Source of the DNA: Phenylobacterium sp.
GTDB taxonomy: Bacteria; Pseudomonadota; Alphaproteobacteria; Caulobacterales; Caulobacteraceae
NCBI RefSeq assembly: GCF_013822795.1
Contig: NZ_PNLB01000008.1
Span: forward strand, 62,001-126,000
DNA: 64,000 bases
Direction of reading: 5' to 3'
Shown: piece by piece, positions 1 through 64,000 of the stretch
Numbering within the stretch: the first letter of the stretch is position 1
Layout of the letters: each line of letters opens with the position of its first letter
Program-made: the position numbers and the translations under genes
The notes under the pieces: generated by a model
Databases searched by the model: none
The model's input: only the letters and a program-made list of their open reading frames with translations
What the model was told of the DNA's origin: nothing

Positions 1-788
1 GCCCGCCGGACGCTGCCTTCCAGCACGTAGCGGACGCCCAGGTCGCGGCCCACCTGACGCGCGTCGACGCTGCGGCCCTTGTAGGTGAAGCTGGTGTTGC
101 GATCGATGACGAAGAACCAGCGCCAGCGCGAGAGCGCCGTGACCACGTCGTCGGTGACCGCGTCGGCGAAGTAGTCGTTCTCGGCCTCCGCGCCAAAGCA
201 CTGGAACGGCAGCACCACCATCGACGGCTTGTCCGGCAGGGCCAGCCCAGTCCGCCGCCCGCTCTCGGCCGCGCCGTCCAGCAATACCCGGTAGACCCGC
301 ACCGGCCGCGCCATGTTCTTCAGGCTCTGCTCGCCGACGTCGTCGAACCCGACGTCGACGCGGCCCTGCGCATCCTCCTGCACCCGCGCCGACACCCAGA
401 TGCCGCCCGGCTCGGCCAGGCCTTCCAGCCGGGCGGCGACGTTGACCCCGTCGCCGAGGATGTCGTCGCCATCGATCACCACGTCGGCGGCGTTCACCCC
501 GACCCGGAAACGGATCTGCTCGTCCTCGGCCACGCCGTCATTGAGACCGGCCATGCCGCGCTGGATCTCGATGGCGCAGTTCAGCGCCTCGACGACGCTG
601 TCGAACGCCGCCAGCAGCCCATCGCCCGCCGTCTTGATGATCCGCCCGCGCCGTGCGGCGATGGTTGGCTCGATCAGCCCGTGCAAGTGATCGGCGAAGC
701 GCGCCAGCGTCGCCTCCTCGTCGGCCTCGACCAGGCGGCTGTAGCCGACGACGTCGGCGGCGAGGATCGCGGTCAGCCGACGCTCCAT
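1..788 (-). CDS. Class III adenylate/guanylate cyclase (partial, C-terminus beyond left edge)
   Basis: The reading frame starts at the ATG at 788 and stays open for 262 codons to the window edge. It is the N-terminal cyclase domain that makes cAMP (or cGMP) from the NTP. Visible motifs are the two metal-binding aspartates D12 (AADVVGYSRL) and D56 (KTAGDGLL), the purine-specifying pair K52 and D109, and the transition-state residues N116 and R120 in GDGVNVAARLE, so the domain looks catalytically complete. After about residue 170 the sequence (PSMVVLPF..., then NTSFTYKGRSVD and YVLEGSVRR) matches the FlgO/TolB-like domain that usually follows in this family, normally with a TPR tail that would lie outside the window. 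No membrane segment is visible. It is divergent from the kinase gene at 996. Confidence 0.9.
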   Translation of the reverse strand, partial: MERRLTAILAADVVGYSRLVEADEEATLARFADHLHGLIEPTIAARRGRIIKTAGDGLLAAFDSVVEALNCAIEIQRGMAGLNDGVAEDEQIRFRVGVNAADVVIDGDDILGDGVNVAARLEGLAEPGGIWVSARVQEDAQGRVDVGFDDVGEQSLKNMARPVRVYRVLLDGAAESGRRTGLALPDKPSMVVLPFQCFGAEAENDYFADAVTDDVVTALSRWRWFFVIDRNTSFTYKGRSVDARQVGRDLGVRYVLEGSVRR

Positions 789-995
789 GGGACCGGCCAA
801 GTCTCCTTCTGGCCCGCCCCGACGCCGCGGCGACTATAGCAAACCCAGCGCCGGCCAAACGCCCTCATCGGCGATCACGGTTCAAAATCATCGGCTTAGC
901 CGCAAATGCGACCAATCCGGACACCGGGTCGACCAGCAGGGAGCCGCAATCGCAGCTTTGCTGCTAACTTCTCGCGAGCAAACCCGAGGGCTGCG

Positions 996-2111
996 ATGTT
1001 CAAGACCGACGTATCGCGACAGGCCGCGTGGCTGACGCTCGGCATCTGGCTGCTGTCCGGCTCACTCGCCTCGACAATCGCCGCCATCGTCGGCGTGCGG
1101 ATGACCCCGGCCCTGGTCGGCACCGCCATCGCCATCAACCTGGTCGGCATCCTCTGCTCGGTGTTGCTCTACCGGGTCTCCGTGCACGTTCGCGACAAGA
1201 ACGCCTTCCAGCGCATCGCCCTGATGGCCGCCGCGGTCGTGTTCCTGGCCGCCGTCCTGTCCGGCTCGGACATGCTGATCATGGACCTCTCCAACACCGC
1301 CAAGCAGTGGTCGCCCAACCGCACCCTGTGGATGCGCTTCGCCAACAACGCCGGCGGCTTCTTCTGGATTTTGGGCGCCCTGGGCGCGATCTACACGACC
1401 CTCCAGGCCAACCACATGGTGCGCGAGCGCGAACGCCAGCTCGCCGACGCCCGCACCGCCGCCAGCGAGGCCCACGCCGCAGCCAGCGCCGCGCGTCTGG
1501 CCGCCCTGCGCTACCAGCTCAACCCGCACTTCCTGTTCAACACGCTCAACGCCGTCTCGTCCGCCGTCATCACCGGCCGCAACGACGAGGCCGAGAGCAT
1601 GCTCTCCAAGCTCGCCGACTTCCTGCGCGTGACCCTGGTCGCCGATCCCGAGGCGCTGATCTCGCTCGACGACGAGATGGCCACCCTCCAGGCCTATCTG
1701 GAGATCGAGAGCGTCCGCTTCCGCGAGCGACTGGCCCTGGAGTTCGTCTGCCCCGACGACCTGCGCACCGCGCTGATCCCCTCGTTCCTGCTGCAGCCGC
1801 TGATCGAGAACGCCATCAAGCACGCCGTCTCCCCGACCAGCGCCACCGTCACCATCCGCCTGGAAGCCACCCGCGACGGCGAGGACCTCGTGGTCCTGGT
1901 CCAGGACGACGGCGATGGCTCCCATGGGGGCGAAGTGCGCCCCGGCGCCGGCGTCGGGCTCAGCAATGTGCGCCAGCGGCTGGAAGCGCTCTATGGCCCG
2001 CGCGGCGTGCTGCAGGCCGCCCCGCTGGCCCGCGGCTTCCTCGCCATGGTGCGGCTGCCGCTGCAGCGCGCCGCCGCCGTCACTCCGCTCCGATCGAAAG
2101 CCGCCGCCTGA
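996..2111 (+). CDS. LytS/YpdA-type sensor histidine kinase
   Basis: The 371-residue protein has four predicted membrane helices (about 12-32, 37-58, 73-95 and 118-136), a short coiled stretch, then a His_kinase (PF06580-type) domain. The phospho-acceptor is H178 in LNPHFLFNTLN, the N-box asparagine is N272 (LIENAIKHA), and glycine-rich ATP-binding loops follow (DDGDG near 304-308, GAGVGLSN near 318-325). I chose the ATG at 996 because a CGAGGG ribosome site precedes it; an in-frame ATG at 906 gives a basic extension without a good site. The stop overlaps the start of the response regulator (TGATG), so the two are one operon and presumably a cognate pair. The signal sensed is not evident from sequence. 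Confidence 0.92.
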   Translation: MFKTDVSRQAAWLTLGIWLLSGSLASTIAAIVGVRMTPALVGTAIAINLVGILCSVLLYRVSVHVRDKNAFQRIALMAAAVVFLAAVLSGSDMLIMDLSNTAKQWSPNRTLWMRFANNAGGFFWILGALGAIYTTLQANHMVRERERQLADARTAASEAHAAASAARLAALRYQLNPHFLFNTLNAVSSAVITGRNDEAESMLSKLADFLRVTLVADPEALISLDDEMATLQAYLEIESVRFRERLALEFVCPDDLRTALIPSFLLQPLIENAIKHAVSPTSATVTIRLEATRDGEDLVVLVQDDGDGSHGGEVRPGAGVGLSNVRQRLEALYGPRGVLQAAPLARGFLAMVRLPLQRAAAVTPLRSKAAA

Positions 2112-2860
2112 TGCGTCTCCTGCTCGTCGACGACGAACCCGCCGCGCTCGAGCGGCTCTCGGCCCTGCTGACCCAGGTCAGCGACGTCGAGGTCGTGGGC
2201 CAGGCCCGCAACGGCCGCGAGGCCGCCGAGGCGGTCGAGGCCCTGAAGCCCGATCTGGTGCTGCTCGACATCCAGATGCCCGAGCGCAGCGGCCTCGACG
2301 TCGCCGCCGGTCTGCCGTTGGAGGAGCGGCCGGAGATCGTCTTCGTCACCGCCTTCGAGCTCTACGCCGCTGACGCCTTCGAGGTCGAGGCCGCCGACTA
2401 CCTGCTCAAGCCCGTCCGTTTCGACCGCCTGCGCCAGGCGATCGAGCGCGCCCGCCGCCGCCGCGCCATGCGCGCGGCCGCCGCCCGCGCCGAGGACGCC
2501 GCGGCCTCGCCGGCCGACGAGGATCCCGACGGCTTCTGGGTCCAGGTCCGCACCGGCTACGTGCGCGTGCCGCTGGGCGAGATCGACTGGATCGAGGCCG
2601 CCAAGGACTACGTGCTGCTGCACACCGCCACCCGCAGCCATATCCACCGCGCCACCATGACTGCGCTGGAGCGCAAGATGCCGCCGGCCGAGATGATCCG
2701 CGTGCACCGCTCGGCCTTCGTGCGGCCGGCCAAGGTCAAGGAGGTCAAGCGCCTGGGCAAGGGACTGATCTCGCTGGTGCTGGAGGACGGCGTCAACGTC
2801 GCCGTCGGCCCCTCCTACGTCAACGCGGTCACCGAGCGGCTGGCTCTCTACCAGGACTGA
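2111..2860 (+). CDS. LytTR-family response regulator
   Basis: This 249-residue regulator has an N-terminal receiver domain (1-120) with acidic pocket D7/D8, phospho-acceptor D53 (LLDIQMP), T80 and K100 (YLLKPVRF), an arginine- and alanine-rich linker, and a C-terminal LytTR DNA-binding domain (about 145-249, with WIEAAKDYVLLHT and the MIRVHRSAFV strand). LytTR proteins bind DNA as transcription activators. It overlaps the kinase gene by one base and is almost certainly its partner. Targets cannot be read from the sequence; I did not find a convincing repeated LytTR site pair in the adjacent intergenic DNA. Confidence 0.93.
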   Translation: MRLLLVDDEPAALERLSALLTQVSDVEVVGQARNGREAAEAVEALKPDLVLLDIQMPERSGLDVAAGLPLEERPEIVFVTAFELYAADAFEVEAADYLLKPVRFDRLRQAIERARRRRAMRAAAARAEDAAASPADEDPDGFWVQVRTGYVRVPLGEIDWIEAAKDYVLLHTATRSHIHRATMTALERKMPPAEMIRVHRSAFVRPAKVKEVKRLGKGLISLVLEDGVNVAVGPSYVNAVTERLALYQD

Positions 2861-2872
2861 ACCGCACAAACG

Positions 2873-2901
2873 AAAACGCCGCCCCTAATGCAAGGGCGGC
2901 G
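2873..2901 (-). terminator. Intrinsic terminator of the PEPxxWA-CTERM gene
   Basis: A CGCCGCCC/GGGCGGCG stem (2877-2884 with 2894-2901) and 9-base loop is followed, reading on the minus strand, by GTTTTCGTTTG. It lies 26 bases after the stop codon of the minus-strand gene and also faces the end of the LytTR gene, so it may stop both. Confidence 0.8.
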
Positions 2902-2926
2902 CTCGCAGCAGGACAGATGTTCGGCG

Positions 2927-3580
2927 TCAGCCGAAGGCCAGGCTCCGCCGACGATTGCGGATCGCGGTCCCGGCCAGGCCGAACCCCATGATCATCATCG
3001 CCCAGGTCGCCGGCTCCGGCACCGCGCTCGGCATCGCGCCGGTGACCAGCAGGTTGTCGAACTTCACCCCGCGGCCCAGCGCAGCATAGTCGCTGGCGAA
3101 CTGGAAGCGGATGTCGACCACCTGGCCGGCCAGCGCGCTCAGGTCGTACGTCGCCCGCCCCGACTGCGTGCCGGAATAGCCCTTGCCGCCCAGCAGCGTC
3201 GCGGCCCGGCCGGAGAGGTTGTAGTAGGTGTCGCTCGAAGCCGGGGTCAGCATCGCGCCCGGGCCGAACACGCCGCTGGTCGAGAACGCCAGGTTGAAGG
3301 CGTCGTAGCCGTACTCGCTGACGATGTCGTAGTCGAAGGCCAGCAGCGCGTCGGTCGCCTTCGTGAGGTCCAGTCGCACCTGATAGAACGAGTATTCGTT
3401 GTTGGTGTAGACGCCGCCCTGGTGGCCGACCGTGCCGCCTCCGACGCTGAACTTGCCGCCCAGGCTCTCGTTCGCGCCCAGCCCGGTGTTGAAGTTCTGC
3501 GAGAAGATCGTCGCGGCCTGCGCCGCTCCGGTCATCAGGGCGCTCGCGGCCACCGCCGCCAGCAGTATGCTTGTCTTCAT
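2927..3580 (-). CDS. PEPxxWA-CTERM sorting domain protein
   Basis: The 217-residue protein has a signal peptide (cleavage after AQA near residue 22), a beta-rich body resembling a carbohydrate- or cell-surface-binding jelly roll, and a C-terminal tripartite anchor: VPEPATWAMM, a hydrophobic helix, and a basic RNRRR end. This is the PEP-CTERM signal recognised by exosortase A systems in exopolysaccharide-producing Proteobacteria; no exosortase gene lies in the window. The substrate or surface role of the body cannot be told. It is transcribed alone, divergently from the ECF42 cassette, and ends at a clear terminator. Confidence 0.88.
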   Translation of the reverse strand: MKTSILLAAVAASALMTGAAQAATIFSQNFNTGLGANESLGGKFSVGGGTVGHQGGVYTNNEYSFYQVRLDLTKATDALLAFDYDIVSEYGYDAFNLAFSTSGVFGPGAMLTPASSDTYYNLSGRAATLLGGKGYSGTQSGRATYDLSALAGQVVDIRFQFASDYAALGRGVKFDNLLVTGAMPSAVPEPATWAMMIMGFGLAGTAIRNRRRSLAFG

Positions 3581-3764
3581 CAGAAGCCCTCGTTGAGCGC
3601 CGCGACGTCCGCGGCGGCTTTCGGGGACTCCTCTTGGCGAGCGCGGGCCGAAGCGTCAGCGCAGCTGCGCCCAAACCCGACCGGAGGGCGCTCCGCGCGA
3701 CGAAATACGACGTACGGTCGACCAGTCCTGTGCGACGTTCACCTCTAGTTTTATATCTGACCGA

Positions 3765-3791
3765 TGTCGGGAACGGGCGCCCTGCCCCGTC
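3765..3791 (+). promoter_or_regulatory. Candidate ECF42 promoter 1 (DGPF-sigma genes)
   Basis: TGTCGG (3765-3770), a 17-base spacer, then CGTC (3788-3791) continuing as CTTAGG. ECF42 sigma factors are reported to use TGTCGA-like -35 and CGTC-like -10 elements, and the same arrangement recurs at 5451, 38262 and 44524. It sits 24 bases before the YCII start codon, which fits autoregulation of the sigma gene. Confidence 0.6.
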
Positions 3792-3814
3792 CTTAGGGAG
3801 AACGAGACACACCC

Positions 3815-4180
3815 ATGCGCTACGCCATCCTTTGCTACAACGACGAAGCCGTGACCTCCGCCTGGAGCAAGGAGGAGGACGACGCGGTGATGGAAAAGCT
3901 GGAAGTGGTCCAGGAGCGGCTGCGACAGGAGGGCAAGCTCGGCCCGGCCATCCGCCTGCTGCCGACCACCTCGGCCACCACCCTGCGCAAGGCCCAGAAC
4001 CTGGTCGTGGACGGTCCGTTCGCCGAGACCAAGGAACAGCTGCTCGGCTTCTACATCGTCGACGTTGAAACCCTTGAGGACGGTCTGCAGATCGCCCGCG
4101 ACCTCGCCGTGGCCAATCCCGGCGGCGCGTACGAACTGCGTCCGATCGCCCTCTTCCTGCCCGGAATCGAGATGACGTGA
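3815..4180 (+). CDS. YCII/DGPF-domain protein, ECF42 partner
   Basis: This 121-residue protein is a YCII-related (DGPF) protein: the family motif DGPF is at 66-69 within VVDGPFAETKEQLLGFYIVD. DGPF proteins are ferredoxin-like folds of uncertain biochemical function that are nearly always encoded beside ECF42 sigma factors and are their main known targets. The ATG follows AGGGAG. Its TGA overlaps the GTG of the sigma gene (GTGA), so the two are translationally coupled. A candidate ECF42 promoter lies immediately upstream. Confidence 0.9.
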   Translation: MRYAILCYNDEAVTSAWSKEEDDAVMEKLEVVQERLRQEGKLGPAIRLLPTTSATTLRKAQNLVVDGPFAETKEQLLGFYIVDVETLEDGLQIARDLAVANPGGAYELRPIALFLPGIEMT

Positions 4181-5427
4181 CCACCGACCCCGCCTGGATC
4201 GACGCCGCCCTGACCTCCGCCCGCCCGCAGGCGGTCAGCGCCCTGCTGCGCTACTTCCGCGACCTCGACCTGGCCGAGGAGGCGTTCCAGGACGCCTGCC
4301 TGCGGGCGCTGAAGTCCTGGCCGGACAAGGGCCCTCCGCGCGATCCAGCCGCCTGGCTGATCCTGGTCGGCCGCAACAGCGGCATCGACGCCACGCGCCG
4401 GCGCTCGCGCCTCCAGGCCCTGCCCTCCGAAGTACTGCTGTCCGATCTCGACGACGTCGAGGCGCCGCTCGCCGAGCGTCTCGACGGCTCGGACTACCGC
4501 GACGACATCCTGCGGCTGCTGTTCATCTGCTGCCATCCGGACCTGCCGGCGGTGCAGCAGGTGGCCGTCGCCCTGCGCATCGTCAGCGGCTTGTCGGTCA
4601 AGCAGATCGCCCGCGCCTTCCTGGTCAGCGAGGCGGCGATGGAACAGCGCATCACCCGTGCCAAGGCCAAGATCGGCCAGGCCAACGTCGCCTTCGAGGC
4701 CCCCGGCCCCGCCGAGCGCGCCGAGCGCCTGGCCGCCGTCGCCGCGGTCATCTACCTGATCTTCAACGAGGGCTACTCCTCGACCGTGGCCGAGGCCGAC
4801 GCCCGCACGCCGTTCGCCGAAGAGGCCATCCGCCTCGCGCGCCTGCTGCTGCGCCTATTCCAGACCGAGCCGGAGATCATGGGTCTGGCCGCCCTGATGC
4901 TGCTGCAGCACTCGCGCGCCGCCGCCCGCTTCGACGCCGATGGCCAGATCGTGTTGCTCGACGACCAGGACCGCGGCCTCTGGAACCGCACCCTGATCGC
5001 CGAGGGCCTGGCCCTGATCGACAAGGCGCTGCGCCACGCCGCCCCCGGCCCCTACCAAGTCCAGGCCGCCATCGCCGCACTGCACGCCCGCGCCGCCAGC
5101 GCCGCCGACACCGACTGGCCCCAGATCGACCGGCTCTACGCCACGCTGGAGCAGATGAACCCCTCGCCGGTCGTCACCCTCAACCGCGCAGTCGCGGTCT
5201 CCAAGACGCAGGGACCAGAAGCGGCGCTGGCGATGATCGACCCGCTGGAGGCGCAGCTTTCCGGCTACTTCTACTTCCACGGGGCCCGCGGCAGCTTCCT
5301 CAAGCAGCTCGGCCGCAAGGACGAGGCGCGCATCGCCTTCGACCGCGCCATCGCCCTGGCCAACAGCGCGCCGGAGGCGGCCCACATCCGCCAGCACCTC
5401 GACAGCCTGGCCGGCGAGGCCGGCTGA
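4177..5427 (+). CDS. ECF42-type RNA polymerase sigma factor with C-terminal extension
   Basis: The 416-residue protein has sigma-2 (about 10-80, DLAEEAFQDACLRALKSWP), sigma-4 (about 115-165, SGLSVKQIARAFLVSEAAM) and a long alpha-helical DUF6596/TPR-like extension to the C-terminus. The length, the extension with its YFYFHGARGSFLKQLGR block, and the DGPF neighbour are the hallmarks of ECF group 42. In that group the extension replaces an anti-sigma factor as the regulatory part, and no anti-sigma gene is present here. The start is a GTG overlapping the upstream stop. Likely targets, judged by the repeated TGTCG-N17-CGTCCT motif, are its own operon, the genes from 5526, and the single genes at 38316 and 44453. 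Confidence 0.9.
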   Translation: MTTDPAWIDAALTSARPQAVSALLRYFRDLDLAEEAFQDACLRALKSWPDKGPPRDPAAWLILVGRNSGIDATRRRSRLQALPSEVLLSDLDDVEAPLAERLDGSDYRDDILRLLFICCHPDLPAVQQVAVALRIVSGLSVKQIARAFLVSEAAMEQRITRAKAKIGQANVAFEAPGPAERAERLAAVAAVIYLIFNEGYSSTVAEADARTPFAEEAIRLARLLLRLFQTEPEIMGLAALMLLQHSRAAARFDADGQIVLLDDQDRGLWNRTLIAEGLALIDKALRHAAPGPYQVQAAIAALHARAASAADTDWPQIDRLYATLEQMNPSPVVTLNRAVAVSKTQGPEAALAMIDPLEAQLSGYFYFHGARGSFLKQLGRKDEARIAFDRAIALANSAPEAAHIRQHLDSLAGEAG

Positions 5428-5450
5428 AACGCATTTTTTGCAAGACCCGC

Positions 5451-5477
5451 TGTCGGATCGGGCTAACCTCGTTCGTC
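5451..5477 (+). promoter_or_regulatory. Candidate ECF42 promoter 2 (VOC-SRPBCC-DoxX-DUF1801 genes)
   Basis: TGTCGG (5451-5456), exactly 17 bases, then CGTC (5474-5477) followed by CTTGGA. It matches site 1 in both boxes and spacing and lies 49 bases before the VOC start codon. Confidence 0.6.
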
Positions 5478-5525
5478 CTTGGATCAGACGCCCCTCTCAA
5501 GGGGCCAGCCAGGAAGGAAGCCGCC

Positions 5526-5975
5526 ATGTCCGTCACCGCGACCATGGAAACCACCGCCGGCGAACTCGCCGCGATCGATATGCCGCCGATGACCGGCGTC
5601 ACCCCGCACCTCAACCTCGTCGGCGCCAGCGACGCCTCGGCGTTCTACCAGAAGGCCTTCGGGGCCCGCGAAGCCTTCCGGCTGCCGGCCGACGACGGCC
5701 AGCGGCTGATGCACTGCGCGCTGGTGATCAACGGCGGCAATCTAATGATCTGCGACTGTTTCCCGGAAATGGGACACGGCTTCGAGCACCAGCCCTCGGC
5801 CTCGTTCACCATGCATCTGCAGGTCGACGACATCGAAGCCTGGTTCCAGCGCGCCGTCGACGCTGGCGCCCAGGTGCTGCAGCCCATCGAGGACATGTTC
5901 TGGGGCGACCGCTACGCCCGCCTGCTCGATCCCTACGGCGTCCACTGGGCGCTGGGCCAGACCAAGACAGGCTGA
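5526..5975 (+). CDS. VOC-superfamily (PhnB/glyoxalase-like) protein
   Basis: A 149-residue vicinal-oxygen-chelate fold protein: two beta-alpha-beta-beta-beta modules, starting at TPHLNLVGASDASAFYQKAFGA and ending with DPYGVHWALG. Members bind metals or small hydrophobic ligands, and PhnB-like members rarely have a proven reaction, so the substrate is unknown. AGGAAG precedes the ATG at 5526. It is the first gene after candidate ECF42 promoter 2 and is followed by SRPBCC, DoxX and DUF1801 genes in one tight operon. Proteins of all four kinds are common in ECF42 gene neighbourhoods. Confidence 0.85.
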   Translation: MSVTATMETTAGELAAIDMPPMTGVTPHLNLVGASDASAFYQKAFGAREAFRLPADDGQRLMHCALVINGGNLMICDCFPEMGHGFEHQPSASFTMHLQVDDIEAWFQRAVDAGAQVLQPIEDMFWGDRYARLLDPYGVHWALGQTKTG

Positions 5976-5991
5976 CCCGAAAGGACATCCC

Positions 5992-6519
5992 ATGCTCGCC
6001 GCGCTCATCGGCATCCTGATCATCGCGCTGTTGGGCTTGATCGCCTACGTCGCGAACCACCCCTCCGACTTCCGGCTCGAGCGCTCGACCACGGTCCGCG
6101 CCGCGCCGGAAACGCTCTTCGACCTGATTTCGGATTTCCACCGCTGGACCGCTTGGTCGCCGTTCGAAGGCATCGACGCCGACCTCAAGCGCGCCTACGG
6201 CGGGGCCGACCAGGGGGTCGGGGCGACCTACGGCTGGGAAGGACGCAAGACCGGGTCAGGAAGCATGGCCATCACCGAGGCCGAGAAACCCTCCCGGGTG
6301 CTGATCGACCTCATGTTCATCAAGCCGGTCCAGGCCCACAACAAGGCCGAGTTCACCCTCGAACCGGACGGCGATGCGACCAAGGTCACTTGGGCGATGT
6401 CAGGCCATAGCGGCTTCTTCGCCAAGCTGATCGATGTCTTCCTCCCGATGGAGAAGATGGTCGGACCGCGGTTCGAACAAGGCCTCGCCAAGCTCAAGGC
6501 GCTCGCCGAGCAGGCCTGA
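5992..6519 (+). CDS. SRPBCC (START-like) protein with N-terminal membrane anchor
   Basis: The 175-residue protein starts with a single hydrophobic helix (3-21) and continues as an SRPBCC/polyketide-cyclase-like domain (RSTTVRAAPETLFDLISDFHRWTAW is cut here to its key features: the start of strand 1 and the W-x-x-W segment). Such domains form a deep ligand pocket; the ligand is unknown. It begins 17 bases after the VOC gene and belongs to the same operon, so ECF42 control is inferred. Confidence 0.82.
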   Translation: MLAALIGILIIALLGLIAYVANHPSDFRLERSTTVRAAPETLFDLISDFHRWTAWSPFEGIDADLKRAYGGADQGVGATYGWEGRKTGSGSMAITEAEKPSRVLIDLMFIKPVQAHNKAEFTLEPDGDATKVTWAMSGHSGFFAKLIDVFLPMEKMVGPRFEQGLAKLKALAEQA

Positions 6520-6542
6520 CCGCCACTCCAAGGATTACTGCA

Positions 6543-6965
6543 ATGACCTCCCTCGACCCGGCGGCGCGCGCGACTGCGCCCGCCGCCTCCAAGGCCCTGA
6601 CCTGGGCCGGCTGGGGCCTCACGGGCCTGGCCACCCTGTTCATGACCTTCGACATCGCCATCAAGCTGATCGACCTCCAGATCGTCCGCGACACCATGGT
6701 CCAGCTCGGCTACCCGCCCGAGCTCGGCCGCACCATCGGCGTGATCGAGCTGATCTGTCTGGCCCTCTACCTGAACCCCCGGACGGCGGTGCTCGGCGCG
6801 GTGCTGTTCACCGGCGTCATGGGCGGAGCGATCGCCACTCACCTGCGGATCGGCGACCCGCTGTTCAGCCACGTCCTGTTCGGCGTCTATCTCGGCGCCG
6901 CGATCTGGGGCGGCCTTTGGCTGCGCGACACGCGCCTGCGCGCCCTCTTCCCCGTCCGTCTCTGA
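6543..6965 (+). CDS. DoxX family membrane protein
   Basis: A 140-residue protein with four predicted membrane helices (about 19-39, 60-78, 82-101 and 108-127) in the DoxX arrangement, including GYPPELGRTIGVIELICLAL. DoxX-like proteins are linked to redox or thiol-stress complexes in some bacteria, but no reaction can be assigned here. It sits 23 bases after the SRPBCC gene, with AAGGA upstream, in the ECF42-associated operon. Confidence 0.85.
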   Translation: MTSLDPAARATAPAASKALTWAGWGLTGLATLFMTFDIAIKLIDLQIVRDTMVQLGYPPELGRTIGVIELICLALYLNPRTAVLGAVLFTGVMGGAIATHLRIGDPLFSHVLFGVYLGAAIWGGLWLRDTRLRALFPVRL

Positions 6966-6979
6966 CCAGGAGCCTGAGC

Positions 6980-7327
6980 ATGTCCGACAAGGTCGACGCC
7001 TACCTCGCCGCCCTCATAGCCGTCCGCGCTGAAGCGCAGGCCGCCGGTCTCTCGGAAGACTTCAAATGGGGCCACCCCATGTGGTCCTCCGCCGATGGCG
7101 CGGTGTGCCTGATCAAGGGCTTCAAGACCCATGTGAACCTCGCGTTCTGGCGCGGAGCCCAGATGACCGAGCTCGACGCCCGGCTGACGCCCAGCGGCGG
7201 CTTCCAGATGGCGACGATCAAGTTGACCGATCCAGTCGAGCTGAACCCTGGCCAGCTCCGCGGCCTGATCGAGGCGGGCGCCGCGCTTAACGCCAAGCAC
7301 GGCGACCCGTTGAAGGCGAAAGCCTAG
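6980..7327 (+). CDS. DUF1801 domain protein
   Basis: The 115-residue product (from the ATG at 6980, after CAGGAG) matches the DUF1801/YdhG-like fold: an N-terminal helix, the FKWGHPMWSS segment around residues 28-37, and a strand with KTHVNLAFWRGA. Members resemble frataxin-like and iron-chaperone folds, but function is not established. It is the last gene of the operon that starts at 5526 and is followed by a strong hairpin. DUF1801 genes are frequent companions of ECF42/DGPF pairs. Confidence 0.82.
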   Translation: MSDKVDAYLAALIAVRAEAQAAGLSEDFKWGHPMWSSADGAVCLIKGFKTHVNLAFWRGAQMTELDARLTPSGGFQMATIKLTDPVELNPGQLRGLIEAGAALNAKHGDPLKAKA

Positions 7328-7343
7328 TCGCGACCGCGCGAAG

Positions 7344-7370
7344 CCTCGGCGACGTCTCCCGTCGCCGAGG
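7344..7370. terminator. Hairpin between convergent operons
   Basis: A perfect 10-bp stem CCTCGGCGAC/GTCGCCGAGG with a 7-base loop lies between the DUF1801 stop and the end of the minus-strand chemoreceptor gene. It has no T-run on either side, so it is a probable bidirectional transcript end or a Rho-independent site of the U-less kind. Confidence 0.55.
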
Positions 7371-7379
7371 TGATCGCTC

Positions 7380-8861
7380 CTAGAATTCTTCCCAGGCGTC
7401 GGCCGCCGGCTCCAGCTTGCGCGCGGTCGCCGCGCCCGAGGCGGCGATCCGCATCGGGGCCTGGACCGTGCGCCGCTGTTGCGGTGGCGGGGGACTGGCG
7501 GCGCCCAGCTCGAACTGCGCCATCGAATGCCCCAGTTCCGCCGCCTGCTGGGCCAGGGCGTGGCTGGCGGCGGTGGACTGCTCGACCATCGCCGCGTTCT
7601 GCTGGGTCATTTGGTCCATGTCGTTGATGGCGGTGTTGACCTGCGCCAGGCCCACGGCCTGTTCCTGGGCCGAGGCCGCGATCTCGGTCACCAGCTCGGT
7701 GATCTTGGCGACCTCTCCGACGATCCGCCGCAGCGCCTCGCCGGTCTTGCCGACCAGTTCGACGCCCGAGCTCACCTGGGCGGTCGAAGCGGTGATCAGC
7801 GCCTTGATCTCCTTGGCCGCCTCGGCCGAGCGCTGGGCCAGGGCCCTCACTTCCGACGCCACGACCGCAAAGCCGCGACCGGCCTCTCCGGCCCGGGCCG
7901 CTTCGACCCCGGCGTTCAACGCCAGCAGATTGGTCTGGAAGGCGATCTCGTCGATCACCCCGACGATCTGGCTGATCTGGGTGGCCGAAGACTCGATCTT
8001 GCCCATCGCCGAAATCGCGTCGGAAACCACCACGCCGGAGGCCTCGGCGTCGCCGCGAGCGGCGTTGACGACGCTTTGCGCCTCCTTGGCCCCTTCGGCG
8101 GTCTTCCTGACCGTGGCGGTGATCTCGTCCAGCGCCGCCGCCGTCTCCTCCAGGTTGGCCGCCTGCCGCTCGGTCCGGTGCGACAGGTCGTCGGCCGCTG
8201 AGGTGATCTCCCCGGTGCCCGACTGAATGGCCCCGGCGGCGGTCGCCACGCTGTCCATGACCTCGTGCAGACGGCCGATGGCCGCATTGAAGTCGGCCTG
8301 CAGGCGCGCGTACTCCTCGGGGAACTCGCCGTCGATGCGATAGCTCAGGTCGCCCCTGGCTAGCCGCGCCAGCGCCTTGGCCGTGGCTTCGACTGCAAAC
8401 ACCTGCTGCTCACGCGCCGCCGCGCGCTCGGCGTCGCGCCTCTGGTGCTCCAGCTCGGTGGCGGTGATGTCGGTGGCGAACTTGATGACTTTGTAGAGCC
8501 GGCCGGACTTGTCGAACATCGGGTTGTAAGTGGCCTGCAGCCAAATCTGCCGGCCGCCCTTGGCGACGCGAAGAAACTTGTCGGACAGGAACTCGCCGCG
8601 GTTCAGGCCGCGCCAGAACTCGCGGTACGCCTCGCTGGACCCGTACTCGGACGTGACGAACAGGCTGTGCTTGCGCCCCACCACCTCGCCGGGGGTGTAG
8701 CCCATCGCGCTATAGAAGTTGTCGTTGGCCTTGATGATCGTGCCGTCGAGTTCGAATTCGATCACGGCTTGAGACTTATGCACCGCGCCCATGATCGCCT
8801 CGAGCTCGGCGACCGCACTGGCCGCCGCCTCGTCGGCCGGCGTCCTTCTCTTGAACATCAT
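7380..8861 (-). CDS. Soluble PAS-domain methyl-accepting chemotaxis protein
   Basis: The 493-residue receptor has no transmembrane helix. A PAS domain (about 20-135, with [16 protein letters not shown]) is followed by a HAMP-like linker (about 150-205) and the MCP signalling hairpin, whose tip carries [20 protein letters not shown]. The C-terminus ends in DAWEEF, a W-x-x-F pentapeptide-like tail of the type that docks CheR/CheB, after a proline/glutamine-rich linker. It should therefore be a cytoplasmic receptor sensing an internal or cofactor-bound signal, with adaptation machinery. A TATAAT box reads on the minus strand at 8961-8956, about 95 bases before the start. No other che gene is in the window. 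Confidence 0.93.
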
Positions 8862-9134
8862 GTGTCAGTTCCCCCGCAGTGCGGCGGCACGACCCGCCTC
8901 ACCCTAGGAGGGTTGCCCTGACGCGGTAAACGAAACCGTAAGGCTGAACGACAAAATTATACGTACTTTCCGTAACTTACGCGCGACCACTTGCCAGATT
9001 TTTGAGCAGCGGAACGGCGCGCCGGCCGCGCACGCGCGCCGCATTCGAAACCTGCGTCGCATCGGCCCTTCCCCTCGGCCGCTGCTGCAGCCATGCTCGC
9101 CGCAACGAACAAGTCGGGGGAGGAAACCACACTC

Positions 9135-10622
9135 ATGGCCGCCACAGATGCGGGCGCCGCCGCGCCGCCGCGCCAGCCGTTGTTCTCAGAGGGCTACAAG
9201 CAGTCCGTCCTGTGGCTGCTGGTCCTCGCCTACACTTTCAACTTCATCGACCGGACGATCATCTCGACCATCGGCCAGGCGATCAAAGTCGACCTGAAGC
9301 TGACCGACACCCAGCTCGGCCTGCTCGGCGGCCTGGCCTTCGCCCTGCTCTACACGACCCTCGGCATTCCGATCGCCCGCCTGGCCGAGCGCCATAGCCG
9401 GGTCAACATCATCACCATCGCCATCGTCGTCTGGTCAGCCTTCACCGCGCTTTGCGGCATGGCCACCAGCTTCCTGCAGCTGCTGCTGTTCCGCGTCGGC
9501 GTCGGGGTCGGCGAAGCTGGCCTCTCCCCGCCCGCCCACTCGCTGATCTCCGACTACTTCGAGCCCCAAAAGCGCGCCTCGGCGCTGTCGATCTACTCGT
9601 TCGGGATTCCGCTCGGCACCATGTTCGGCGCGGTCGCCGGCGGCTGGATCGCCCAGAACCTCGATTGGCGCATGGCCTTCATGATGGTCGGCCTGCCTGG
9701 CGTCATCGTCGCCATCCTGCTCAAGGTCTTCGTCAAGGAACCGCCGCGCGGCTATTCCGACCGCCTGGTCGCCCAGCAGGCCGCCGACGCGCCGGTTCTG
9801 GAGGGTGATGAGACCGCGCCCACCGTCCACGCCAAGCCGCCCTCGATCCTGGCGGTGGCCAAGCGGATCTTCGGCAAGTGGGGCTTCTTCCACATGGTGG
9901 CCGGCATCACCCTGGCCTCCTTCGCCGGCTACGGCACCGGCCAGTACTCGGCCCCGTACTTCATCCGCATGTTCGGCCTGGACCTCGCCACCGTTGGCCT
10001 GATCTTCGGGGTCATCGGCGGGATCGCCGCTGGCATCGGCACCCTGCTCGGCGGCTTCCTCACTGACTATGCCGCCCGCAAGTCCGGTCGCTGGTACGCG
10101 CTGGTCCCGGCCATCGGCCTGCTGATCGCCTGCCCGCTCTACATCCTCGTCTACACCCGCGACGACTGGAAGCTGGCCGCCGGCCTGCTGCTGATCCCGG
10201 GCATCTTCCACTACACCTATCTCGGCCCGACGTTCGGGGTGATCCAGAACGCCGTCAGCCTGCGCATGCGCGCCACCGCCACGGCGCTGCTGTTCTTCGT
10301 GCTGAACCTGATCGCGCTGGGCTTCGGCCCGCCCTTCTGCGGCTGGGTGATCGACATGCTCAGCCAGGGCCAGTTCGCCGCCAAGGACCTCGGTCCGTTC
10401 TTCGACCTCTGCCCCGGCGGAGTCGGCAAGGAAGGCGCCGGCGCGGCCATCGACGCGGCCTGCAAGGCCGCCGTCGCCCAGGGCACACGCGAGGGCATCG
10501 TCTGGAACCTGCTGATCTACGGCTGGGCCGGCCTCCACTACCTGCTCGCCGCGATCACCCTGCCCAAGGACATGGCCGACGCCCTCGCCAAGACCGAGGC
10601 CGAAGCCGCGGCCGGCGCCTGA
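9135..10622 (+). CDS. Major facilitator superfamily transporter, spinster-like
   Basis: A 495-residue, 12-helix MFS protein. The N-terminal half has FIDRTIISTIGQAIK and GLLGGLAFALLYTTLGIPIARLA motifs typical of the spinster-like family common in Caulobacterales and sphingomonads, and RVGVGVGEAG is the motif-C region. I prefer the ATG at 9135, which follows GGGGGAGGA, over one 14 codons upstream. Substrate is unknown; relatives in these bacteria often sit beside catabolic genes. Its stop overlaps the GNAT gene (TGATG). Confidence 0.88.
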   Translation: MAATDAGAAAPPRQPLFSEGYKQSVLWLLVLAYTFNFIDRTIISTIGQAIKVDLKLTDTQLGLLGGLAFALLYTTLGIPIARLAERHSRVNIITIAIVVWSAFTALCGMATSFLQLLLFRVGVGVGEAGLSPPAHSLISDYFEPQKRASALSIYSFGIPLGTMFGAVAGGWIAQNLDWRMAFMMVGLPGVIVAILLKVFVKEPPRGYSDRLVAQQAADAPVLEGDETAPTVHAKPPSILAVAKRIFGKWGFFHMVAGITLASFAGYGTGQYSAPYFIRMFGLDLATVGLIFGVIGGIAAGIGTLLGGFLTDYAARKSGRWYALVPAIGLLIACPLYILVYTRDDWKLAAGLLLIPGIFHYTYLGPTFGVIQNAVSLRMRATATALLFFVLNLIALGFGPPFCGWVIDMLSQGQFAAKDLGPFFDLCPGGVGKEGAGAAIDAACKAAVAQGTREGIVWNLLIYGWAGLHYLLAAITLPKDMADALAKTEAEAAAGA

Positions 10623-11221
10623 TGGACGGTCAGGCGGAACAACCCGGCCGCCTGATCGGCCTGCCCGAGCGACTGACTGACGACGTGGTCCTGCTCGACG
10701 GCCACGTCCTCGCCGACGCCGAGGCTCACCTGGCCGGCGAGGACGCCGAGATGCTGCTGCGCTTCGAGGCGCCGCACGCCTCCACCCTCGATCAGACCCG
10801 CGCGGCCATCGGGCGCTGGATCGCGGCTCGCGCCGCCGGCGGCCCGATGTTCGCCTACGCCGTGCGCGACGCGTCGGGGGAGCTGGTCGGCGGCTGCGAA
10901 CTGCGTCTCGCCGCCCCCGACAGCGCCGACGTCTCCTACTGGGTGTTCCCGGCCTTCCGCGGCCAGGGCTACGCCCGGCGGGCGCTGACCCTGCTCTGCC
11001 AGGCGGCGGCCGGGCTGGACGACGTGAACTGGGCCGAGGCCCACATCGACCCCGACAATCTCGCCTCGCGCTGCGTCGCCGAGCGCGCCGGCTTCGTCGA
11101 GACCGGGGTGGTCAGCGACGCCACCGCCTCGGGCGAGACCGCGCGCCGCGTGCTCTACACCCTAGCGCTTGCGCCCGAGCTCGGCCGCTACTCCGGCCAG
11201 CGGCCGACGCCGCCGTCCTGA
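10622..11221 (+). CDS. GNAT family N-acetyltransferase (RimJ/RimL-like)
   Basis: A 199-residue GNAT-fold protein with the acetyl-CoA-binding loop FRGQGYARRAL near residues 118-128, preceded by DVSYWVFP, and a C-terminal NLASRCVAERAGFVETG block typical of the RimJ/RimL subfamily. These enzymes acetylate amino groups of small molecules or ribosomal proteins; the acceptor here is unknown. It is coupled to the upstream transporter by a one-base overlap and its last 34 bases overlap the convergent sulfatase gene. Confidence 0.83.
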   Translation: MDGQAEQPGRLIGLPERLTDDVVLLDGHVLADAEAHLAGEDAEMLLRFEAPHASTLDQTRAAIGRWIAARAAGGPMFAYAVRDASGELVGGCELRLAAPDSADVSYWVFPAFRGQGYARRALTLLCQAAAGLDDVNWAEAHIDPDNLASRCVAERAGFVETGVVSDATASGETARRVLYTLALAPELGRYSGQRPTPPS

Positions 11222-12630
11222 ACGAGCAGCCCAGTGAGTGTGCGGTCGGCGTGCTGGGCGCGCCAGGCCAGCATCGCCTGGGCCTGCGCCAGCACCCGTC
11301 CAGGGTCGCTCGTCAGCGTCCGCCAACTCGGATCGGCCGCGAGGTCAAAGCACAGCCAGTCACCGTCGGCGAATTGGACATAGGCCTCGGTCGCAGTCCG
11401 CCGCACCGCCAGGCTCTGCCGTTCCAGCCGCCGGTCCCAGGGCCACGGATGCGGCCCGCGCGGAATGTTCCCGAACCGCCAGTCGAACTCCCAGTGCGCC
11501 GCCTCGCGCCACCATGGCGGGTCGCCGCCCTCGAGGAACGGCGTCAACGGCAGCCCGTCGCACTGGGCCGGCACCGCAACGCCCATCGCCTCGCACAGGG
11601 TCGGCAGCAGGTCGACGTTTTCGGTGAACCGCTCGACGACCCTCCCGTGGGCCTGCGGCCGGCGCGGATCGCGGACGATCCCCAGCACGTGATAGCTGGC
11701 CTCGAAGTAGCCGGCCTTCTGGATCAGCCCCTGGTCGCCGAGCTGCTCGCCATGGTCGGCCGTCACCACGATGAAGGTGTCGTCCCACTGGCCCGCCGCC
11801 TCCAGCGCCGCCCAGACCCGGCCGAGCTGATGGTCGACCTCGCTGATCATGCCGAAGTACTGCGCACGCAGCTTGGCCATCTCGGCCGCATCGCTCGGCG
11901 CGGCCAGCCCCGACTTCAGCAGACCCTCGTGCAGTCGGTGCCGCTCCTCGCCGGCCGGAACCGGAGCCGGGACGTCGGCGGGATCGTACATCGTCGCGAA
12001 CTCGCCGGCCGCAGCGTACGGCGGATGCGGGCGCAGCTGCGACAGATGCGCGAACCAGGGCCCATCCTGACGCCCCAGCCAATCGAGGAAGACGTCGGTG
12101 TGGAACGCCGACAGGCTGTGTTCGGCCGGTCGATCCGGCTCGCCGGCCAGCGCGCCGTCGCTATCGTCAGGTACCTGGTGACCCAGGGCCCTTAACCTGC
12201 CGATCCAGGCGCTCGGGTCGTGTGTCGTGAAGTTCAGGCCGACCTCGAAACCCGGCAGTACGCCCTCATAGGTGAACAGCCGCGGATCCTTACGGTCATT
12301 GACCTCGCGGGGGTCCACAGCCTGGTCGGTGTAGCCGAAAAGCGTCGGAACGTATCCGGCGCGAGCGGCGGCTTTCGCCACGTTGTCGAGCCTGCGATCC
12401 AATGGCGTCCCGTTGGCGACCACCCGGTGATTGAGCTGGTAGGTCCCGGTGTAGAGGCTGGCCCGCCCCGGCCCGCAGGGCGCGGCCTGGCTGTAGTGCC
12501 GCGCCAGCCGAACCCCTTGCCGCGCCAGGCGGTCCAGGTTGGGCGTGCGCACGATCGGATGCCCGGCGCACGACAGGCAGTCGGCGCGGAACTGGTCGAG
12601 GGTGATGAAGAGGATGTTCACGCCCGCCAC
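11188..12630 (-). CDS. Sulfatase-superfamily hydrolase resembling phosphonate monoester hydrolase
   Basis: The 480-residue enzyme has the alkaline-phosphatase/sulfatase fold. The formylglycine motif is C52-G-P-G-R56, with metal ligand D12 (TLDQFRAD) and a later ADHGEQLGDQG metal site. The stretch PCGPGRASLYTG followed by NHRVV and TPLD is the arrangement of the promiscuous phosphonate monoester hydrolase/arylsulfatase group, which cleaves phosphonate monoesters, phosphodiesters and sulfate esters in vitro. No signal peptide is visible, so it is probably cytoplasmic, as in that group. Its 3' end overlaps the convergent GNAT gene. Activity needs a formylglycine-generating enzyme, not encoded here. 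Confidence 0.85.
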   Translation of the reverse strand: MAGVNILFITLDQFRADCLSCAGHPIVRTPNLDRLARQGVRLARHYSQAAPCGPGRASLYTGTYQLNHRVVANGTPLDRRLDNVAKAAARAGYVPTLFGYTDQAVDPREVNDRKDPRLFTYEGVLPGFEVGLNFTTHDPSAWIGRLRALGHQVPDDSDGALAGEPDRPAEHSLSAFHTDVFLDWLGRQDGPWFAHLSQLRPHPPYAAAGEFATMYDPADVPAPVPAGEERHRLHEGLLKSGLAAPSDAAEMAKLRAQYFGMISEVDHQLGRVWAALEAAGQWDDTFIVVTADHGEQLGDQGLIQKAGYFEASYHVLGIVRDPRRPQAHGRVVERFTENVDLLPTLCEAMGVAVPAQCDGLPLTPFLEGGDPPWWREAAHWEFDWRFGNIPRGPHPWPWDRRLERQSLAVRRTATEAYVQFADGDWLCFDLAADPSWRTLTSDPGRVLAQAQAMLAWRAQHADRTLTGLLVQDGGVGRWPE

Positions 12631-12701
12631 ACTGAACGCTGCGTGGCCGAAGGGGAAGCAGCCTAGCCTGGCGCCTAGGGTTGCGCTTACCCTCCCCCCG
12701 C

Positions 12702-13394
12702 ATGACTCTCTCCGATCTCAGCCCCCTCCCGCTCACCACTGTCGTCGGCGCCTTCCTTCTGGCGTTTCCGGCCCTGTTCTCGATCGTCAATCCGGTCGGC
12801 GCGGCGATCACCTTTCACCAGGTCACCGAGGGGCGTTCGGACAGGCACGAGCTGGCCTGGCGCATCGCCTTCAACGCCTTGCTGATCTTGCTGGGGTCGC
12901 TGCTGCTGGGCGGCTACATCCTGAACTTCTTCGGCGTCAGTCTGGGCGCCCTGCGGGTCGCCGGCGGCCTGGTCGTCGCCATCCGCGCCTGGCAGCTGCT
13001 GATGCAGCCCGAGGCCCAGGAAAGCCGCAAGGCCAACGCCGCCGCCTCGGCCGAGCAGCACGTGCAGGAAGACGTCGCCTTCTTCCCGCTGACCATGCCG
13101 TTCACCACCGGCCCGGGGGCGATCTCGGTGGCCATCGCGCTGGCCTCGCAGCGCCCGGCCGACGGCCATGGCGTGCTGTCGTTCTTCGCGGGGGTCAGCA
13201 TCGCCGCGGTGCTGGTCGCCTTGCTGGTCGGCGTTTCCTACCGCTGGTCGAGCAAGGTCCTGTCGCTGCTGGGCGCGTCGGGCGCTCGGGTGATGTCGCG
13301 GCTGGTGGCCTTCCTGCTGCTCTGCGTCGGCGTCCAGATCATCTCCAGCGGCCTGGAAAGCCTGGTCACCTCCTATCTGAAGGCCGCGACCTAA
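12702..13394 (+). CDS. MarC family integral membrane protein
   Basis: The 230-residue protein has six predicted helices in the MarC/UPF0056 pattern, with ALFSIVNPVGAAITF near the N-terminus and PLTMPFTTGPGAISVA in the middle, the two signature NP and GPG regions of the family. A role in transport has been assumed for MarC proteins but not proven; the old link to antibiotic resistance is not supported. I start at the ATG at 12702; a TTG seven codons upstream is less likely. It is divergent from the sulfatase gene. Confidence 0.87.
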   Translation: MTLSDLSPLPLTTVVGAFLLAFPALFSIVNPVGAAITFHQVTEGRSDRHELAWRIAFNALLILLGSLLLGGYILNFFGVSLGALRVAGGLVVAIRAWQLLMQPEAQESRKANAAASAEQHVQEDVAFFPLTMPFTTGPGAISVAIALASQRPADGHGVLSFFAGVSIAAVLVALLVGVSYRWSSKVLSLLGASGARVMSRLVAFLLLCVGVQIISSGLESLVTSYLKAAT

Positions 13395-13456
13395 GGCCCC
13401 CGAACGTTGCGATTCCGGCTCGGTGGGGCTAACACCCGCCGCGAAGGAGCCCCGCC

Positions 13457-14779
<1,323 letters not shown>

Positions 14780-14907
14780 TTCCGTCGCACGCCAAGTCAG
14801 GCTAGAGATCGGTCATGATTACGACCTCACGTGGTCGGCGGCGCTTCTGGCTCCGCCGGACCCAGGGCCCGACCTGCATCGTATGACGCCCCTGATCTGA
14901 TTCAGGC

Positions 14908-14931
14908 GACGCCGCACGGCCGTGCGGCGTC
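14908..14931. promoter_or_regulatory. Perfect 24-bp palindrome upstream of aminotransferase
   Basis: GACGCCGCACGG joined directly to its exact reverse complement, 43 bases before the aminotransferase start, preceded by a smaller CCTGA/TCAGG dyad (14891-14906). It lacks a T-run, so it may be a leader hairpin, a terminator-like end of purB, or an operator. Confidence 0.45.
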
Positions 14932-14974
14932 TAGGGGCGGCCCGCGCCGCCAGCGACACATACGAGACCCTTCG

Positions 14975-16201
14975 ATGACCGATCACACCACCGCCTGGGC
15001 GCAGCGTTTCAGCGAGCGCATGTCCCGCGTCCGCGCCAACGAGATCCGCGAGTTGCTCAAGCTGCTCGACCAGCCCGACATCCTCTCCTTCGCCGGCGGC
15101 ATTCCTGACCCCGGCCTGTTCCCCTCCGAGCGCATCCAGGCCAGCTACCAGGCGGTCCTGACCGACCCCGAGCTGTCCCAACAGGCGCTGCAGTACTCGG
15201 TCAGCGAGGGCTATCTGCCGCTGCGCGAGTGGCTGGCCGAGCGGATGGCCACGCATGGCGTCGCCTGCGGGCCGGAGAACATCATGCTGACCGCTGGCTC
15301 GCAGCAGGCGCTCGACCTGCTGGGCAAGCTGTTCCTGAGCCGCGGCGACACCGTGGTCGTCGCCCGCCCGACCTATCTGGGCGCCCTGCAGGCCTTCACC
15401 GCCTACGAGCCGAACTATCTGGACTTGCCGGAAGGCGCCTTGGACGGCGACTGGGACGCCGAGAGCCTGATGGCCGGTCGCGCGGCCCGGCCGCTTGGCT
15501 ACTTCGTCCCCGACTACGCCAACCCGACCGGCGAGAGCATGACCACCGCCCAGCGCCAGGCGCTGCTGGAGCTGGCCGACGCGACGGACATGACGCTGAT
15601 TGAGGACGCCGCCTATCGCGAACTGCGCTTCGCCGGCGAGGCGCTGCCCAGCCTGCTGGCCCTCGACATCACCCGGTCTGGCTCGATCGAGCAGGCGCGC
15701 ACGCTCTATTGCGGCACGTTCTCGAAGACGATTTCGCCGGCGCTGCGGCTGGGCTGGGTCTGCGGCCCCAAGGCGGTCATCGAAAAGCTGGTGCTGCTCA
15801 AGCAGGGCAGCGACCTGCACGTCTCGACGATCAACCAGATGGTCGGCTGGCGCACCGTGACCGAGGACTACGAGCAGCACCTTTCGCGTCTGCGCAACGC
15901 CTATGGGGCCAAGGCCCAGGCGACGCTGGACGCCCTGGACCGTCACATGCCGCAGGGCGTGACGTGGTCGAAGCCGGAGGGCGGCATGTTCGTCTGGCTG
16001 CGGCTGCCGGAGGGGATCGACGGCAAGGACCTGCTGGCCCGCGCCATCGCCGAGGAGCGCGTGGCCTTCGTGCCCGGCGCGCCGTTCTTCGCCGAGACGG
16101 CGGCCGACAACACCATCCGGCTCAGCTACTCGCTGCCGTCGGCCGACGAGATCGACGACGGCGTGGCGCGCCTGGCCCGGCTGATCGCCCGGCAGGGCTA
16201 G
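14975..16201 (+). CDS. PLP-dependent aminotransferase (2-aminoadipate/MocR-like class)
   Basis: The 408-residue class I/II aminotransferase has the N-terminal FAGGIPDPGLFP motif, the PDYANPTGE substrate/cofactor segment, the LIEDAAYRELRF aspartate strand, and the Schiff-base lysine K251 in TFSKTISPALRLGW. This pattern matches LysN/2-aminoadipate transaminases, which lack the GntR domain of MocR regulators. The true amino donor cannot be fixed from sequence. The ATG at 14975 gives the family-typical start; no strong ribosome site is seen. A 24-bp palindrome lies in its leader. Confidence 0.88.
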   Translation: MTDHTTAWAQRFSERMSRVRANEIRELLKLLDQPDILSFAGGIPDPGLFPSERIQASYQAVLTDPELSQQALQYSVSEGYLPLREWLAERMATHGVACGPENIMLTAGSQQALDLLGKLFLSRGDTVVVARPTYLGALQAFTAYEPNYLDLPEGALDGDWDAESLMAGRAARPLGYFVPDYANPTGESMTTAQRQALLELADATDMTLIEDAAYRELRFAGEALPSLLALDITRSGSIEQARTLYCGTFSKTISPALRLGWVCGPKAVIEKLVLLKQGSDLHVSTINQMVGWRTVTEDYEQHLSRLRNAYGAKAQATLDALDRHMPQGVTWSKPEGGMFVWLRLPEGIDGKDLLARAIAEERVAFVPGAPFFAETAADNTIRLSYSLPSADEIDDGVARLARLIARQG

Positions 16202-16204
16202 CCC

Positions 16205-16238
16205 CGGCGGGAGACCAGCGTTCGCCCCACTCCCGCCG
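16205..16238 (+). terminator. Hairpin after aminotransferase
   Basis: Perfect 9-bp arms CGGCGGGAG/CTCCCGCCG with a 16-base loop start 4 bases after the aminotransferase stop. There is no T-run. It would separate this gene from the membrane protein at 16270. Confidence 0.45.
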
Positions 16239-16269
16239 CGCGGCGATCGGTGCTTCTATGGCGCCCTAG

Positions 16270-17532
16270 ATGGTCCACCTCGCCCTGCTTCTGATCGGCG
16301 CAAAGGCGCTCCAGCCCCACTGGCGCACCCTTGTGGCGCTGGGGCTGGTCTGCATCGCCTTCGGGGCGGTGCTGGTCGCCGACGTCTGGAACGGGGTCGA
16401 CATCTTCACGATCGACGTGGTCGGCGCGGTGCTGTTCGTCTACGGCCTGATCGACCTCGCAGCCGCGCTGTTCGTCGGCGCGCGCCGCAGCCGCCCGGCC
16501 GTGCTGCGCGGGCTGGTCTTCATGGTCTGCGGCTTCCTGGCCTACAACTTCCCGTCCGATCGCAACATCGGCGCGACGGTGATCCTCGGCACGGCCTTCG
16601 CCCTCGACGGCGGCTTGCGGATCCTGACCGCGGCGACGGTGCGCTTCCGCACGTGGCGCTGGGCGGTGGCCGGGGCGCTGGGCGAGCTGGCGCTCTCGGC
16701 GATGATCTTCGCCGACTGGCCCTTCCACCATCACCTGACAGCGCCGTTCTGCCTGGGCCTGGCGCTGACCATGACCGGACTGGCCTTCTTCCGCCTCGGC
16801 CGCCAGCTCCGGCTGCTGCCGCCGGGCGCCTCAGTCACCGCCCTGCCGCTATTCTCGCACTGGAACTGGCACGCCCGCACGCCGCTGCCGGACCCCGACG
16901 CCGAGGCGCCCTGGGCGCACTCCGACCCGATGACCGTTTACGTCTGGACGCCTATCGGCTCGGCGCTGGATCCGCGCCGCCGGCCGGTGGTCGACCGCTA
17001 CGTCGCCGCCGTGGATCGCAAGGGGGTCATCTCGACCGGCCACTCGGCGCTCGACTGCCCGCCCGAACTCTATGTGAGCCACTATCCGGGCGTAGAGATC
17101 GACCACTCGCCGACCGATTTCTCGCACATACTGCGCGCCACCTCGGAGAACGACATCCGCGGCCGCTTCCTGCCCTCGCACGAGGCCGAAGTCGCCGACT
17201 GGTGTCCGCCCGATCGACACATCAACTTTCACCGCTACAACCGCAAGGCCCTCGCCCAGTTCTGGCGCGGCTACAGCCAGGACGACACCTACAACCTGAC
17301 CCGCCGCAACTGCTCCTCGACCGTGGTCATGGCGCTGGATTCGGCGATCGAGGGCGTCTTTGGGCATGAACGGCCGGGGACGCGTCTGCTGCGGCTGTTT
17401 CTCGACCCGAACATGTACCTGCTGGCCCTGCTGCGCGGCCGGGCCGAGAGCATGACCTGGACGCCCGGGCTGGTGCTCGACTACGCCACTCGCCTGCAGG
17501 CCGTCACCCAGCCGAAGGCGCGGTCGGCGTGA
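16270..17532 (+). CDS. HdeD/DUF308-like membrane protein fused to a papain-like (NlpC/LRAT-type) domain
   Basis: The 420-residue protein has about six hydrophobic helices in residues 15-185 resembling the HdeD/DUF308 fold, then a soluble domain of about 220 residues. The soluble part has a histidine in STGHSALDC (H258) followed about 90 residues later by a cysteine in RRNCSSTVV (C348). That His-before-Cys order is characteristic of circularly permuted papain-like enzymes (LRAT/DUF4105-type peptidases, amidases or acyltransferases). The reaction is unknown. A transporter gene overlaps its end (GTGA), so they form an operon, possibly for handling a lipid or peptide product. Confidence 0.72.
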   Translation: MVHLALLLIGAKALQPHWRTLVALGLVCIAFGAVLVADVWNGVDIFTIDVVGAVLFVYGLIDLAAALFVGARRSRPAVLRGLVFMVCGFLAYNFPSDRNIGATVILGTAFALDGGLRILTAATVRFRTWRWAVAGALGELALSAMIFADWPFHHHLTAPFCLGLALTMTGLAFFRLGRQLRLLPPGASVTALPLFSHWNWHARTPLPDPDAEAPWAHSDPMTVYVWTPIGSALDPRRRPVVDRYVAAVDRKGVISTGHSALDCPPELYVSHYPGVEIDHSPTDFSHILRATSENDIRGRFLPSHEAEVADWCPPDRHINFHRYNRKALAQFWRGYSQDDTYNLTRRNCSSTVVMALDSAIEGVFGHERPGTRLLRLFLDPNMYLLALLRGRAESMTWTPGLVLDYATRLQAVTQPKARSA

Positions 17533-18674
17533 GCGAAGTTCGAGCCGCCCCCCGGCCGCTTGCGATCGGCGTGGTCATCGCCACCGCGGCGATCTTCGGA
17601 CTTACCTACGGCCTGGTCTCGCCGCTGATCTCGCTGAACCTGGTCAAGCGCGGCCTGGGCGAAGGGGCCATCGGCCTGAATGCGGCGATGTACGCGCTCG
17701 GCGTGCTGCTGGTGGCGGTCTTTCTGCCGCGACTGGCGGCGCGCTTTGGCCTGCGCAGCCTCAGCCTGACGGCGCTGGCGGCCGCCGCGGTGGTGCTGGC
17801 GCTGTTCCCGGCCGCGCCGTGGATCTGGCTGTGGTTCCCGCTGCGCTTCTGTCTGGGTCTCGCGTCCGAACTGCTGTTCGTCAGCTCCGAGGCCTGGCTG
17901 AACGGCATGGCCACCGAGGAGAGCCGCGGCCGCACCATGGCCGCCTACACCGCCACCCTGTCGCTCGGCTACGCGGTCGGGCCGATGGTCCTCTCGGTGG
18001 TCGGGACCGACGGAGCCACGGCCTACCTGATCGGCGCCGGCATCACCCTGACGGCCTTCGCAGTGATGGCGCTCTCGAGGGTGCACGCGCCCCGCTTCGA
18101 CGAGCCGCCGACCGTGCGGCCGTTGGCCTATCTGAAGCTCGCCCCGGTCGGGATCGCCGCCACCGCGCTGAACGCCGCAATCGAGACCGCCGGCCTCAGC
18201 TTCTTCGCCATCTACGCCATGCACTCGGGCTGGAACGAACCGGGCGCGGCGCGGCTGCTCTCGACGCTGCTGGTCGGGGCGGTGCTGCTGCAGTTGCCGA
18301 TCGGCTGGCTGGCCGACCGCGTCGACCGCCGCCGACTGTTGGTCAGCCTGGCGCTGCTGGCCGCAGGCGGAGCGCTCGTCTGGCCGCTGATCCTGCCCGA
18401 TCCCTACCTGGCCTATCCGGCCATCTTTCTGTGGGGCGGGGTGTTCGTCGGGGTCTACACCATCGCGCTGGCCCATGTCGGCGGCCGCTTCAGCGGCGGC
18501 GACCTGGTCGGGATCTATGCGGTGATGTCATTGGCCTGGGGCTTGGGAGCCCTGCTCGGCCCGGCCACGGCCGGCCTGGCCATGGAGGCGACCCCGCAGG
18601 GCCTGCCGCTGTTCGCCGCCGCAGCCTGTTTCGGCTTCGCGGTGCTGGCCTGGCGCCTGCGCAAGGGCGCATAG
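17529..18674 (+). CDS. Major facilitator superfamily transporter
   Basis: A 381-residue MFS protein with 12 predicted helices, motif A-like WLADRVDRRRL in the central loop, and SSEAWLNGMATEESRGRTMAAYT in the N-terminal half, as in the YcaD/UMF2-like group. Substrate unknown. GTG start, overlapping the stop of the membrane papain-like gene by four bases, so the two are co-translated. Confidence 0.83.
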   Translation: MSEVRAAPRPLAIGVVIATAAIFGLTYGLVSPLISLNLVKRGLGEGAIGLNAAMYALGVLLVAVFLPRLAARFGLRSLSLTALAAAAVVLALFPAAPWIWLWFPLRFCLGLASELLFVSSEAWLNGMATEESRGRTMAAYTATLSLGYAVGPMVLSVVGTDGATAYLIGAGITLTAFAVMALSRVHAPRFDEPPTVRPLAYLKLAPVGIAATALNAAIETAGLSFFAIYAMHSGWNEPGAARLLSTLLVGAVLLQLPIGWLADRVDRRRLLVSLALLAAGGALVWPLILPDPYLAYPAIFLWGGVFVGVYTIALAHVGGRFSGGDLVGIYAVMSLAWGLGALLGPATAGLAMEATPQGLPLFAAAACFGFAVLAWRLRKGA

Positions 18675-18699
18675 GCCCGAGGGACGGCTCCCCCGGGCC
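18674..18699. terminator. Hairpin between convergent transporter and thiolase genes
   Basis: GGCCCGAGGG pairs with CCCCCGGGCC (one mismatch) across a 6-base loop, starting at the MFS stop codon. Probable shared transcript end; no T-run. Confidence 0.45.
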
Positions 18700-18707
18700 C
18701 GCTGTCG

Positions 18708-19946
18708 TCAGATGCGCTCGACGATGATCGCCGGGGCCATGCCGCCGGCGGCGCACATGGTGATCAGCCCGCGCTTCAGGTCGCGGCGTTCCAGTTCGTC
18801 GAGAACGGTGCCGATCAGGATCGAACCGGTGGCGCCGATCGGATGGCCCAGCGCCATCGCCCCGCCGTTCACATTGACCTTTTCACGGTCGAGCTTCAGG
18901 TCGCGGATGAACTTCTCGGCCACGACCGCGAAGGCCTCGTTGATCTCGAACAGGTCGATGTCGTCGATGGTCAGGCCGGCCTTGGCCAGCACCTTCTGCG
19001 CCGCAGGCACCGGGGCATTCAGCATCAGGGTCGGGCTGTCGCCCATGTTCGCCATGGCCACCACCCGGCCGCGCGCCTTCAGGCCGTTCTTGGCGGCGTA
19101 GGCCGGCGAGGCCAGCAGCACCGCCGCCGCCCCATCGACCACGCCCGACGAATTGCCTGCGTGGTGGACGTGGGTGATCTTCAGGTCCGGATAGACCTGG
19201 CGGATCAGGTCGCCATAGGTGGTGCCCTTGTCGTCGACCGGCACATTGGCGATCATTTCGAACGACGCCTTCAGGGCCGAGAGGCCCTCCAGCGTGGTCT
19301 GCGGACGCGGGAACTCCTCGCGGTCCAGGGCCAACGAGCCGTCCTCGCGATAGACCGGCACCAGCGACTTGTCGAAGCGGCCTTCGCGGATCGCCACGTC
19401 GGCGCGCTGCTGGCTGAGCAGGGCCAGTTCGTCGAGCGCCTGCCGCGGGATCCCCTCGAGCGTGGCGATGGCGTCGGCGCAGACGCCCTGCTGGCTCTGC
19501 GGATGGCGCGCGCGCAGGCGCAGGTTGCCGCCGTCCATCATCGGCGGCGTCGACGGATCGCCCGTCGAGGAGGTGTAGGACATCATCTCGGTGCCGCCGG
19601 CGATCACCAGGTCTTCCATGCCCGACATGATCTGGGCGGCGGCCAGGTTCACCGTGGTGATGCCCGAGCCGCAGAAGCGGTCCAGGGTCATGCCGCTGGC
19701 CTTGACGTCATAGCCGGCGTCGAGCGCGGCCATGCGGCCGAGGTCGCCGCCCTGCTTGCCGCGCTGGCTGGAGGTGCCCCAGATGATGTCGTCGACTTCG
19801 CCGGTCTTCAGGTTATTGCGCTCGGCCAGCGCCTTGAGAACCGTGGCCGCCAGGTGCTGCGGGTGAAAGTCGGCCAGCGCGCCTTTGCCGACCTTGCCGA
19901 TGCCGCGTGGCGTGCGACAGGCGTCGATGATCAGGGCCTCGGGCAT
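18708..19946 (-). CDS. Acetyl-CoA C-acyltransferase (thiolase)
   Basis: The 412-residue thiolase joins or cleaves acyl-CoA units. The acyl-carrying cysteine is C92 (LDRFCGSG), H368 lies in MALGHPIGATGS and the second active cysteine C398 in MCAAGGMA, so the enzyme looks intact. The length and the FCGSGI context resemble degradative FadA/FadI-type thiolases more than short-chain biosynthetic ones. It is transcribed alone. The enoyl-CoA hydratase, acyl-CoA dehydrogenase and thioesterases elsewhere in the window could act in the same general fatty-acid or aromatic-acid breakdown. Confidence 0.92.
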   Translation of the reverse strand: MPEALIIDACRTPRGIGKVGKGALADFHPQHLAATVLKALAERNNLKTGEVDDIIWGTSSQRGKQGGDLGRMAALDAGYDVKASGMTLDRFCGSGITTVNLAAAQIMSGMEDLVIAGGTEMMSYTSSTGDPSTPPMMDGGNLRLRARHPQSQQGVCADAIATLEGIPRQALDELALLSQQRADVAIREGRFDKSLVPVYREDGSLALDREEFPRPQTTLEGLSALKASFEMIANVPVDDKGTTYGDLIRQVYPDLKITHVHHAGNSSGVVDGAAAVLLASPAYAAKNGLKARGRVVAMANMGDSPTLMLNAPVPAAQKVLAKAGLTIDDIDLFEINEAFAVVAEKFIRDLKLDREKVNVNGGAMALGHPIGATGSILIGTVLDELERRDLKRGLITMCAAGGMAPAIIVERI

Positions 19947-20046
19947 ATCGTGTTCCTTCCTGGTGTCTCCGGCGCGCGCCGGTTCGTTTGGAGGAACAGT
20001 CGTCCACCCGCCGCCACGTCAGTCCAGCGCAAATGCGTCGCAGGCC

Positions 20047-21057
20047 TCAGGCCGAGAAGATCCAACCGCCCGGCAGCGACGACAGCTGCACCCCGGCCAG
20101 GATCAGCACGTCCGGGCCGCCCAGGTTGACGAGTACGTCGCTCCCCACCTGGCTGACGGTATAGGCGACGCCGCCCTCGACCCGAACCCGGTCGCCCTCG
20201 CCGGCATTGAAGTCCAGCACCCGGTCGATGCCCGCGCCCGCAAATGTGTTGAAGATATCAGCCCCGCTGCCGCCGGCGACGGTGTCGGTTCCGCGGTCGC
20301 CGCTGATGAAGTCGTCGCCGCCCTCGCCGTACAGCACGTCCGAGTTCTGGCCGCCGCGCAGGGTGTCATTTCCCTCGCCGCCGAAGCCGGTGTCGTCGCC
20401 CATGTTGCCGTAGACCTGGTCGGCGCCCTCGTCGCCATAGAGCAGGTCGCCGTCCTGGCCGCCGACCACCCAGTCGTCGCCTTCGCGTCCGCGGATGGTG
20501 TCGCGGCCGGTGTTGCCGTTGATGTCGTCGAACCGGATGCCGCCGACGATCGAGTCCTCGCCCGCGTCCCCCCGCATATAGCTGTCGCCGGGCCCGTAGT
20601 TGGTCCCGCTGACAATGACGTCGTTCCCCGCCCCGCCATAGATGATGTCGTAGCCGCCGCCGCCGTCGATGGTGTCATGGCCGTCGAAGCCGCGCAGTAT
20701 GTCGTCGTGCGAGGCGCCCAATAGGCTGTCGTCGCCGTTGAGGATGATCTGGAACGCCGTCGGCATGTCGCCGTCCGCGGCCAGTCCGACGATGCGCGTC
20801 GCCGAGGCGGAAAATCCCGAGACGTCGAAATGCAGGTAGCCGGACAGGTTCTCCTGGATATGGCTCAGCTCGCCGCCCGCGAGACGGCCCGCGCCGTCGA
20901 AGCTGAAGTTCCCGAACAGCGCCACCCGGTCGCCGAAGGCGCCGTCAGAGTAGATCCGCCCGGTGTTGGCCAGGGTGACCACGCCGCTGAAAAGAATATT
21001 GAGATCAATGGTGTCCATGTTGACGCCAAACCTGGCGCCGGCCTTCAGAAACGCCAT
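20047..21057 (-). CDS. RTX calcium-binding secreted protein
   Basis: The 336-residue protein has a unique N-terminal part (1-115) and a run of glycine/aspartate-rich nonapeptides of the GGxGxDxhx type (about 120-285: GGAGNDVI, GGEGNDTL, GEGGDDFI, GGSGADIF), which fold as a calcium-loaded beta roll. A short C-terminal domain follows. There is no signal peptide, as expected for type I secretion. I start at the ATG at 21057 because GGGAG lies at the right distance; an upstream in-frame start would add 18 residues. No ABC/MFP secretion genes are nearby, and no enzymatic domain can be seen. Confidence 0.87.
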   Translation of the reverse strand: MAFLKAGARFGVNMDTIDLNILFSGVVTLANTGRIYSDGAFGDRVALFGNFSFDGAGRLAGGELSHIQENLSGYLHFDVSGFSASATRIVGLAADGDMPTAFQIILNGDDSLLGASHDDILRGFDGHDTIDGGGGYDIIYGGAGNDVIVSGTNYGPGDSYMRGDAGEDSIVGGIRFDDINGNTGRDTIRGREGDDWVVGGQDGDLLYGDEGADQVYGNMGDDTGFGGEGNDTLRGGQNSDVLYGEGGDDFISGDRGTDTVAGGSGADIFNTFAGAGIDRVLDFNAGEGDRVRVEGGVAYTVSQVGSDVLVNLGGPDVLILAGVQLSSLPGGWIFSA

Positions 21058-21282
21058 CACATGCTCCCGTCGGTTCGCCGGCATGACGGGCTCGCCCCAG
21101 ACGCGCGTCAATGGCCAACGCGCGCAAGTGGCGCGGTGTTAAGACGAATTAGGAAAATCCGGCCACGCCGCAGCCCCGCCTATGAGGCCAGGGTATCGCG
21201 CGCGACGTCCTGGGGTTTCACCCGATCCCTGGCTTGCCCGGCGACAGCTTCTCTGGCGGCTCGCAGCAATCGGAGCGTAGCC

Positions 21283-22827
21283 ATGGCCGCCAAGCAGCCG
21301 AACATCCTCGTCATCTGGGGCGACGACATCGGGATCAGCAACCTCAGTTGCTATTCCCACGGCCTGATGGGCTACGACACGCCCAACATCGACCGCCTCG
21401 CCAAGGAAGGGATGATGTTCCTCGATTCCTACGGCGAACAGTCCTGCACGGCCGGCCGCTCGTCGTTCATCACCGGCCAGAGCGTGCTGCGGACCGGGTT
21501 GTCGAAAGTCGGCGCGCCTGGGGCGCCGGTCGGGATGAGCGACAAGATCCTAACCATCGCCGGCGCGCTGAAGAACCAGGGCTACGCGACCGGGCAGTTC
21601 GGCAAGAACCACCTGGGCGACCTCAACCAGATGCTGCCGACTAACCACGGGTTCGACGAGTTCCTCGGCAACCTCTACCACCTCAACGCCGAGGAAGAGC
21701 CGGAGATGTACGACTACTTCCCCGACAAGGACTTCCCGAATTTCCGCAAGAAGAACGGCCCGCGGGGCGTCATTCACTCCTGGGCGACCGATGTCGACGA
21801 TCCGACCGTCCACGAGCGCTGGGGCAAGGTCGGCAAGCAGAAGATTGAAGAGACCGGCCCGCTGACCAAGGCGCGGATGGAAACCTGTGACGACGAATTC
21901 GTCGCCGCGGCCAAGGACTTCATCAAGCGCCAGAACGACGCCGATACGCCGTTCTTCGTGTGGGTGAACACCACGCACATGCACATGTTCACGCACACCA
22001 AGAAGTCGAGCCTGGGCCAGGCCGGCCGCTGGCAGTCGCCCTACCACGACACCATGATCGACCATGACAAGAACGTCGGAGACCTGCTCGACTATCTCGA
22101 CGAGCTGGGCCTGGCTGACGACACCTTCGTCATGTACTCGACCGACAACGGGCCGCACCGCAACAGCTGGCCGGACGGCGGCATGACCCCGTTCCGCAGC
22201 GAGAAGAACTCCAACTGGGAAGGCGCCTTCCGCGTTCCGAAGCTGGTGCGCTGGCCCGGCAAGGTCGAGGCCGGCTCGGTATCGCGCGAGATCGTCCAGC
22301 ACCACGACTGGTTCCCGACCTTCCTGGCCATCGCCGGCGAACCGGACATCGTGGAAAAGGTCAAGAAGGGCTACCAGGCCTGCGGCCGGACCTACAAGAA
22401 CCACATCGACGGCTTTAACCTGCTGCCCTACCTGACCGGCAAGGAGAAGGAGAGCCCGCGCAAGCTGTTCGTCTACATCAGCGACGACGGCGACATCCTG
22501 GGCGTCCGCTACGACAACTGGAAAGTCGTGTTCATGGAGCAGCGGTGCCAAGGCACCATGCAGATCTGGGCCGAGCCGTTCACCCGGCTGCGCCTGCCCA
22601 AGCTGTTCAACCTGCGAACCGACCCCTACGAGTTCGCGGACGTCACCTCGAACAGCTACTACGAGTGGTTCCTCTACCACGCCTACATGCTCTACGGGGC
22701 CTGGGCGATCGCCGACCAATGGGCCGCGACGTTCAAGGATTTCCCGCCCATCCAGAAGCCGAACACCTTCACGATCGACGACGCGATCACCGCGCTTCAG
22801 GAAGCGTCCACGACCGGCGCCTCCTGA
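21283..22827 (+). CDS. Arylsulfatase
   Basis: The 514-residue sulfatase has D14-D15 (WGDDIG) as metal ligands and the formylglycine motif C55-T-A-G-R59, the CxAxR variant. Further metal or substrate residues are seen in GQFGKNHLGD and STDNGPH. A bulky hydrophobic segment near the C-terminus (YYEWFLYHAYMLYGAW) is typical of arylsulfatases close to family S1_4-like enzymes. No signal peptide was found, so the location is uncertain. The gene starts at the ATG at 21283 and is monocistronic. Its in vivo sulfate ester is unknown. Confidence 0.9.
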   Translation: MAAKQPNILVIWGDDIGISNLSCYSHGLMGYDTPNIDRLAKEGMMFLDSYGEQSCTAGRSSFITGQSVLRTGLSKVGAPGAPVGMSDKILTIAGALKNQGYATGQFGKNHLGDLNQMLPTNHGFDEFLGNLYHLNAEEEPEMYDYFPDKDFPNFRKKNGPRGVIHSWATDVDDPTVHERWGKVGKQKIEETGPLTKARMETCDDEFVAAAKDFIKRQNDADTPFFVWVNTTHMHMFTHTKKSSLGQAGRWQSPYHDTMIDHDKNVGDLLDYLDELGLADDTFVMYSTDNGPHRNSWPDGGMTPFRSEKNSNWEGAFRVPKLVRWPGKVEAGSVSREIVQHHDWFPTFLAIAGEPDIVEKVKKGYQACGRTYKNHIDGFNLLPYLTGKEKESPRKLFVYISDDGDILGVRYDNWKVVFMEQRCQGTMQIWAEPFTRLRLPKLFNLRTDPYEFADVTSNSYYEWFLYHAYMLYGAWAIADQWAATFKDFPPIQKPNTFTIDDAITALQEASTTGAS

Positions 22828-22944
22828 GCGACAAGGCCGGGGCGGCGGTTCTGGCCCGCCGTCCCGCGCCTATCGCGCCGCCCTTCCATTCCGTAACGTC
22901 ACTATCCGAACATCCGCCGGATGCTCGGGGAGGAGACTAACGTT

Positions 22945-24369
22945 ATGGACGCTGCTGCGATGAACGGCCTGCTGGCCAGGCAGAAGGCCGCTCACCTGCG
23001 TGACGGAGAGCCCTCCGCCCAGGTCCGCATCGATCGCATCGACCGCGCGATTGCGCTGCTGATCGACAACCGCGCGGCCATTGAGGACGCGATCAACCAG
23101 GACTTTGGCTCGCGTTCGCGCGAGGCGACCGCCTTCACCGACATCGCCGCGTCCATCGGCCCGCTCAAACACGCCAAGGATCATCTGGCCAAGTGGATGC
23201 GGCCCGAAAAGCGCAAGCCGACGCCGGCGATTCTCGGCCTGTTCGGCGCCAAGGCCGAGATCCGCTTCCAGCCCAAGGGCGTGGTCGGGATCATCAGCCC
23301 GTGGAACTTCCCGGTGAACCTGACCTTCGGGCCGCTGGCCGGGGTGCTGGCGGCCGGCAATCGGGCGATGATCAAGCCGTCCGAGTTCACCCCCGCCACG
23401 TCGGAGCTGATGGCGAAGATGTTCGCCGGCGCCTTCGCCGAAGAGGAAATCGCCGTAGTCACCGGCGGCCCTGAGGTCGGCCAGGCGTTCTCCTCGCTCG
23501 CCTTCGACCATCTGATCTTTACCGGCGCCACCTCGATCGCGCGGCACGTGATGCGCGCGGCCGCCGAAAACCTTGTGCCGCTGACCCTGGAACTTGGCGG
23601 CAAGAGCCCGGTGATCCTCGGCAAGTCGGCGGACATCGGCGTCGCCTCGGCGCGGATCATGAACGGCAAGACGCTGAACGCCGGGCAGATCTGCCTGGCC
23701 CCCGACTACGTCCTGACGCCCAAGGAAAGCCTGGAGCCGTTCATCGCCGGGGCCCAGGCCTCGGTGTCGAAGATGTTCCCGACCCTGAAGGACAACCCCG
23801 ACTACACCGCCATCGTCGCCCAACGGCACTACGACCGGATCAAGGGCTACATCGACGAGGCCAAGGCCAAGGGCGCGCGGGTGATCGAACTGAAGCCCGA
23901 GGGCGAGGACCTGTCGCAGCAGGAACATCGGAAGATCGCCCCGACCCTGATCATCGACCCCAGCGACGACCTGAAGGTCATGCAGGAGGAGATCTTCGGC
24001 CCGGTGCTGCCGGTGAAGACCTATTCCGGCATCGACGAGGCCATCGCCTATGTGAACAAGGGCGAGCGGCCGCTGGGCCTCTATTACTTCGGCTCCGACG
24101 AAGCCGAACGCGAGAAGGTGCTGGCGAGCACGACCTCCGGCGGGGTGACGGTCAACGACGTCATCTTCCACGTCGCCCAGGAGAATCTGCCCTTCGGCGG
24201 GGTCGGGCCGTCGGGCATGGGCAGCTATCACGGCGTCGACGGCTTCCGCGAGTTCAGCCACGCCAAGTCGATCTACCGGCAGATCAAGGCCGACAAGCCG
24301 CTGCAGCAGATGCGCCCGCCGTACGGTCCGGCCATTCGCAAGTACCTGGACGGCCAGCTGAAGCGCTGA
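22945..24369 (+). CDS. Coniferyl-aldehyde-dehydrogenase-like aldehyde dehydrogenase
   Basis: The 474-residue NAD(P)-dependent aldehyde dehydrogenase has ISPWNFPVNL, the general base E216 in LELGGKSP, and the nucleophile C250 in AGQICLAPDYV. The C-terminus (HAKSIYRQ...) and its length match the coniferyl aldehyde dehydrogenase subgroup, which oxidises aromatic or medium-chain aldehydes to acids. I choose the ATG at 22945 because GGGGAGGAG precedes it. A CATCCG-C-CGGATG dyad (22911-22923) lies just upstream and could bind a regulator. Ends at a strong bidirectional terminator. Confidence 0.9.
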   Translation: MDAAAMNGLLARQKAAHLRDGEPSAQVRIDRIDRAIALLIDNRAAIEDAINQDFGSRSREATAFTDIAASIGPLKHAKDHLAKWMRPEKRKPTPAILGLFGAKAEIRFQPKGVVGIISPWNFPVNLTFGPLAGVLAAGNRAMIKPSEFTPATSELMAKMFAGAFAEEEIAVVTGGPEVGQAFSSLAFDHLIFTGATSIARHVMRAAAENLVPLTLELGGKSPVILGKSADIGVASARIMNGKTLNAGQICLAPDYVLTPKESLEPFIAGAQASVSKMFPTLKDNPDYTAIVAQRHYDRIKGYIDEAKAKGARVIELKPEGEDLSQQEHRKIAPTLIIDPSDDLKVMQEEIFGPVLPVKTYSGIDEAIAYVNKGERPLGLYYFGSDEAEREKVLASTTSGGVTVNDVIFHVAQENLPFGGVGPSGMGSYHGVDGFREFSHAKSIYRQIKADKPLQQMRPPYGPAIRKYLDGQLKR

Positions 24370-24485
24370 CCGGGGCCGCCAGTTCCGAATCGGCGGGGCG
24401 GGCGGCGCTCGTCCCGCTCTCGCCGGCGGCGGACTCGGCGACTAGACGGCGACGTCTGGAAATCGCGGCCCGCGACGCATCCAAC

Positions 24486-24518
24486 AAAAAACGCCGCCCC
24501 GAGGGGCGGCGCTCTTTT
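24486..24518. terminator. Bidirectional intrinsic terminator
   Basis: A nine-base GC stem CGCCGCCCC/GGGGCGGCG flanked by six A on the left and CTCTTTT on the right, between the convergent aldehyde dehydrogenase and ATPase-zeta genes. It works in both directions by sequence. Confidence 0.88.
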
Positions 24519-24537
24519 CGTGCAATGCTGGAAAGGC

Positions 24538-24861
24538 CTACTCGCCCGCGCGCAGTTGCTCGCGAGCCTGAGCCATCAGTTCGTCCATCTTCATGCGCAC
24601 TTCGCCTTCGCTGACGGCGACGCCCGAGCCCTTCAGGTCCTCGAACACCTTGCGCAGCACGTCTTCGTCGCCCGGCAGCTCGAAGTCGGACTTGACCACG
24701 GCCTTGGCGTATTCGGCGACGCTGTCGACACCCAGGCCCATCAGACCAGCGGCCCATTCGCCCAGCATGCGGTTGCGACGAGCACCAGCCTTGAATTCTT
24801 GCTCCTGGTCGAGCTCGAACTTCTTTTCAAAGCCACGCTCGCGATCGTCGAAGGTCGTCAT
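24538..24861 (-). CDS. ATP synthase inhibitor subunit zeta (DUF1476)
   Basis: The 107-residue DUF1476 protein is the alphaproteobacterial F1-ATPase zeta subunit: an N-terminal FDDRERGFEKKFELDQEQEFK inhibitory stretch (key residues are the DDRE and E-x-K-F pattern near 4-20) and a four-helix bundle with NRMLGEWAAGLMG. It binds F1 and blocks ATP hydrolysis. The ATG follows GGGGAA; an upstream in-frame start would add 46 residues not found in the family. This gene is restricted to Alphaproteobacteria, so it is the best single taxonomic marker here. Confidence 0.94.
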   Translation of the reverse strand: MTTFDDRERGFEKKFELDQEQEFKAGARRNRMLGEWAAGLMGLGVDSVAEYAKAVVKSDFELPGDEDVLRKVFEDLKGSGVAVSEGEVRMKMDELMAQAREQLRAGE

Positions 24862-25027
24862 GTGTTCCCCAGTAGGCGGTCGGTCGGCGTTGCATATCCC
24901 GTGAGCCGCGCCGTAGCAACGTAAACGCACGATGAGGCGCTGCGGCTCTTGCGCCGTTTGCGCCGCGCCGGCCAATCCGTTAGTTTTTTCGGGCCTCATA
25001 TGAGTGAGAGGGCCATACGGTCGGAGC

Positions 25028-25065
25028 CGCGCGCGTTTGCATCGAACTGCGCGCGTTTTTCGTTT
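25028..25065 (+). terminator. Terminator-like hairpin in purC leader
   Basis: A seven-base stem CGCGCGC/GCGCGCG with a 14-base loop, followed by GTTTTTCGTTTTT, lies 42 bases before purC and points into it. It looks like an intrinsic terminator. It could be an attenuator of the purine operon or stop transcripts entering from upstream. Confidence 0.6.
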
Positions 25066-25106
25066 TTCCGCTGGCGGCCAAGCCCTCGCTCTGGGAGAAG
25101 GCGCAC

Positions 25107-25865
25107 ATGACTACCCGCCGCAAGAAGATCTACGAAGGCAAGGCCAAGATCCTCTACGAGGGCCCCGAGCCCGGGACCCTGATCCAGTACTTCAAGGACG
25201 ACGCCACCGCGTTCAATTCGCAGAAGAAGGCGATCCTCGAAGGCAAGGGCGTCATCAACAACCGCATCAGCGAGTACGTGATGACCAAGCTGAACTCCAT
25301 CGGGGTTCAGAACCACTTCATCCGCCGGCTGAACCTGCGCGAGCAGCTGATCCGCGAGGTTGAGATCATCCCCCTTGAGGTCGTCTGCCGCAACGTGGCG
25401 GCCGGCAGCCTGTCGCAACGCTTCGGCCTGCCCGAAGGCCAGGCCCTGCCGCGCTCGATCATCGAGTTCTACCTGAAGGACGACAAGCTCAGCGACCCGA
25501 TGGTCGCCGAAGAGCACATCACCGCGTTCAACTGGGCCTCGACCCAGGAGATCGACGACATGATGGCCCTGACCCTGCGGGTGAACGACTTCCTCACCGG
25601 GCTGTTCGCCGGCGTCGGCATCACCCTGGTCGACTTCAAGGTCGAGTATGGCCGCATCTACGAGAACGACTTCTCGCGGGTGATCCTGGCCGACGAGATC
25701 AGCCCCGATTCGTGCCGCCTCTGGGACAGCCAGACGAACGAGAAGCTGGACAAGGACCGCTTCGGCCGCGACATGGGCGACGTCATCGAGGGGTACACCG
25801 AAGTGGCCCGTCGTCTCGGCATCATGAAAGAGATGCCTACTGTCATCCAAGGAGGCCTGCACTAG
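25107..25865 (+). CDS. purC: Phosphoribosylaminoimidazole-succinocarboxamide synthase
   Basis: PurC joins CAIR with aspartate, using ATP, to give SAICAR. The 252-residue protein has the N-terminal [12 protein letters not shown] nucleotide-binding hairpin, the [13 protein letters not shown] loop and the [10 protein letters not shown] and [14 protein letters not shown] metal/substrate motifs. ATG with GGGAGAAGG upstream. Its stop shares a base with the GTG of purS. A hairpin with a T-run lies in its leader. Confidence 0.97.
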
Positions 25866-26107
25866 TGCGCGCGAAAGTTCATGTGTTCCTGAAGCCCGGC
25901 GTGCTGGACGTTCAGGGCAAGGCCGTCGAGAGCGCTCTGCACGGCCTGGGCTGGCCGCAGGTCGACGGCGTGCGCGTCGGCAAGACCATCGAGTTCGACC
26001 TGAAGGACGCGACCGACAAGGCCGCCGCCGAGGCCCAGGTGAAGGACATGTGCGAGAAGCTGCTCGCCAACACCGTCATCGAAAGCTACCGGATCGAGGT
26101 GGCGTGA
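25865..26107 (+). CDS. purS: Phosphoribosylformylglycinamidine synthase subunit PurS
   Basis: The 80-residue PurS is the small bridging subunit of the three-part FGAM synthase (PurL small form, PurQ, PurS), which makes FGAM from FGAR and glutamine. It begins with AKVHVFLKPGVLDVQG, the family signature, and has the expected length. GTG start overlapping the purC stop by one base. PurQ is three genes downstream; purL is not in the window. Confidence 0.95.
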   Translation: MRAKVHVFLKPGVLDVQGKAVESALHGLGWPQVDGVRVGKTIEFDLKDATDKAAAEAQVKDMCEKLLANTVIESYRIEVA

Positions 26108-26484
26108 GAGGGCTAGTCGCCCTCTTCCCCATTCTCCCACTGATCCTGACCGCCTGCGCGCCGGAGCCTGAACCGCCCCGGCCGCGGCTGGCGCTCGACT
26201 GCTCGCTCTCCTACGAGGCCCTGTCGGCCAAGGTGCTGGCCCAGCCGGGCCTGATCCCCGCGCCGCAGGAGCGCGGCGAGCCTTACCGCTTCTACAACGT
26301 CCAGGGCGGCGGCGAGGCCTTCGTCCTGACCCAGCCCGGCGCGCCCGGCCATCCGGCGGTCTTCAAGCAGGAAGGGGCGCAGGAAAACGGCCGCAAGGTC
26401 ATGAAGAACACCGGCTGCGCCTATGGCGACAAGGCTGGATTCGATCAGGTGATGACCTATCTGGAGAGCCTGAGCGCCAGATGA
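26104..26484 (+). CDS. Small lipoprotein of unknown function within the pur operon
   Basis: The 126-residue product starts at a GTG that overlaps the purS stop (GTGA). It has a lipoprotein signal peptide: a hydrophobic stretch followed by the lipobox LTAC (Cys18), then a proline/glutamate-rich spacer APEPEPPRP. The mature part has two further cysteines (C33 and C106), which could form a disulfide in the periplasm. I do not recognise a family. Its tight coupling to purS suggests co-expression with purine synthesis, but no functional link is evident. Confidence 0.75.
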   Translation: MRGLVALFPILPLILTACAPEPEPPRPRLALDCSLSYEALSAKVLAQPGLIPAPQERGEPYRFYNVQGGGEAFVLTQPGAPGHPAVFKQEGAQENGRKVMKNTGCAYGDKAGFDQVMTYLESLSAR

Positions 26485-26497
26485 GGGGGCACTACCG

Positions 26498-26983
26498 TTG
26501 AGCGGCTATCACCTCGCCCAGATCAATGTGGCCCGGCTGAAGGCGCCGATCGACGCGCCCGAGACGGCGGACTTCAAGAACAACCTCGACCGCATCAACG
26601 CCCTGGCGGAAAGCTCGCCAGGCTTTGTCTGGCGGCTGACCGGCGATGGAAACGACGCCACCGACCTCGTCGCCTTCGACGACCCGCTGATCATCACCAA
26701 CCTCTCGGTCTGGGAAAGCCCTGCCGCGCTGGGCGCGTTCGTCTATCGCTCGGGCCACGTCGAGATCATGCGCCGCCGCGCCGAGTGGTTCCACGAGATC
26801 GAGGCCTACATGGCGCTCTGGTGGGTTCCCGTCGGCCACGCGCCGACGCTCGCCGAAGCGGTCGCGCGGCTCGAGCTGTTGCGGGCCAACGGCCCGGGTC
26901 CGGACGCCTTCACCTTCCGCGCGCCGCATCCGGCGCCGGATGCGACCACCTCCCCCCTCCCAATTCTCGACAAATGCGCGTAA
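26498..26983 (+). CDS. DUF3291 domain protein
   Basis: The 161-residue protein matches the DUF3291 (ABM-like dimeric alpha-beta barrel) family: [13 protein letters not shown] at the N-terminus, SPGFVWRL, and the ALWWVP motif near residues 105-110. Members are cofactor-free or heme-related monooxygenase-like folds of unknown reaction. The start is a TTG, chosen because GAGGGGG is correctly placed and the family begins at this point. It lies between the lipoprotein and purQ genes. Confidence 0.8.
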
Positions 26984-26993
26984 AGGGCCGCCC

Positions 26994-27656
26994 ATGAAAG
27001 CCGCCGTCATCGTATTCCCGGGTTCCAACTGCGATCGCGACTGCAAGGTCGCCGTCGAACGCTCCACCGGCGCCAAGGTCGACATGGTCTGGCACGCCGA
27101 GACCCAGCTGCCCCAGGGCCTGGATCTGATCGTGCTGCCCGGCGGCTTCTCCTACGGCGACTACCTCCGCTGCGCGGCCATGGCCTCGCTGGCCCCGGTG
27201 ATGACCGAGGTCCGCGCTGCAGCCGATCGCGGCGTCGCCGTGGTGGGGATCTGCAACGGCTTCCAGGTGCTGACCGAGTCGAAAATGCTGCCCGGCGCCC
27301 TGCTGCGGAACGAGAAGCTCAAGTACGTCTGCAAGCCGGTGGCGCTGGAAGTCACCAACGCCCAGACCCGCTTCACCGCCGGCTATGCCGGTCGCCGCGA
27401 GGTCGAGATGACCGTCGGCAACGGCGAGGGCAACTACTTCGCCGACGAGGAAACCCTCGACCGGCTGGAGGGCGAAGGCCAGGTGGTCTTCCGCTACCTC
27501 GACAACCCGAACGGCTCGTCGCGCGACATCGCCGGCATCGTCAACAAGCGCGGCAACGTCATCGGCCTGATGCCGCACCCAGACCGCGCCTTCGAAGCCG
27601 AGCTGGGCTCGGCCGACGGCGCGATCCTCTTCCAGAGCGCGCTCGCCAGCGCCTAG
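26994..27656 (+). CDS. purQ: Phosphoribosylformylglycinamidine synthase subunit PurQ (glutaminase)
   Basis: PurQ is the glutamine amidotransferase subunit that delivers ammonia to PurL in FGAM synthesis. The 220-residue class I GATase has the nucleophile C87 (VGICNGFQV), oxyanion loop [10 protein letters not shown] and catalytic H195 in MPHPDRA. The position normally held by glutamate (H-P-E) is aspartate D197 here, a conservative change. Its last four bases overlap the convergent gene at 27653. It is the last gene of the operon starting at purC. Confidence 0.95.
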
Positions 27657-28066
27657 TCCTCGTCGTCTTCGCCGGTCTCGTCGCCGATCGCCTCGGTGAC
27701 CAGCCGGCGCCAGACGGGATCGCTGTCGTCGACCAGGTCGACGTCTTCCAGCAACGCCACCGCGCCGCCGCCATCGGGCAGCACCAGGCCGAGCACCTCC
27801 ATGGTTTCGCCGTCTTCGGAGTGGTGCGCTTCGGCCTGGACGGCGACGGCGGCGACTTCCCCGTCGTCCTCCCACCAGATCACCGGCTGCGGCAGTTCCA
27901 TGTCGATCGGTCGCCCGCCGCTGGTGTCGCCCAGCGCGAAGATCGCCACGCGGTTCTGCACATCCTCCAGCGTCGCCACCGCGCCGGTGAAGGGCTTCAG
28001 CCGCGACCAGTCCTCGGCGTCATAACCGCCGCCGTCGAACCCGAGTTCGTCATCATTGTCATTCAT
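27653..28066 (-). CDS. Acidic conserved hypothetical protein
   Basis: A 137-residue, strongly acidic soluble protein with no signal peptide or membrane helix. Features are a negatively charged N-terminus ([10 protein letters not shown]), a central [13 protein letters not shown] strand and an all-acidic end ([10 protein letters not shown]). I do not recognise a family. It overlaps the end of purQ by four bases on the opposite strand and stands as a single gene. Confidence 0.65.
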
Positions 28067-28111
28067 CGGGCCTGCCTAGACCCGATGACGGCGCGATTCC
28101 AGCGCGCGAAT

Positions 28112-28582
28112 TCAGTGCACGGTGGCGGACACGCCCGCATCGTCGTCCCACATCCGCACCGGCATCGGGAAGCCGGCGTTGCAGAGCGCGACGTTGAGGG
28201 TCCGGGCCAGCAGCACCGGCGCCTCCGGCGCGCCGACCAGCGGCCGCAGCAGCTGCAAGGCTACGTCCGGCGCGGTGCGGGCGACGCCGCAGGCCAGCAC
28301 CACCCGCTGCTCGTCCTGCGAATAGCCGCCGCAGGCGACGCAATGCACCTCCATCGACCGCAAGGCGTTGCGCTCGATGTGCTCCATCAGCGCGACGAAC
28401 ACGCTGGCCACGGGCCTGGAGCTCACGTGCGTCAGGCCCGGCTGCACCAGCTCGCGCGGATCATCGCCGGCCATGCGGGCCCGCGCCCAGGCCCGCAGCG
28501 AGGCCAGCACCAGCTGTTCGGACACCGCCAGACCCTGGGGGCCGACGCGGAGGGAAGCCGCGGCGAGGGGGGCGATGGCCAT
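28112..28582 (-). CDS. Hypothetical protein with CxxC motif behind a Fur-box-like site
   Basis: The 156-residue soluble protein has a CVACGGY motif (C-x-x-C near residues 81-84), two more cysteines, and mainly helical character; no domain is recognised. AAGGAG precedes the ATG. A 21-bp dyad matching alphaproteobacterial Fur boxes lies 14 bases upstream of the start, overlapping where the promoter should be. Iron-dependent repression is therefore likely, and the protein may have an iron or redox role, which is an inference from regulation alone. Confidence 0.7.
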   Translation of the reverse strand: MAIAPLAAASLRVGPQGLAVSEQLVLASLRAWARARMAGDDPRELVQPGLTHVSSRPVASVFVALMEHIERNALRSMEVHCVACGGYSQDEQRVVLACGVARTAPDVALQLLRPLVGAPEAPVLLARTLNVALCNAGFPMPVRMWDDDAGVSATVH

Positions 28583-28595
28583 GGGAGCGCTCCTT

Positions 28596-28616
28596 TATTG
28601 CGAATGACTCGCAATA
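28596..28616 (-). promoter_or_regulatory. Fur-box-like dyad
   Basis: TATTGCGA-ATGAC-TCGCAATA, perfect 8-base arms with a 5-base centre. It resembles the TTGCGAATGATTCGCAA type of Fur site found in Caulobacter-group genomes. It sits immediately upstream of the gene starting at 28582. Confidence 0.65.
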
Positions 28617-28641
28617 TCGATACGCCCACGAGGATCGCCGG

Positions 28642-29040
28642 TCAATCCGGCTGCGCGCCTTCGAGGTTGCGTTTCAGCGCCGCCAGGCCGGCCTCCATCA
28701 ACGGCGTCACCATGTCCGCCAAGGCGTCGGGCTTGATGTCGCTGAACCACACGACCCGGCTTCCCTGCCCGTCCGCGACGACCTGCATCGAGGCCGCGTG
28801 CCGCGTGAACGGCCCGTCGACGACGCTGTAGGCGACCCGCATCGAGGGCTCGTCGACGCCGACGATCTGTTCGGTCACCACCATGCCGTTGGCGAAGGTG
28901 ACCGTCCGGAGGTCACCGTCGATGCGGCCGTCGACCAGCACGCCCGCGAACAGTTCGTGCGCCTGGCCGACCTGTCGTAAGCGCTCCCAGACGTCGGCTA
29001 TCGGCAGGTTTACCGACACGTCTCGCAGGATCGTGACCAT
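28642..29040 (-). CDS. SRPBCC family (polyketide cyclase-like) protein
   Basis: The 132-residue protein has the START/Bet v 1-like layout: strand 1 with RDVSVNLPIADVWERL, a central EQIVGVDEPSMRVAYSVVDGP hairpin, and a C-terminal helix (MVTPLMEAGLAALKRNL) that caps the pocket. Similar short SRPBCC proteins bind hydrophobic ligands. GGAG precedes the ATG. It is single and divergent from the DUF2804 gene, and it lacks the TGTCG-N17-CGTC motif seen before another SRPBCC gene. Confidence 0.8.
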   Translation of the reverse strand: MVTILRDVSVNLPIADVWERLRQVGQAHELFAGVLVDGRIDGDLRTVTFANGMVVTEQIVGVDEPSMRVAYSVVDGPFTRHAASMQVVADGQGSRVVWFSDIKPDALADMVTPLMEAGLAALKRNLEGAQPD

Positions 29041-29182
29041 GGGAAATCTCCGCGGATTGATTTTGCAGGGACAATAGCCCTCCGGGCCGGCGGTTTCTGG
29101 CGGCTATCGGACCCTATCGGCAGGCTTTGCGCTGCCGTTGCGTCATGCCGTAAGCACACCCCCGACAAGCTGCGGAGGCGAC

Positions 29183-30208
29183 ATGCAGAAGCTGATGGGA
29201 TCGGGCGCATTGCTCGACGCGAACGGACATCTGGTCGAGCGCGGTTGGGCGCCCAGCGAGGTCCGCCGCTACGAGCGCGCCGCCATCGGCGTCGCCCATG
29301 ACCATACGGCGATCAAGGAGTGGGACTACTACGCCATCCTCTCTCCCGACTTCGGGCTGGCGCTGACCGTCGCCGACAATGGCCACATGGGCTTCCTCGG
29401 CGTCTCGTGGATGGACTTCCAGGCCAGGAGCTTCGTCAACGGCGGCGTCGGGCTGCCCGCCCCGCACGGCGCCATGAACCTGCCGCCCAGCGCCGACGCC
29501 GGCGACATCGTCCACGTCCATCCGAAGATGGAGATCGCCTTCCGCTTCGCCCCTGGCGGCCGGGTGCTGACCTTCGATGCGCCGAGCTTCGACAAGGGCG
29601 CCGGCATCTCCGGCGAGATCGTCCTGGCCCAGCCGCCGATGGACCGCATGGTCATCGCCACGCCCTTCGCCGAGCAGGCGAGCGCGTTCTACTACAATCA
29701 GAAGATCAACTGCATGCCGGCCTCGGGCCACGTGATCTATGCCGGCAAGCGCTACGAGTTCGAGCCCACGAGCGCGTTCGCGGTGCTCGACTGGGGCCGC
29801 GGGGTCTGGACCTACGACAACACCTGGTACTGGGGCTCGGCCTCGGGCCTGGTCGACGGCAAGCCGTTCGGCTTCAACATCGGCTACGGCTTCGGCGACA
29901 CCTCGGCCGCGTCCGAGAACATCCTGTTCTTTGACGGCAAGGCCCACAAGCTGACCGACTTGGAGTTCCACCTGCCGGACGGCGCCCACGACAGCGGCCC
30001 CTGGCGCTTCACCTCCAGCGACGGCCGCTTCGAGATGAGCTTCGAGCCGATCGTCGACCGCCACGCCGACTTCGCGATGGGGCCGGTCAGCAGCCGCCAG
30101 CACCAGGTGTTCGGGAAGTTCTCAGGCGTCGCGGTGCTGGACGACGGCACGCGGCTGCAGGTCCGCGACCTGATCGGCTTCGCCGAAGAGGTCGAGAACC
30201 ACTGGTAG
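29183..30208 (+). CDS. DUF2804 domain protein
   Basis: The 341-residue protein matches DUF2804, a lipocalin-like or acyl-hydratase-fold family of unknown function: it begins with GSGALLDANGHLVERGWAP, has KEWDYYAILSPDFGLAL, and ends with a long beta-rich part. No signal peptide is visible. I start at the ATG at 29183 because GGAGG is correctly placed. It is followed by a paired inverted-repeat element. Confidence 0.85.
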   Translation: MQKLMGSGALLDANGHLVERGWAPSEVRRYERAAIGVAHDHTAIKEWDYYAILSPDFGLALTVADNGHMGFLGVSWMDFQARSFVNGGVGLPAPHGAMNLPPSADAGDIVHVHPKMEIAFRFAPGGRVLTFDAPSFDKGAGISGEIVLAQPPMDRMVIATPFAEQASAFYYNQKINCMPASGHVIYAGKRYEFEPTSAFAVLDWGRGVWTYDNTWYWGSASGLVDGKPFGFNIGYGFGDTSAASENILFFDGKAHKLTDLEFHLPDGAHDSGPWRFTSSDGRFEMSFEPIVDRHADFAMGPVSSRQHQVFGKFSGVAVLDDGTRLQVRDLIGFAEEVENHW

Positions 30209-30230
30209 CGAAGGGCCTCGCCCCGCCCGT

Positions 30231-30363
30231 GTCATCCCGGTTTGCGAAGCAAGACCGGGACCCATGAACACCGGATGGATCAGAAGGCGGCTCGGCCCCG
30301 CCCCACCCTGCTCGAATAGCGCGAATGGGTCCCGGTCTTCGGCTGCGCCGAAACCGGGATGAC
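30231..30363. repeat. Paired inverted-repeat (BIME/REP-like) element, copy 1
   Basis: A left arm of 35 bases (30231-30265, beginning GTCATCCCGGTTTGCGAAGC) and a right arm of 39 bases (30325-30363) that is nearly its reverse complement, separated by about 60 bases. Each arm also folds on itself (CCCGGT...ACCGGG). A second copy lies at 43821-43952. Both sit between convergent genes. Confidence 0.8.
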
Positions 30364-30371
30364 TCTCGATG

Positions 30372-31640
30372 CTAGGCCTGCTGCTGCTTCAGCGGCAGCA
30401 GGGCCACCAGGCTGATCAGCGCCGCCACGGCGAGGTAGATCCCGACCGGGACCAGGCCGCCCTGCGTCGACAGCGCCTGGGCGACCAGCGGGGTCAGGCC
30501 GCCGCCGATGATGCCGCCGACGTTGAACGCCATCGAAGCGCCGGTGTAGCGCACCCGCGCCGGGAACAGGCCCGGCAGGAACGCGCCCAGCGGGCCGTAG
30601 ACGAAGCCCATGGTCAGCAGCGCCAGCGACAGGAACGCCCAGCAGCCGAGCAGCGAGCCGGAGCCCATCATCGGCGCCATCAGCGCGCCGACCGCGATGG
30701 CCATGAAGCAGCCGGCCATCAGAACCCGGCGCGGATTGCTGGCGTCCGACCAATAGCCGGCCAGGATGATGCCCAGCGCCATGAAGCCGATCGCCCCCAG
30801 CTGCACGCCCAGGAAGGTCTCGCGGCTGTAGCCCAGAGTCTGGGTGCCGTAGCCGAGCGCGAAGGCGGTCGCGAGGTAGAAGGTCGCGAAGCAGGCCACC
30901 ACCGCGAAGGTGCCGGCCAGGGTGGGCATGAGGTGGCGCTTGAACAGCTCGGCCAGCGGCACGTCGGACGGCTTCTCCTCGGCCAGGGCCTTGGAGAAGG
31001 CCGGGGTCTCGGTGAGCTTCAGGCGGACCCAGAGGCCGACCCCGACCAGCAGGGCGCTGCCCAGGAACGGAATGCGCCAGCCCCAGGCCTGGAACTGCTC
31101 GGGCGACAGCAGCATGCCGAGGATCAGGAACAGGCCGTTGGCGGCGATGAAGCCGACCGGCGCGCCGAGCTGCGGGAACATGCCATAGCGCGCGCGCCAG
31201 CCGGGCGGGGCGTTCTCGACCGCCAGCAGCGCCGCCCCGCCCCACTCGCCGCCGAGGCCGAAGCCCTGGCCGAAACGCAGGATGCAGAGCGCGACTGGGG
31301 CCAGCCAGCCGGCCTGCTGATAGGTCGGCAGGAAGGCGATCAATACCGTCGAGGCGCCCATCAGCAGCAGCGAGGCGACCAGGGTCGACTTGCGCCCGAT
31401 GCGGTCGCCGTAGTGGCCGAACACGATCGCCCCGACCGGGCGCGCGAAGAACGCTACCGCCATGCTGGCGTAGGACGACAAGAGCTGCATCGAGGGCGAG
31501 GCGGCCGGGAAGAACAGCGGCCCGAACACCAGGGAGGCGGCGGTCGCATAGATGTAGAAGTCGTAGAATTCGACCGCGGTGCCGACCAGGCTCGCGCCCA
31601 GGACCCGCCGCGTCGACGGCGCCTCAACAGTCTTCGACAT
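30372..31640 (-). CDS. MFS transporter of the metabolite:H+ symporter (MHS) family
   Basis: The 422-residue, 12-helix transporter has MHS/ProP-like motifs: GTAVEFYDFYIYATAASLVF in helix 1 (key residues EFYDF), GDRIGRK in motif A, and RFGQGFGLGGEWGGA in helix 4. MHS proteins import organic acids, osmolytes or aromatic acids with protons. The ATG at 31640 follows GGGGGTGTGG; upstream in-frame codons would add a non-family extension. Ends in KQQQA, adjacent to the repeat element. Confidence 0.88.
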   Translation of the reverse strand: MSKTVEAPSTRRVLGASLVGTAVEFYDFYIYATAASLVFGPLFFPAASPSMQLLSSYASMAVAFFARPVGAIVFGHYGDRIGRKSTLVASLLLMGASTVLIAFLPTYQQAGWLAPVALCILRFGQGFGLGGEWGGAALLAVENAPPGWRARYGMFPQLGAPVGFIAANGLFLILGMLLSPEQFQAWGWRIPFLGSALLVGVGLWVRLKLTETPAFSKALAEEKPSDVPLAELFKRHLMPTLAGTFAVVACFATFYLATAFALGYGTQTLGYSRETFLGVQLGAIGFMALGIILAGYWSDASNPRRVLMAGCFMAIAVGALMAPMMGSGSLLGCWAFLSLALLTMGFVYGPLGAFLPGLFPARVRYTGASMAFNVGGIIGGGLTPLVAQALSTQGGLVPVGIYLAVAALISLVALLPLKQQQA

Positions 31641-31782
31641 CCACACCCCCAATGATTGGCGTTTCGCTTCGCGCCAGACGCCTGTCAGGTCAAGGCGCGG
31701 GCTGTGAAAACTGCGCTGCGGGGGTTGCGACAGTTCGCCCGATTGGCGTCTATCAGCACATAGATTCGCCGGAGACGGGAAA

Positions 31783-32292
31783 GTGACGCAAGGACTTGGG
31801 GCTCTGCGAATACTGGTCGTCGACGACAACGAGCAGATGCGCACGATCATCGGCACGGTTCTCGCCGCCGCCGGCGTCGGGCGGCTCTACTACGCGACCG
31901 ACGGACGACATGGCCTGGACCAGCTGATGAGCCAGCCCGTCGATCTCGCCTATGTCGATTATGAGATGCCGACGATGAACGGCCTCGACTTCATTTCGCG
32001 GGTTCGGGCCCTGCCCGGCGAGGCGCGCTATTTGCCGATCATCATGCTGACCGGCCATTCGGACCTGCCGCGCCTGAACGCCGCGCGTGACCGCGGCGTC
32101 AACGAGTTCCTCGCCAAGCCGGTCACCGCCCGCGACATTCTCAAGCGGCTGGAGTCGGTGATCCTGCGCCCCCGCCCCTACGTCGCAGCCACCGACTTCT
32201 TCGGGCCCGACCGGCGGCGGCGCCGCTCGCCGACCGGCTACACCGGGCCGATGCGCCGGGCCGTCGACCAGGCCGGCGTGCTGGAGCTCTAG
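31783..32292 (+). CDS. CheY-like response regulator
   Basis: The 169-residue protein is a single receiver domain with acidic residues D14/D15, phospho-acceptor D59 (YVDYEMP), T90 (IIMLTGHS) and K112 (FLAKPVT). A 40-residue C-terminal tail holds ATDFFGPDRRRRRSPTGYTG, here cited only for its FGPDRRRR core, which is common in alphaproteobacterial single-domain regulators. No output domain is present. GTG start. No kinase gene lies beside it, so its partner is unknown. Confidence 0.9.
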   Translation: MTQGLGALRILVVDDNEQMRTIIGTVLAAAGVGRLYYATDGRHGLDQLMSQPVDLAYVDYEMPTMNGLDFISRVRALPGEARYLPIIMLTGHSDLPRLNAARDRGVNEFLAKPVTARDILKRLESVILRPRPYVAATDFFGPDRRRRRSPTGYTGPMRRAVDQAGVLEL

Positions 32293-32296
32293 GCGG

Positions 32297-33817
32297 CTAC
32301 CAGGCCCGGCACGCGGCGTCGGGAACCGAGGCGACGCGGACCCAGCGATAGCCCTGCACCTGAACGCCGCCGACCTCGTAGGTGGCCGCCTCGCGGGTGA
32401 AGCACGGCCCGAACGCGCCGGCGTCCGGAACCAGCATCTCGCCGCCGAGCACGACCTTCTCGAAGGTGGCGACCGCTTCTGGCCCCAGCTCGCCGCCGAC
32501 CATCGCCTTCCAGGCCTCGTGGTCGAAGGCTGCGCCCTTCTCGCGGCTGACGAACATCGGCGCGAGCAGGTCGTCCAGCTTGCGCTTGCCGCCCGACTTG
32601 GCGCGGATCTTGGCGTCGAGGTCGGCGAAGTAGAGGGCGCCGCGGTTGTAGGGCACGTGGCGGATGCTCTCCGAGCCGAAGCCGGCCGTGGCGATCTTCT
32701 CGGCCGACCAGCCGCGCGCCTCGCTGCCCCAGTAGCCGCGGGTCATGGCGTTGATCTGCTCGCCATACTCGTCGACCGTGGAGAAACCGGCGCGCATGGG
32801 GGCGAGCGCCGTGAAGTGGGTGGTCAGGCCCTCGCTGAACCAGCTGCTGATCCCGACGGCGCCCGGCGACTCGATGCCGCCGACCCACTGGTGGATCATC
32901 TCGTGGGCGAAGGTCGTGCGCGGCCCCTGCTCGGACGGGTCGCGCGGGGCCGAACCGCGCGAGAGCATGAAAGAGTTCGCCAGCGCCGTGCCGCCGCCGA
33001 CCGGCGGGGTGTCGAGGAAGCGCATGAACACGCGGTAGCGCGGGGCCGGCTTCAGGTAGCCGAAGTCCTTGTCGAGCTGCTGGTAGAGCTTGCCGGACCA
33101 TTCGAGCTCGGCCGCCGGATCGAACGGCGCCTGGCCGAGCCAGGTCCCGCTGAAGCCGTCGATGTCGCCGCTCTTCGGATAGCGCCCCATCGGCCCGGCC
33201 ATGTACCAGGCCTGGCGCAGCTTCTCCGGATCGCCGGTCAACGCAACGTCGCCGTCGCCGAACGAGGCGACCCCGCTCGAGCCCTTGGCCAGACCGCTGA
33301 GGTCCCAGCGAACGTTCAGCTGCGTCTCGCCCAGCTTCTCAGGCAGGATCAGGAAGCCGGCGCCAGCGCCGCTGACGCCGCCGCCCGAAGGCCGGATGCC
33401 GAAGGGCGGGCCCTGCGGGGCGCCGGCCGGCTGCACCGCCGAGCGGTAGCTGATCTTCACCGGATAGGAGACCGCGCGCTGGGCGGTCCAATGACGGAAA
33501 TAGGGAAAGCCGCCGGGCGCGGCCGGATCGTCGACGGAGACCAGCGGCACAACGCCCTTGGCGTCGGTGACGACCAGGTTCTGCACCCGCTCGGCGACGC
33601 CGCGCACGCCGGCGTAGACGACCGGCGCGGAGAGGACGAGCCCATCGCCCTCAGCGCCTGCGATCTCGGTCTTCACCTCGATGGCCGTGACCTCGGCCCC
33701 GCCGTCGCGGACCGGCTTCAGCATCGTGTCCAGCCGCGGCGCGGCCTGCGCGCCCAGCGCCAGCGCGCTCATCGCGCTCGCCAGCAGCCACGCCCGAGAT
33801 CCCAGACCAATGCGCAT
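32297..33817 (-). CDS. Secreted M61/M1-like zinc aminopeptidase
   Basis: The 506-residue protein has a signal peptide (cleavage near ALGAQA, residue 26), a beta-rich N-terminal half and a gluzincin catalytic domain with H305-E-x-x-H309 (HEMIHQW) and the third zinc ligand E329 in WFSEGLTTHF, 20 residues on. The spacing and WFSEG context match M61 glycyl aminopeptidase-like and M1 peptidases. It should act in the periplasm. I start at the ATG at 33817 behind AGGGGGCG. Convergent with the response regulator, with only four bases between the genes. Confidence 0.83.
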   Translation of the reverse strand: MRIGLGSRAWLLASAMSALALGAQAAPRLDTMLKPVRDGGAEVTAIEVKTEIAGAEGDGLVLSAPVVYAGVRGVAERVQNLVVTDAKGVVPLVSVDDPAAPGGFPYFRHWTAQRAVSYPVKISYRSAVQPAGAPQGPPFGIRPSGGGVSGAGAGFLILPEKLGETQLNVRWDLSGLAKGSSGVASFGDGDVALTGDPEKLRQAWYMAGPMGRYPKSGDIDGFSGTWLGQAPFDPAAELEWSGKLYQQLDKDFGYLKPAPRYRVFMRFLDTPPVGGGTALANSFMLSRGSAPRDPSEQGPRTTFAHEMIHQWVGGIESPGAVGISSWFSEGLTTHFTALAPMRAGFSTVDEYGEQINAMTRGYWGSEARGWSAEKIATAGFGSESIRHVPYNRGALYFADLDAKIRAKSGGKRKLDDLLAPMFVSREKGAAFDHEAWKAMVGGELGPEAVATFEKVVLGGEMLVPDAGAFGPCFTREAATYEVGGVQVQGYRWVRVASVPDAACRAW

Positions 33818-33941
33818 TGTTCGCCCCCTGCGGTTCGTCACAAATGCTATGCGTCGACGGGGGCTTTTCTATGCAAAGTCGGCGACGTGACGTCGCTCGC
33901 CGAGCACGGCCATGCACGAAGCGGTCAGACGCCTGGAACGG

Positions 33942-34490
33942 CTATGCGCGGGCCCGGCCCGGGTTTCCGACCACGGTGGCGCCGGGCGGCACGTCGCGGG
34001 TCACCACCGCCCCGGCCCCGATGAGGGCGTCGTCGCCGATGCGCACGCCCGGCAGGATGATCGCCCCGCCGCCGATCCACACATTGGCGCCGATGCTGAT
34101 CGGCCGGCCGAACTCCAGTCCGCCGGCGCGCTCGGCGGCGTCGCGGGGATGATCGGCGGTCAGGATCTGCACGCCGGGCCCGATCTGGGTCTTGGCGCCG
34201 ATGGTGACCGCCACGACGTCGAGGATCACGCAGTTGAAGTTCAGGAACGCCCCGTCGCCAAGGCTGATGTTGAACCCGTAGTCGCAGTGGAACGGCGGGC
34301 GGATCGTCGCCCCCTTGCCGGCGAAGGCCAGCCGCTCGGCGAGCACGGCGTGGCGCTGGTCCATCGGCAGGTCGAGGGCGTTGAAGCGGGCCATCCAGGC
34401 GACGGCGCCCGCGTGGTCGGCCTAAATCTCCGGGTCGCTCGCGTCATAGAGCTCGCCGGCCAACATTCTCTGCTTCTGGGTCGCCGCCAT
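33942..34490 (-). pseudogene. Maltose O-acetyltransferase-like gene with in-frame TAG
   Basis: Read from the ATG at 34490, the frame gives the family N-terminus (TQKQRMLAGELYDASDPEI), then TAG at 34424-34422, then continues in the same frame with ADHAGAVAWMARFNALD and a complete left-handed beta-helix acetyltransferase (FHCDYGFNISLG, TADHP, IGANVWIGGGAIILPGV, GNPGRARA). Full length would be 182 residues, as in LacA/Maa/NodL relatives. The TAG replaces what is often a glutamine codon, so one CAG-to-TAG change explains it. The downstream Met at 34394 could allow a 150-residue product lacking the N-terminal helix. It follows the amidohydrolase gene by two bases. Confidence 0.82.
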
Positions 34491-34492
34491 GC

Positions 34493-36202
34493 CTATCCGC
34501 GCCAGATGCTGACGCCCTCCTTGATCGTCTCGACCACCTTCAGCGAGGCCAGTTTCTCGGGATCGACGGCGGTCGGGTCCTGAGACAGCAGCGCGAAGTC
34601 GGCCAGCTTGCCGGCGACGAGCGAGCCTTTCGTCGCCTCCTCGAAGTGCTGATAGGCGGGCCAGATGGTCATCGCCTTCAGCGCGACCTCGACAGGAACG
34701 CGCTGATGCGGCCCCAATATGTCGCCCGAGCGGGTGCGGCGGGTGACGGTCGCCGACAGCACCCGGATCGAGTCCGGATTGGCCACCGGCGCGTCGTGGT
34801 GGGTGGTGAACATCATCCCCCGGCGCAGCGCCCAGCCGGTCGGCGAGATGTTCTCGGCCCTCACCGGCCCGAGCACCGAGTCGCGATGCCAGTCGCCCCA
34901 GTAGAAGGTGTGCATCGGGAAGAACGACGGGATGATCCCCAGCGCCTTGCAGGCGTCGACCTGATCCTCGCGCGCGGTCTGGCCGTGGATCAGCACCGGG
35001 CGGCGATCGCCGGGGCCGTGCTTCTTCGTCGCCTCGCGCACGCCCGCAATCAGTACGTCGATGGCGGCGTCGCCGTTGGCGTGAACCAGGATCTGCCAGC
35101 CGTTGGCGAAAGCCTTGTCGATCGCCGCCAGACACTGGTCGACGGGGATGGCCGGATAGCCGGCATAGGCCGCGCTCTGTCCCTCCGGCGGCACGAAGTA
35201 GGGCTGCGAGAGCCAGGCGGTCTTGCCCTGCGGCGAGCCGTCGATCGAGAGCTTCACCCCGCCGACCCGCAGGCGGTTCTGGTAGCTGCGCCCCAGCAGC
35301 GGCGGGACAACGACGTCGGTCGCGGTCATCACGTCCGGATAGGCGACGACGTCGGCGATGAGCATCCCGCGGCTGGCCGCCAGCTGCAGGGCCTTGACCC
35401 CGCCGCTTGAGGACTTGCCGTCCTGGCAGGTGGTGTAGCCGTACGACGTGTAGAGCTTCACGCCCTCGGCGATCATCTTGAGGTTGGCGTCGAGGTCCAG
35501 CCGGCTCAGCAGCTTGACCATCACGCCCATGAAGGCGTGCTCCTCCATCACCCCGTTGGGCTCCTTGCCGCCGGGCTCACGGCGGAACACGCCGCCCTGC
35601 GGATCGGGGGTGGCGGCGCTGATCCCCGCCGCCTCCAGGGCCTTGGAGTTGGCGACGCCCAGGTGGCCGGACTGGTGGATGAACAGCACCGGGACCTCGC
35701 TGGTGATCTCGTCCAGCTCCCTGCGGGTCGGATGGCGCTGCTCGCGCAGCTGGGAGTCATCGTAGCCGAAGCCCATGACCAGCTTGTAGCGCTCGATGAA
35801 CGGGCGGTTGGCCTCGATCCAGGCGCGGGTCACGCGCTGCAGTTCGGCGACCGAATTGCCCTCGCCGTCCGGGGCCGGCAGCAGGTTGGCCGAGATCGCC
35901 TGCAGGCCGACGAACGAGACGTGGCCGTGCGGATCGACGAAGCCCGGCAGAAGGGCCCGACCGCCCAGGTCCACCTGCCGCGCGCCGCGTCCGGCCTTGG
36001 CCAGCACCTCGTCACGGCCGCCGACCGCCAGGATGCGCCCGCCGCGCACGGCGACCGCCTCGGCCCGCGGCCGGGCGTCGTCCATGGTCAGGATCGGTCC
36101 GCCGAAATAGACGGCGTCGCTCTCGGCGGCGAAGGCCCGCGGCCCCGCCGCCAGCGCCGCCGCGCCGCCCAGCATCACGTCTCGACGCGTTCCCCGGCCC
36201 AT
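34493..36202 (-). CDS. Amidohydrolase family 3 (YtcJ-like), Tat-exported
   Basis: The 569-residue protein opens with a Tat signal (TRRDVMLGGAAALAAG) and is an amidohydrolase 3/YtcJ-like TIM-barrel metal enzyme: HGH motif in VDPHGHVSF, metal or catalytic residues in LVHANGDAAID and LIHGQTAREDQ, and HHDAPVANP. The C-terminal strand GKLADFALLSQDP closes the composite beta-sandwich. Relatives hydrolyse formamides or imines; the substrate is not predictable. GGAGG precedes the ATG. The acetyltransferase pseudogene follows directly. Confidence 0.88.
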   Translation of the reverse strand: MGRGTRRDVMLGGAAALAAGPRAFAAESDAVYFGGPILTMDDARPRAEAVAVRGGRILAVGGRDEVLAKAGRGARQVDLGGRALLPGFVDPHGHVSFVGLQAISANLLPAPDGEGNSVAELQRVTRAWIEANRPFIERYKLVMGFGYDDSQLREQRHPTRRELDEITSEVPVLFIHQSGHLGVANSKALEAAGISAATPDPQGGVFRREPGGKEPNGVMEEHAFMGVMVKLLSRLDLDANLKMIAEGVKLYTSYGYTTCQDGKSSSGGVKALQLAASRGMLIADVVAYPDVMTATDVVVPPLLGRSYQNRLRVGGVKLSIDGSPQGKTAWLSQPYFVPPEGQSAAYAGYPAIPVDQCLAAIDKAFANGWQILVHANGDAAIDVLIAGVREATKKHGPGDRRPVLIHGQTAREDQVDACKALGIIPSFFPMHTFYWGDWHRDSVLGPVRAENISPTGWALRRGMMFTTHHDAPVANPDSIRVLSATVTRRTRSGDILGPHQRVPVEVALKAMTIWPAYQHFEEATKGSLVAGKLADFALLSQDPTAVDPEKLASLKVVETIKEGVSIWRG

Positions 36203-36240
36203 GCCCCTCGTTCCTCCACGTTCGCGGCGCTTTCCGCCGT

Positions 36241-37015
36241 CTAATCCAGTTCCTGCACCCCGCCGCCGCTGACGGTCAGCACCTGACCGCTGATCCAGGA
36301 CGCCGCCGGCGAACAGAGGAACAGCGCCGCGTTGGCGATATCCTCAGGTTCGCCCAGCCTGCCAAGCGGGGTATGGCGCAGCATCGCCCGTTCGGCCTGC
36401 GGTGTCAGCACGCTGGCCAGCGCCTGGGTGCGGATCGCGCCGGGGGCGATGGCGTTGACCCGCACCCCCAGCGGGCCAAGGTCGAAGGCGAGATTGCGGG
36501 TCAGGTGGTTCGCCGCCGCTTTCGAGGCGCCGTACGAGGTCATCCGGACGTTGCGGTTCTCGCCGGCCATCGAGGAGATGTTCAACACCGCGCCGCCGCC
36601 GGCCGCCTGCATGTGCGGCGCGCACAGCTGGCAGAGCCGGAACACCGAGAACACGTTCAGCTCGAAGGCCCGCACGAAGTCGGCCATCGGCATGTCGAAG
36701 GGCTTGGGTCCGCCGCCGCCGGCGTTGTTGACCAGGATCGTCAGCCGCCCGAACCGCCCGACCGCGGCCAGGACCATCTCTTCCAGATCCTCTTCGCGGG
36801 TGACGTCGCAGGCGAGCGCGAGGGCCTTGCCGCCGCCCGCGGCGATCTCGTCGGCGACGGCTTGGGCCGCGGGCAGGTCGCGGTCGCCGACCGCCACCGC
36901 CGCGCCCGCCATCGCGAACCGCGAAGCGATGGCCCCGGCCGATGCCCGCTCCGCCGCCGGTGACGATCGCCACCTGATCGGTCAGCGCCAGCAGTTCCCC
37001 TACGCCCGTCGCCAT
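36241..37015 (-). pseudogene. Short-chain dehydrogenase/reductase disrupted by a +1 frameshift
   Basis: The ATG at 37015 (GGAGG upstream) starts DQVAIVTGGGAGIGR, the Rossmann TGxxxGxG motif. The frame then shifts at a C4 run (36933-36936, plus strand). Removing one base restores AIASRFAMAGAAVAVGDRDL and a full SDR with NNAG, catalytic Ser (ISSM), YGASK (Tyr and Lys) and a C-terminal GQVLTVSGG. Repaired length is 257 residues, normal for the family. As written, only an N-terminally truncated 223-residue frame from 36912 survives, without the cofactor loop. This is either a recent mutation or a homopolymer error. Confidence 0.85.
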
Positions 37016-37104
37016 GTCGGCCTCCGTCGCTGCTTCGGTGCTAACGCGCCGCAAGAACCGAGGGCTCCTTGATTTGGCCGCTGGGCTGCGCCAGAGCATC
37101 GGTC

Positions 37105-38250
37105 ATGTCCCTGCGCATCGATCCGTTCCACGCCATCTCCGTCAGCGGCCTGGCCCATCGGCTGAAGTCCGAGGGCCGCTCGGTGATCCACATGGAGTTC
37201 GGCCAGCCCTCGACCGGGGCGCCGAAGGCCGCGATCGAGGCCGCGCACCACGTGCTCGACAGCGATCCGATGGGCTACTGGGAAAGCCCGGCGCTGAAGG
37301 CGCGCATCGCCCGCCACTACAAGGACAAGTACGGCGTCGAGGTCGCGCCGAACCGCATCACCCTGACCTGCGGCGCCTCGCCGGCCCTGGTGCTGGCCCT
37401 GGCCTCGTCGTTCAATCCGGGCGACCGCGTCGCCCTGGCTCGGCCCGGCTACGTCGCCTATCGCAACACGCTGAAGGCCCTGCACATCGAGCCGGTGGAA
37501 CTGGCCTGCGGCGCGAACGAACGCTACCAGCTCAGCGCCGAGCGCATCGCCGCCCTGGACCCTGCCCCGGCCGGCGTGATCATCGCCAGCCCGGCCAACC
37601 CGACCGGGACCATCATTCCGGCCGCCGAGCTCGAGGCCATCGCCAAGGTCTGCCGCGAGCGGAACATCAAGATCGTCTCGGACGAGATTTATCACGGCCT
37701 CAGCTACGTCGAGCCGGCGCGCTCGATGCTGGAGTTCGAGCCGAACGCCCTCGTCGTCAACTCGTTCTCGAAATACTTCAGCATGGCCGGCTGGCGGCTC
37801 GGCTGGCTGCTGTCGCCGCCCGACCATGTGAAGGCGGCGATCGCCTATATGGGCGCGCTGTTCCTGACCCCGCCCTCGCTCGCCCAGCACGCGGCGCTGG
37901 CGGCGATGGACAGCGAGGACGAGCTGGAAGGCCACATCGAGGTCTATCGCGCCAACCGCGCCCTGCTGCTGGAGGCGCTGCCGCGGCTCGGTCTGTCGGC
38001 CATCGCGCCGCCGGACGGGGCCTTCTACATCTATGCCGACGTCGCCCACCTGACCGACGACAGCCTCAGCTTCTGCCAACGGCTGCTGCAGGACACCGGC
38101 GTGGCCACCGCGCCCGGCGTCGACTTCGACCCGGTCGAGGGCCACCACTTCATCCGCATGTCGTTCGCGGTCTCGACGCCCGAGATCGAGGAGGCGATTT
38201 CGCGGCTGGAGCCCTGGTTCGCCGCCCAGGCCGCGGCGAGCGCGAAATAA
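37105..38250 (+). CDS. PLP-dependent class I/II aminotransferase
   Basis: The 381-residue enzyme is an AspC/AAT-I-like aminotransferase: MEFGQPSTGAP near the N-terminus, SPANPTGT, the aspartate/tyrosine strand IVSDEIYHGLSY, the Schiff-base lysine in NSFSKYFSMAGWRLGW, and the substrate-carboxylate arginine near the C-terminus (HHFIRMSFA). Amino donor and acceptor cannot be decided. I start at the ATG at 37105, which gives the family-typical N-terminus. It is divergent from the broken SDR gene, about 90 bases away. Confidence 0.88.
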   Translation: MSLRIDPFHAISVSGLAHRLKSEGRSVIHMEFGQPSTGAPKAAIEAAHHVLDSDPMGYWESPALKARIARHYKDKYGVEVAPNRITLTCGASPALVLALASSFNPGDRVALARPGYVAYRNTLKALHIEPVELACGANERYQLSAERIAALDPAPAGVIIASPANPTGTIIPAAELEAIAKVCRERNIKIVSDEIYHGLSYVEPARSMLEFEPNALVVNSFSKYFSMAGWRLGWLLSPPDHVKAAIAYMGALFLTPPSLAQHAALAAMDSEDELEGHIEVYRANRALLLEALPRLGLSAIAPPDGAFYIYADVAHLTDDSLSFCQRLLQDTGVATAPGVDFDPVEGHHFIRMSFAVSTPEIEEAISRLEPWFAAQAAASAK

Positions 38251-38261
38251 TTCACGGCGGA

Positions 38262-38288
38262 TGTCGCATCGCGCCCGACTGCCGCGTC
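38262..38288 (+). promoter_or_regulatory. Candidate ECF42 promoter 3 (AHSA1-like SRPBCC gene)
   Basis: TGTCGC (38262-38267), exactly 17 bases, then CGTC (38285-38288) continuing CTAGGGG. It is 28 bases before the start codon at 38316, the same distance range as site 1 (24 bases). Confidence 0.55.
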
Positions 38289-38315
38289 CTAGGGGCAGAC
38301 CGCAAGGAGATCGAC

Positions 38316-38774
38316 ATGACCGACCGTGAACTCGTCCTGACCCGTATCGTCGACGTCCCCGCCGACAAGCTGTACCGCGGCTGGACCGAACCCGAGCTGA
38401 TGAAGCAGTGGTTCGCCCCAAAGCCGTTCACGGTGCCGGTCGCCGAGACCGACGTGCGCCCGGGCGGGTCCAGCTTCGTGGTCATGAAGGGTCCGGACGG
38501 GAACGAGTATCCCAACCGCGGCGTCTATCTCGACGTCGTGCCGGGCGAGAAGATCGTCTTCACCGACGCTTTCACCGAGGCGTGGACGCCCTCCGACAAG
38601 CCGTTTTTCGTCGGCACCATCACCTTCGAGGACCTCGGCGGCGGACAGACCCGCTACACCGCCGTCGCCCGCCACTGGAGCGTGGAGGACAAGCAGGCCC
38701 ACGAGCAGATGGGCTTCCACGAAGGCTGGGGGATCTGCCTCGACCAACTGGTCGAGGTGGCCAGGGCGCTCTAG
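38316..38774 (+). CDS. SRPBCC domain protein, AHSA1-like
   Basis: The 152-residue protein is an activator-of-Hsp90-homolog-like (AHSA1/CalC) SRPBCC protein: TRIVDVPADKLYRGWTEPELMKQWFAPK, quoted here only for the VDVPADKLY and MKQWFAP features, and the closing FHEGWGICLDQL helix. Such proteins are the most frequent companions of ECF42 and DGPF genes. AAGGAGA precedes the ATG. A candidate ECF42 promoter lies upstream, so it may be controlled by the sigma factor encoded at 4177. Confidence 0.87.
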   Translation: MTDRELVLTRIVDVPADKLYRGWTEPELMKQWFAPKPFTVPVAETDVRPGGSSFVVMKGPDGNEYPNRGVYLDVVPGEKIVFTDAFTEAWTPSDKPFFVGTITFEDLGGGQTRYTAVARHWSVEDKQAHEQMGFHEGWGICLDQLVEVARAL

Positions 38775-38789
38775 GCGCCCCCGCCGAAG

Positions 38790-39122
38790 TCAGGCGCCGA
38801 TCGGCAGGATCGGGGCCTCTGCGCGATAGAGGTGGAACTCGCTGGCGCAGAGGCTCCGCAGCCGCTCGAACTTCTCGGCGAAGGCCGGGTCCGAGAAGAA
38901 CTGCCCGACATTGTCGGGGTCGGCGATGGCCTCGACATTGACGACGGTCTTGCCGTCGAGGCTCTTGGACAAGGTGCTCCAGAGGAACCCCGGCTTGGTC
39001 GCCGCCAGACGCACGATGTCGTCGATCGTCGCCAGCACGGCGTCCTGTCCGCCGGGCTCGGGGTGCATGACGTTGACGACGAAGACCGTGCCGGCCGGCA
39101 GGGGCGCGCTCGGATGGGACAT
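38790..39122 (-). CDS. Antibiotic biosynthesis monooxygenase (ABM) domain protein
   Basis: The 110-residue protein has the dimeric ferredoxin-like ABM fold: VFVVNVMHPEPGGQD, the KPGFLWSTLSKSLDG hairpin and EKFERL. Members are small monooxygenases acting on quinone-like molecules, or stress proteins. I start at the ATG at 39122; an in-frame start 20 codons upstream is less likely. It is divergent from a LysR gene, a classical arrangement for LysR-controlled targets. Confidence 0.82.
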   Translation of the reverse strand: MSHPSAPLPAGTVFVVNVMHPEPGGQDAVLATIDDIVRLAATKPGFLWSTLSKSLDGKTVVNVEAIADPDNVGQFFSDPAFAEKFERLRSLCASEFHLYRAEAPILPIGA

Positions 39123-39212
39123 GATGATGGTGCTCCATGCGCGGGTCGTTGCGCCGCCGCGTGGATCTAGCGCCAAGCGCATATCGGAAAATCAGGCCAT
39201 AGTTCCGGACAC

Positions 39213-39231
39213 TGCGGACAAATATTCCGCA
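39213..39231. promoter_or_regulatory. Candidate LysR operator
   Basis: TGCGGA-CAAATAT-TCCGCA, perfect 6-base arms around an AT-rich 7-base centre, in the ABM/LysR intergenic region. The size and AT-rich centre fit LysR-type sites (T-N11-A class). Confidence 0.5.
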
Positions 39232-39244
39232 ATTGGAGCAGGCC

Positions 39245-40117
39245 ATGAGTGACAGCAATCTCGCCGCCTTCGCGCTGGTCGCCCGGACCCGCAGCTTTAC
39301 CGAAGCGGCGCGGCAGCTCGGCCTCTCGGCCTCGGCGTTGGGCAAGACCATCGCCCGGCTCGAAGGAGAGTTCGGGGTGCGCCTGTTCAACCGCAGCACC
39401 CGCAGCGTCGCCCTCACCGCCGAGGGCGCGCTTCTGCTTGAACGCGCCCAGCGCATTCTCGCCGAGTACGAGGCCGCCCGCGCCGAGCTCTCGCAGGCCG
39501 CCGCCGCGCCGCAGGGACGCCTGCGCGTAAGCCTGCCCCTGGTCGGCGTGGTGGGCGACGACGTCCTGGCCGCTTTCGCCGCGGCCTATCCGCAGGTCGT
39601 CCTCGACCTCGACTTCAGCGATCGGCTGGTCGACGTGATCCAGGAAGGCTTCGACATCGTGGTCCGCACGGGCGAGGCGGGAGACTCGGGGCTCTCGACG
39701 CGCACCCTCACGACTTTTCATCACGCGGTGGTGGCCTCGCCCGCCTACCTCACGCGTCATGGCGCTCCGCGCACGCCCGCCGATCTCGCAGACCATGCGC
39801 GGCTGCTCTATCGCTTTCCATCGACCGGGCAGGTCGAGGCCTGGCCCGTCCCCGGAGCTCCGACCGCCTTCCCCGCGGCCGCGACATCCAACTCCATCCG
39901 GTCTCTGATCGCCCTCGCGCGGGCGGGCCAAGGCCTGGCGTGCCTGCCCGCCTTTGCGGTGCAGCCGGCGATCGCCGCCGGCGACCTTGTCGAGGTGCTG
40001 GCCGATCACCTGGGACCATCCCGCGCCTTTCGCCTGCTTTGGCCGTCAGGTCGCCGCCCGCCTCCGAAGGTCCGCGCCTTTATCGACTTTGTGACGGCGA
40101 GAAGCGGCTCTGGCTGA
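39245..40117 (+). CDS. LysR-family transcriptional regulator
   Basis: The 290-residue regulator has an N-terminal winged helix-turn-helix (SFTEAARQLGLSASALGKTIARLE region, cited for AARQLGLSASAL) and a periplasmic-binding-protein-like ligand domain (about 87-290), with RTGEAGDSGLS and GLACLPAFA segments typical of the group close to CrgA/DmlR. ATG chosen over a TTG four codons upstream. It probably controls the divergent ABM gene through the dyad at 39213. Confidence 0.9.
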   Translation: MSDSNLAAFALVARTRSFTEAARQLGLSASALGKTIARLEGEFGVRLFNRSTRSVALTAEGALLLERAQRILAEYEAARAELSQAAAAPQGRLRVSLPLVGVVGDDVLAAFAAAYPQVVLDLDFSDRLVDVIQEGFDIVVRTGEAGDSGLSTRTLTTFHHAVVASPAYLTRHGAPRTPADLADHARLLYRFPSTGQVEAWPVPGAPTAFPAAATSNSIRSLIALARAGQGLACLPAFAVQPAIAAGDLVEVLADHLGPSRAFRLLWPSGRRPPPKVRAFIDFVTARSGSG

Positions 40118-40166
40118 AACACACCTGATGCTGGCAGAGTTGGTCGCCCGACACCCGGAGCCTCAG

Positions 40167-40610
40167 ATGAGCGTCCAGATCCGCCCCTTCGTCGAAGCCG
40201 ACCGTCCAGCCTGCCAGGCCATCGCCGCCTCGGCGGCGCTGACGTCCTACGGCGCGCACATGCCGCCGGAGTCGTTTGGCCCGCACGAGCCGCTTGAGCC
40301 AGCCGACCAGCGTGCGGTGGCGATCGTGGACGGCGAGATCGTCGGCTTTATCGAGCTGGTCGGCGCCCACGTCTCCAACGTGTTCGTCGGCCCGGCGGCG
40401 CAAGGCAAAGGCGTCGGCGGGCTGATGATGGCCTGGGCGGAAGCGCAGACCGAGGGACCGCTGACGCTGTCGGTGTTCACCGTCAATCCCAACGCCCGGC
40501 GCTTCTACGAGCGGCTCGGCTTCGTGGTTGAGGGGACCAAGACCATCGCCTTCGCCGGCGGCGAGCACGAGGTCTGGCGCATGCGCAAGGACCGCGCCGG
40601 CCCGGTTTGA
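40167..40610 (+). CDS. GNAT family N-acetyltransferase
   Basis: The 147-residue GNAT protein has the acetyl-CoA loop (VGPAAQGKGVGGLMM, Q/R-x-x-G-x-G/A-type, with AQGKGVGG) and the C-terminal NPNARRFYERLGFVVEG motif. Acceptor unknown. GGAG precedes the ATG at 40167. It follows the LysR gene by 49 bases and may be co-transcribed with it. Confidence 0.85.
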   Translation: MSVQIRPFVEADRPACQAIAASAALTSYGAHMPPESFGPHEPLEPADQRAVAIVDGEIVGFIELVGAHVSNVFVGPAAQGKGVGGLMMAWAEAQTEGPLTLSVFTVNPNARRFYERLGFVVEGTKTIAFAGGEHEVWRMRKDRAGPV

Positions 40611-40674
40611 CGACGATCAAGGCGGGCTGCATCCAAGCCCCCTACTCAGACGTTGCAGTGACCAGGAGGTCGCT

Positions 40675-40992
40675 ATGGCGCTTCTTTCCCACCCCCTGAA
40701 GACGCCGCAGCGCTTGCTCGGTCCGCGGCGGTCCTCCCTCGATCCGCCGCCCGGCGCTCCTCCGCCGCTTCGTCTGTCGCCAGGACGAGCGGCGGCGGGC
40801 GCATTGCTCACCATCATCGGCGTGGCCACGCTGGCTGGCCAGATCTTCGTCTTCAACTGCGGCTCGCAGGCGTGCGATCGCGCGATGATGACCATCGGCC
40901 TGGCGCTCGGCGCGGCATTGGCGGCGCTCTCCCAGTTGGCGATCATCCTTGGCCTGTGGCTGCTCTGGACCGCGCGGCGGCGCGACGCCTAA
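40675..40992 (+). CDS. Small two-helix membrane protein, unknown
   Basis: A 105-residue protein behind a near-consensus AGGAGGT ribosome site. A basic, proline-rich N-terminus (1-38) precedes two predicted membrane helices (about 39-56 and 73-97), joined by a loop with two cysteines (FNCGSQACDR) likely on the periplasmic face. No family recognised. Confidence 0.65.
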   Translation: MALLSHPLKTPQRLLGPRRSSLDPPPGAPPPLRLSPGRAAAGALLTIIGVATLAGQIFVFNCGSQACDRAMMTIGLALGAALAALSQLAIILGLWLLWTARRRDA

Positions 40993-41061
40993 GGGCCTTG
41001 CCGCCTCCTATCGCGGCGCATAGGCTGGCCTCATTAATTTACGCCATAAAGGGAAGCGACG

Positions 41062-41886
41062 ATGAGCGCGGCGGTGGAAACGACCCCCAAGTCGGAAGAG
41101 GTTCTCTATGAGGTGGCTGACGGCATCGCCACCCTCACCCTGAACCGGCCCGAGCGACTGAACACCATTTCCGGGCCGATGCTGGCCCGCCTGACGCAAC
41201 TCTTGATCAAGGCCAACGAGGATCCGGCCGTCCGGGTCATCGTGCTGACCGGAACCGGCCGCGCCTTCTGCGCCGGGCTGGACCTGGTCGACGCGACGCA
41301 AGGCTCGGGCATCGGCTCGGACAAGCAGGTCTCGACGATCTCGGTGAACCTCGACCTGCGCAACACCCCGCCGACCGTGCTCTTCGCCATGGACAAGCCG
41401 ACCATCTGCGCCCTCAACGGCTCGGCCGCCGGTTACGGCATGGACACCGCCATGGGCTGCGACATCCGCATCGCCGGCGAGAGCGCCAAGATGGCCGCCG
41501 CCTTCGTCAAGCGCGGGGTGGTGCCCGAGAGCGGCGGCACCTGGATCCTGCCGCGGCTGCTGGGCTGGGCCAAGGCGGCCGAGCTGATCTTCACCGGCCG
41601 CACCCTGTCGGCCAAGGAGAGCCTGGAGCTGGGCCTCGTCAACCACGTGGTGCCCGACGCCGAGCTGGCGGCCAAGACCCGCGAGATCGCCCTGGAGATG
41701 GCGGCCAACGCGCCGCTGGCGGTGCAGTCGGCCAAGCGGCTGATGCGGATGGGCCTGTCAGAGACGTTCAACGACCACGTCCACCACGTCTATCTGCAGT
41801 TCCTGCAGCTGATCCGCACCCACGACTTCAAGGAAGGCATGACCTCCTTCCTCGAGAAGCGTCCGGCGGACTTCCAGGGCCGCTAG
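41062..41886 (+). CDS. Enoyl-CoA hydratase/isomerase family protein
   Basis: The 274-residue crotonase-fold protein has the oxyanion-hole segments GRAFCAGLDL and LNGSAAGYGMD and a glutamate in VVPESGGTWILPRLLG, the position of the catalytic glutamate of hydratases. The C-terminal FLEKRPADFQGR is typical of the family. It could hydrate enoyl-CoA or act as an isomerase. AAGCGACG gives a weak ribosome site. Its end overlaps the convergent L,D-transpeptidase-like gene by four bases. Confidence 0.9.
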   Translation: MSAAVETTPKSEEVLYEVADGIATLTLNRPERLNTISGPMLARLTQLLIKANEDPAVRVIVLTGTGRAFCAGLDLVDATQGSGIGSDKQVSTISVNLDLRNTPPTVLFAMDKPTICALNGSAAGYGMDTAMGCDIRIAGESAKMAAAFVKRGVVPESGGTWILPRLLGWAKAAELIFTGRTLSAKESLELGLVNHVVPDAELAAKTREIALEMAANAPLAVQSAKRLMRMGLSETFNDHVHHVYLQFLQLIRTHDFKEGMTSFLEKRPADFQGR

Positions 41887-42488
41887 AACTTCCCCGCCAG
41901 CAGCAGCCGGCCCGGCCCCAGCCGGGCCAGCACCTGCGGCAGGTCGCCCTCGTCGAAGGCGAAGCAGCCTTCGCTGCGGCCCAGCATGCCGTGCTCGGCG
42001 ACCATCTTCGGGCTGACGTACCAGGCGCCATGCACGACGATGGCCCGCGGCTCGGCGTTGCTGTTGGAGCCTTCCAGGCCGTGCAGCCGCATCGAGCGGC
42101 CGTGCTTGCCGACATAGTAGTCGCCGGTGACGTAGGCCCCCTGGGACGTCGCCGCCGATCCCACGTCGTTGGAGAACGAACGCAGCCAGCCGCTGTGGGC
42201 GGGATCGGATCCGCGTCCGTGGGCCACCAGCAGACTGGTCGCGGTTCCGTTGCGCAGATCGACGAGGTGAAAGCGCGGCGCCTTCGACGGCGCGGTGAAG
42301 TCGGCGATCCCGACCACGTCGCGATAGGCGACCGCCCCGCCGGCGCGCTCCAGGCCGCGCCGCGCGAGCGACACGAGCGCCGGCGTCGTGGACGCCAGGG
42401 CCGGCGTGGCCGCACCAGCCGCCAAGGTGGCGAGCGCCGCCTGCATCAGGCGACGGCGATGAAACTGTCCGTCCAAGTCCGGCTCCAT
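41883..42488 (-). CDS. Murein L,D-transpeptidase catalytic domain protein
   Basis: The 201-residue exported protein has a basic, Tat-like signal (HRRRLMQAALATLAAGA, cleavage near ALAS) and the YkuD-like catalytic domain in its short YafK/murein-transpeptidase form. The motif is H153-G-...-S172-E-G-C175-F, where Cys is the nucleophile and His the base. It would form or cleave cross-links in peptidoglycan or tether proteins. Convergent overlap of four bases with the enoyl-CoA hydratase gene. Confidence 0.85.
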   Translation of the reverse strand: MEPDLDGQFHRRRLMQAALATLAAGAATPALASTTPALVSLARRGLERAGGAVAYRDVVGIADFTAPSKAPRFHLVDLRNGTATSLLVAHGRGSDPAHSGWLRSFSNDVGSAATSQGAYVTGDYYVGKHGRSMRLHGLEGSNSNAEPRAIVVHGAWYVSPKMVAEHGMLGRSEGCFAFDEGDLPQVLARLGPGRLLLAGKF

Positions 42489-42566
42489 GGCTAAGCCGCA
42501 AATCTAGGGTCGCAGGCCGGCCATGACACCCGCCGGCAGCGAAAATGCGCGCTCCTGTCGCAGGGG

Positions 42567-42842
42567 CTAGCTGCGCGCGCCGAACCCGATGCTGCCGTCA
42601 TCGTCCGCGCCGAGGGTCTGCACGCCGAGCACCGCGGCGGCGGGCGGGCCGCCGCGACAGGCCTCGGCCATCCGCTCCAGCGCGACCTCGTCGCCGATCG
42701 CCAGCAGTTCGACCGAGCCGTCCGGGCAATTGCGCACCCAGCCGTCCAGCCCGAGCGCCCGCGCCTGGCGCTCGGCCCACCAGCGATAGCCGACGCCCTG
42801 CACGCGTCCGGTGATGCGCAATCTGACCACGCGCCGTTCCAT
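42567..42842 (-). CDS. acyP: Acylphosphatase
   Basis: The 91-residue enzyme hydrolyses acyl phosphates such as carbamoyl or acetyl phosphate. Both catalytic residues are present: R20 in GRVQGVGYRWW and N38 in GWVRNCPDG. The length is exactly that of the family. No operon partner. Confidence 0.95.
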   Translation of the reverse strand: MERRVVRLRITGRVQGVGYRWWAERQARALGLDGWVRNCPDGSVELLAIGDEVALERMAEACRGGPPAAAVLGVQTLGADDDGSIGFGARS

Positions 42843-42961
42843 GTCGCCAACATGCGCCGCCCGACCGGGCGGTTCAATGTCATGGCCTAGGGGCGCGCCC
42901 GATATCCTGACGTATGGTCACCCGCCTAGGCTGTATGGAATCGATGGCGAGGGAGAAGGCG

Positions 42962-43795
42962 ATGATCAGGCAAGCATGGGTGTTCGCGGTTGCGGCGATG
43001 GCGGCGAGCTGCGCGGCTCCGGGCGGCCAGGCGCCGCAGGTCCAGGCCAAGGCCGAGCCCAAGCCGATCCCTGAGATCCGCCCTGGCTACCTGGCCGGCT
43101 ACATGCAGATGGGCAGCGCGCCCAACAGCCTGGCCATCATCCCCGGCCCGCCGACGGCCGGCTCGCCCTCCCAGGCCCGCGACGACGCCTCGGCCAAGGC
43201 GGCCGTGGCGCTGAACGGCAGCCCGCGCTGGTCGGTGGCCGTCCAGGACGCCGAGCTGAAGTTCCCGGCCGCGGCCGAAACCTTCTCCTGCGCGCTGGGG
43301 GTCAAGGTCAGCCCAGAGACCACGCCGCGGCTCTACACCATGCTGCGCCGGACCTTGGTCGACACCGGCCTGTCGACCTATCCGACCAAGACCAAATACC
43401 AGCGGGCCCGGCCGTTCATGGTCAACAACACCCCGATGTGCACGCCGCAGGAGGACGCCGAGCTGCGCAAGGACGGCTCCTATCCCTCCGGCCACAGCGC
43501 CATCGGCTGGGGCTGGGCGCTGATCCTGGCCGAGGCGGCGCCCGACCGCGCCACCGAGGTGCTGCATCGCGGCCGCGCCTTCACCCAGAGCCGCGTGGTC
43601 TGCAACGTCCACTGGCTGAGCGACACCGAGGAAGGCCGCATGATGGGCGCGGCCACCGTCGCCAAGCTGCACGATAACGCCGACTTCAAGGCGGATCTTG
43701 AGGCGGCCAAGGCCGAGATCCTGGCCGCCCGCGCCGCGGGCCAGCTGCCGACCCGCGACTGCGCGGCCGAGACCGCGGCGCTGGCGAACGGCTAG
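42962..43795 (+). CDS. PAP2-family (class A) acid phosphatase, exported
   Basis: The 277-residue protein is a class A bacterial acid phosphatase. The three-part signature is seen as K-x6-RP (KTKYQRARPF), SGH (GSYPSGHSAIGWGWAL) and R-x5-H (SRVVCNVHWLSD). A signal peptide ends at AASC-AAPG, a weak lipobox, so it may be a lipoprotein or simply periplasmic. I use the ATG at 42962 behind GGGAGAAGG; an ATG 16 codons upstream is possible. It is followed by the second inverted-repeat element. Confidence 0.9.
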   Translation: MIRQAWVFAVAAMAASCAAPGGQAPQVQAKAEPKPIPEIRPGYLAGYMQMGSAPNSLAIIPGPPTAGSPSQARDDASAKAAVALNGSPRWSVAVQDAELKFPAAAETFSCALGVKVSPETTPRLYTMLRRTLVDTGLSTYPTKTKYQRARPFMVNNTPMCTPQEDAELRKDGSYPSGHSAIGWGWALILAEAAPDRATEVLHRGRAFTQSRVVCNVHWLSDTEEGRMMGAATVAKLHDNADFKADLEAAKAEILAARAAGQLPTRDCAAETAALANG

Positions 43796-43820
43796 GTTCA
43801 CGACCGCATCGCCCACAGAT

Positions 43821-43952
43821 GTCATCCCGGTTTGCGCAGCAAGACCGGGCCCCATGAACACCTGAAGGGGCAAGGCGGCGCGGCCTTGGCCAAATCCCCT
43901 GCACCGCGCGAATGGGTCCCGGACAAGCCCTGACGGGATTTTCCGGGATGAC
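43821..43952. repeat. Paired inverted-repeat (BIME/REP-like) element, copy 2
   Basis: The left arm (43821-43855) matches copy 1 at 30231 in 33 of 35 positions; the right arm (43912-43952) keeps ATGGGTCCCGG and the end CCGGGATGAC but is more divergent inside. It lies between the convergent acid phosphatase and VOC genes. The linking sequence also keeps CATGAACACC and GCGCGAATGGGT in both copies. Confidence 0.78.
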
Positions 43953-43976
43953 ACCAAGGGGCGCCGGAAGCGCGGA

Positions 43977-44453
43977 TCAGCCGGCGTGGGCGGCTTCCAG
44001 GTCGGCGACGATGATCTTGCTCATCTTCAGCATGGCCTGGACCACCCGCCCGGCCTTGGTCGGGTCGGGATCGCTCATCAGCCGCGGCAGCGCCTTGGGC
44101 ACGACCTGCCATGACAGTCCGAAGCGGTCCTTCAGCCAGGCGCACTGGCTGGGGGATCCGCCGCCGGCGATCAGCCCGTCCCAGTAGCGGTCGACCTCGG
44201 CCTGGTCCTCGCAGTCGATCACGAACGAGACCGCCTCGGTGAACTTGAAGTTCGGCCCGCCGTTCAGCGCCGTGAACCGTTGGCCGTCCAGCTCGAACTC
44301 CACGGTCATCACCTTGCCGTCCATGCCGCCAGGCGAGCCGGGCGGATAGCGCGTCACCGAGTGGATTTTCGAGTTCGGGAACAGCGAGACATAGAGCTCG
44401 GCCGCTTCGTGGGCCTGGCCGTCGAACCACAGGAACGGGTGGATCTTGCGCAT
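43977..44453 (-). CDS. VOC-superfamily PhnB-like protein
   Basis: The 158-residue protein is a PhnB/3-demethylubiquinone-methyltransferase-like VOC protein: KIHPFLWFDGQAHEAAELYVSLFPNS is its opening, cited for HPFLWFDGQA, with GGPNFKFTEAVSF and the CAWLKDRFGLSWQV segment. Function in this subfamily is unproven. I start at the ATG at 44453; a longer frame would run into the promoter. A TGTCGG-N17-CGTCCTT element lies 45 bases upstream, tying it to the ECF42 regulon. Confidence 0.87.
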   Translation of the reverse strand: MRKIHPFLWFDGQAHEAAELYVSLFPNSKIHSVTRYPPGSPGGMDGKVMTVEFELDGQRFTALNGGPNFKFTEAVSFVIDCEDQAEVDRYWDGLIAGGGSPSQCAWLKDRFGLSWQVVPKALPRLMSDPDPTKAGRVVQAMLKMSKIIVADLEAAHAG

Positions 44454-44497
44454 GTCGTCCTCTCCAAAGGCGCCCGCTGGCCGGGGCGTCTCCAAAG

Positions 44498-44524
44498 GAC
44501 GCACGAATACCGTCCACGCCGACA
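44498..44524 (-). promoter_or_regulatory. Candidate ECF42 promoter 4 (VOC gene at 44453)
   Basis: On the minus strand, TGTCGG (44524-44519), exactly 17 bases, then CGTC (44501-44498), continuing CTTTGG. It has the same boxes and spacing as sites 1 and 2, 40 kb away. Confidence 0.58.
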
Positions 44525-44565
44525 TCCCGCCTCAACGCCAGGCGCGAACTCGGGTGAAGACCTGA

Positions 44566-45807
44566 TTGCCGACGCCTCCGGCCCGCGCCCAAGCTTCAAG
44601 CGAGCCAGCATGGGAACGCGACTTGGCCGAGCAGCCATCGATCTTGCCGGTAAGCGGCGTCGACTCGATCTTCGAGGGCGGTCCTCCCCGGCGGCTGACC
44701 GCGCTGCTGCGACTGCCTTCGCCCGTCGCGCCCAACGCCGGCATGCGGGCGATGCTCACCATCGGGCTGGGCTGGATTCCGCTGGCGGTGCTGGTCGCCA
44801 TCGACATCGTGCTCGGCCGCGCCGGCATCCTCTACAGCTTCGTCGAGGACATCGGCGTCCACGCCCGCTACGCCGTGGCCGCGCCGCTCCTGGTGCTGGG
44901 CCATGTCGTCTGCGCCCGGCGGCTCGGCCTGATCGCGCGCCACTTCCAAGGTTCGGGGCTGCTTAGCGAGGAGGACGAGGCCCGCGCGGCCCAGGCGCTC
45001 GACGCCGCCCGGCGCCGGGTGCACTCCCTATGGGCCGAGGCCGTCGTCCTGATCACAGTCTACGCCCAGGTCGCCACGCTATTCCTCACGGAGCCGGCCA
45101 TTCTGGGCCAGGCGCGGTGGCAGGTCGTGGCCGACGGAGCGGGCCTGTCGCCCGCCGGATGGTGGCACGCCTTGGTCAGCATCCCGCTGCTGCTCGCGTT
45201 GCTGCTCGGCTGGCTCTGGCGCATCGCCAACTGGGCCTGGTTTCTGCGCACCGTCGCGCGCCTGGACTTGCGGCTCATCGCAGCTCACCCCGACCGATCG
45301 GGGGGGCTCGGCTTCCTCGCCCAGTCGGTCCGGGCCTTCAGCATCGTCGGCGCGGGGCTGGGGGCCATGGTCGCTGGCCGCCTCGCCTATGTGCACCGGC
45401 ACGACCTTGCCGTGCCGTTCACCGATGCGATGTTGATGGGCGGCGTGACGGTCCTGATCGCGGCGCTCGCCGTCGGCCCGCTGCTGTTCTTCACGCGCCC
45501 GCTGATGAAGGCCTGGCGACAGGGCGCCTTGCAGTATGGGGCGTTGGCGACGGACATGGGAATCCAGTTCGAGCGCAGCTGGTTTCGCGGGCCGCGCGAC
45601 CGCTCGATGCTGTCGGAGCCGGACTTCTCCGCCACCACCGACCTCTATCAGGTCGTTTCGAACGCCTATGAGATGCAGTTCGTCCCCGTCGATGTGCGCA
45701 GCCTGCTGATGCTGGCCGGCGCGACCCTCTTGCCCTTCGTGCCGGCGATGTTCCTCTCGATGCCGGCCGACGTCGTCATCGACGAGTTGAAGGCCCTGCT
45801 GTTCTGA
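44566..45807 (+). CDS. Polytopic membrane protein, unknown family
   Basis: A 413-residue protein with a soluble N-terminus of about 58 residues and roughly six to seven membrane helices (about 60-83, 100-115, 152-172, 193-215, 252-272, 283-303 and 378-395). A cytoplasmic or periplasmic loop (about 300-375) holds RSWFRGPRDRSM. The frame is closed by a TGA just before the TTG at 44566, so a TTG start, here or at codon 20, is needed unless translation begins at the ATG at codon 60. I do not recognise the family. Confidence 0.65.
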   Translation: MPTPPARAQASSEPAWERDLAEQPSILPVSGVDSIFEGGPPRRLTALLRLPSPVAPNAGMRAMLTIGLGWIPLAVLVAIDIVLGRAGILYSFVEDIGVHARYAVAAPLLVLGHVVCARRLGLIARHFQGSGLLSEEDEARAAQALDAARRRVHSLWAEAVVLITVYAQVATLFLTEPAILGQARWQVVADGAGLSPAGWWHALVSIPLLLALLLGWLWRIANWAWFLRTVARLDLRLIAAHPDRSGGLGFLAQSVRAFSIVGAGLGAMVAGRLAYVHRHDLAVPFTDAMLMGGVTVLIAALAVGPLLFFTRPLMKAWRQGALQYGALATDMGIQFERSWFRGPRDRSMLSEPDFSATTDLYQVVSNAYEMQFVPVDVRSLLMLAGATLLPFVPAMFLSMPADVVIDELKALLF

Positions 45808-45834
45808 GCCCGCGAAGCAGGTCCGGCCTCTGCC

Positions 45835-46650
45835 TCACCGTTCCAGCCAGCGCCGCCATTTCCGCTTGGGCTTCTCCGCAGGCGGCGGCGCGCGGGTCGC
45901 GACGGGCGGCGCGGGCGCCTCGGCCTTGGGCGGCGCGGGCGGCGGCAAGCTGAAGATCGCGCGATCGGCGGGCAGGAAGTCGACCCGTTTCAACACCCGC
46001 TCGCGCGGCGCCGTCAGGTCTCCGCCCGAAGCGACGACGCGGAACGGGATCATCACCGACCCCACCCTACGGTAGTCGGAAACCTCGATCGTCTCGGGCG
46101 CGCCCTGCCCGTCGTGCTCGATCATCCGAGCCAGCATGCCGGTGCGCGCATCGAACCACATGTCGCGCGGCGCGCCGCCCGCCGGCTGCACGCGCAGCAC
46201 CTCGTAGCTGCGGCCCTGATGCTGGCGCACGCCCTCGTGAGAGCTGCGCAGGTCAAAGCGGCTCGGGAAAAAGTAGCCGTAGGCGCTGAAGAAGGCTTCG
46301 CCCCGAACCTTGGCCAGATAGGGCCCGCGGTCCGATCCGGTCGCCGCGCCGCTGGACAGGATCCGCCACTCGGCCGCGCCGTTGTAGCCCTGGATCAGCT
46401 TGGTCCCGCCGTCGATCTGGGTTTCCTGCCGCAGGCCAAAGCGCAACGGATCCGCCCAGCGCTCGACGGGCTGGCCGCCCTCTTCGCCGACCTCGTGCAA
46501 CCCGCGCAGCATGTTCCAGGCGGCCGCCCCGCCCGAGGCCGCCCGCGCCTTGTCGAGCACGCGCTGGGCCGCGGGAGAGTTCTGGGCCTGCGCGGTCGCT
46601 CCGGCGGCCAGCACCGCGACGGCGACCACCGCGGCGAACAGCTTACGCAT
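45835..46650 (-). CDS. Periplasmic LolA-like/outer-membrane-lipoprotein-sorting-type protein
   Basis: The 271-residue product has a clear signal peptide (cleavage near ATAQAQ, residue 23) and a beta-rich body whose middle (DMWFDARTGMLARMIEHDGQG, cited for WFDARTG) resembles the incomplete beta-barrel of LolA/LolB-like proteins. The C-terminal 45 residues are proline/alanine-rich and end in a basic KRKWRRWLER tail. The start at 46650 fits the signal peptide; 46665 is the alternative. Function is not established. It is divergent from the acyl-CoA dehydrogenase gene. Confidence 0.65.
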   Translation of the reverse strand: MRKLFAAVVAVAVLAAGATAQAQNSPAAQRVLDKARAASGGAAAWNMLRGLHEVGEEGGQPVERWADPLRFGLRQETQIDGGTKLIQGYNGAAEWRILSSGAATGSDRGPYLAKVRGEAFFSAYGYFFPSRFDLRSSHEGVRQHQGRSYEVLRVQPAGGAPRDMWFDARTGMLARMIEHDGQGAPETIEVSDYRRVGSVMIPFRVVASGGDLTAPRERVLKRVDFLPADRAIFSLPPPAPPKAEAPAPPVATRAPPPAEKPKRKWRRWLER

Positions 46651-46841
46651 CGGCGAAATCCACATGAGCCGGGGAAGGAAGCGGCGAAGGTTGTCGAGAA
46701 TGCGGCGAGTCGCACGCTCGTTCGGTTCTGTTAGCCCGCCGCGCCCTGACCGCAAAACGCGGGCCCGCAGTCTGGCGCTTGCTCCTGGTGAAAATTAGTT
46801 GCTATTTGCAAGTTAAAGAATGGCGCCGAGGGAGACGGTTC

Positions 46842-48032
46842 ATGGACGACGCTGGTTTGGGGACGATCGAGGCCTTCCGCACCCAGGCGCGCGCCTGGAT
46901 CGCGGCCAATTTCCCCGCGGACCTCGCCGGTCAGCCGGCGCCAGACATCGGCGAGACGCTCTCTCCCGTCCAGGACGCCTGGCGCCAGGCGATGGGCGCC
47001 TGCGGCTGGGGCGTGCCGACCTGGCCGGCGGAGTACGGCGGCGGCGGGCTCAGCCCCTCCGAAGCCCGCGTCCTGCGCCAGGAACTGACGGCCGCTCGCG
47101 CCTACAACCCGATCGGCGGCATGGGGGTCATGCTGCTGGGCCCGACGCTGCTGGAGTACGGGACGGACGCCCAGAAGCGCGAGCACATCCCGCCCATCGC
47201 CCGCGGCGAGCTCAACTGGTGCCAGGGCTTCTCTGAGCCGGGCGCGGGGTCGGACCTCGCCTCGCTGCAGACCCGCGCCCAGGACATGGGCGACCACTAC
47301 CGGATCGACGGCCAGAAGGTGTGGACCAGCGACGCCCAGCACGCCGACTGGTGCTTCTGCCTGGTGCGGACCGACCTGGCCAAGAAGCACGAGGGCATCT
47401 CCTTCGTACTGTTCCCTATGGATCAGCCCGGCGTCGAGGTTCGGCCGATCGCGCTGATCGCCGGCAGCTCGCCGTTCTGCGAGACTTTCCTGACCGGCGC
47501 GCGGGCCGAAAAGAAGGACCTGCTGGGTCCGCTCGGCGGCGGCTGGACCATAGCCAAGCGGCTGTTGCAGCACGAACGCTCGGCGATCTCGGAGGCCGGC
47601 GAGGCGTTCGGCGCCGGTCGCCCGCTGCCGCAGCTCGCCGCGGAATACGTCGGTCTGGACGAAGCGGGCTGCATCGCCGATTCCGACCTGCGCATGCGCG
47701 TCGTCCAGTACGAGATGGACAACCGCGTCCTGCAGCAGACCGCCGACCGGGTGATGGCCGAGGCCAAGAGCGGCGGGCCGAGCGCCGCCACCTCGATCCT
47801 CAAGAACGCCGGCACCCGCGTGCTGCAGGACCGCGCCGAGCTGACCATCGAGATCATGGGCGCCCAGGGCCTGGGCTGGGAGGGCGAAGCGTTCACGGCC
47901 GAGGAGCTCGAGGTCGTCCGCATCTGGCTGCACGGCAAGGCCACCACCATCTTCGGCGGCAGTCACGAAGTGCAGAACAACATCATCGCCAAGCGGATCC
48001 TGGGCCTGCCCGACCCGATCGCGAAGACCTGA
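46842..48032 (+). CDS. Acyl-CoA dehydrogenase family protein
   Basis: The 396-residue flavoprotein has the acyl-CoA dehydrogenase domains in order: an N-terminal helical domain with GWGVPTWPAEYGG, the beta domain with GFSEPGAGSDLASL and WTSDAQHADW, and the C-terminal helical domain ending IFGGSHEVQNNIIAKRILG. This large-substrate form resembles ACADs of steroid and bulky acid breakdown (FadE-type). GAGGGAGA precedes the ATG at 46842. The TonB receptor gene is 190 bases downstream, and a link to substrate uptake there is plausible. Confidence 0.9.
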   Translation: MDDAGLGTIEAFRTQARAWIAANFPADLAGQPAPDIGETLSPVQDAWRQAMGACGWGVPTWPAEYGGGGLSPSEARVLRQELTAARAYNPIGGMGVMLLGPTLLEYGTDAQKREHIPPIARGELNWCQGFSEPGAGSDLASLQTRAQDMGDHYRIDGQKVWTSDAQHADWCFCLVRTDLAKKHEGISFVLFPMDQPGVEVRPIALIAGSSPFCETFLTGARAEKKDLLGPLGGGWTIAKRLLQHERSAISEAGEAFGAGRPLPQLAAEYVGLDEAGCIADSDLRMRVVQYEMDNRVLQQTADRVMAEAKSGGPSAATSILKNAGTRVLQDRAELTIEIMGAQGLGWEGEAFTAEELEVVRIWLHGKATTIFGGSHEVQNNIIAKRILGLPDPIAKT

Positions 48033-48106
48033 CGCCGGCGGTCGGCGTCCGAAAGCCTTCCCTTCCCGTTGGACGGCCGGCTGTTGCAGCGGCCGCACAC
48101 TCGCCT

Positions 48107-48140
48107 AATTACGATACTTTCGCGTTGACATAATATCGGG
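48107..48140 (+). promoter_or_regulatory. 34-bp shared control element, copy A (TonB receptor)
   Basis: AATTACGATACT, six variable bases, then TTGACATAATATCGGG. It is about 80 bases before the receptor start codon. 30 of 34 bases match copy B before the sulfatase at 52333, in the same orientation to the gene. It contains a CGATA/TATCG dyad and a TAATAT -10-like box. Confidence 0.72.
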
Positions 48141-48222
48141 CACGGGGGAAAGGCTCGGCCGAATAACGCTGTGCGAGCAGCAGGCGCCTCGGCGCGCCGG
48201 GTACAAATCCAGGGGGATATTC

Positions 48223-50538
48223 ATGTTCCACACCACCACCACGCGGTCGTCCGCGGCAATGAAGCGCGCGCTGCTGGCCGGCGCCGCAGCCGCCGCCGCG
48301 CTTGGCTCGGCCTCCGGCGCGCTGGCTCAGGACGCCGACTTCACGCTCGGCGAACTGGTGGTCACCGCCCAGAAGCGCACCGAGCGCCTGCAGGACGTGC
48401 CGGTCTCGGTCAACGTCGTCTCCGCCCAGACCCTGGCCGACAGCCATGTCTCGGGCCTGCAGCAACTGCAGCAGCTGTCGCCCTCGCTGACCTTCACGCC
48501 CTCGGCCAACACCCGCGGCCAGGGGCTGTCGGTGCGCGGCCTCGGCACCCTCAACTTCTCGGACGGCGTCGAGCCGACCGTGTCGGTGGTGCTGGACGGC
48601 GTCGTCATCGGCCGCAGCGCTGGCTCGTTCTTCGACTTCAACGACGTCGAGCGGATCGAAGTGCTGCGCGGCCCGCAGGGCATGCTGTTCGGCAAGAACG
48701 CGGCCGCCGGGGTGATCAACATCGTCACCGCCCGACCGAACCTCAATGAGTTCGAAGCCGACGCCTCGCTCAGCTACGCCACCTTCGACGAGGTGCGGGC
48801 CAAGGGCTCGGTCTCGATCCCGATCAAGAGCGGCGAGCTGGCCGCCCGGATTTCCGGTTTCTACAATGAATCCGAAGGCATCATCACCAACAAGTTCGAC
48901 GGCAAGAAGTACAACGGCCTGAACTCCTACGGCCTGCGCGGCAAGCTGGTCTGGAGCCCGGACGACAGCTTCGACCTCTACGCGACGGTCGACTACACCA
49001 GCGCCGACCAGGACTGCTGCGTCAGCACCGTGCGCTCGATCCTGCCGACCACCCGCTACTTCGGCGCCACCGGCCCGACCCGCGCCTCGCTGTTCAACGG
49101 CGTCGAGGTCGGCCCCTACAGCCGCGAGGCCAATTTCGACGGCAAGGCGTTCAACGACCAGAGCACCTGGGGCGCCTCGGTCGAGATGAACAAGGAGTTC
49201 GACGCCTTCACCCTGACCTCGATCACCGCCTATCGGGCGTTCGAGGTCGAGGACAACAACGACGCCGACGGCGGCCCGCTGGCGATGCTGAACATCAACA
49301 GCGCCCATCAGAAGCAGGACCAGTTCACCCAGGAACTGCGCATCACCTCGCCGGCCGGGCAGCGGCTGGAGTACGTGGCGGGCCTGTTCTACTTCGACCA
49401 GGACGTCTCCACGACGACCGAGATCCTCGGCAACTTCGGCCAGGTGCTGCCGGCCGGCCAGTACTTCGAGAATTTCATCGATCGGGCGATCAGCACCCGC
49501 AACTTCGCGGCCTTCGGCCAGGCGACCTTCAACGTCACCGAAGACCTGCGGCTGATCGGCGGCCTGCGCTACACCAACGAAGAGCTTAAGGCGCGCTTCC
49601 TGCGCACCATTCCGGCCGGCGCGCGCGGCGCGGTCCCCAGCCTCGGCGGCCCGGCGCTCGACGCGCCGCACCTGAACGCCAAGGACGACGACGTCTCCGG
49701 CAAGCTTGGCGTGCAGTACGACTTCAGCGACGACGTCATGGCCTATGCGACCTACTCGCGCGGCTACAAGGGCCAGGCGATCAACCTGCTGAACAACCTC
49801 AGCGCCGCGACGGTCAACTCGGGCAAGTACGTGCTGGCCCCCGAAACGGTGAACAACTACGAGCTCGGCCTGCGGACCACGCCGTTCGACCGTCGGGTGG
49901 TCTTCAACATCACGCTGTTCCAGACCGAGATCGAGAACTTCCAGGCCCAGACCTTCGACGCCAACACGACGACGTTCGCCCTGGCGAACGCCGGTGAGCT
50001 GCGCTCGCGCGGCGTCGAGCTGGAGACCCAGTACCGTCCGAACCAGGCGTTCCAGTTCTCCGGCAACCTCGCCTACACCGACACCCGCATCGAGGACTTC
50101 GCCCCGGCCTGCTATCCCGGCCAGACGGCGGCCCTGGGCTGCGTCGGCGGACGCCAGGAAGTCACCGGCAGCGCCCTGACCAACGCCCCGATGTGGTCCT
50201 ACACCCTGGGCGCCAACTACAACCGGCCGCTGGAGTCCATCCCGTTCGACCTGACGGCGGACCTCTCCTACAGCTACCGCTCGTCGGTGTTCTTCACCTT
50301 CCGCGACCCGAACACCATCCAGCCGGGCTACGGCCTGCTGAACCTGAATGTCGGCCTGCAGAGCCAGGACGGCCGTTATGGCGTCACCGTCTTCGCGCGC
50401 AACCTGCTGGACGAGCAGTTCTACTCCAGCATCGGCACCGGCTTCCTGGACACCAACGCCACCGGCGCCGGCTACACCCAGAGCCTGACCCAGGACGCGT
50501 TCCGCCGCGTGGGCATCGAAGCCCGCGTGCACTTCTAA
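48223..50538 (+). CDS. TonB-dependent outer-membrane receptor
   Basis: The 771-residue receptor has a signal peptide (cleavage after ALA, near residue 35), a TonB-box region (GELVVTAQKR), a plug domain (about 55-165, with DGVVIGRSAGSFFDFNDVERIEVLRGPQG, cited for IEVLRGPQGMLFGKNA), and a 22-strand barrel ending in GIEARVHF. This is the FecA/CirA-like type abundant in Caulobacterales for scavenging large or aromatic substrates. AGGGGGATA precedes the ATG. The shared 34-bp element points to co-regulation with the sulfatase downstream. Confidence 0.94.
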   Translation: MFHTTTTRSSAAMKRALLAGAAAAAALGSASGALAQDADFTLGELVVTAQKRTERLQDVPVSVNVVSAQTLADSHVSGLQQLQQLSPSLTFTPSANTRGQGLSVRGLGTLNFSDGVEPTVSVVLDGVVIGRSAGSFFDFNDVERIEVLRGPQGMLFGKNAAAGVINIVTARPNLNEFEADASLSYATFDEVRAKGSVSIPIKSGELAARISGFYNESEGIITNKFDGKKYNGLNSYGLRGKLVWSPDDSFDLYATVDYTSADQDCCVSTVRSILPTTRYFGATGPTRASLFNGVEVGPYSREANFDGKAFNDQSTWGASVEMNKEFDAFTLTSITAYRAFEVEDNNDADGGPLAMLNINSAHQKQDQFTQELRITSPAGQRLEYVAGLFYFDQDVSTTTEILGNFGQVLPAGQYFENFIDRAISTRNFAAFGQATFNVTEDLRLIGGLRYTNEELKARFLRTIPAGARGAVPSLGGPALDAPHLNAKDDDVSGKLGVQYDFSDDVMAYATYSRGYKGQAINLLNNLSAATVNSGKYVLAPETVNNYELGLRTTPFDRRVVFNITLFQTEIENFQAQTFDANTTTFALANAGELRSRGVELETQYRPNQAFQFSGNLAYTDTRIEDFAPACYPGQTAALGCVGGRQEVTGSALTNAPMWSYTLGANYNRPLESIPFDLTADLSYSYRSSVFFTFRDPNTIQPGYGLLNLNVGLQSQDGRYGVTVFARNLLDEQFYSSIGTGFLDTNATGAGYTQSLTQDAFRRVGIEARVHF

Positions 50539-50590
50539 GGCCGGTCGCGGCCCGCTTCGGCGGGTCGCTCCCATTCACGAGGCCAAGGAG

Positions 50591-50620
50591 AAAGGGCGCC
50601 GCAATCGCGGCGCCCTTTTT
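50591..50620. terminator. Bidirectional intrinsic terminator
   Basis: GGGCGCCGC-AATC-GCGGCGCCC, a perfect nine-base stem with a 4-base loop, followed by TTTTT on the plus strand and preceded by AAA (TTT on the minus). It ends both the receptor and the convergent sulfatase transcripts. Confidence 0.92.
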
Positions 50621-50626
50621 CGTACC

Positions 50627-52333
50627 CTAGTGCTCGAAGTAGCGAGCGAAGCGGCAGACCAGGTCGGTCGAGGGCCGTGGCCCGGAGCCGTACTTGCCCC
50701 ATTCTTGGTCCCACAGCCGCTGCAGACGCGCGAGTTCCTGCGGATGGCGCGCGGCCAGGTCGACCGACTCCGCGAAGTCGACGTCGGTGTTGTAGAGCTC
50801 CCAGCGGTCCTGACCGCCGTCGCACGCTTGCAGGGCCACCGCCCGCCAGCCGCCATCGGTGATGGCGCGGTTGCCGCGAAGTTCTAAATACTGGGTCGTG
50901 CGCGCCGGCGGGGCCTTCGGATCGGCGAAGGTGGCGGCGAACGAGCGACCGGCGACCGGCAGCTGGCGCTCGCCGCCGACGGTCTCGGCGAACTGGGTCC
51001 CGGCGACCGCCAGCAGGGTCGGGGCGATGTCGACGACGTCGGCGTACTGGCTGCGCACCGCCCCGCCGTCCTTGATCACCGCCGGCCAGGAGACGATCAG
51101 CGGCGTGCGCACGCCGCCCAGGTGCGGCCAGAGCTTGTAGCGGCGGAACGGCGTGACCCCGGCCATCGCCCACGGCCGCGGATACTCGGCCTGGGTCTTG
51201 ACCGTGCCCAGTTCGTCCAGCCGCGCGCGCTGCTGCGCCGGGGTCAGGGTGTTGGGGCGATAGAGCCCGTCGAACGATCCCGTCTGGCCGGCCTCGGGAG
51301 CCGCGCCGTTATCGGACATCAGCACGACGATGGTGTTGCGGCTGAGGCCCGAGGTCTCGAGATAGGCCAACAGCCGGCCGATCTGCTCGTCGGCGTGCTG
51401 CATGAAGCCGGCATAGACCTCCATGTAGCGGGCGTAGACCGCCCGCTCGTCCTCACTGAGCTCGGCCCAGGGACGGTCGCCCTCGGCCGACGGGGGCAGC
51501 ACGGTGTCGGCCGGAATGATCCCAATGGCCTTCATGCGCTCGAACCGCTCGCGGCGGATCTCGTCCCAGCCCTTGTCGTAGACGCCCTTGTAGGCGTCGG
51601 CGTAGCGGGCCGGGACCTGCAGCGGCGCATGGGCGACGCCGAGCCCGAGGTTGAGGAAGAACGGTTGGGCCGGCGCCTTGCCTTGGTGCTCGCCGATCAG
51701 GGCGATCGACTTGTCCACCAGGTCGCTCGACAGGTGGTAGTCGGCCGGCAGGGTCGGGTGGATGTAGCCGTTGTTCTCGACGAGGTCGGGCTTGTACTGG
51801 TCCGTCCAGCCGCGCGCGAAGCCGTAGAAGTAGTCGAACCCGCGCTGCAGCGGCCAGGCGTCGCGCGCCGCGCCCTCGCCCAGTTGGTTCATCGGGATCA
51901 GGTGCCACTTGCCCACCAGCCAGTTGGCGTAGCCGGCGCCCTTCAGCGCCTGGGCCAGGTTCTGGGCGTTCTTCGGGATGTCGAAGGCGTCCTTCGGGAA
52001 CGCAGTCGGCATGACCGCCGCCACGTCCGGGACGTCGGGCATGTTGACCGTGTGGCCGTTGCGGCCGGTGATCATCGCCGCCCGCGTGGTCGAACAGACC
52101 GCCTTGGTGTCGAAGCGGTTGTAACGCAGACCGCGCGCGGCCAGGGCGTCGATGTGCGGGGTGCGGATCTCGGCCCCGAAACAGCCCAGGTCGGAGAAGC
52201 CGACATCGTCCAGGACGATGGTGATGATGTTGGGCCGCGCGCCGGTCGCCGGCTTGCGCGTCGCCGCGACGGCGGCCCGCGCCAGGGCGGTCGAGGCCAG
52301 CAGGGAGGTGAGCAGGACGCGGCGATGGATCAT
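50627..52333 (-). CDS. Secreted sulfatase with CSTTR active-site motif
   Basis: The 568-residue arylsulfatase has an N-terminal signal (HRRVLLTSLLASTALARAAVA, Tat-like), metal ligands D42-D43 (LDDVGFSDLG) and the active-site stretch C79-S-T-T-R83, where the usual proline or alanine at +2 is threonine. GKWHL, SDNGAAPE and HLGGVRTPLIVSWP are also typical. Formylglycine formation would need a matching maturase. It should act in the periplasm, probably on the substrate imported by the receptor at 48223, with which it shares a control element. TetR gene immediately upstream. Confidence 0.9.
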   Translation of the reverse strand: MIHRRVLLTSLLASTALARAAVAATRKPATGARPNIITIVLDDVGFSDLGCFGAEIRTPHIDALAARGLRYNRFDTKAVCSTTRAAMITGRNGHTVNMPDVPDVAAVMPTAFPKDAFDIPKNAQNLAQALKGAGYANWLVGKWHLIPMNQLGEGAARDAWPLQRGFDYFYGFARGWTDQYKPDLVENNGYIHPTLPADYHLSSDLVDKSIALIGEHQGKAPAQPFFLNLGLGVAHAPLQVPARYADAYKGVYDKGWDEIRRERFERMKAIGIIPADTVLPPSAEGDRPWAELSEDERAVYARYMEVYAGFMQHADEQIGRLLAYLETSGLSRNTIVVLMSDNGAAPEAGQTGSFDGLYRPNTLTPAQQRARLDELGTVKTQAEYPRPWAMAGVTPFRRYKLWPHLGGVRTPLIVSWPAVIKDGGAVRSQYADVVDIAPTLLAVAGTQFAETVGGERQLPVAGRSFAATFADPKAPPARTTQYLELRGNRAITDGGWRAVALQACDGGQDRWELYNTDVDFAESVDLAARHPQELARLQRLWDQEWGKYGSGPRPSTDLVCRFARYFEH

Positions 52334-52370
52334 GGACGGACTCCGGGGTTCCGCTCCGGTTTCGACCCGC

Positions 52371-52404
52371 CCCGATATTATGTCAACTTTATAGTATCGT
52401 AATT
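52371..52404 (-). promoter_or_regulatory. 34-bp shared control element, copy B (sulfatase)
   Basis: Read on the minus strand: AATTACGATACT, six bases (ATAAAG), then TTGACATAATATCGGG. It lies 38-71 bases before the sulfatase ATG and directly follows the TetR stop codon. Flanking blocks are identical to copy A. Confidence 0.72.
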
Positions 52405-53012
52405 CAGCGCGGCGCCTGCGGAGGGGTCAGCAGACTCTGGATCAAGGTCCGCAGCTCCTCGTCGGTGACCGGCCAGTTCAGCGTATGGGTGTTGCGCGCC
52501 ACGCCGTTCAGGGCGTTGAGGATCACCGCGGCCGGCAGCGCCGGCGGCGGCGTCATCCGCTCCAGCGCCTGGCCCAACGCGCCGGTGTTGCGGCTACGGC
52601 GGCCCTTGGTGCCGGCGAACAGCGGCGCAGCGATCTCGCGGTTCACCCGGGCCTCGGTCTGCAGCGCCACCGAGCAGGCGCCGAGGTGCGTGTGGCCGTA
52701 GAGTTCGATGAGCTTGTGGGCGAAGGCCTCAAGGTCCGCGGCCGGCGCGCCGGTGTCCTTGAATTCGGCCTCGCTCCAGACTTCGAGGAACGCCTCCATG
52801 ACGCAGGCGGTCGGCGTATCCCAGCGGCGATAAAACGTCGCCTTGGTGACGCCCGCCTCGGCGCAGACGCGCTCAAGCGTCATGCCGGAATAGCCGTGAC
52901 GGGCCAGCACCGTGAGGGCGGCCGCCTTGATACGCTCCTGCAGGCCGCTGTCGCGCGGGCGCCCGCGTCCCCGGCGCGCCGGCTCTGCCGTCTTGGCCTC
53001 GGTCGAACTCAT
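52404..53012 (-). CDS. TetR/AcrR-family transcriptional regulator
   Basis: The 202-residue repressor-type protein starts with a basic RRGRGRPRDSG tail and a TetR helix-turn-helix (LERVCAEAGVTKATFYRRW). The C-terminal ligand domain is unspecific. I use the ATG at 53012, behind GGGGAGA; a longer frame is possible. It lies 70 bases upstream of the sulfatase on the same strand, and the 34-bp element in that gap is the best candidate binding site. It would then control both sulfatase and receptor. Confidence 0.9.
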   Translation of the reverse strand: MSSTEAKTAEPARRGRGRPRDSGLQERIKAAALTVLARHGYSGMTLERVCAEAGVTKATFYRRWDTPTACVMEAFLEVWSEAEFKDTGAPAADLEAFAHKLIELYGHTHLGACSVALQTEARVNREIAAPLFAGTKGRRSRNTGALGQALERMTPPPALPAAVILNALNGVARNTHTLNWPVTDEELRTLIQSLLTPPQAPR

Positions 53013-53225
53013 GACCTTGGATGTCTCCCCGCGCCGAATCCGCGGCCGGCGGCCCCGCGCCAGCACACCAGTCTAGAGGCCCGCGCCTCGCTCGCCCGTC
53101 AAGCCCTGCGACCGACAAGCCCTTGGCCGCGCCGGGTATTTTCTGTACGAGCAGTCGGGCGTTGCGGCCTCTTACGGGTTTCCGGCCGCCGCCTCTCCCC
53201 CGAGCCCGCATGCAGGAGACATCCC

Positions 53226-53540
53226 ATGGCGTGGCTCGTCCTCGGCGTCGCCGTCGTGACCGAAATCATCTGGGCGCTGAGCCTCAAATGGGCTGGGGTG
53301 CAGGCCACCTGGCAGGCCGCCAGCGTGCCGATCGCGCTCAGCTTCGTGAATATGGGCCTGCTGGCCTGGGCCATGCGCGGCTTGCCGGCCGGCACCGCCT
53401 ATGCGGTCTGGACCGGCCTGGGCGCCGTCGGCGTCGGGATCTGCGGGGCGCTGCTGTTTGGCGAGAAGCTGTCGGGCGTGCAGATCGCCTTCATGGGCCT
53501 GATCGTGGTCGGCGTGGTCGGGACCAAGCTCGCCGCCTGA
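53226..53540 (+). CDS. Small multidrug resistance (SMR) family transporter, SugE/Gdx-like
   Basis: The 104-residue, four-helix SMR protein has the essential membrane glutamate E13, the helix-1 pattern EIIWALSLKWAG typical of the SugE/Gdx branch, and GTAYAVWTGLGAVG. Gdx members export guanidinium ions; other SMRs expel quaternary ammonium compounds. GGAGAC precedes the ATG. No guanidine riboswitch of convincing shape was found upstream. It is divergent from the TetR gene and is followed by a second TetR gene. Confidence 0.88.
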   Translation: MAWLVLGVAVVTEIIWALSLKWAGVQATWQAASVPIALSFVNMGLLAWAMRGLPAGTAYAVWTGLGAVGVGICGALLFGEKLSGVQIAFMGLIVVGVVGTKLAA

Positions 53541-53559
53541 TCCGGCTGCATTGACACTT

Positions 53560-54171
53560 ATGGCGCGCAGGCCGCATCCCTTGGCGATGGCCAAGACGGA
53601 TAAAGCGCCGCGCCGCTGGTCGGACGCCACCCACGCCAGCCTGATCGCGGCGGGGCTGGAGGCGTTCGGCGAACAGGGCTTCGACGCGCTGAGCGAGGAC
53701 GCCATCGCACGGCGGGCGGACCTGACGCGCGGGGCGATCCAGTACCAGTTCGGCGGCAAGCGCGGCCTGTTCGCGGCGGTCTTCCAGCATGTCCTGACCC
53801 AGACCGCGCGCGATCTTTACGACCAGACGATGGAGCGCGCCCACTCGGTCGCCGAGCTCGGCGAAGGCGTCGGGGTGTTCATGGATCTGGCGCTGGATCC
53901 GCAGCGCCGCCGGCTGCTGTTCGTCGAGGCGCCGGTCGTGCTCGGCTGGGACGACTGGCGGGCGGGCCTGCGCGGCGCGTTCGAGCCGCTGCTACATCAC
54001 GCCCTCGGCCACTGGGTGTCCGAGGGGCTGCTGCGCGAGGACGAAATCGCCGGCTACGCCGAGGTGCTGCTGGGCGCCGGCGTTCAGGCGGCCCTGGCCC
54101 AGAGCGCGGGCGACCCTGTCCCGCGCGCGGCCCTGGAGGCGATGATCGCCCGGCTCGCCGCCCGCCCCTGA
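53560..54171 (+). CDS. TetR-family transcriptional regulator
   Basis: A regulator of about 203 residues with the TetR helix-turn-helix (SEDAIARRADLTRGAIQYQFGGKRGLF, cited for IARRADLTRGAIQYQF) and a typical ligand domain. The start is uncertain: ATG 53560 and ATG 53587 are both possible, without a good ribosome site. A 35-bp palindrome 20 bases after its stop, in front of the next gene, is its likely operator. It may also act on the SMR gene just upstream. Confidence 0.88.
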   Translation: MARRPHPLAMAKTDKAPRRWSDATHASLIAAGLEAFGEQGFDALSEDAIARRADLTRGAIQYQFGGKRGLFAAVFQHVLTQTARDLYDQTMERAHSVAELGEGVGVFMDLALDPQRRRLLFVEAPVVLGWDDWRAGLRGAFEPLLHHALGHWVSEGLLREDEIAGYAEVLLGAGVQAALAQSAGDPVPRAALEAMIARLAARP

Positions 54172-54190
54172 GGCGCCTTGGTTGCGCCCT

Positions 54191-54225
54191 CCCATTATTT
54201 CATGCACGTTGCACGAAATAATGGG
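54191..54225. promoter_or_regulatory. 35-bp palindrome, candidate TetR operator
   Basis: CCCATTATTTC and GAAATAATGGG form perfect 11-base arms around a 13-base centre that is itself nearly symmetric (TGCA...TGCA). It is AT-rich against a GC-rich background and runs into the ribosome site of the gene at 54239. Confidence 0.72.
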
Positions 54226-54238
54226 AGGAAGCCGCGCT

Positions 54239-54625
54239 ATGTCTCGCTTCGCCGTCATCTCGGCCGCCGTGCTCGGCGTGCTGTTCCCACTGCTGGAGAC
54301 GCTGCGGCGCGGCCTGGGCGCCTGGCTGACCACGCCGGTCACCCTGCTGGAGGACTATGTCGCCGGCGCGCTGCTCCTGTGGGCCGCGGTGTTCCTCGCC
54401 CAACGCCGGCCCAGCGGCTGGGTGGTGATGCTGGCGGCGGCCGCCTACACCACCGGCATGATGTCCTCGAGCTTCTGGAAGCAGTTGGAAGCGCAGCTGA
54501 CCGGCGAGACCTGGGAGGACAACCAGGGCGTCGTCATCGCCTTCAAGCTGCTGTTGTGGGGCCTGCCGCTGATCCTGACGATCATCTCAGCCAAAGCGGT
54601 CCTGCGCGAACGGGCGACCTCATGA
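54239..54625 (+). CDS. Small integral membrane protein, unknown
   Basis: The 128-residue protein has four predicted membrane helices (about 4-24, 33-52, 58-78 and 96-118). It has a GETWEDNQG loop with no known motif. Start at ATG 54239 with GGGAGGAAG, directly after the 35-bp palindrome. Its stop overlaps the phosphatase-like gene (ATGA). It is probably TetR-controlled. Confidence 0.7.
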   Translation: MSRFAVISAAVLGVLFPLLETLRRGLGAWLTTPVTLLEDYVAGALLLWAAVFLAQRRPSGWVVMLAAAAYTTGMMSSSFWKQLEAQLTGETWEDNQGVVIAFKLLLWGLPLILTIISAKAVLRERATS

Positions 54626-55260
54626 GCAAGGACATCTATCTCGTCGCCCACGGGCAGGCGCAGCACCATGTCCAGGGGCTGGTCGGCGGCTGGTATGACA
54701 GCGAGCTCACCGACCTCGGCCATCGTCAGGCGCAGGCGATCGCCGCCCATCTTGCCGAGCGCTTGGCCGGCGCACCCGCAGTGGAGGTCTACGCCTCGGA
54801 CCTGCGCCGCACCGCCCAGACCGCCGCGCCGATCGCCCGCGCGCTGGGCGTCGAAGCCGTCCACTGGAGCGACCTGCGCGAGCGCAGCTACGGCGAGGCC
54901 GGCGGCAAGCCCGACGCCTGGCTGGAGGAACGCATGGTGCTGACGCCCAAGGAGGGAGACCGCCTCGACCACCGCGACGGCCTGGTTGAGGCCGAGACTA
55001 AGCGCGAGTTCGCCACCCGCATCTACCGCGCCATGGACGCCATCACGGCCAGCCCCTGTCAGGTGCAGGTGGTGGTCACGCACGGCTATGCGGTGACCTT
55101 CGCCATCGCCGCCTGGATCCGGATGCCGCTGGAGTCGGTCGGCTGGGTGAATTTCCGGTCGAGCTCGGGGGCGATCAGCCACCTGCGCGAGGACGACCAC
55201 TGGTTCAACCGCTACCTGATGAGCCTCAGCGAGACGGGCCACCTGGCCGGGGTCGACTAG
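54622..55260 (+). CDS. Histidine phosphatase superfamily protein with altered RHG motif
   Basis: The 212-residue branch-1 histidine phosphatase (phosphoglycerate-mutase-like) keeps the phospho-acceptor H10, R62 (SDLRRTAQTA), E87 (LRERSYGE) and H154 (VTHGYA). The conserved Arg in front of the first histidine is alanine: VAHGQAQ instead of the usual R-H-G. That arginine binds phosphate, so activity may be low or the substrate different. Start overlaps the membrane protein stop; end overlaps the convergent TetR gene by four bases. Confidence 0.8.
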   Translation: MSKDIYLVAHGQAQHHVQGLVGGWYDSELTDLGHRQAQAIAAHLAERLAGAPAVEVYASDLRRTAQTAAPIARALGVEAVHWSDLRERSYGEAGGKPDAWLEERMVLTPKEGDRLDHRDGLVEAETKREFATRIYRAMDAITASPCQVQVVVTHGYAVTFAIAAWIRMPLESVGWVNFRSSSGAISHLREDDHWFNRYLMSLSETGHLAGVD

Positions 55261-55847
55261 GTTTTGTCGGCTTCGCGCGGCGGCTCGTAGGCGAGCGCCG
55301 CCTCACGCGCGATGGCCAGGATTTCGTCTCCGCGCGCGCCGGGTCCGAACACCCGCGCCAGCAGCAGTCCGCCGAGCATCGTGCTCCAGGCCGCGACGGC
55401 CGCGTCAGTCTTGCCGTCCGGCTCGCCCATGGTCTTGGCGGTCCGTTCGAAGACGCCCTGCAACCGGTCGGCCATCAGCGCCCGCACCTGCGGATCGTCG
55501 GCGCGCGCGACGTCGGCGGCCAGCGAGGCGATGGGGCAGCCCTGGCCGATGCCGTCGCGGTGCGAGCGGCTGAGATAGCGGGTGACCATGGCCCGGAAGC
55601 CGCCGCCGGCCCGTTGATTGGCGGCCCGCTGCACGGCGAAGGTTTCGTCCAGCGCCCGGCCGAGCGCCGCCACCGCCAGCGCCGAGCGCGAGCGGAAGTG
55701 ACCGTAGAAGCCGCCGCGGGTCAGGCTGGCCTGCTTCATCAGGGTGTCGATGCTGAGGTTTTCCAGGCCGCCGGCCCGAATCCGCTCGGCCGCCGCCTCC
55801 AGGATGCGCTCGCGGCTCTCGGCCTTCTCGGCTTGCGAATGTCCCAT
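55257..55847 (-). CDS. TetR/AcrR-family transcriptional regulator
   Basis: The 196-residue regulator has an N-terminal TetR HTH (IDTLMKQASLTRGGFYGHF) and a C-terminal domain with the GCPIASLAADVARAD pattern common in the LfrR/NemR-like subgroup. It is divergent from the thioesterase-receptor operon, and two tandem 22-bp repeats lie between them. Confidence 0.9.
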   Translation of the reverse strand: MGHSQAEKAESRERILEAAAERIRAGGLENLSIDTLMKQASLTRGGFYGHFRSRSALAVAALGRALDETFAVQRAANQRAGGGFRAMVTRYLSRSHRDGIGQGCPIASLAADVARADDPQVRALMADRLQGVFERTAKTMGEPDGKTDAAVAAWSTMLGGLLLARVFGPGARGDEILAIAREAALAYEPPREADKT

Positions 55848-55934
55848 TGGCTCCGGACCTCACGGTTGACCGTCGTCAGAGCTAGCATGTTCCGGTCACA
55901 CGCAACAGATGCGCATGAGTTTCCTTGATAATCT

Positions 55935-55978
55935 GAATGATTGACTTCATGCAGATGAATGTTGACCATCATGCAGAT
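55935..55978 (+). promoter_or_regulatory. Two tandem 22-bp repeats, candidate operator
   Basis: 55935-55956 and 55957-55978 are directly adjacent 22-mers sharing GAATG, TTGAC (shifted by one) and TCATGCAGAT. A 22-base unit puts both copies on the same DNA face. They lie just upstream of the thioesterase start at 56000. Confidence 0.6.
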
Positions 55979-55999
55979 TGCCGATCTGGAAGATTTTCG

Positions 56000-56827
56000 A
56001 TGACCGCAGCCACTATTTTGGCCGAAGCCGCCGTCCACCCGTTCGATGAGGCGCTGACCCTCAGAACCCTCGCCGAGGGCGTCTACGAAGGGGTTCCCAG
56101 CCAGCTCTACTGGAACATGGCCGGGCCGTTCGGCGGGGTCACCGCCGCGACCTTGATGAAGGGCGTGCTCGAGCACCCGGCCCTGCGCGGCCGGCCGCTG
56201 GCCCAGACCGTCAACTTCTGCGCGGCCATCACCCCCGACCCGTTCGTGCTGAAGGTGGTCCTGGAGCGCGACGGCAAATCGACCCAGCACTGGAGCGTGC
56301 GGCTGGAGCAGGCCGGCCAGATGGCGGCCAACGCCACCCTCGTCACCGGCCCCGAGCGCGACACCTGGGGCGCCCAGCCCTCGCTGCCGCCGGCCGCCCG
56401 CGACGCCGCCGACGTGCCGGTGTTCACCACCGCGGCGCTGACCGCCTGGTTCTCGCAGTACGAAATGCGTTTCGATCATGGGGCGCCGAGCCTCGATCAG
56501 AGCTCGGAGACCGGGCTCACCCGCGCCTGGCTGCGCGACCGCCAGGCCCGGCCGCTCGACTATCTGGCGCTGGCCTCGATGGCCGACGCCTTCGCGCCGC
56601 GGGTGTTTCTGATGCGCGGCGTGCGCGCGCCGGCCGCGACGGTGAGCCTGTCGACCTACTTCCTGGCCGCGCCGGACGAGTTGGCCGCGCAGGACGTGCG
56701 CCCGATCCTGGGGCAGGCGCAGCCGCGCGCGGCGCGGCACGGCTTCCACGACCAGACCGTCGAATTGTGGTCCGACGCCAAGTCGCTGCTTGCGGTCTCG
56801 CACCAGTTGGTGTGGTTCAAAGACTAG
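56000..56827 (+). CDS. Acyl-CoA thioesterase-like (TesB-type double hot-dog) protein
   Basis: The 275-residue protein has two hot-dog halves as in TesB/acyl-CoA thioesterase II-like proteins: YWNMAGPFGGVTAATLM with the first helix, and LDYLALASMADAFAPRVF in the second. It would cleave acyl-CoA thioesters. ATG at 56000 follows TGGAAGA. It lies 30 bases before the second TonB receptor, with GGGGGAG between, so they are an operon behind the tandem repeats. Confidence 0.82.
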   Translation: MTAATILAEAAVHPFDEALTLRTLAEGVYEGVPSQLYWNMAGPFGGVTAATLMKGVLEHPALRGRPLAQTVNFCAAITPDPFVLKVVLERDGKSTQHWSVRLEQAGQMAANATLVTGPERDTWGAQPSLPPAARDAADVPVFTTAALTAWFSQYEMRFDHGAPSLDQSSETGLTRAWLRDRQARPLDYLALASMADAFAPRVFLMRGVRAPAATVSLSTYFLAAPDELAAQDVRPILGQAQPRAARHGFHDQTVELWSDAKSLLAVSHQLVWFKD

Positions 56828-56857
56828 AAGAACGAATAAGTACAAGACGGGGGAGTC

Positions 56858-59005
56858 ATGGGGGGAATTCGAGGCGGGCGCGCCCATCTGGGCGCGGCCT
56901 CGCTCTTTGCGCTGGGCTGGCTGCTGGCCGGTCCGGCCGCCGCGCAGCCGGCCAAGACCGACGACGGAACCGCGACCTTCCCGGCCGCCTTCTTCGCCCA
57001 GTACAACCCCGTGACCGCCGCCGACATGGTCGCGCGCGTGCCGGGCTTCGAGCTGCGCGACGGCGATGACCGGCGCGGCTTCGGCGGCTCGGCCGGCAAC
57101 CTGCTGATCAATGGCGAGCGCCCGAGCTCCAAGACCGCGGCCTCGGAGATCCTCAAGCGGATCCCGGCCAGCGACGTCGTCCGAGTCGAGGTGATGTCGG
57201 CGACCAACGCCTCGTCGGACGTCCGCGGCCAGACCCAGGTGGTCAATCTGGTCATCAACCAGTCGGCGGCGCGCAAGCCCTCGACCACCTTCGTCGCTGG
57301 CCTGCGCCAGATCCAATACTCCGAGCGGATCGGCTGGACGCTGCAAGCCTCGCGCTCGATGGCGCTGTCCGACACCGCCGACCTGTCGATGGACGTGCAG
57401 ACCCCGAACATCCTGGGGCGCGGCGAGATCCGCGACCTGCTCTACAACAGCGCCGGCGACCTGACCGGCGCCCGCTACCAGATCGGCCAGTCGACCAATG
57501 TCAGCCTGCAGGGCTCGGCCCACCTGCGCTGGCGGCCCAATTCGCAGGACGTGATCAACCTCAACGCCCAGTACGTCCCGGCCTGGAACAAGACCGACAC
57601 CGTCCAGTACGAGGCGGTCGCCACCACCGCCCTGCGCAGCAGCCTGGTCGGCCTCACCGAGTATGACGACAACTACACCGCCGAGGTCGGCGGCGACTGG
57701 GAGCACAGCTTCTCGCAGGCTCTGTCGGTCAAGCTGATCGGGCTGATCTCGCAGTCCAACGTCGTCCAGCAGGACGTCTACGACATCTTCACCGCCCCGG
57801 CGGCCTACCTGATCCGCACCCAGGACCGCACGACCAGCGGCGGCGAGCGCATCGCCCGCGGGGTGGTGAAGTGGAACGCGTTTCCGCGCCACGCCCTGGA
57901 GTTCGGCGGCGAAGGCGCCTTCAACTTCCGCGACACGACGCTCGACATCGTCAACCAGCCGCGCGGCGGGGCGCCAATGCCCGTGCCCCTGCCCGTCGCC
58001 GACGCCCGGGTCGAGGAGGTGCGCGGCGAGGTGTTCGTCACCGACATGTGGTCAGCATCGGAAAAGCTGACGATCGAGGGCGGCGTCAACGTCGAGTTCT
58101 CGCGCATCTCGCAGACCGGCGACCAGGAGCAGGAGCGCGAGTTCAATTTCGTCAAACCGCGCCTGAACGCGACCTACGTGCTCACCCCCGACCACACCCT
58201 GCGCTTCAGCCTGGTGCGCGACGTGGCGCAGCTCGACTTCGCGGAGTTCAGCAGCACGATCGATTTCGTCAACTCCTCGACCATCCAGGGCAATCCGAAC
58301 CTGGTTCCGGAGACGGCCTGGAAGTCGCGGCTGGAATGGGAGGGACGCTTCGGCAAGCGCGCCGCCGTGACCCTGGTCGCCTTCGCAGACAAGGTGCAGG
58401 ACGTCCACGACCTAGTCGAGATCGGCGGCTTCGACGCCTACGGCAACATCGGCGACGGCACGCGGGTCGGGGCCGAGGTCCGCGGGACCGTGCCGCTGGA
58501 CCCGATCGGTCTTGCCAATGCTGAACTGCGCTTCAACGGCCTCTACCAGCAGACGCGCGTCACCGACCCGATCACCGGCCAGGAGCGCTCGTTCTCCGTG
58601 CCGCTGGAGCGCCAGGGCACCGCCTCCGGCGCGCCGGTGCTCAACGCCGGCAACAAGGACTGGGCCTATGTCGTGAACTTCCGCCAGAACCTGCCGGCGA
58701 TCTCCTCGGCCTGGGGCGTCGCGGCCGTGCAGTGGGCCGAGCGCGAGGAGTACCGGCGGGCCGAAATCCTCACCTATGTCCGGCCCGAGCCGCGCATCGA
58801 CCTTTTCTTCGAGACCACGCTGATCAAGCCGGTGACCCTGAAGCTCTACGTCAACAACATCCTCTCCTCGTCCGAGGAGCGGACGCGAACCTACTTCCTC
58901 GGCTCGCGCGCCGGCGGCCAGATCGACCGGGTCGAGGAGCGGCTGTCGGACGGCGGCCCCGAGGGCTCGCGCGCCATCGGGGTCCAGGTGTCGGGAAGGT
59001 TCTAG
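56858..59005 (+). CDS. TonB-dependent receptor (outer-membrane beta-barrel)
   Basis: The 715-residue receptor has a signal peptide (cleavage after AAA, near residue 29), a plug (about 45-135, with GNLLINGERPSSK and RIPASDVVRVEVMSA) and a barrel ending in GVQVSGRF. There is no obvious TonB box. It belongs to the branch with short plugs often paired with thioesterases or hydrolases. Substrate is unknown. Its end overlaps the convergent GST gene by four bases. Confidence 0.88.
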   Translation: MGGIRGGRAHLGAASLFALGWLLAGPAAAQPAKTDDGTATFPAAFFAQYNPVTAADMVARVPGFELRDGDDRRGFGGSAGNLLINGERPSSKTAASEILKRIPASDVVRVEVMSATNASSDVRGQTQVVNLVINQSAARKPSTTFVAGLRQIQYSERIGWTLQASRSMALSDTADLSMDVQTPNILGRGEIRDLLYNSAGDLTGARYQIGQSTNVSLQGSAHLRWRPNSQDVINLNAQYVPAWNKTDTVQYEAVATTALRSSLVGLTEYDDNYTAEVGGDWEHSFSQALSVKLIGLISQSNVVQQDVYDIFTAPAAYLIRTQDRTTSGGERIARGVVKWNAFPRHALEFGGEGAFNFRDTTLDIVNQPRGGAPMPVPLPVADARVEEVRGEVFVTDMWSASEKLTIEGGVNVEFSRISQTGDQEQEREFNFVKPRLNATYVLTPDHTLRFSLVRDVAQLDFAEFSSTIDFVNSSTIQGNPNLVPETAWKSRLEWEGRFGKRAAVTLVAFADKVQDVHDLVEIGGFDAYGNIGDGTRVGAEVRGTVPLDPIGLANAELRFNGLYQQTRVTDPITGQERSFSVPLERQGTASGAPVLNAGNKDWAYVVNFRQNLPAISSAWGVAAVQWAEREEYRRAEILTYVRPEPRIDLFFETTLIKPVTLKLYVNNILSSSEERTRTYFLGSRAGGQIDRVEERLSDGGPEGSRAIGVQVSGRF

Positions 59006-59712
59006 GCCTCGGCGGCGTCCATCGCCGCCTTGGCCGCGGCCATCATCTTGGCGAAGGCGCCGCTGCGGATCAGCTCGCGGCGCTCTTCGAGGCCGCGGTG
59101 CAGTTCGGCCAGGACCTTGGCGGCATGCTCGTTGGTCTGGATCGCCGCCCACCAGGCCGCGACGTTGGCCGCCTTCGGCACCGGGTTCTCGACACCAGTC
59201 CCCGGCAGCACGTTCTCGATCAGGAACAGGGCCGGCACCAGCGCACAGTCGGCCAGGGTCAGCCGGCCGCAGCAGGCGTAACCGTCGGTCCCGATCATCT
59301 TGTCGAGCGCCTTGACGTTGCGCACCACCTGGCCGCCGAGCAGATCGACGACCCCCTGGTCGCGCGGCTCCGCCCGCGACTGCGGGCCGAGCATGAACAT
59401 GTTGTTCATCAGGTAGACGTCGCCGATCCGCGCCAGGGTGCGGATATGGGCGGTCTCACGTGGGGTGGCGCCCAGCAGCGAGGGCTGCGGATAGACCTCC
59501 TCGATGTACTCGGCGATGACCTCGGACTCCGGCATCAGGTCGCCGTCGATGTCGAGCACCGGAATGCGGCCGATCGGCAGCCGCTGGCGGAACGCGGGCA
59601 TGCCGAAGTCGGCCGGGCGCACCAGCTCGATATCGGTGATGCCCTTGGCGTAGATCTGCATCCGCACGCGGGCGGAATAGGGGCTGAGATCCCCCGAATA
59701 GAGCTTGGGCAT
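59002..59712 (-). CDS. Glutathione S-transferase family protein
   Basis: The 236-residue protein has an N-terminal thioredoxin-like domain with a YSGDLSPYSARVRM start (Ser in SPYS as the likely thiolate-stabilising residue), the cis-proline segment IPVLDIDGDLMPESEVIAEYIEE, cited for PESEVIAEYI, and an all-helical C-terminal domain. Its substrate is unknown. AGGAGG region upstream of the ATG (GGAGGAC). Convergent with the receptor gene. Confidence 0.87.
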   Translation of the reverse strand: MPKLYSGDLSPYSARVRMQIYAKGITDIELVRPADFGMPAFRQRLPIGRIPVLDIDGDLMPESEVIAEYIEEVYPQPSLLGATPRETAHIRTLARIGDVYLMNNMFMLGPQSRAEPRDQGVVDLLGGQVVRNVKALDKMIGTDGYACCGRLTLADCALVPALFLIENVLPGTGVENPVPKAANVAAWWAAIQTNEHAAKVLAELHRGLEERRELIRSGAFAKMMAAAKAAMDAAEA

Positions 59713-59844
59713 GGCGTGTCCTCCTGGTCGGCTTGTTTCCCGTTAAAGAGCACGGATTGCGCCCGCCGCCCATGGCTACGGCTGGAACAACCGCGCCAGG
59801 CCCCCGTTCCCTGCTGCCCCACTATCACCGCAAGGAGGAACGCC

Positions 59845-60333
59845 ATGACCAGCCCCGCCGACCTGCGCGAAAAGCTCTGGAAGTCCCTGAAGTCCGACAA
59901 GACCCTGATGCTCGGCCTGGCCGGCGTCGACGAAGGTCACGGACAGCCGATGACCGCTCAGTTCGATGGCGACGACACCCGCGCGATCTGGTTCTTCACC
60001 TCGCGCGACACCGATCTGGCCCAGGCCCTCGGCGCGCGCCATGAGGCGGTCGCCCACTTCATCGACAAGGGTCACGACCTCTTCGCGACCCTGCACGGCG
60101 ACCTGATCGTCGACAACGACCCGGCCACGATCGACCGGCTCTGGAACAAGTGGGTCGCGGCCTGGTTCGAGGGCGGCAAGTCCGACCCGAAACTGTTGCT
60201 GCTGCGCTTCGAGCCCGAGCGCGGGCAAATCTGGCTGAACGAGAACAGCCTGTTCGCCGGGGTGAAGATGCTGCTCGGCGCCGACCCCAAGAAGGACTTC
60301 GCCGACAAGACCGCCGAAGTCCGCCTCAACTAG
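59845..60333 (+). CDS. PPOX-fold (pyridoxamine 5'-phosphate oxidase-like) general stress protein
   Basis: The 162-residue protein has the split-barrel flavin-binding fold of the general-stress-protein-26 group: LMLGLAGVDEGHGQPM, IWFFTSRDTDLA and WLNENSLFAGVK. Members bind FMN or FAD and reduce quinone-like substrates or act in stress. AAGGAGGAA precedes the ATG. Four-base convergent overlap with the small gene at 60330. Confidence 0.88.
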   Translation: MTSPADLREKLWKSLKSDKTLMLGLAGVDEGHGQPMTAQFDGDDTRAIWFFTSRDTDLAQALGARHEAVAHFIDKGHDLFATLHGDLIVDNDPATIDRLWNKWVAAWFEGGKSDPKLLLLRFEPERGQIWLNENSLFAGVKMLLGADPKKDFADKTAEVRLN

Positions 60334-60620
60334 ACCCGGTAGAGCCGCACCGGCGAGCCGGCCGCGCGGGCGATCACCCGCTTGGCCTCAAGGTCGAGTT
60401 GCACGCACTTCAGCCACCAGCCGGCCTTGTCCCCGCCCGGGAACAGGTCGTCTGGCAGCTGGGACAGCAGCGCGGCCTTGGCCGCCGCCACCGTGAGGCC
60501 CGGCGCCTCGCTCGGCAGCGCCGCCAACAGCGCGGTCCTCATCGCCCCGTACTTGGCGGCGTCGACCCGCGTGGTGCGGCCAGGACTGTTGGGGTTCTCG
60601 ACCTCGACCTTGTCCGACAT
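60330..60620 (-). CDS. Small conserved hypothetical protein (possibly DUF6958)
   Basis: A 96-residue soluble protein: VENPNSPGRTTRVDAAKYGAM at the N-terminus, cited for NPGR-like and AAKYGAMR features, and GGDKAGWWLKCVQLDLEAKR near the end. It looks like a DNA-binding-sized winged-helix-like domain of the DUF6958 type; the assignment is from memory and moderate. Start ATG behind GGAGGAGACG. Ends in VRLYRV. Confidence 0.62.
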   Translation of the reverse strand: MSDKVEVENPNSPGRTTRVDAAKYGAMRTALLAALPSEAPGLTVAAAKAALLSQLPDDLFPGGDKAGWWLKCVQLDLEAKRVIARAAGSPVRLYRV

Positions 60621-60646
60621 ACGCGTCTCCTCCCGTTGTTGTTATG

Positions 60647-62248
60647 TCAGTTCGCGGCGGCCGCGCCCGGATAGTGCACCTGAGCGCCCGGCCCCAGCGG
60701 CAGATCCAGCAGCACCCAGCCGACGGTCATGGCGATGCCCGCGGCCATGAAGCAGAGCGCATAGGGCAGCATCAGGGCCAGCAGCGAACCAACGCCCATG
60801 CCCCGGTCCCAGCGCTGGCCGAACGCCAGGATCAGCGGGAAATAGCTCATCAGCGGGGTCATGATGTTGGTGTAGCTGTCGCCCATCCGATAGGCGGCGG
60901 TGGTCATCTCCGGGCTGACGCCCAGCAGCATGAACATCGGCACCACCACCGGCGACAGCGCGCTCCACTTGGCCGAGGCCGAGCCGATGAACAGGTCCAG
61001 GAACGAGGACAGCAGCAGCACGCAGACCAGCAGCACCGCCGGCGGCAGGGCCATGGCCTGCAGCGCTTCGGCCCCGTTGATGGCGACGATCGGGCCCAGT
61101 CGCGACCAGTTGAACATCGCCACGAAGTGCGCGGCGAAGAACACGAAGACCAGGTAGGGCGCCATGGTGCGCACGCCGTGCTGCATCATCTGCACGACGT
61201 CGTCGGCCGAGCGCACCGTGCCGACCGCGCGCCCGAAGGCGATGCCGCTCAGCACGAACAGCAGGAAGAAGCCGGCGATCAGCGAGGCGTAGAGCGGCTG
61301 CAGCCGCGCCGGCCCGACGGCGTCCTGGTCGATGAACGGGGTGTAGCCGGGCCAGAGGGCGAGAGCCGCGAAGCTCGCCACCACCGCCAGCGCAGCCAGT
61401 CCGGCCCAACGCAGGCCCTTGCGTTCCTCGGCGGTCAGGCCGGCCTTTTCGAGGTCGGCGCGCAGTTCCTCGTCGACCACGCCGTTCCAGACCCCCAGCC
61501 GCGGCTCGACCACCTTGTCGGTCAGGAACCAGATGATCGGGGTGAACAGCAGGACGATGGCGCAGATGTAGTACCAGTTGCCGAGCGGGTTCATCGTCCA
61601 GTCCGGCTGCACGATGCGCGCCGCCTCCTGGGTGAAGCTCAGCAGCAGCACGTCGATCTGGCCGGGGATCAGGTTGCCGGCATAGCCGCCCGAGACCGCC
61701 GCGAACGCCGCCGCCAGCCCGGCCAGCGGATGGCGTCCGGCCACCGCGAAGGTGATCGCCGCCAGCGGGATGAACACCACATAGGCCGCGTCCGAGGCGT
61801 GGTGCGAGACCATACCGATCACCGCTACGATCGGGGTCAGCAGCGCCTTGTGGGCGTTCCCGAGCGAGGCGCGGATCAGCGCCGAGAACATGCCCGAGCG
61901 CTCGGCCACCGCCGCGCCCAGCATGATCGTCAGCACCAGGCCCAGCGGCGCGAAGCCGGCGAAGGTACGCGGCATCTCGGCGAACAGCTTGGCCACGTTG
62001 TCCTGCGAGAACAGGCTGGCGGCGCGATAGGTCAGCACGCCATTGGCGAGCTCGGCGTGCTCAGGCGCCTTGGTCCCCGAATAGGCCAGCGAAGCCTGCC
62101 AGCCCATCGCCGCGCCGAACGCGGACAGAAGCATCAGGGCGAAGATCAGATAGACGAAGATGATCGTCGGATCGGGCAGCAGATTACCCGCACGCTCGAC
62201 GAACCCCAGGAAGCCGCGTTGGCGCTCGGGTCGGGTTTCGTCGCTCAT
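60647..62248 (-). CDS. AbgT family transporter
   Basis: The 533-residue protein has about 11-13 hydrophobic segments and AbgT-family motifs: RAGNLLPDPTIIFVYL near the N-terminus, SHHASDAAYVVFIPLAA, SGGYAGNL and FLDLFIGSASAKW with the asparagine/serine-rich re-entrant region (GDSYTNIMTPLMSY). AbgT proteins transport p-aminobenzoyl-glutamate or export sulfonamides. Gene order gives no clue. It is close to the Rrf2 gene, but no shared promoter can be seen. Confidence 0.9.
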   Translation of the reverse strand: MSDETRPERQRGFLGFVERAGNLLPDPTIIFVYLIFALMLLSAFGAAMGWQASLAYSGTKAPEHAELANGVLTYRAASLFSQDNVAKLFAEMPRTFAGFAPLGLVLTIMLGAAVAERSGMFSALIRASLGNAHKALLTPIVAVIGMVSHHASDAAYVVFIPLAAITFAVAGRHPLAGLAAAFAAVSGGYAGNLIPGQIDVLLLSFTQEAARIVQPDWTMNPLGNWYYICAIVLLFTPIIWFLTDKVVEPRLGVWNGVVDEELRADLEKAGLTAEERKGLRWAGLAALAVVASFAALALWPGYTPFIDQDAVGPARLQPLYASLIAGFFLLFVLSGIAFGRAVGTVRSADDVVQMMQHGVRTMAPYLVFVFFAAHFVAMFNWSRLGPIVAINGAEALQAMALPPAVLLVCVLLLSSFLDLFIGSASAKWSALSPVVVPMFMLLGVSPEMTTAAYRMGDSYTNIMTPLMSYFPLILAFGQRWDRGMGVGSLLALMLPYALCFMAAGIAMTVGWVLLDLPLGPGAQVHYPGAAAAN

Positions 62249-62317
62249 CAGGGCTCCTGGCGCCGCTTGGAAAGGGCGACCTGTCTAGCCAAGCCTGTGG
62301 GCGGCGCCCATCAACAA

Positions 62318-62749
62318 CTACTTGACCGCCTTGCCGGCGCTCCAGCCCGCAAACGCCGGTCGCGCGGACTGCGCGGCGACCGCCAGTGTCGTCTTGTCGA
62401 GCACGGCCATGAACGCGGCGACCGCCTCGGCCAGAACGCTGCTGGTTTCGCAGCCCAGCCGCAGCTCGCAGTTGGCGCAATCGGCCATGCGCATGCCCGG
62501 CTCGAGGGCGCGCACGACGTCGCCGACCGTGATCTCCGCGGGCGACCTAGCCAGCGCGACCCCGCCGTTGCGTCCGCGCAGGCTGCGGATGAAGCCGGTC
62601 CGCACCAGCGCCTGGGCGACCTTCGACACGTGATTGTACGACAGACGCTGATCCGCCGCGAAGCTGGGCAGCGAGATCGGGCCGCCCTCCGTCCGCGTCA
62701 GGACGATGAGAAGCCGCAGGCCGAAGTCGGTGTGCTGGGTAAGCTGCAT
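62318..62749 (-). CDS. Rrf2-family transcriptional regulator, NsrR-like
   Basis: The 143-residue regulator has the winged helix-turn-helix (MQLTQHTDFGLRLLI, SYNHVSKVAQAL, GRNGGVALAR) and three cysteines in ADCANCELRLGC, positions suited to a [2Fe-2S] cluster, as in NsrR, which senses nitric oxide. It is divergent from a globin gene with a dyad in between, supporting control of NO detoxification. I start at the ATG at 62749; an upstream in-frame codon would add 23 residues. Confidence 0.88.
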   Translation of the reverse strand: MQLTQHTDFGLRLLIVLTRTEGGPISLPSFAADQRLSYNHVSKVAQALVRTGFIRSLRGRNGGVALARSPAEITVGDVVRALEPGMRMADCANCELRLGCETSSVLAEAVAAFMAVLDKTTLAVAAQSARPAFAGWSAGKAVK

Positions 62750-62772
62750 GCCGGGATCAATGTGGAAAACAC

Positions 62773-62789
62773 GCTTGATGCAATCAAGC
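62773..62789. promoter_or_regulatory. Candidate Rrf2/NsrR operator
   Basis: GCTTGAT-GCA-ATCAAGC, perfect 7-base arms with a 3-base centre, directly upstream of a consensus TATAAT (62793-62798) that would serve the globin gene. Confidence 0.62.
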
Positions 62790-62834
62790 AGATATAATAC
62801 CGGCTTTTTAATTACCACTTTTAGGGAGCCCTAT

Positions 62835-63284
62835 ATGCGCGTCGCGTCCGCCCAGGCCATGGCCATCGTCAAGTCCACCGCCCCCGCCCTGCAGAAGCAC
62901 GGTCTCGCCATCACCACCGCGATGTACGCGCGGCTGTTCGAGAATCCGGAAATCGAGGCGATGTTCGACCGCGCCGCCCAGGTCAGCGGCGAGCAGCCGC
63001 GCCGTCTGGCCGGCGCCATCCTCGCCTACGCCAAGAACATCGATAAGCTCGAGAACCTCGGGCCAGCGGTGCAGACCATGGTCGCACGCCACGTCGACAC
63101 CGGCGTGAAGCCGGAGCATTACCCGCATGTGGCGGCCGCCCTGCTGCCGGCGATCCGCGAGGTGCTGGGCGCCGAGGTCGCGACCGACGAGGTGCTGTCC
63201 GCCTGGGGCGAGGCCTACTGGATGCTCGCCGACATCCTCATCGCCGCCGAGGCCCAGGCCTACGAGGACGCGCAGGCCGCCTGA
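62835..63284 (+). CDS. Single-domain globin (flavohemoglobin-type globin domain)
   Basis: The 149-residue globin matches the N-terminal domain of Hmp: B10 tyrosine Y31 (TAMYARLF), E7 glutamine Q54 and proximal F8 histidine H86 (MVARHVDTG). These residues support nitric-oxide dioxygenase chemistry. The FAD/NAD reductase half of flavohemoglobin is absent; the gene stops after the globin, so another reductase would be needed. The TATAAT promoter and dyad upstream are divergent with the Rrf2 gene. Confidence 0.9.
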   Translation: MRVASAQAMAIVKSTAPALQKHGLAITTAMYARLFENPEIEAMFDRAAQVSGEQPRRLAGAILAYAKNIDKLENLGPAVQTMVARHVDTGVKPEHYPHVAAALLPAIREVLGAEVATDEVLSAWGEAYWMLADILIAAEAQAYEDAQAA

Positions 63285-63290
63285 CGGCCT

Positions 63291-64000
63291 CTATTCGGGA
63301 ACTGGCGGCGGGGCCTGGCGATACCAGGCCAACTGCTCGCTCGTCGCCAGCAACCGCCCGTCGCGCGACCAGTAGCTGGAGCGCTCGTCCGAGGCGCCGC
63401 CGCCTCCGACCCGGCCCTCGCACTCGATCAGGATGAAGTCGTCGCCCAGCTCGGCGATCTGCTCGACGCTCGCGTGCAGATAGGCGGTCAGCGACAGGGT
63501 CGTCGTCATCGCTCGGTCCAGGGCGTACATCGCGCGCGGCGCGGAGTTGTCCGTCACCATCGCCAGCAGCGCCTTGTCCCAGACGCCGTTGCGCGGCCGC
63601 ACCCAGGCCAACGAACGGGAGTCGCCACCGGGCTTGGGCGGGAAGCCGTCCAGGGTCCGCCGCTCGAACGCCGAGGCGCCGAAGTGCAGCGGTCCGGCCG
63701 GGTGGTCGGGGGTGGGCAGCTCGTCCGGCGACGGCGCCTGCGGCAAGGTGGCGAAGGCGAACGGCGGGGTGGGCGGACGCCGCGCCATGGTGATCATCGC
63801 GTGGACGCCGACGTCCTCGACGCCCTGCGGCCGCAGCTCGACCTCCCAGACCCCGATCGAACCGCCCTGGCGCAGGCGCCGCGTGCGCACGTCCAGCTCG
63901 CCGGACGGCAGGCCCGCGGCGTAGGTCAGGGTCATCGACAGCACCTCGCCGGTCGCCTCGGGCTCGGCCTCCAGCGCCCGGACGCAGAGACCCAGCGCAT
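63291..64000 (-). CDS. Acyl-CoA thioesterase-like (hot-dog) protein (partial, N-terminus beyond right edge)
   Basis: The frame reads from the right edge (LCVRALEAEPEATGEVLSMTL) to a stop at 63291, about 236 visible residues. It has the double hot-dog form of TesB-like thioesterases, with GSIGVWEVEL, the RNGVWDKALLAMVTDN stretch, and SVEQIAELGDDFILIECEG. It is a distant relative of the thioesterase at 56000. The start lies outside the window. Confidence 0.78.
   Translation of the reverse strand, partial: ALGLCVRALEAEPEATGEVLSMTLTYAAGLPSGELDVRTRRLRQGGSIGVWEVELRPQGVEDVGVHAMITMARRPPTPPFAFATLPQAPSPDELPTPDHPAGPLHFGASAFERRTLDGFPPKPGGDSRSLAWVRPRNGVWDKALLAMVTDNSAPRAMYALDRAMTTTLSLTAYLHASVEQIAELGDDFILIECEGRVGGGGASDERSSYWSRDGRLLATSEQLAWYRQAPPPVPE

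What the first reader, a model, noticed from the sequence alone, without database searches (positions are those of the whole stretch)
3765..5477. ECF42 sigma cassette with two near-identical candidate autoregulated promoters
TGTCGG-N17-CGTCCTT occurs 24 bases before the DGPF-sigma pair (3765-3791) and 49 bases before the VOC-SRPBCC-DoxX-DUF1801 genes (5451-5477). The spacer length is exactly 17 in both. ECF42 sigma factors are known to recognise a TGTCGA-like/CGTC promoter and to be encoded beside DGPF proteins. Nothing else in the region explains two identical spaced boxes.
Basis: partly seen in the sequence, partly recalled or inferred. Interest (0 to 1): 0.82.

Follow-up and report, generated by a model that had tools for sequence, protein, structure and literature searches.

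The report
ECF42 sigma factor's detox-like gene network
In a bacterium that is likely a Phenylobacterium, one two-box DNA signature (with small variations) stands before a sigma-factor operon and before nine other genes or gene groups, mostly small enzymes of detox-like families, and is predicted to be the switch by which that sigma factor turns on itself and this scattered set; the switch is of a known kind, but its extent here makes a poorly understood, likely stress-related response testable.

Summary
TGTCGG-N17-CGTCCTT lies at 3765 and 5451; a third perfect copy (44524-44495, minus strand) precedes a PF06983 gene and a one-base variant (38262) an AHSA1 gene. A profile trained on sites of six other genomes of the genus ranks ten sites of this genome on top (E<=0.0018), before YCII, VOC, AHSA1, PF06983, DUF1428, DUF899 and ABC-transporter genes and a second ECF42 operon; the eleventh (E 0.012) precedes a GST gene.

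Across 119 Caulobacteraceae genomes the motif follows the sigma factor: 239 copies in 51 genomes with ECF42, 29 in 68 without. 67 of 80 related loci carry it before the sigma operon, 41 of 80 again just after the sigma gene. Also found: a fixed 9-bp A/T tract 10-18 bp upstream of the -35 box (a predicted UP element), and promoter bases that differ between ECF42 subgroups (TGTCGG here, TGTCGA in divergent ones).

The motif itself is not new: Sinorhizobium meliloti RpoE10 has mapped target promoters with it. Against self-activation: RpoE10 overexpression did not raise its own YCII gene. Only the first box would be autoregulatory; the second is a target promoter. A well-supported new member of a known kind.

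The parts
3747..3755 (+). A/T tract (AGTTTTATA), predicted UP element of the sigma-operon promoter
   Evidence: 8 of 9 A/T; conserved tract at -18..-10 before the -35 box in 67 relatives' promoters, 0.87 A/T against 0.40 in the flank
3765..3794 (+). ECF42-type promoter 1: TGTCGG (-35) N17 CGTCCTT (-10); predicted start of transcription near 3800
   Evidence: E 7.8e-5; start position inferred from the SMc01149 promoter in Table 1 of PMC6180224
3815..4180 (+). DGPF / YCII-family protein (121 aa, contains DGPF)
   Evidence: PF03795 E 4.1e-18
4177..5427 (+). ECF42 sigma factor: sigma2, sigma4, then a DUF6596 / TPR-like C-terminal extension (416 aa)
   Evidence: PF04542, PF08281, PF20239; weak TPR matches; all-helical C-terminal model, mean pLDDT 78.3 over the whole protein
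5433..5441 (+). A/T tract (ATTTTTTGC), predicted UP element of promoter 2
   Evidence: 7 of 9 A/T
5451..5480 (+). ECF42-type promoter 2: TGTCGG N17 CGTCCTT; predicted start near 5486
   Evidence: E 1.7e-5; a second site within 300 bp after the sigma gene in 41 of 80 loci
5526..5975 (+). VOC (glyoxalase-fold) protein
   Evidence: PF00903 E 1.9e-13
5992..6519 (+). SRPBCC / polyketide-cyclase-like protein
   Evidence: PF10604 E 2.3e-16
6543..6965 (+). DoxX-like membrane protein
   Evidence: PF13564 E 1.4e-20
6980..7327 (+). DUF1801 protein
   Evidence: PF08818 E 1.1e-11
38244..38252 (+). A/T tract (GAAATAATT), predicted UP element
   Evidence: 8 of 9 A/T
38262..38291 (+). ECF42-type promoter, variant TGTCGC N17 CGTCCTA
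   Evidence: E 0.0018
38316..38774 (+). AHSA1 / SRPBCC protein, predicted target
   Evidence: PF08327 E 6.8e-33; AHSA1 is the commonest family after the motif in the 80 loci
44495..44524 (-). third perfect ECF42-type promoter TGTCGG N17 CGTCCTT (no A/T tract, 3 of 9)
   Evidence: E 0.00115
43977..44453 (-). PhnB-like 3-dmu-9_3-mt (PF06983) protein, predicted target
   Evidence: PF06983 E 6.8e-49; motif before strong PF06983 genes in 18 of 46 cases in ECF42+ genomes against 1 of 34 in ECF42- genomes

Best explanation
The boxes at 3765 and 5451 match, base for base and in spacing, a mapped promoter of the ECF42-group sigma factor RpoE10 and are very likely the promoters by which the ECF42 sigma factor encoded at 4177-5427 would switch on its own DGPF-sigma operon and the neighbouring VOC-SRPBCC-DoxX-DUF1801 operon. 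SHOWN by sequence and calls: the box pair with its fixed 17-bp spacer recurs before a coherent set of small enzyme genes across this genome, follows the presence of ECF42 across 119 genomes, and stands before the sigma operon in 67 of 80 related loci. INFERRED: holoenzyme carrying this sigma reads TGTCGG with sigma4 and CGTC with sigma2; the alpha-subunit C-terminal domains bind the A/T tract 10-18 bp upstream; an unknown cytosolic signal (a protein or ligand acting on the TPR-like C-terminal extension, perhaps with the DGPF protein) switches the sigma between inactive and active; when active it raises its own operon (positive feedback) and, in parallel, unlinked VOC, AHSA1, PF06983, DUF1428, DUF899, YCII, GST and ABC-transporter genes, a response that looks like handling of reactive or foreign small molecules. 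The second ECF42 in the genome (42% identical) has a related promoter with a different -10 flank (CGTCGA) and probably has its own targets.
For: Motif copies 239 in 51 ECF42+ genomes (4.7 each; reversed control 26) against 29 in 68 ECF42- genomes (0.43 each; control 34), Mann-Whitney p 4e-11; in the window's genus nine ECF42+ genomes have 2-13 copies, eight ECF42- genomes 0-1. 67 of 80 related loci have TGTCGG-N17-CGTC before the DGPF-sigma operon, other spacers 0-2; 7 of the other 13 have TGTCGG-N17-CGT at the same place. Genes after 76 non-sigma sites of those loci (89 candidate ORFs): AHSA1 26, Glyoxalase 18, PF06983 11, DoxX_2 10; after 85 wrong-spacer sites (64 distinct ORFs): AHSA1 0, the other three 1 each. 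The profile trained on other genomes' sites puts the ten own sites at ranks 1-10. Strong PF06983 genes carry the motif in 18 of 46 cases where ECF42 is present, 1 of 34 where absent. G059 and G074 have a window-type ECF42 (71% and 74% identical) as their only one and keep 5 and 6 sites; the eight genomes whose best ECF42 scores under 100 bits (34-45% identical to the window's) have 0-2. Mapped RpoE10 target promoters of S. meliloti have the same boxes and spacer (PMC6180224 Table 1 passage and section 12).
Against: No expression data for this organism. In S. meliloti the YCII gene SMc01151 did not rise on RpoE10 overexpression and the motif overlaps its mapped start, so positive feedback may fail there. 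By the strict pattern 13 of 80 loci lack the upstream site. 10 of 43 genomes with a high-scoring ECF42 have fewer than two sites (three of these checked, G007, G043, G115: their ECF42s are only 44-50% identical to the window's), and 6 of 68 ECF42- genomes have two or more. Weak PF06983 relatives show no significant link (2 of 15 against 0 of 19). Of 62 genus sites only 32 have 5 or more A/T of 9 in the tract, and the genes after the 62 sites fall into 52 Pfam families, not only the listed ones, so part of the genome-wide hits are chance. Six of the 32 training sites of the profile come from a near relative (G098) with near-identical sites. Two ECF42 sigmas coexist here and cross-talk is untested. 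The PF06983 and DUF899 sites of this genome lack the A/T tract.
Confidence: 0.9

Rival explanations
1. The sites are ECF42 promoters, but the second ECF42 of the genome (contig C13, 42% identical), not the window's, reads most of them, or both read all of them as one shared regulon.
For: Both operons have TGTCGG-N17-CGTC upstream; the C13 site is in the top ten of the profile scan.
Against: G059 and G074 have a window-type ECF42 as their only one and keep 5 and 6 CGTCCT sites; the eight genomes with only low-scoring, divergent ECF42s have 0-2. C13-type promoters read CGTCGA in the three loci seen.
Confidence: 0.2
2. The boxes are real promoters of the enzyme genes, but the sigma operon is not self-activated: its box is silent or occluded, and another promoter drives it.
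For: SMc01151 not induced by RpoE10 overexpression; its motif overlaps its mapped start (PMC6180224).
Against: 67 of 80 relatives keep box, spacer and A/T tract before the sigma operon at a nearly constant position, which an idle site would not be expected to do.
Confidence: 0.15
3. Chance matches or a shared binding site of another transcription factor rather than a sigma promoter.
For: High-GC genome; TGTCGG-N16-18-CGTC occurs 151 times in the genome.
Against: Exact spacing, dependence on ECF42 presence, target coherence and mapped RpoE10 promoters.
Confidence: 0.03

Closest known systems
Sinorhizobium meliloti RpoE10 (ECF42) and its targets SMc01149-SMc01148 and SMb20475-SMb20474 (PMC6180224; section 12 and table passages read)
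   Same: YCII gene upstream of the sigma gene; TPR C-terminal extension; TGTCGG-N17-CGTC promoters, SMc01149's with the same CGTCCTT; one target protein predicted to bind hydrophobic ligands and two glyoxalase-like ones; a target operon with a neighbouring locus number
   Different: Six genes responded there; here ten promoters on six contigs (eleven on seven with the GST gene) are predicted. Autoregulation was not seen there; the terms UP element and A-tract do not occur in its main text.
Streptomyces venezuelae ECF42 sigmas Sven_0747, Sven_4377, Sven_7131 (Liu et al. 2018; paper not held; seen only as described in PMC8999054)
   Same: sigma2-sigma4 plus TPR-rich extension, YCII-domain neighbour
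   Different: That paper's target set could not be read here; recalled as essentially the DGPF genes with a TGTCGA-like -35.
Pseudomonas putida ECF-10 (seen only as described in PMC8999054 and PMC6180224)
   Same: ECF42 group, similar gene context; linked to antibiotic and oxidative stress
   Different: Different class of proteobacteria; its promoters were not examined here
Caulobacter vibrioides YCII-sigma fusion protein Q9A8M4 (mentioned in PMC8999054)
   Same: same family of bacteria, same two partners
   Different: There one fused protein; here two overlapping genes (sigma start codon 4177 overlaps the DGPF stop at 4178-4180)

Membership tests
ECF42 sigma factors | sigma2 and sigma4 domains, no sigma3 | tested here: met
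   PF04542 16-78 and PF08281 115-166, no sigma3 match listed
ECF42 sigma factors | about 200-residue C-terminal extension of the DUF6596 type | tested here: met
   PF20239 E 1.3e-34, residues 184-284; the protein runs to residue 416
ECF42 sigma factors | tetratricopeptide repeats in the extension | tested here: inconclusive
   TPR_8 E 0.0013 and others, all under Pfam's cut-offs; modelled helical hairpins, pLDDT mostly above 90 from residue 231 to 390; best Foldseek matches include TPR proteins (Tom70, designed TPR) and ECF sigmas, but none better than E 1e-3 and with low TM-scores
ECF42 sigma factors | DGPF/YCII gene next door, co-oriented | tested here: met
   PF03795 E 4.1e-18 at 3815-4180, overlapping the sigma start
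ECF42 sigma factors | no anti-sigma gene nearby | tested here: met
   the five co-oriented genes around it are YCII, VOC, SRPBCC, DoxX_2 and DUF1801; no dedicated search for an unrecognised anti-sigma was made
ECF42 sigma factors | target promoters TGTCG(A/G) with CGTC -10 | tested here: met
   compared with the RpoE10 promoters
ECF42 sigma factors | extension required for activity; sigma-dependent transcription | not testable with these tools
   needs mutants and 5'-end mapping

The most novel reading that the evidence does not exclude
ECF42 sigma factors of Caulobacteraceae form an insulated promoter code: co-resident ECF42 paralogs share one three-part promoter (9-bp A/T UP tract, TGTCG(R), N17, CGTC) but are kept apart by two or three bases (window type TGTCGG with CGTCNT; divergent types TGTCGA with CGTCTC; C13 type CGTCGA), matched by fixed sigma2 differences such as residue 67 Asn in the window type and Arg in the others; each commands a genome-wide small-molecule detox regulon, here of VOC, SRPBCC/AHSA1, PF06983, DUF1428, DUF899, YCII, GST and ABC-transporter genes, that is gained and lost with its sigma factor.
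Probability: 0.45. Interest if true: 0.62.

Novelty: new member of a known kind. Interest (0 to 1): 0.45.

Why it matters
ECF42 is a widespread sigma-factor group; the papers open to me name no inducing signal and few targets. A regulon that can be read from sequence gives promoter-reporter panels for screening inducers, suggests a shared regulator for enzyme families of unknown function (DGPF/YCII, DUF1428, DUF899, DUF1801, PF06983), and supplies a promoter part (the A/T tract) and candidate specificity bases that matter for building orthogonal sigma-factor switches. It also makes the open question of ECF42 self-activation directly testable.

Tried and rejected
Spacer scan on its own genome: not convincing by itself, since codon phase makes spacers 21 and 24 commoner than 17; replaced by comparative tests. 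Plain count of TGTCGG-N16-18-CGTC (151 places): mostly chance, not used.

PF06983 co-inheritance: within the genus the gene is present in 8 of 9 ECF42+ and 0 of 8 ECF42- genomes, but family-wide it is also common without ECF42 (76 of 119 genomes have it), so gain and loss of the gene with the sigma is only a genus-level observation; the promoter, not the gene, is what follows the sigma. In one search I left out 13 genomes whose motif places were not fully listed (G005 G008 G009 G015 G019 G026 G030 G032 G044 G071 G086 G096 G113) and two PF06983 rows below the family's cut-off; one member at 73 bits fell in neither the strong (90 or more) nor the weak (under 60) class.

(protein search with the PhnB-like gene) used a query one base out of frame, so I drew nothing from it; one search replaces it.

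Exceptions followed: ECF42- genome G012 has two divergent sites; beside one is only a 41-residue remnant of a DGPF gene and no sigma gene, read as a recent loss. G003, G010, G015, G018 and G030 also show no ECF42 by protein search (best E 1.9e-8 to an ordinary sigma-length frame); a missing contig (G003 is in about 360 pieces) or chance remain possible.

TGTCGA-N17-CGTCCT before an aldehyde dehydrogenase gene (C1:223137) was dropped: it is not among the 53 matches (which scored 150 of 10,684 first-look candidates) and has no other support.

Literature: Liu et al. 2018 could not be read; Wu et al. 2019 was seen only as a citation. Searches behind any statement about print: (ECF42, 11 papers). 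Of the 11 ECF42 papers I saw passages of seven (PMC8999054, PMC6180224, PMC8103513, PMC9023288, PMC7730460, PMC10880074, and PMC9205884, a reference line only); the other four only as listing rows. Passages of PMC11256431, PMC11119718, PMC3817407 and PMC5333181 were also seen. UP elements on ECF promoters in general are in print (PMC10880074, PMC3817407, PMC5333181). None of the passages seen describes an A/T tract of ECF42 promoters or a genome-wide ECF42 regulon in Caulobacteraceae, which does not show that none is in print.
Full report
WHAT IS THERE. Window 3815-5427 holds a DGPF/YCII gene overlapping an ECF sigma gene whose product has sigma2, sigma4 and a DUF6596 extension. The sigma is 94% identical to that of Phenylobacterium haematophilum DSM 21793, so the organism is likely a Phenylobacterium.

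GENOME SCAN. TGTCGG-N17-CGTCCT occurs 8 times in the 4.41-Mb genome against 1 reversed control (G000 row); TGTCGN-N17-CGTCCT 11 against 2. To lessen circularity I built a sequence profile from sites of OTHER genomes of the genus (eight genomes, 62 sites, of which the 32 with 5 or more A/T in the tract were used; these come from six of the eight genomes, and 6 of the 32 from G098, a near relative with near-identical sites) and searched this genome. Ranks 1-10 (E 2.7e-6 to 0.0018) are: an ABC-transporter ATPase gene, window promoters 2 and 1, DUF1428, the YCII gene of the second ECF42 operon, a bleomycin-resistance-like VOC gene, DUF899, another YCII gene, PF06983 and AHSA1 (gene calls: 11, 24, 47, 52, 92). 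Rank 11 (E 0.012) has -10 CGTT and stands before a glutathione S-transferase gene; GST genes also follow the motif in relatives. Rank 12 falls to E 0.097.

THE MOTIF FOLLOWS THE SIGMA FACTOR. In 119 Caulobacteraceae genomes, 51 with ECF42 (PF20239) hold 239 copies (reversed control 26), 68 without hold 29 (control 34); p 4e-11. In the window's genus the nine with ECF42 have 8, 13, 10, 5, 6, 8, 9, 9, 2 copies; the eight without have 1, 0, 0, 0, 0, 0, 1, 0. Exceptions: 10 of 43 genomes with a high-scoring ECF42 (100 bits or more) have fewer than two copies (three checked: their ECF42s are only 44-50% identical to the window's); 6 genomes without ECF42 have two or more. One of the six, G012, holds a 41-residue DGPF remnant and no sigma gene beside two intact divergent sites, read as the trace of a recent loss. 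For one target family, PF06983, the motif lies within 150 bp upstream in 18 of 46 strong members of ECF42+ genomes and 1 of 34 of ECF42- genomes (p 1e-4); for weak members 2 of 15 and 0 of 19 (p 0.19) (13 genomes left out for incomplete listing).

RELATED LOCI. Of 80 loci from named contigs, mostly alphaproteobacterial (the best 80 kept of 568 confirmed), 67 have TGTCGG-N17-CGTC about 420 bp before the sigma gene, i.e. before the DGPF gene; other spacers give 0-2; 7 of the remaining 13 have TGTCGG-N17-CGT at the same place; 41 of 80 have another TGTCG[GA]-N17-CGTC within 300 bp after the sigma gene; the reversed pattern occurs twice in 0.98 Mb. Genes after the 76 other TGTCGG sites (73 with an ORF, 89 candidate ORFs): AHSA1 26, Glyoxalase 18, Polyketide_cyc2 12, PF06983 11, DoxX_2 10, RibD_C 5, YCII 3, SnoaL_3 3, DUF899 2, GST 2. 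After 85 wrong-spacer sites (53 with an ORF; 64 distinct ORFs after removing 3 duplicates): Glyoxalase, DoxX_2 and PF06983 once each, AHSA1 0. Genome-wide in eight relatives (62 sites, 60 with an ORF, 77 candidate ORFs, 52 Pfam families of which 25 shown): Glyoxalase 9, PF06983 8, YCII 8, DUF1428 7, ABC 6, AHSA1 4, Sortilin/BNR 4. One relative fuses DUF1428 with VOC domains in one protein under this promoter (L205).

A THIRD PROMOTER ELEMENT. Aligned on TGTCGG, the columns -18 to -10 are a sharply bounded A/T tract (A-rich then T-rich): 0.87 A/T in 67 sigma-operon promoters against 0.40 in the flank; 0.80 against 0.42 in the 76 other sites; 0.36 against 0.36 in 87 wrong-spacer sites; 0.51 against 0.29 in the genus set of 62; 8 of 10 own sites have 7 or more of 9, the PF06983 and DUF899 sites only 3. 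Taking the lower-case base of the SMc01149 sequence in Table 1 of PMC6180224 as the start (C of CGTC then at -12), the tract lies at about -53 to -45, where an UP element sits (recalled); that the alpha subunit binds it is inferred. UP elements on ECF promoters in general are known.

SUBGROUPS. The genome's second ECF42 is 42% identical to the first. Three loci of its kind have promoters with CGTCGA. For more divergent ECF42s I looked at 22 loci (19 fetched from low-scoring PF20239 hits, 3 in the genus; 35-45% identical to the window's; not shown by a tree to be one clade): 21 have the spacer-17 pair, 20 of them TGTCGA and 1 TGTCGG, 16 with CGTCTC, with the same A/T tract (0.71 against 0.36). 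In the window's subgroup the sixth base is G in 67 of 67 sigma-operon sites and CGTC is followed by TT 30, CT 27, AT 7, TA 2, GT 1. Sigma2 residue 67 is Asn in 87 of 87 of the window's kind and Arg in 22 of 22 and 3 of 3 of the others. That these bases insulate the paralogs is a hypothesis.

WHAT IS KNOWN. S. meliloti RpoE10 (ECF42) raised six genes when overexpressed; SMc01149's promoter is TGTCGG-N17-CGTCCTT and SMb20475's TGTCGG-N17-CGTCATC; SMc01148 and SMb20475 are glyoxalase-like (PMC6180224). [quoted passage not shown] So the boxes in the window are ECF42 promoters of a known kind; autoregulation is likely from conservation but unproven. A review suggests that the YCII partner takes part in regulation through the TPR extension (PMC8999054); a research paper relates the suggestion that a ligand, possibly a protein, bound to the TPR domain suppresses ECF42 activity (PMC9023288).

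VERDICT. Observation confirmed and extended; interpretation right in kind, corrected in detail. New member of a known kind, with an extended predicted regulon, a third promoter element and a proposed promoter code as the parts worth testing.

Noticed in passing
window 3747-3755, 5433-5441, 38244-38252: Nine-base A/T tract 10-18 bp upstream of the -35 box, conserved in ECF42 promoters of related loci: a predicted UP element.
   Followed up: yes
L316-L333, L312, L314, L315: Divergent ECF42s have TGTCGA-N17-CGTC upstream (21 of 22 loci have the box pair, 20 of them with A at the sixth base, 16 with CGTCTC); possible insulation of paralogous regulons.
   Followed up: partly
L191 (genome G012): Trace of ECF42 loss: a 41-residue DGPF remnant without a sigma gene, facing an AHSA1-like gene that still has an intact ECF42-type promoter.
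   Followed up: yes
L205 1583-2719: Natural fusion of DUF1428 with VOC domains under the ECF42-type promoter in another genome of the genus.
   Followed up: no
L208, L221, L260: Sortilin/BNR-type repeat proteins of about 375 aa recur after the motif in the genus; function in this regulon unknown.
   Followed up: no
window 2930-3580 (-): PEP-CTERM protein with an InhA-like MAM domain just upstream of the cassette, divergently oriented.
   Followed up: no
window 906-2860: Histidine kinase (PF06580) followed by a response-regulator-like gene with a LytTR-like C-terminus (the last by eye).
   Followed up: no
window 3788-3815: If transcription starts near 3800 the DGPF leader is only about 15 nt and a purine-rich AGGGAG (3795-3800) lies at or upstream of the start; translation would then use a very short leader.
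   Followed up: no
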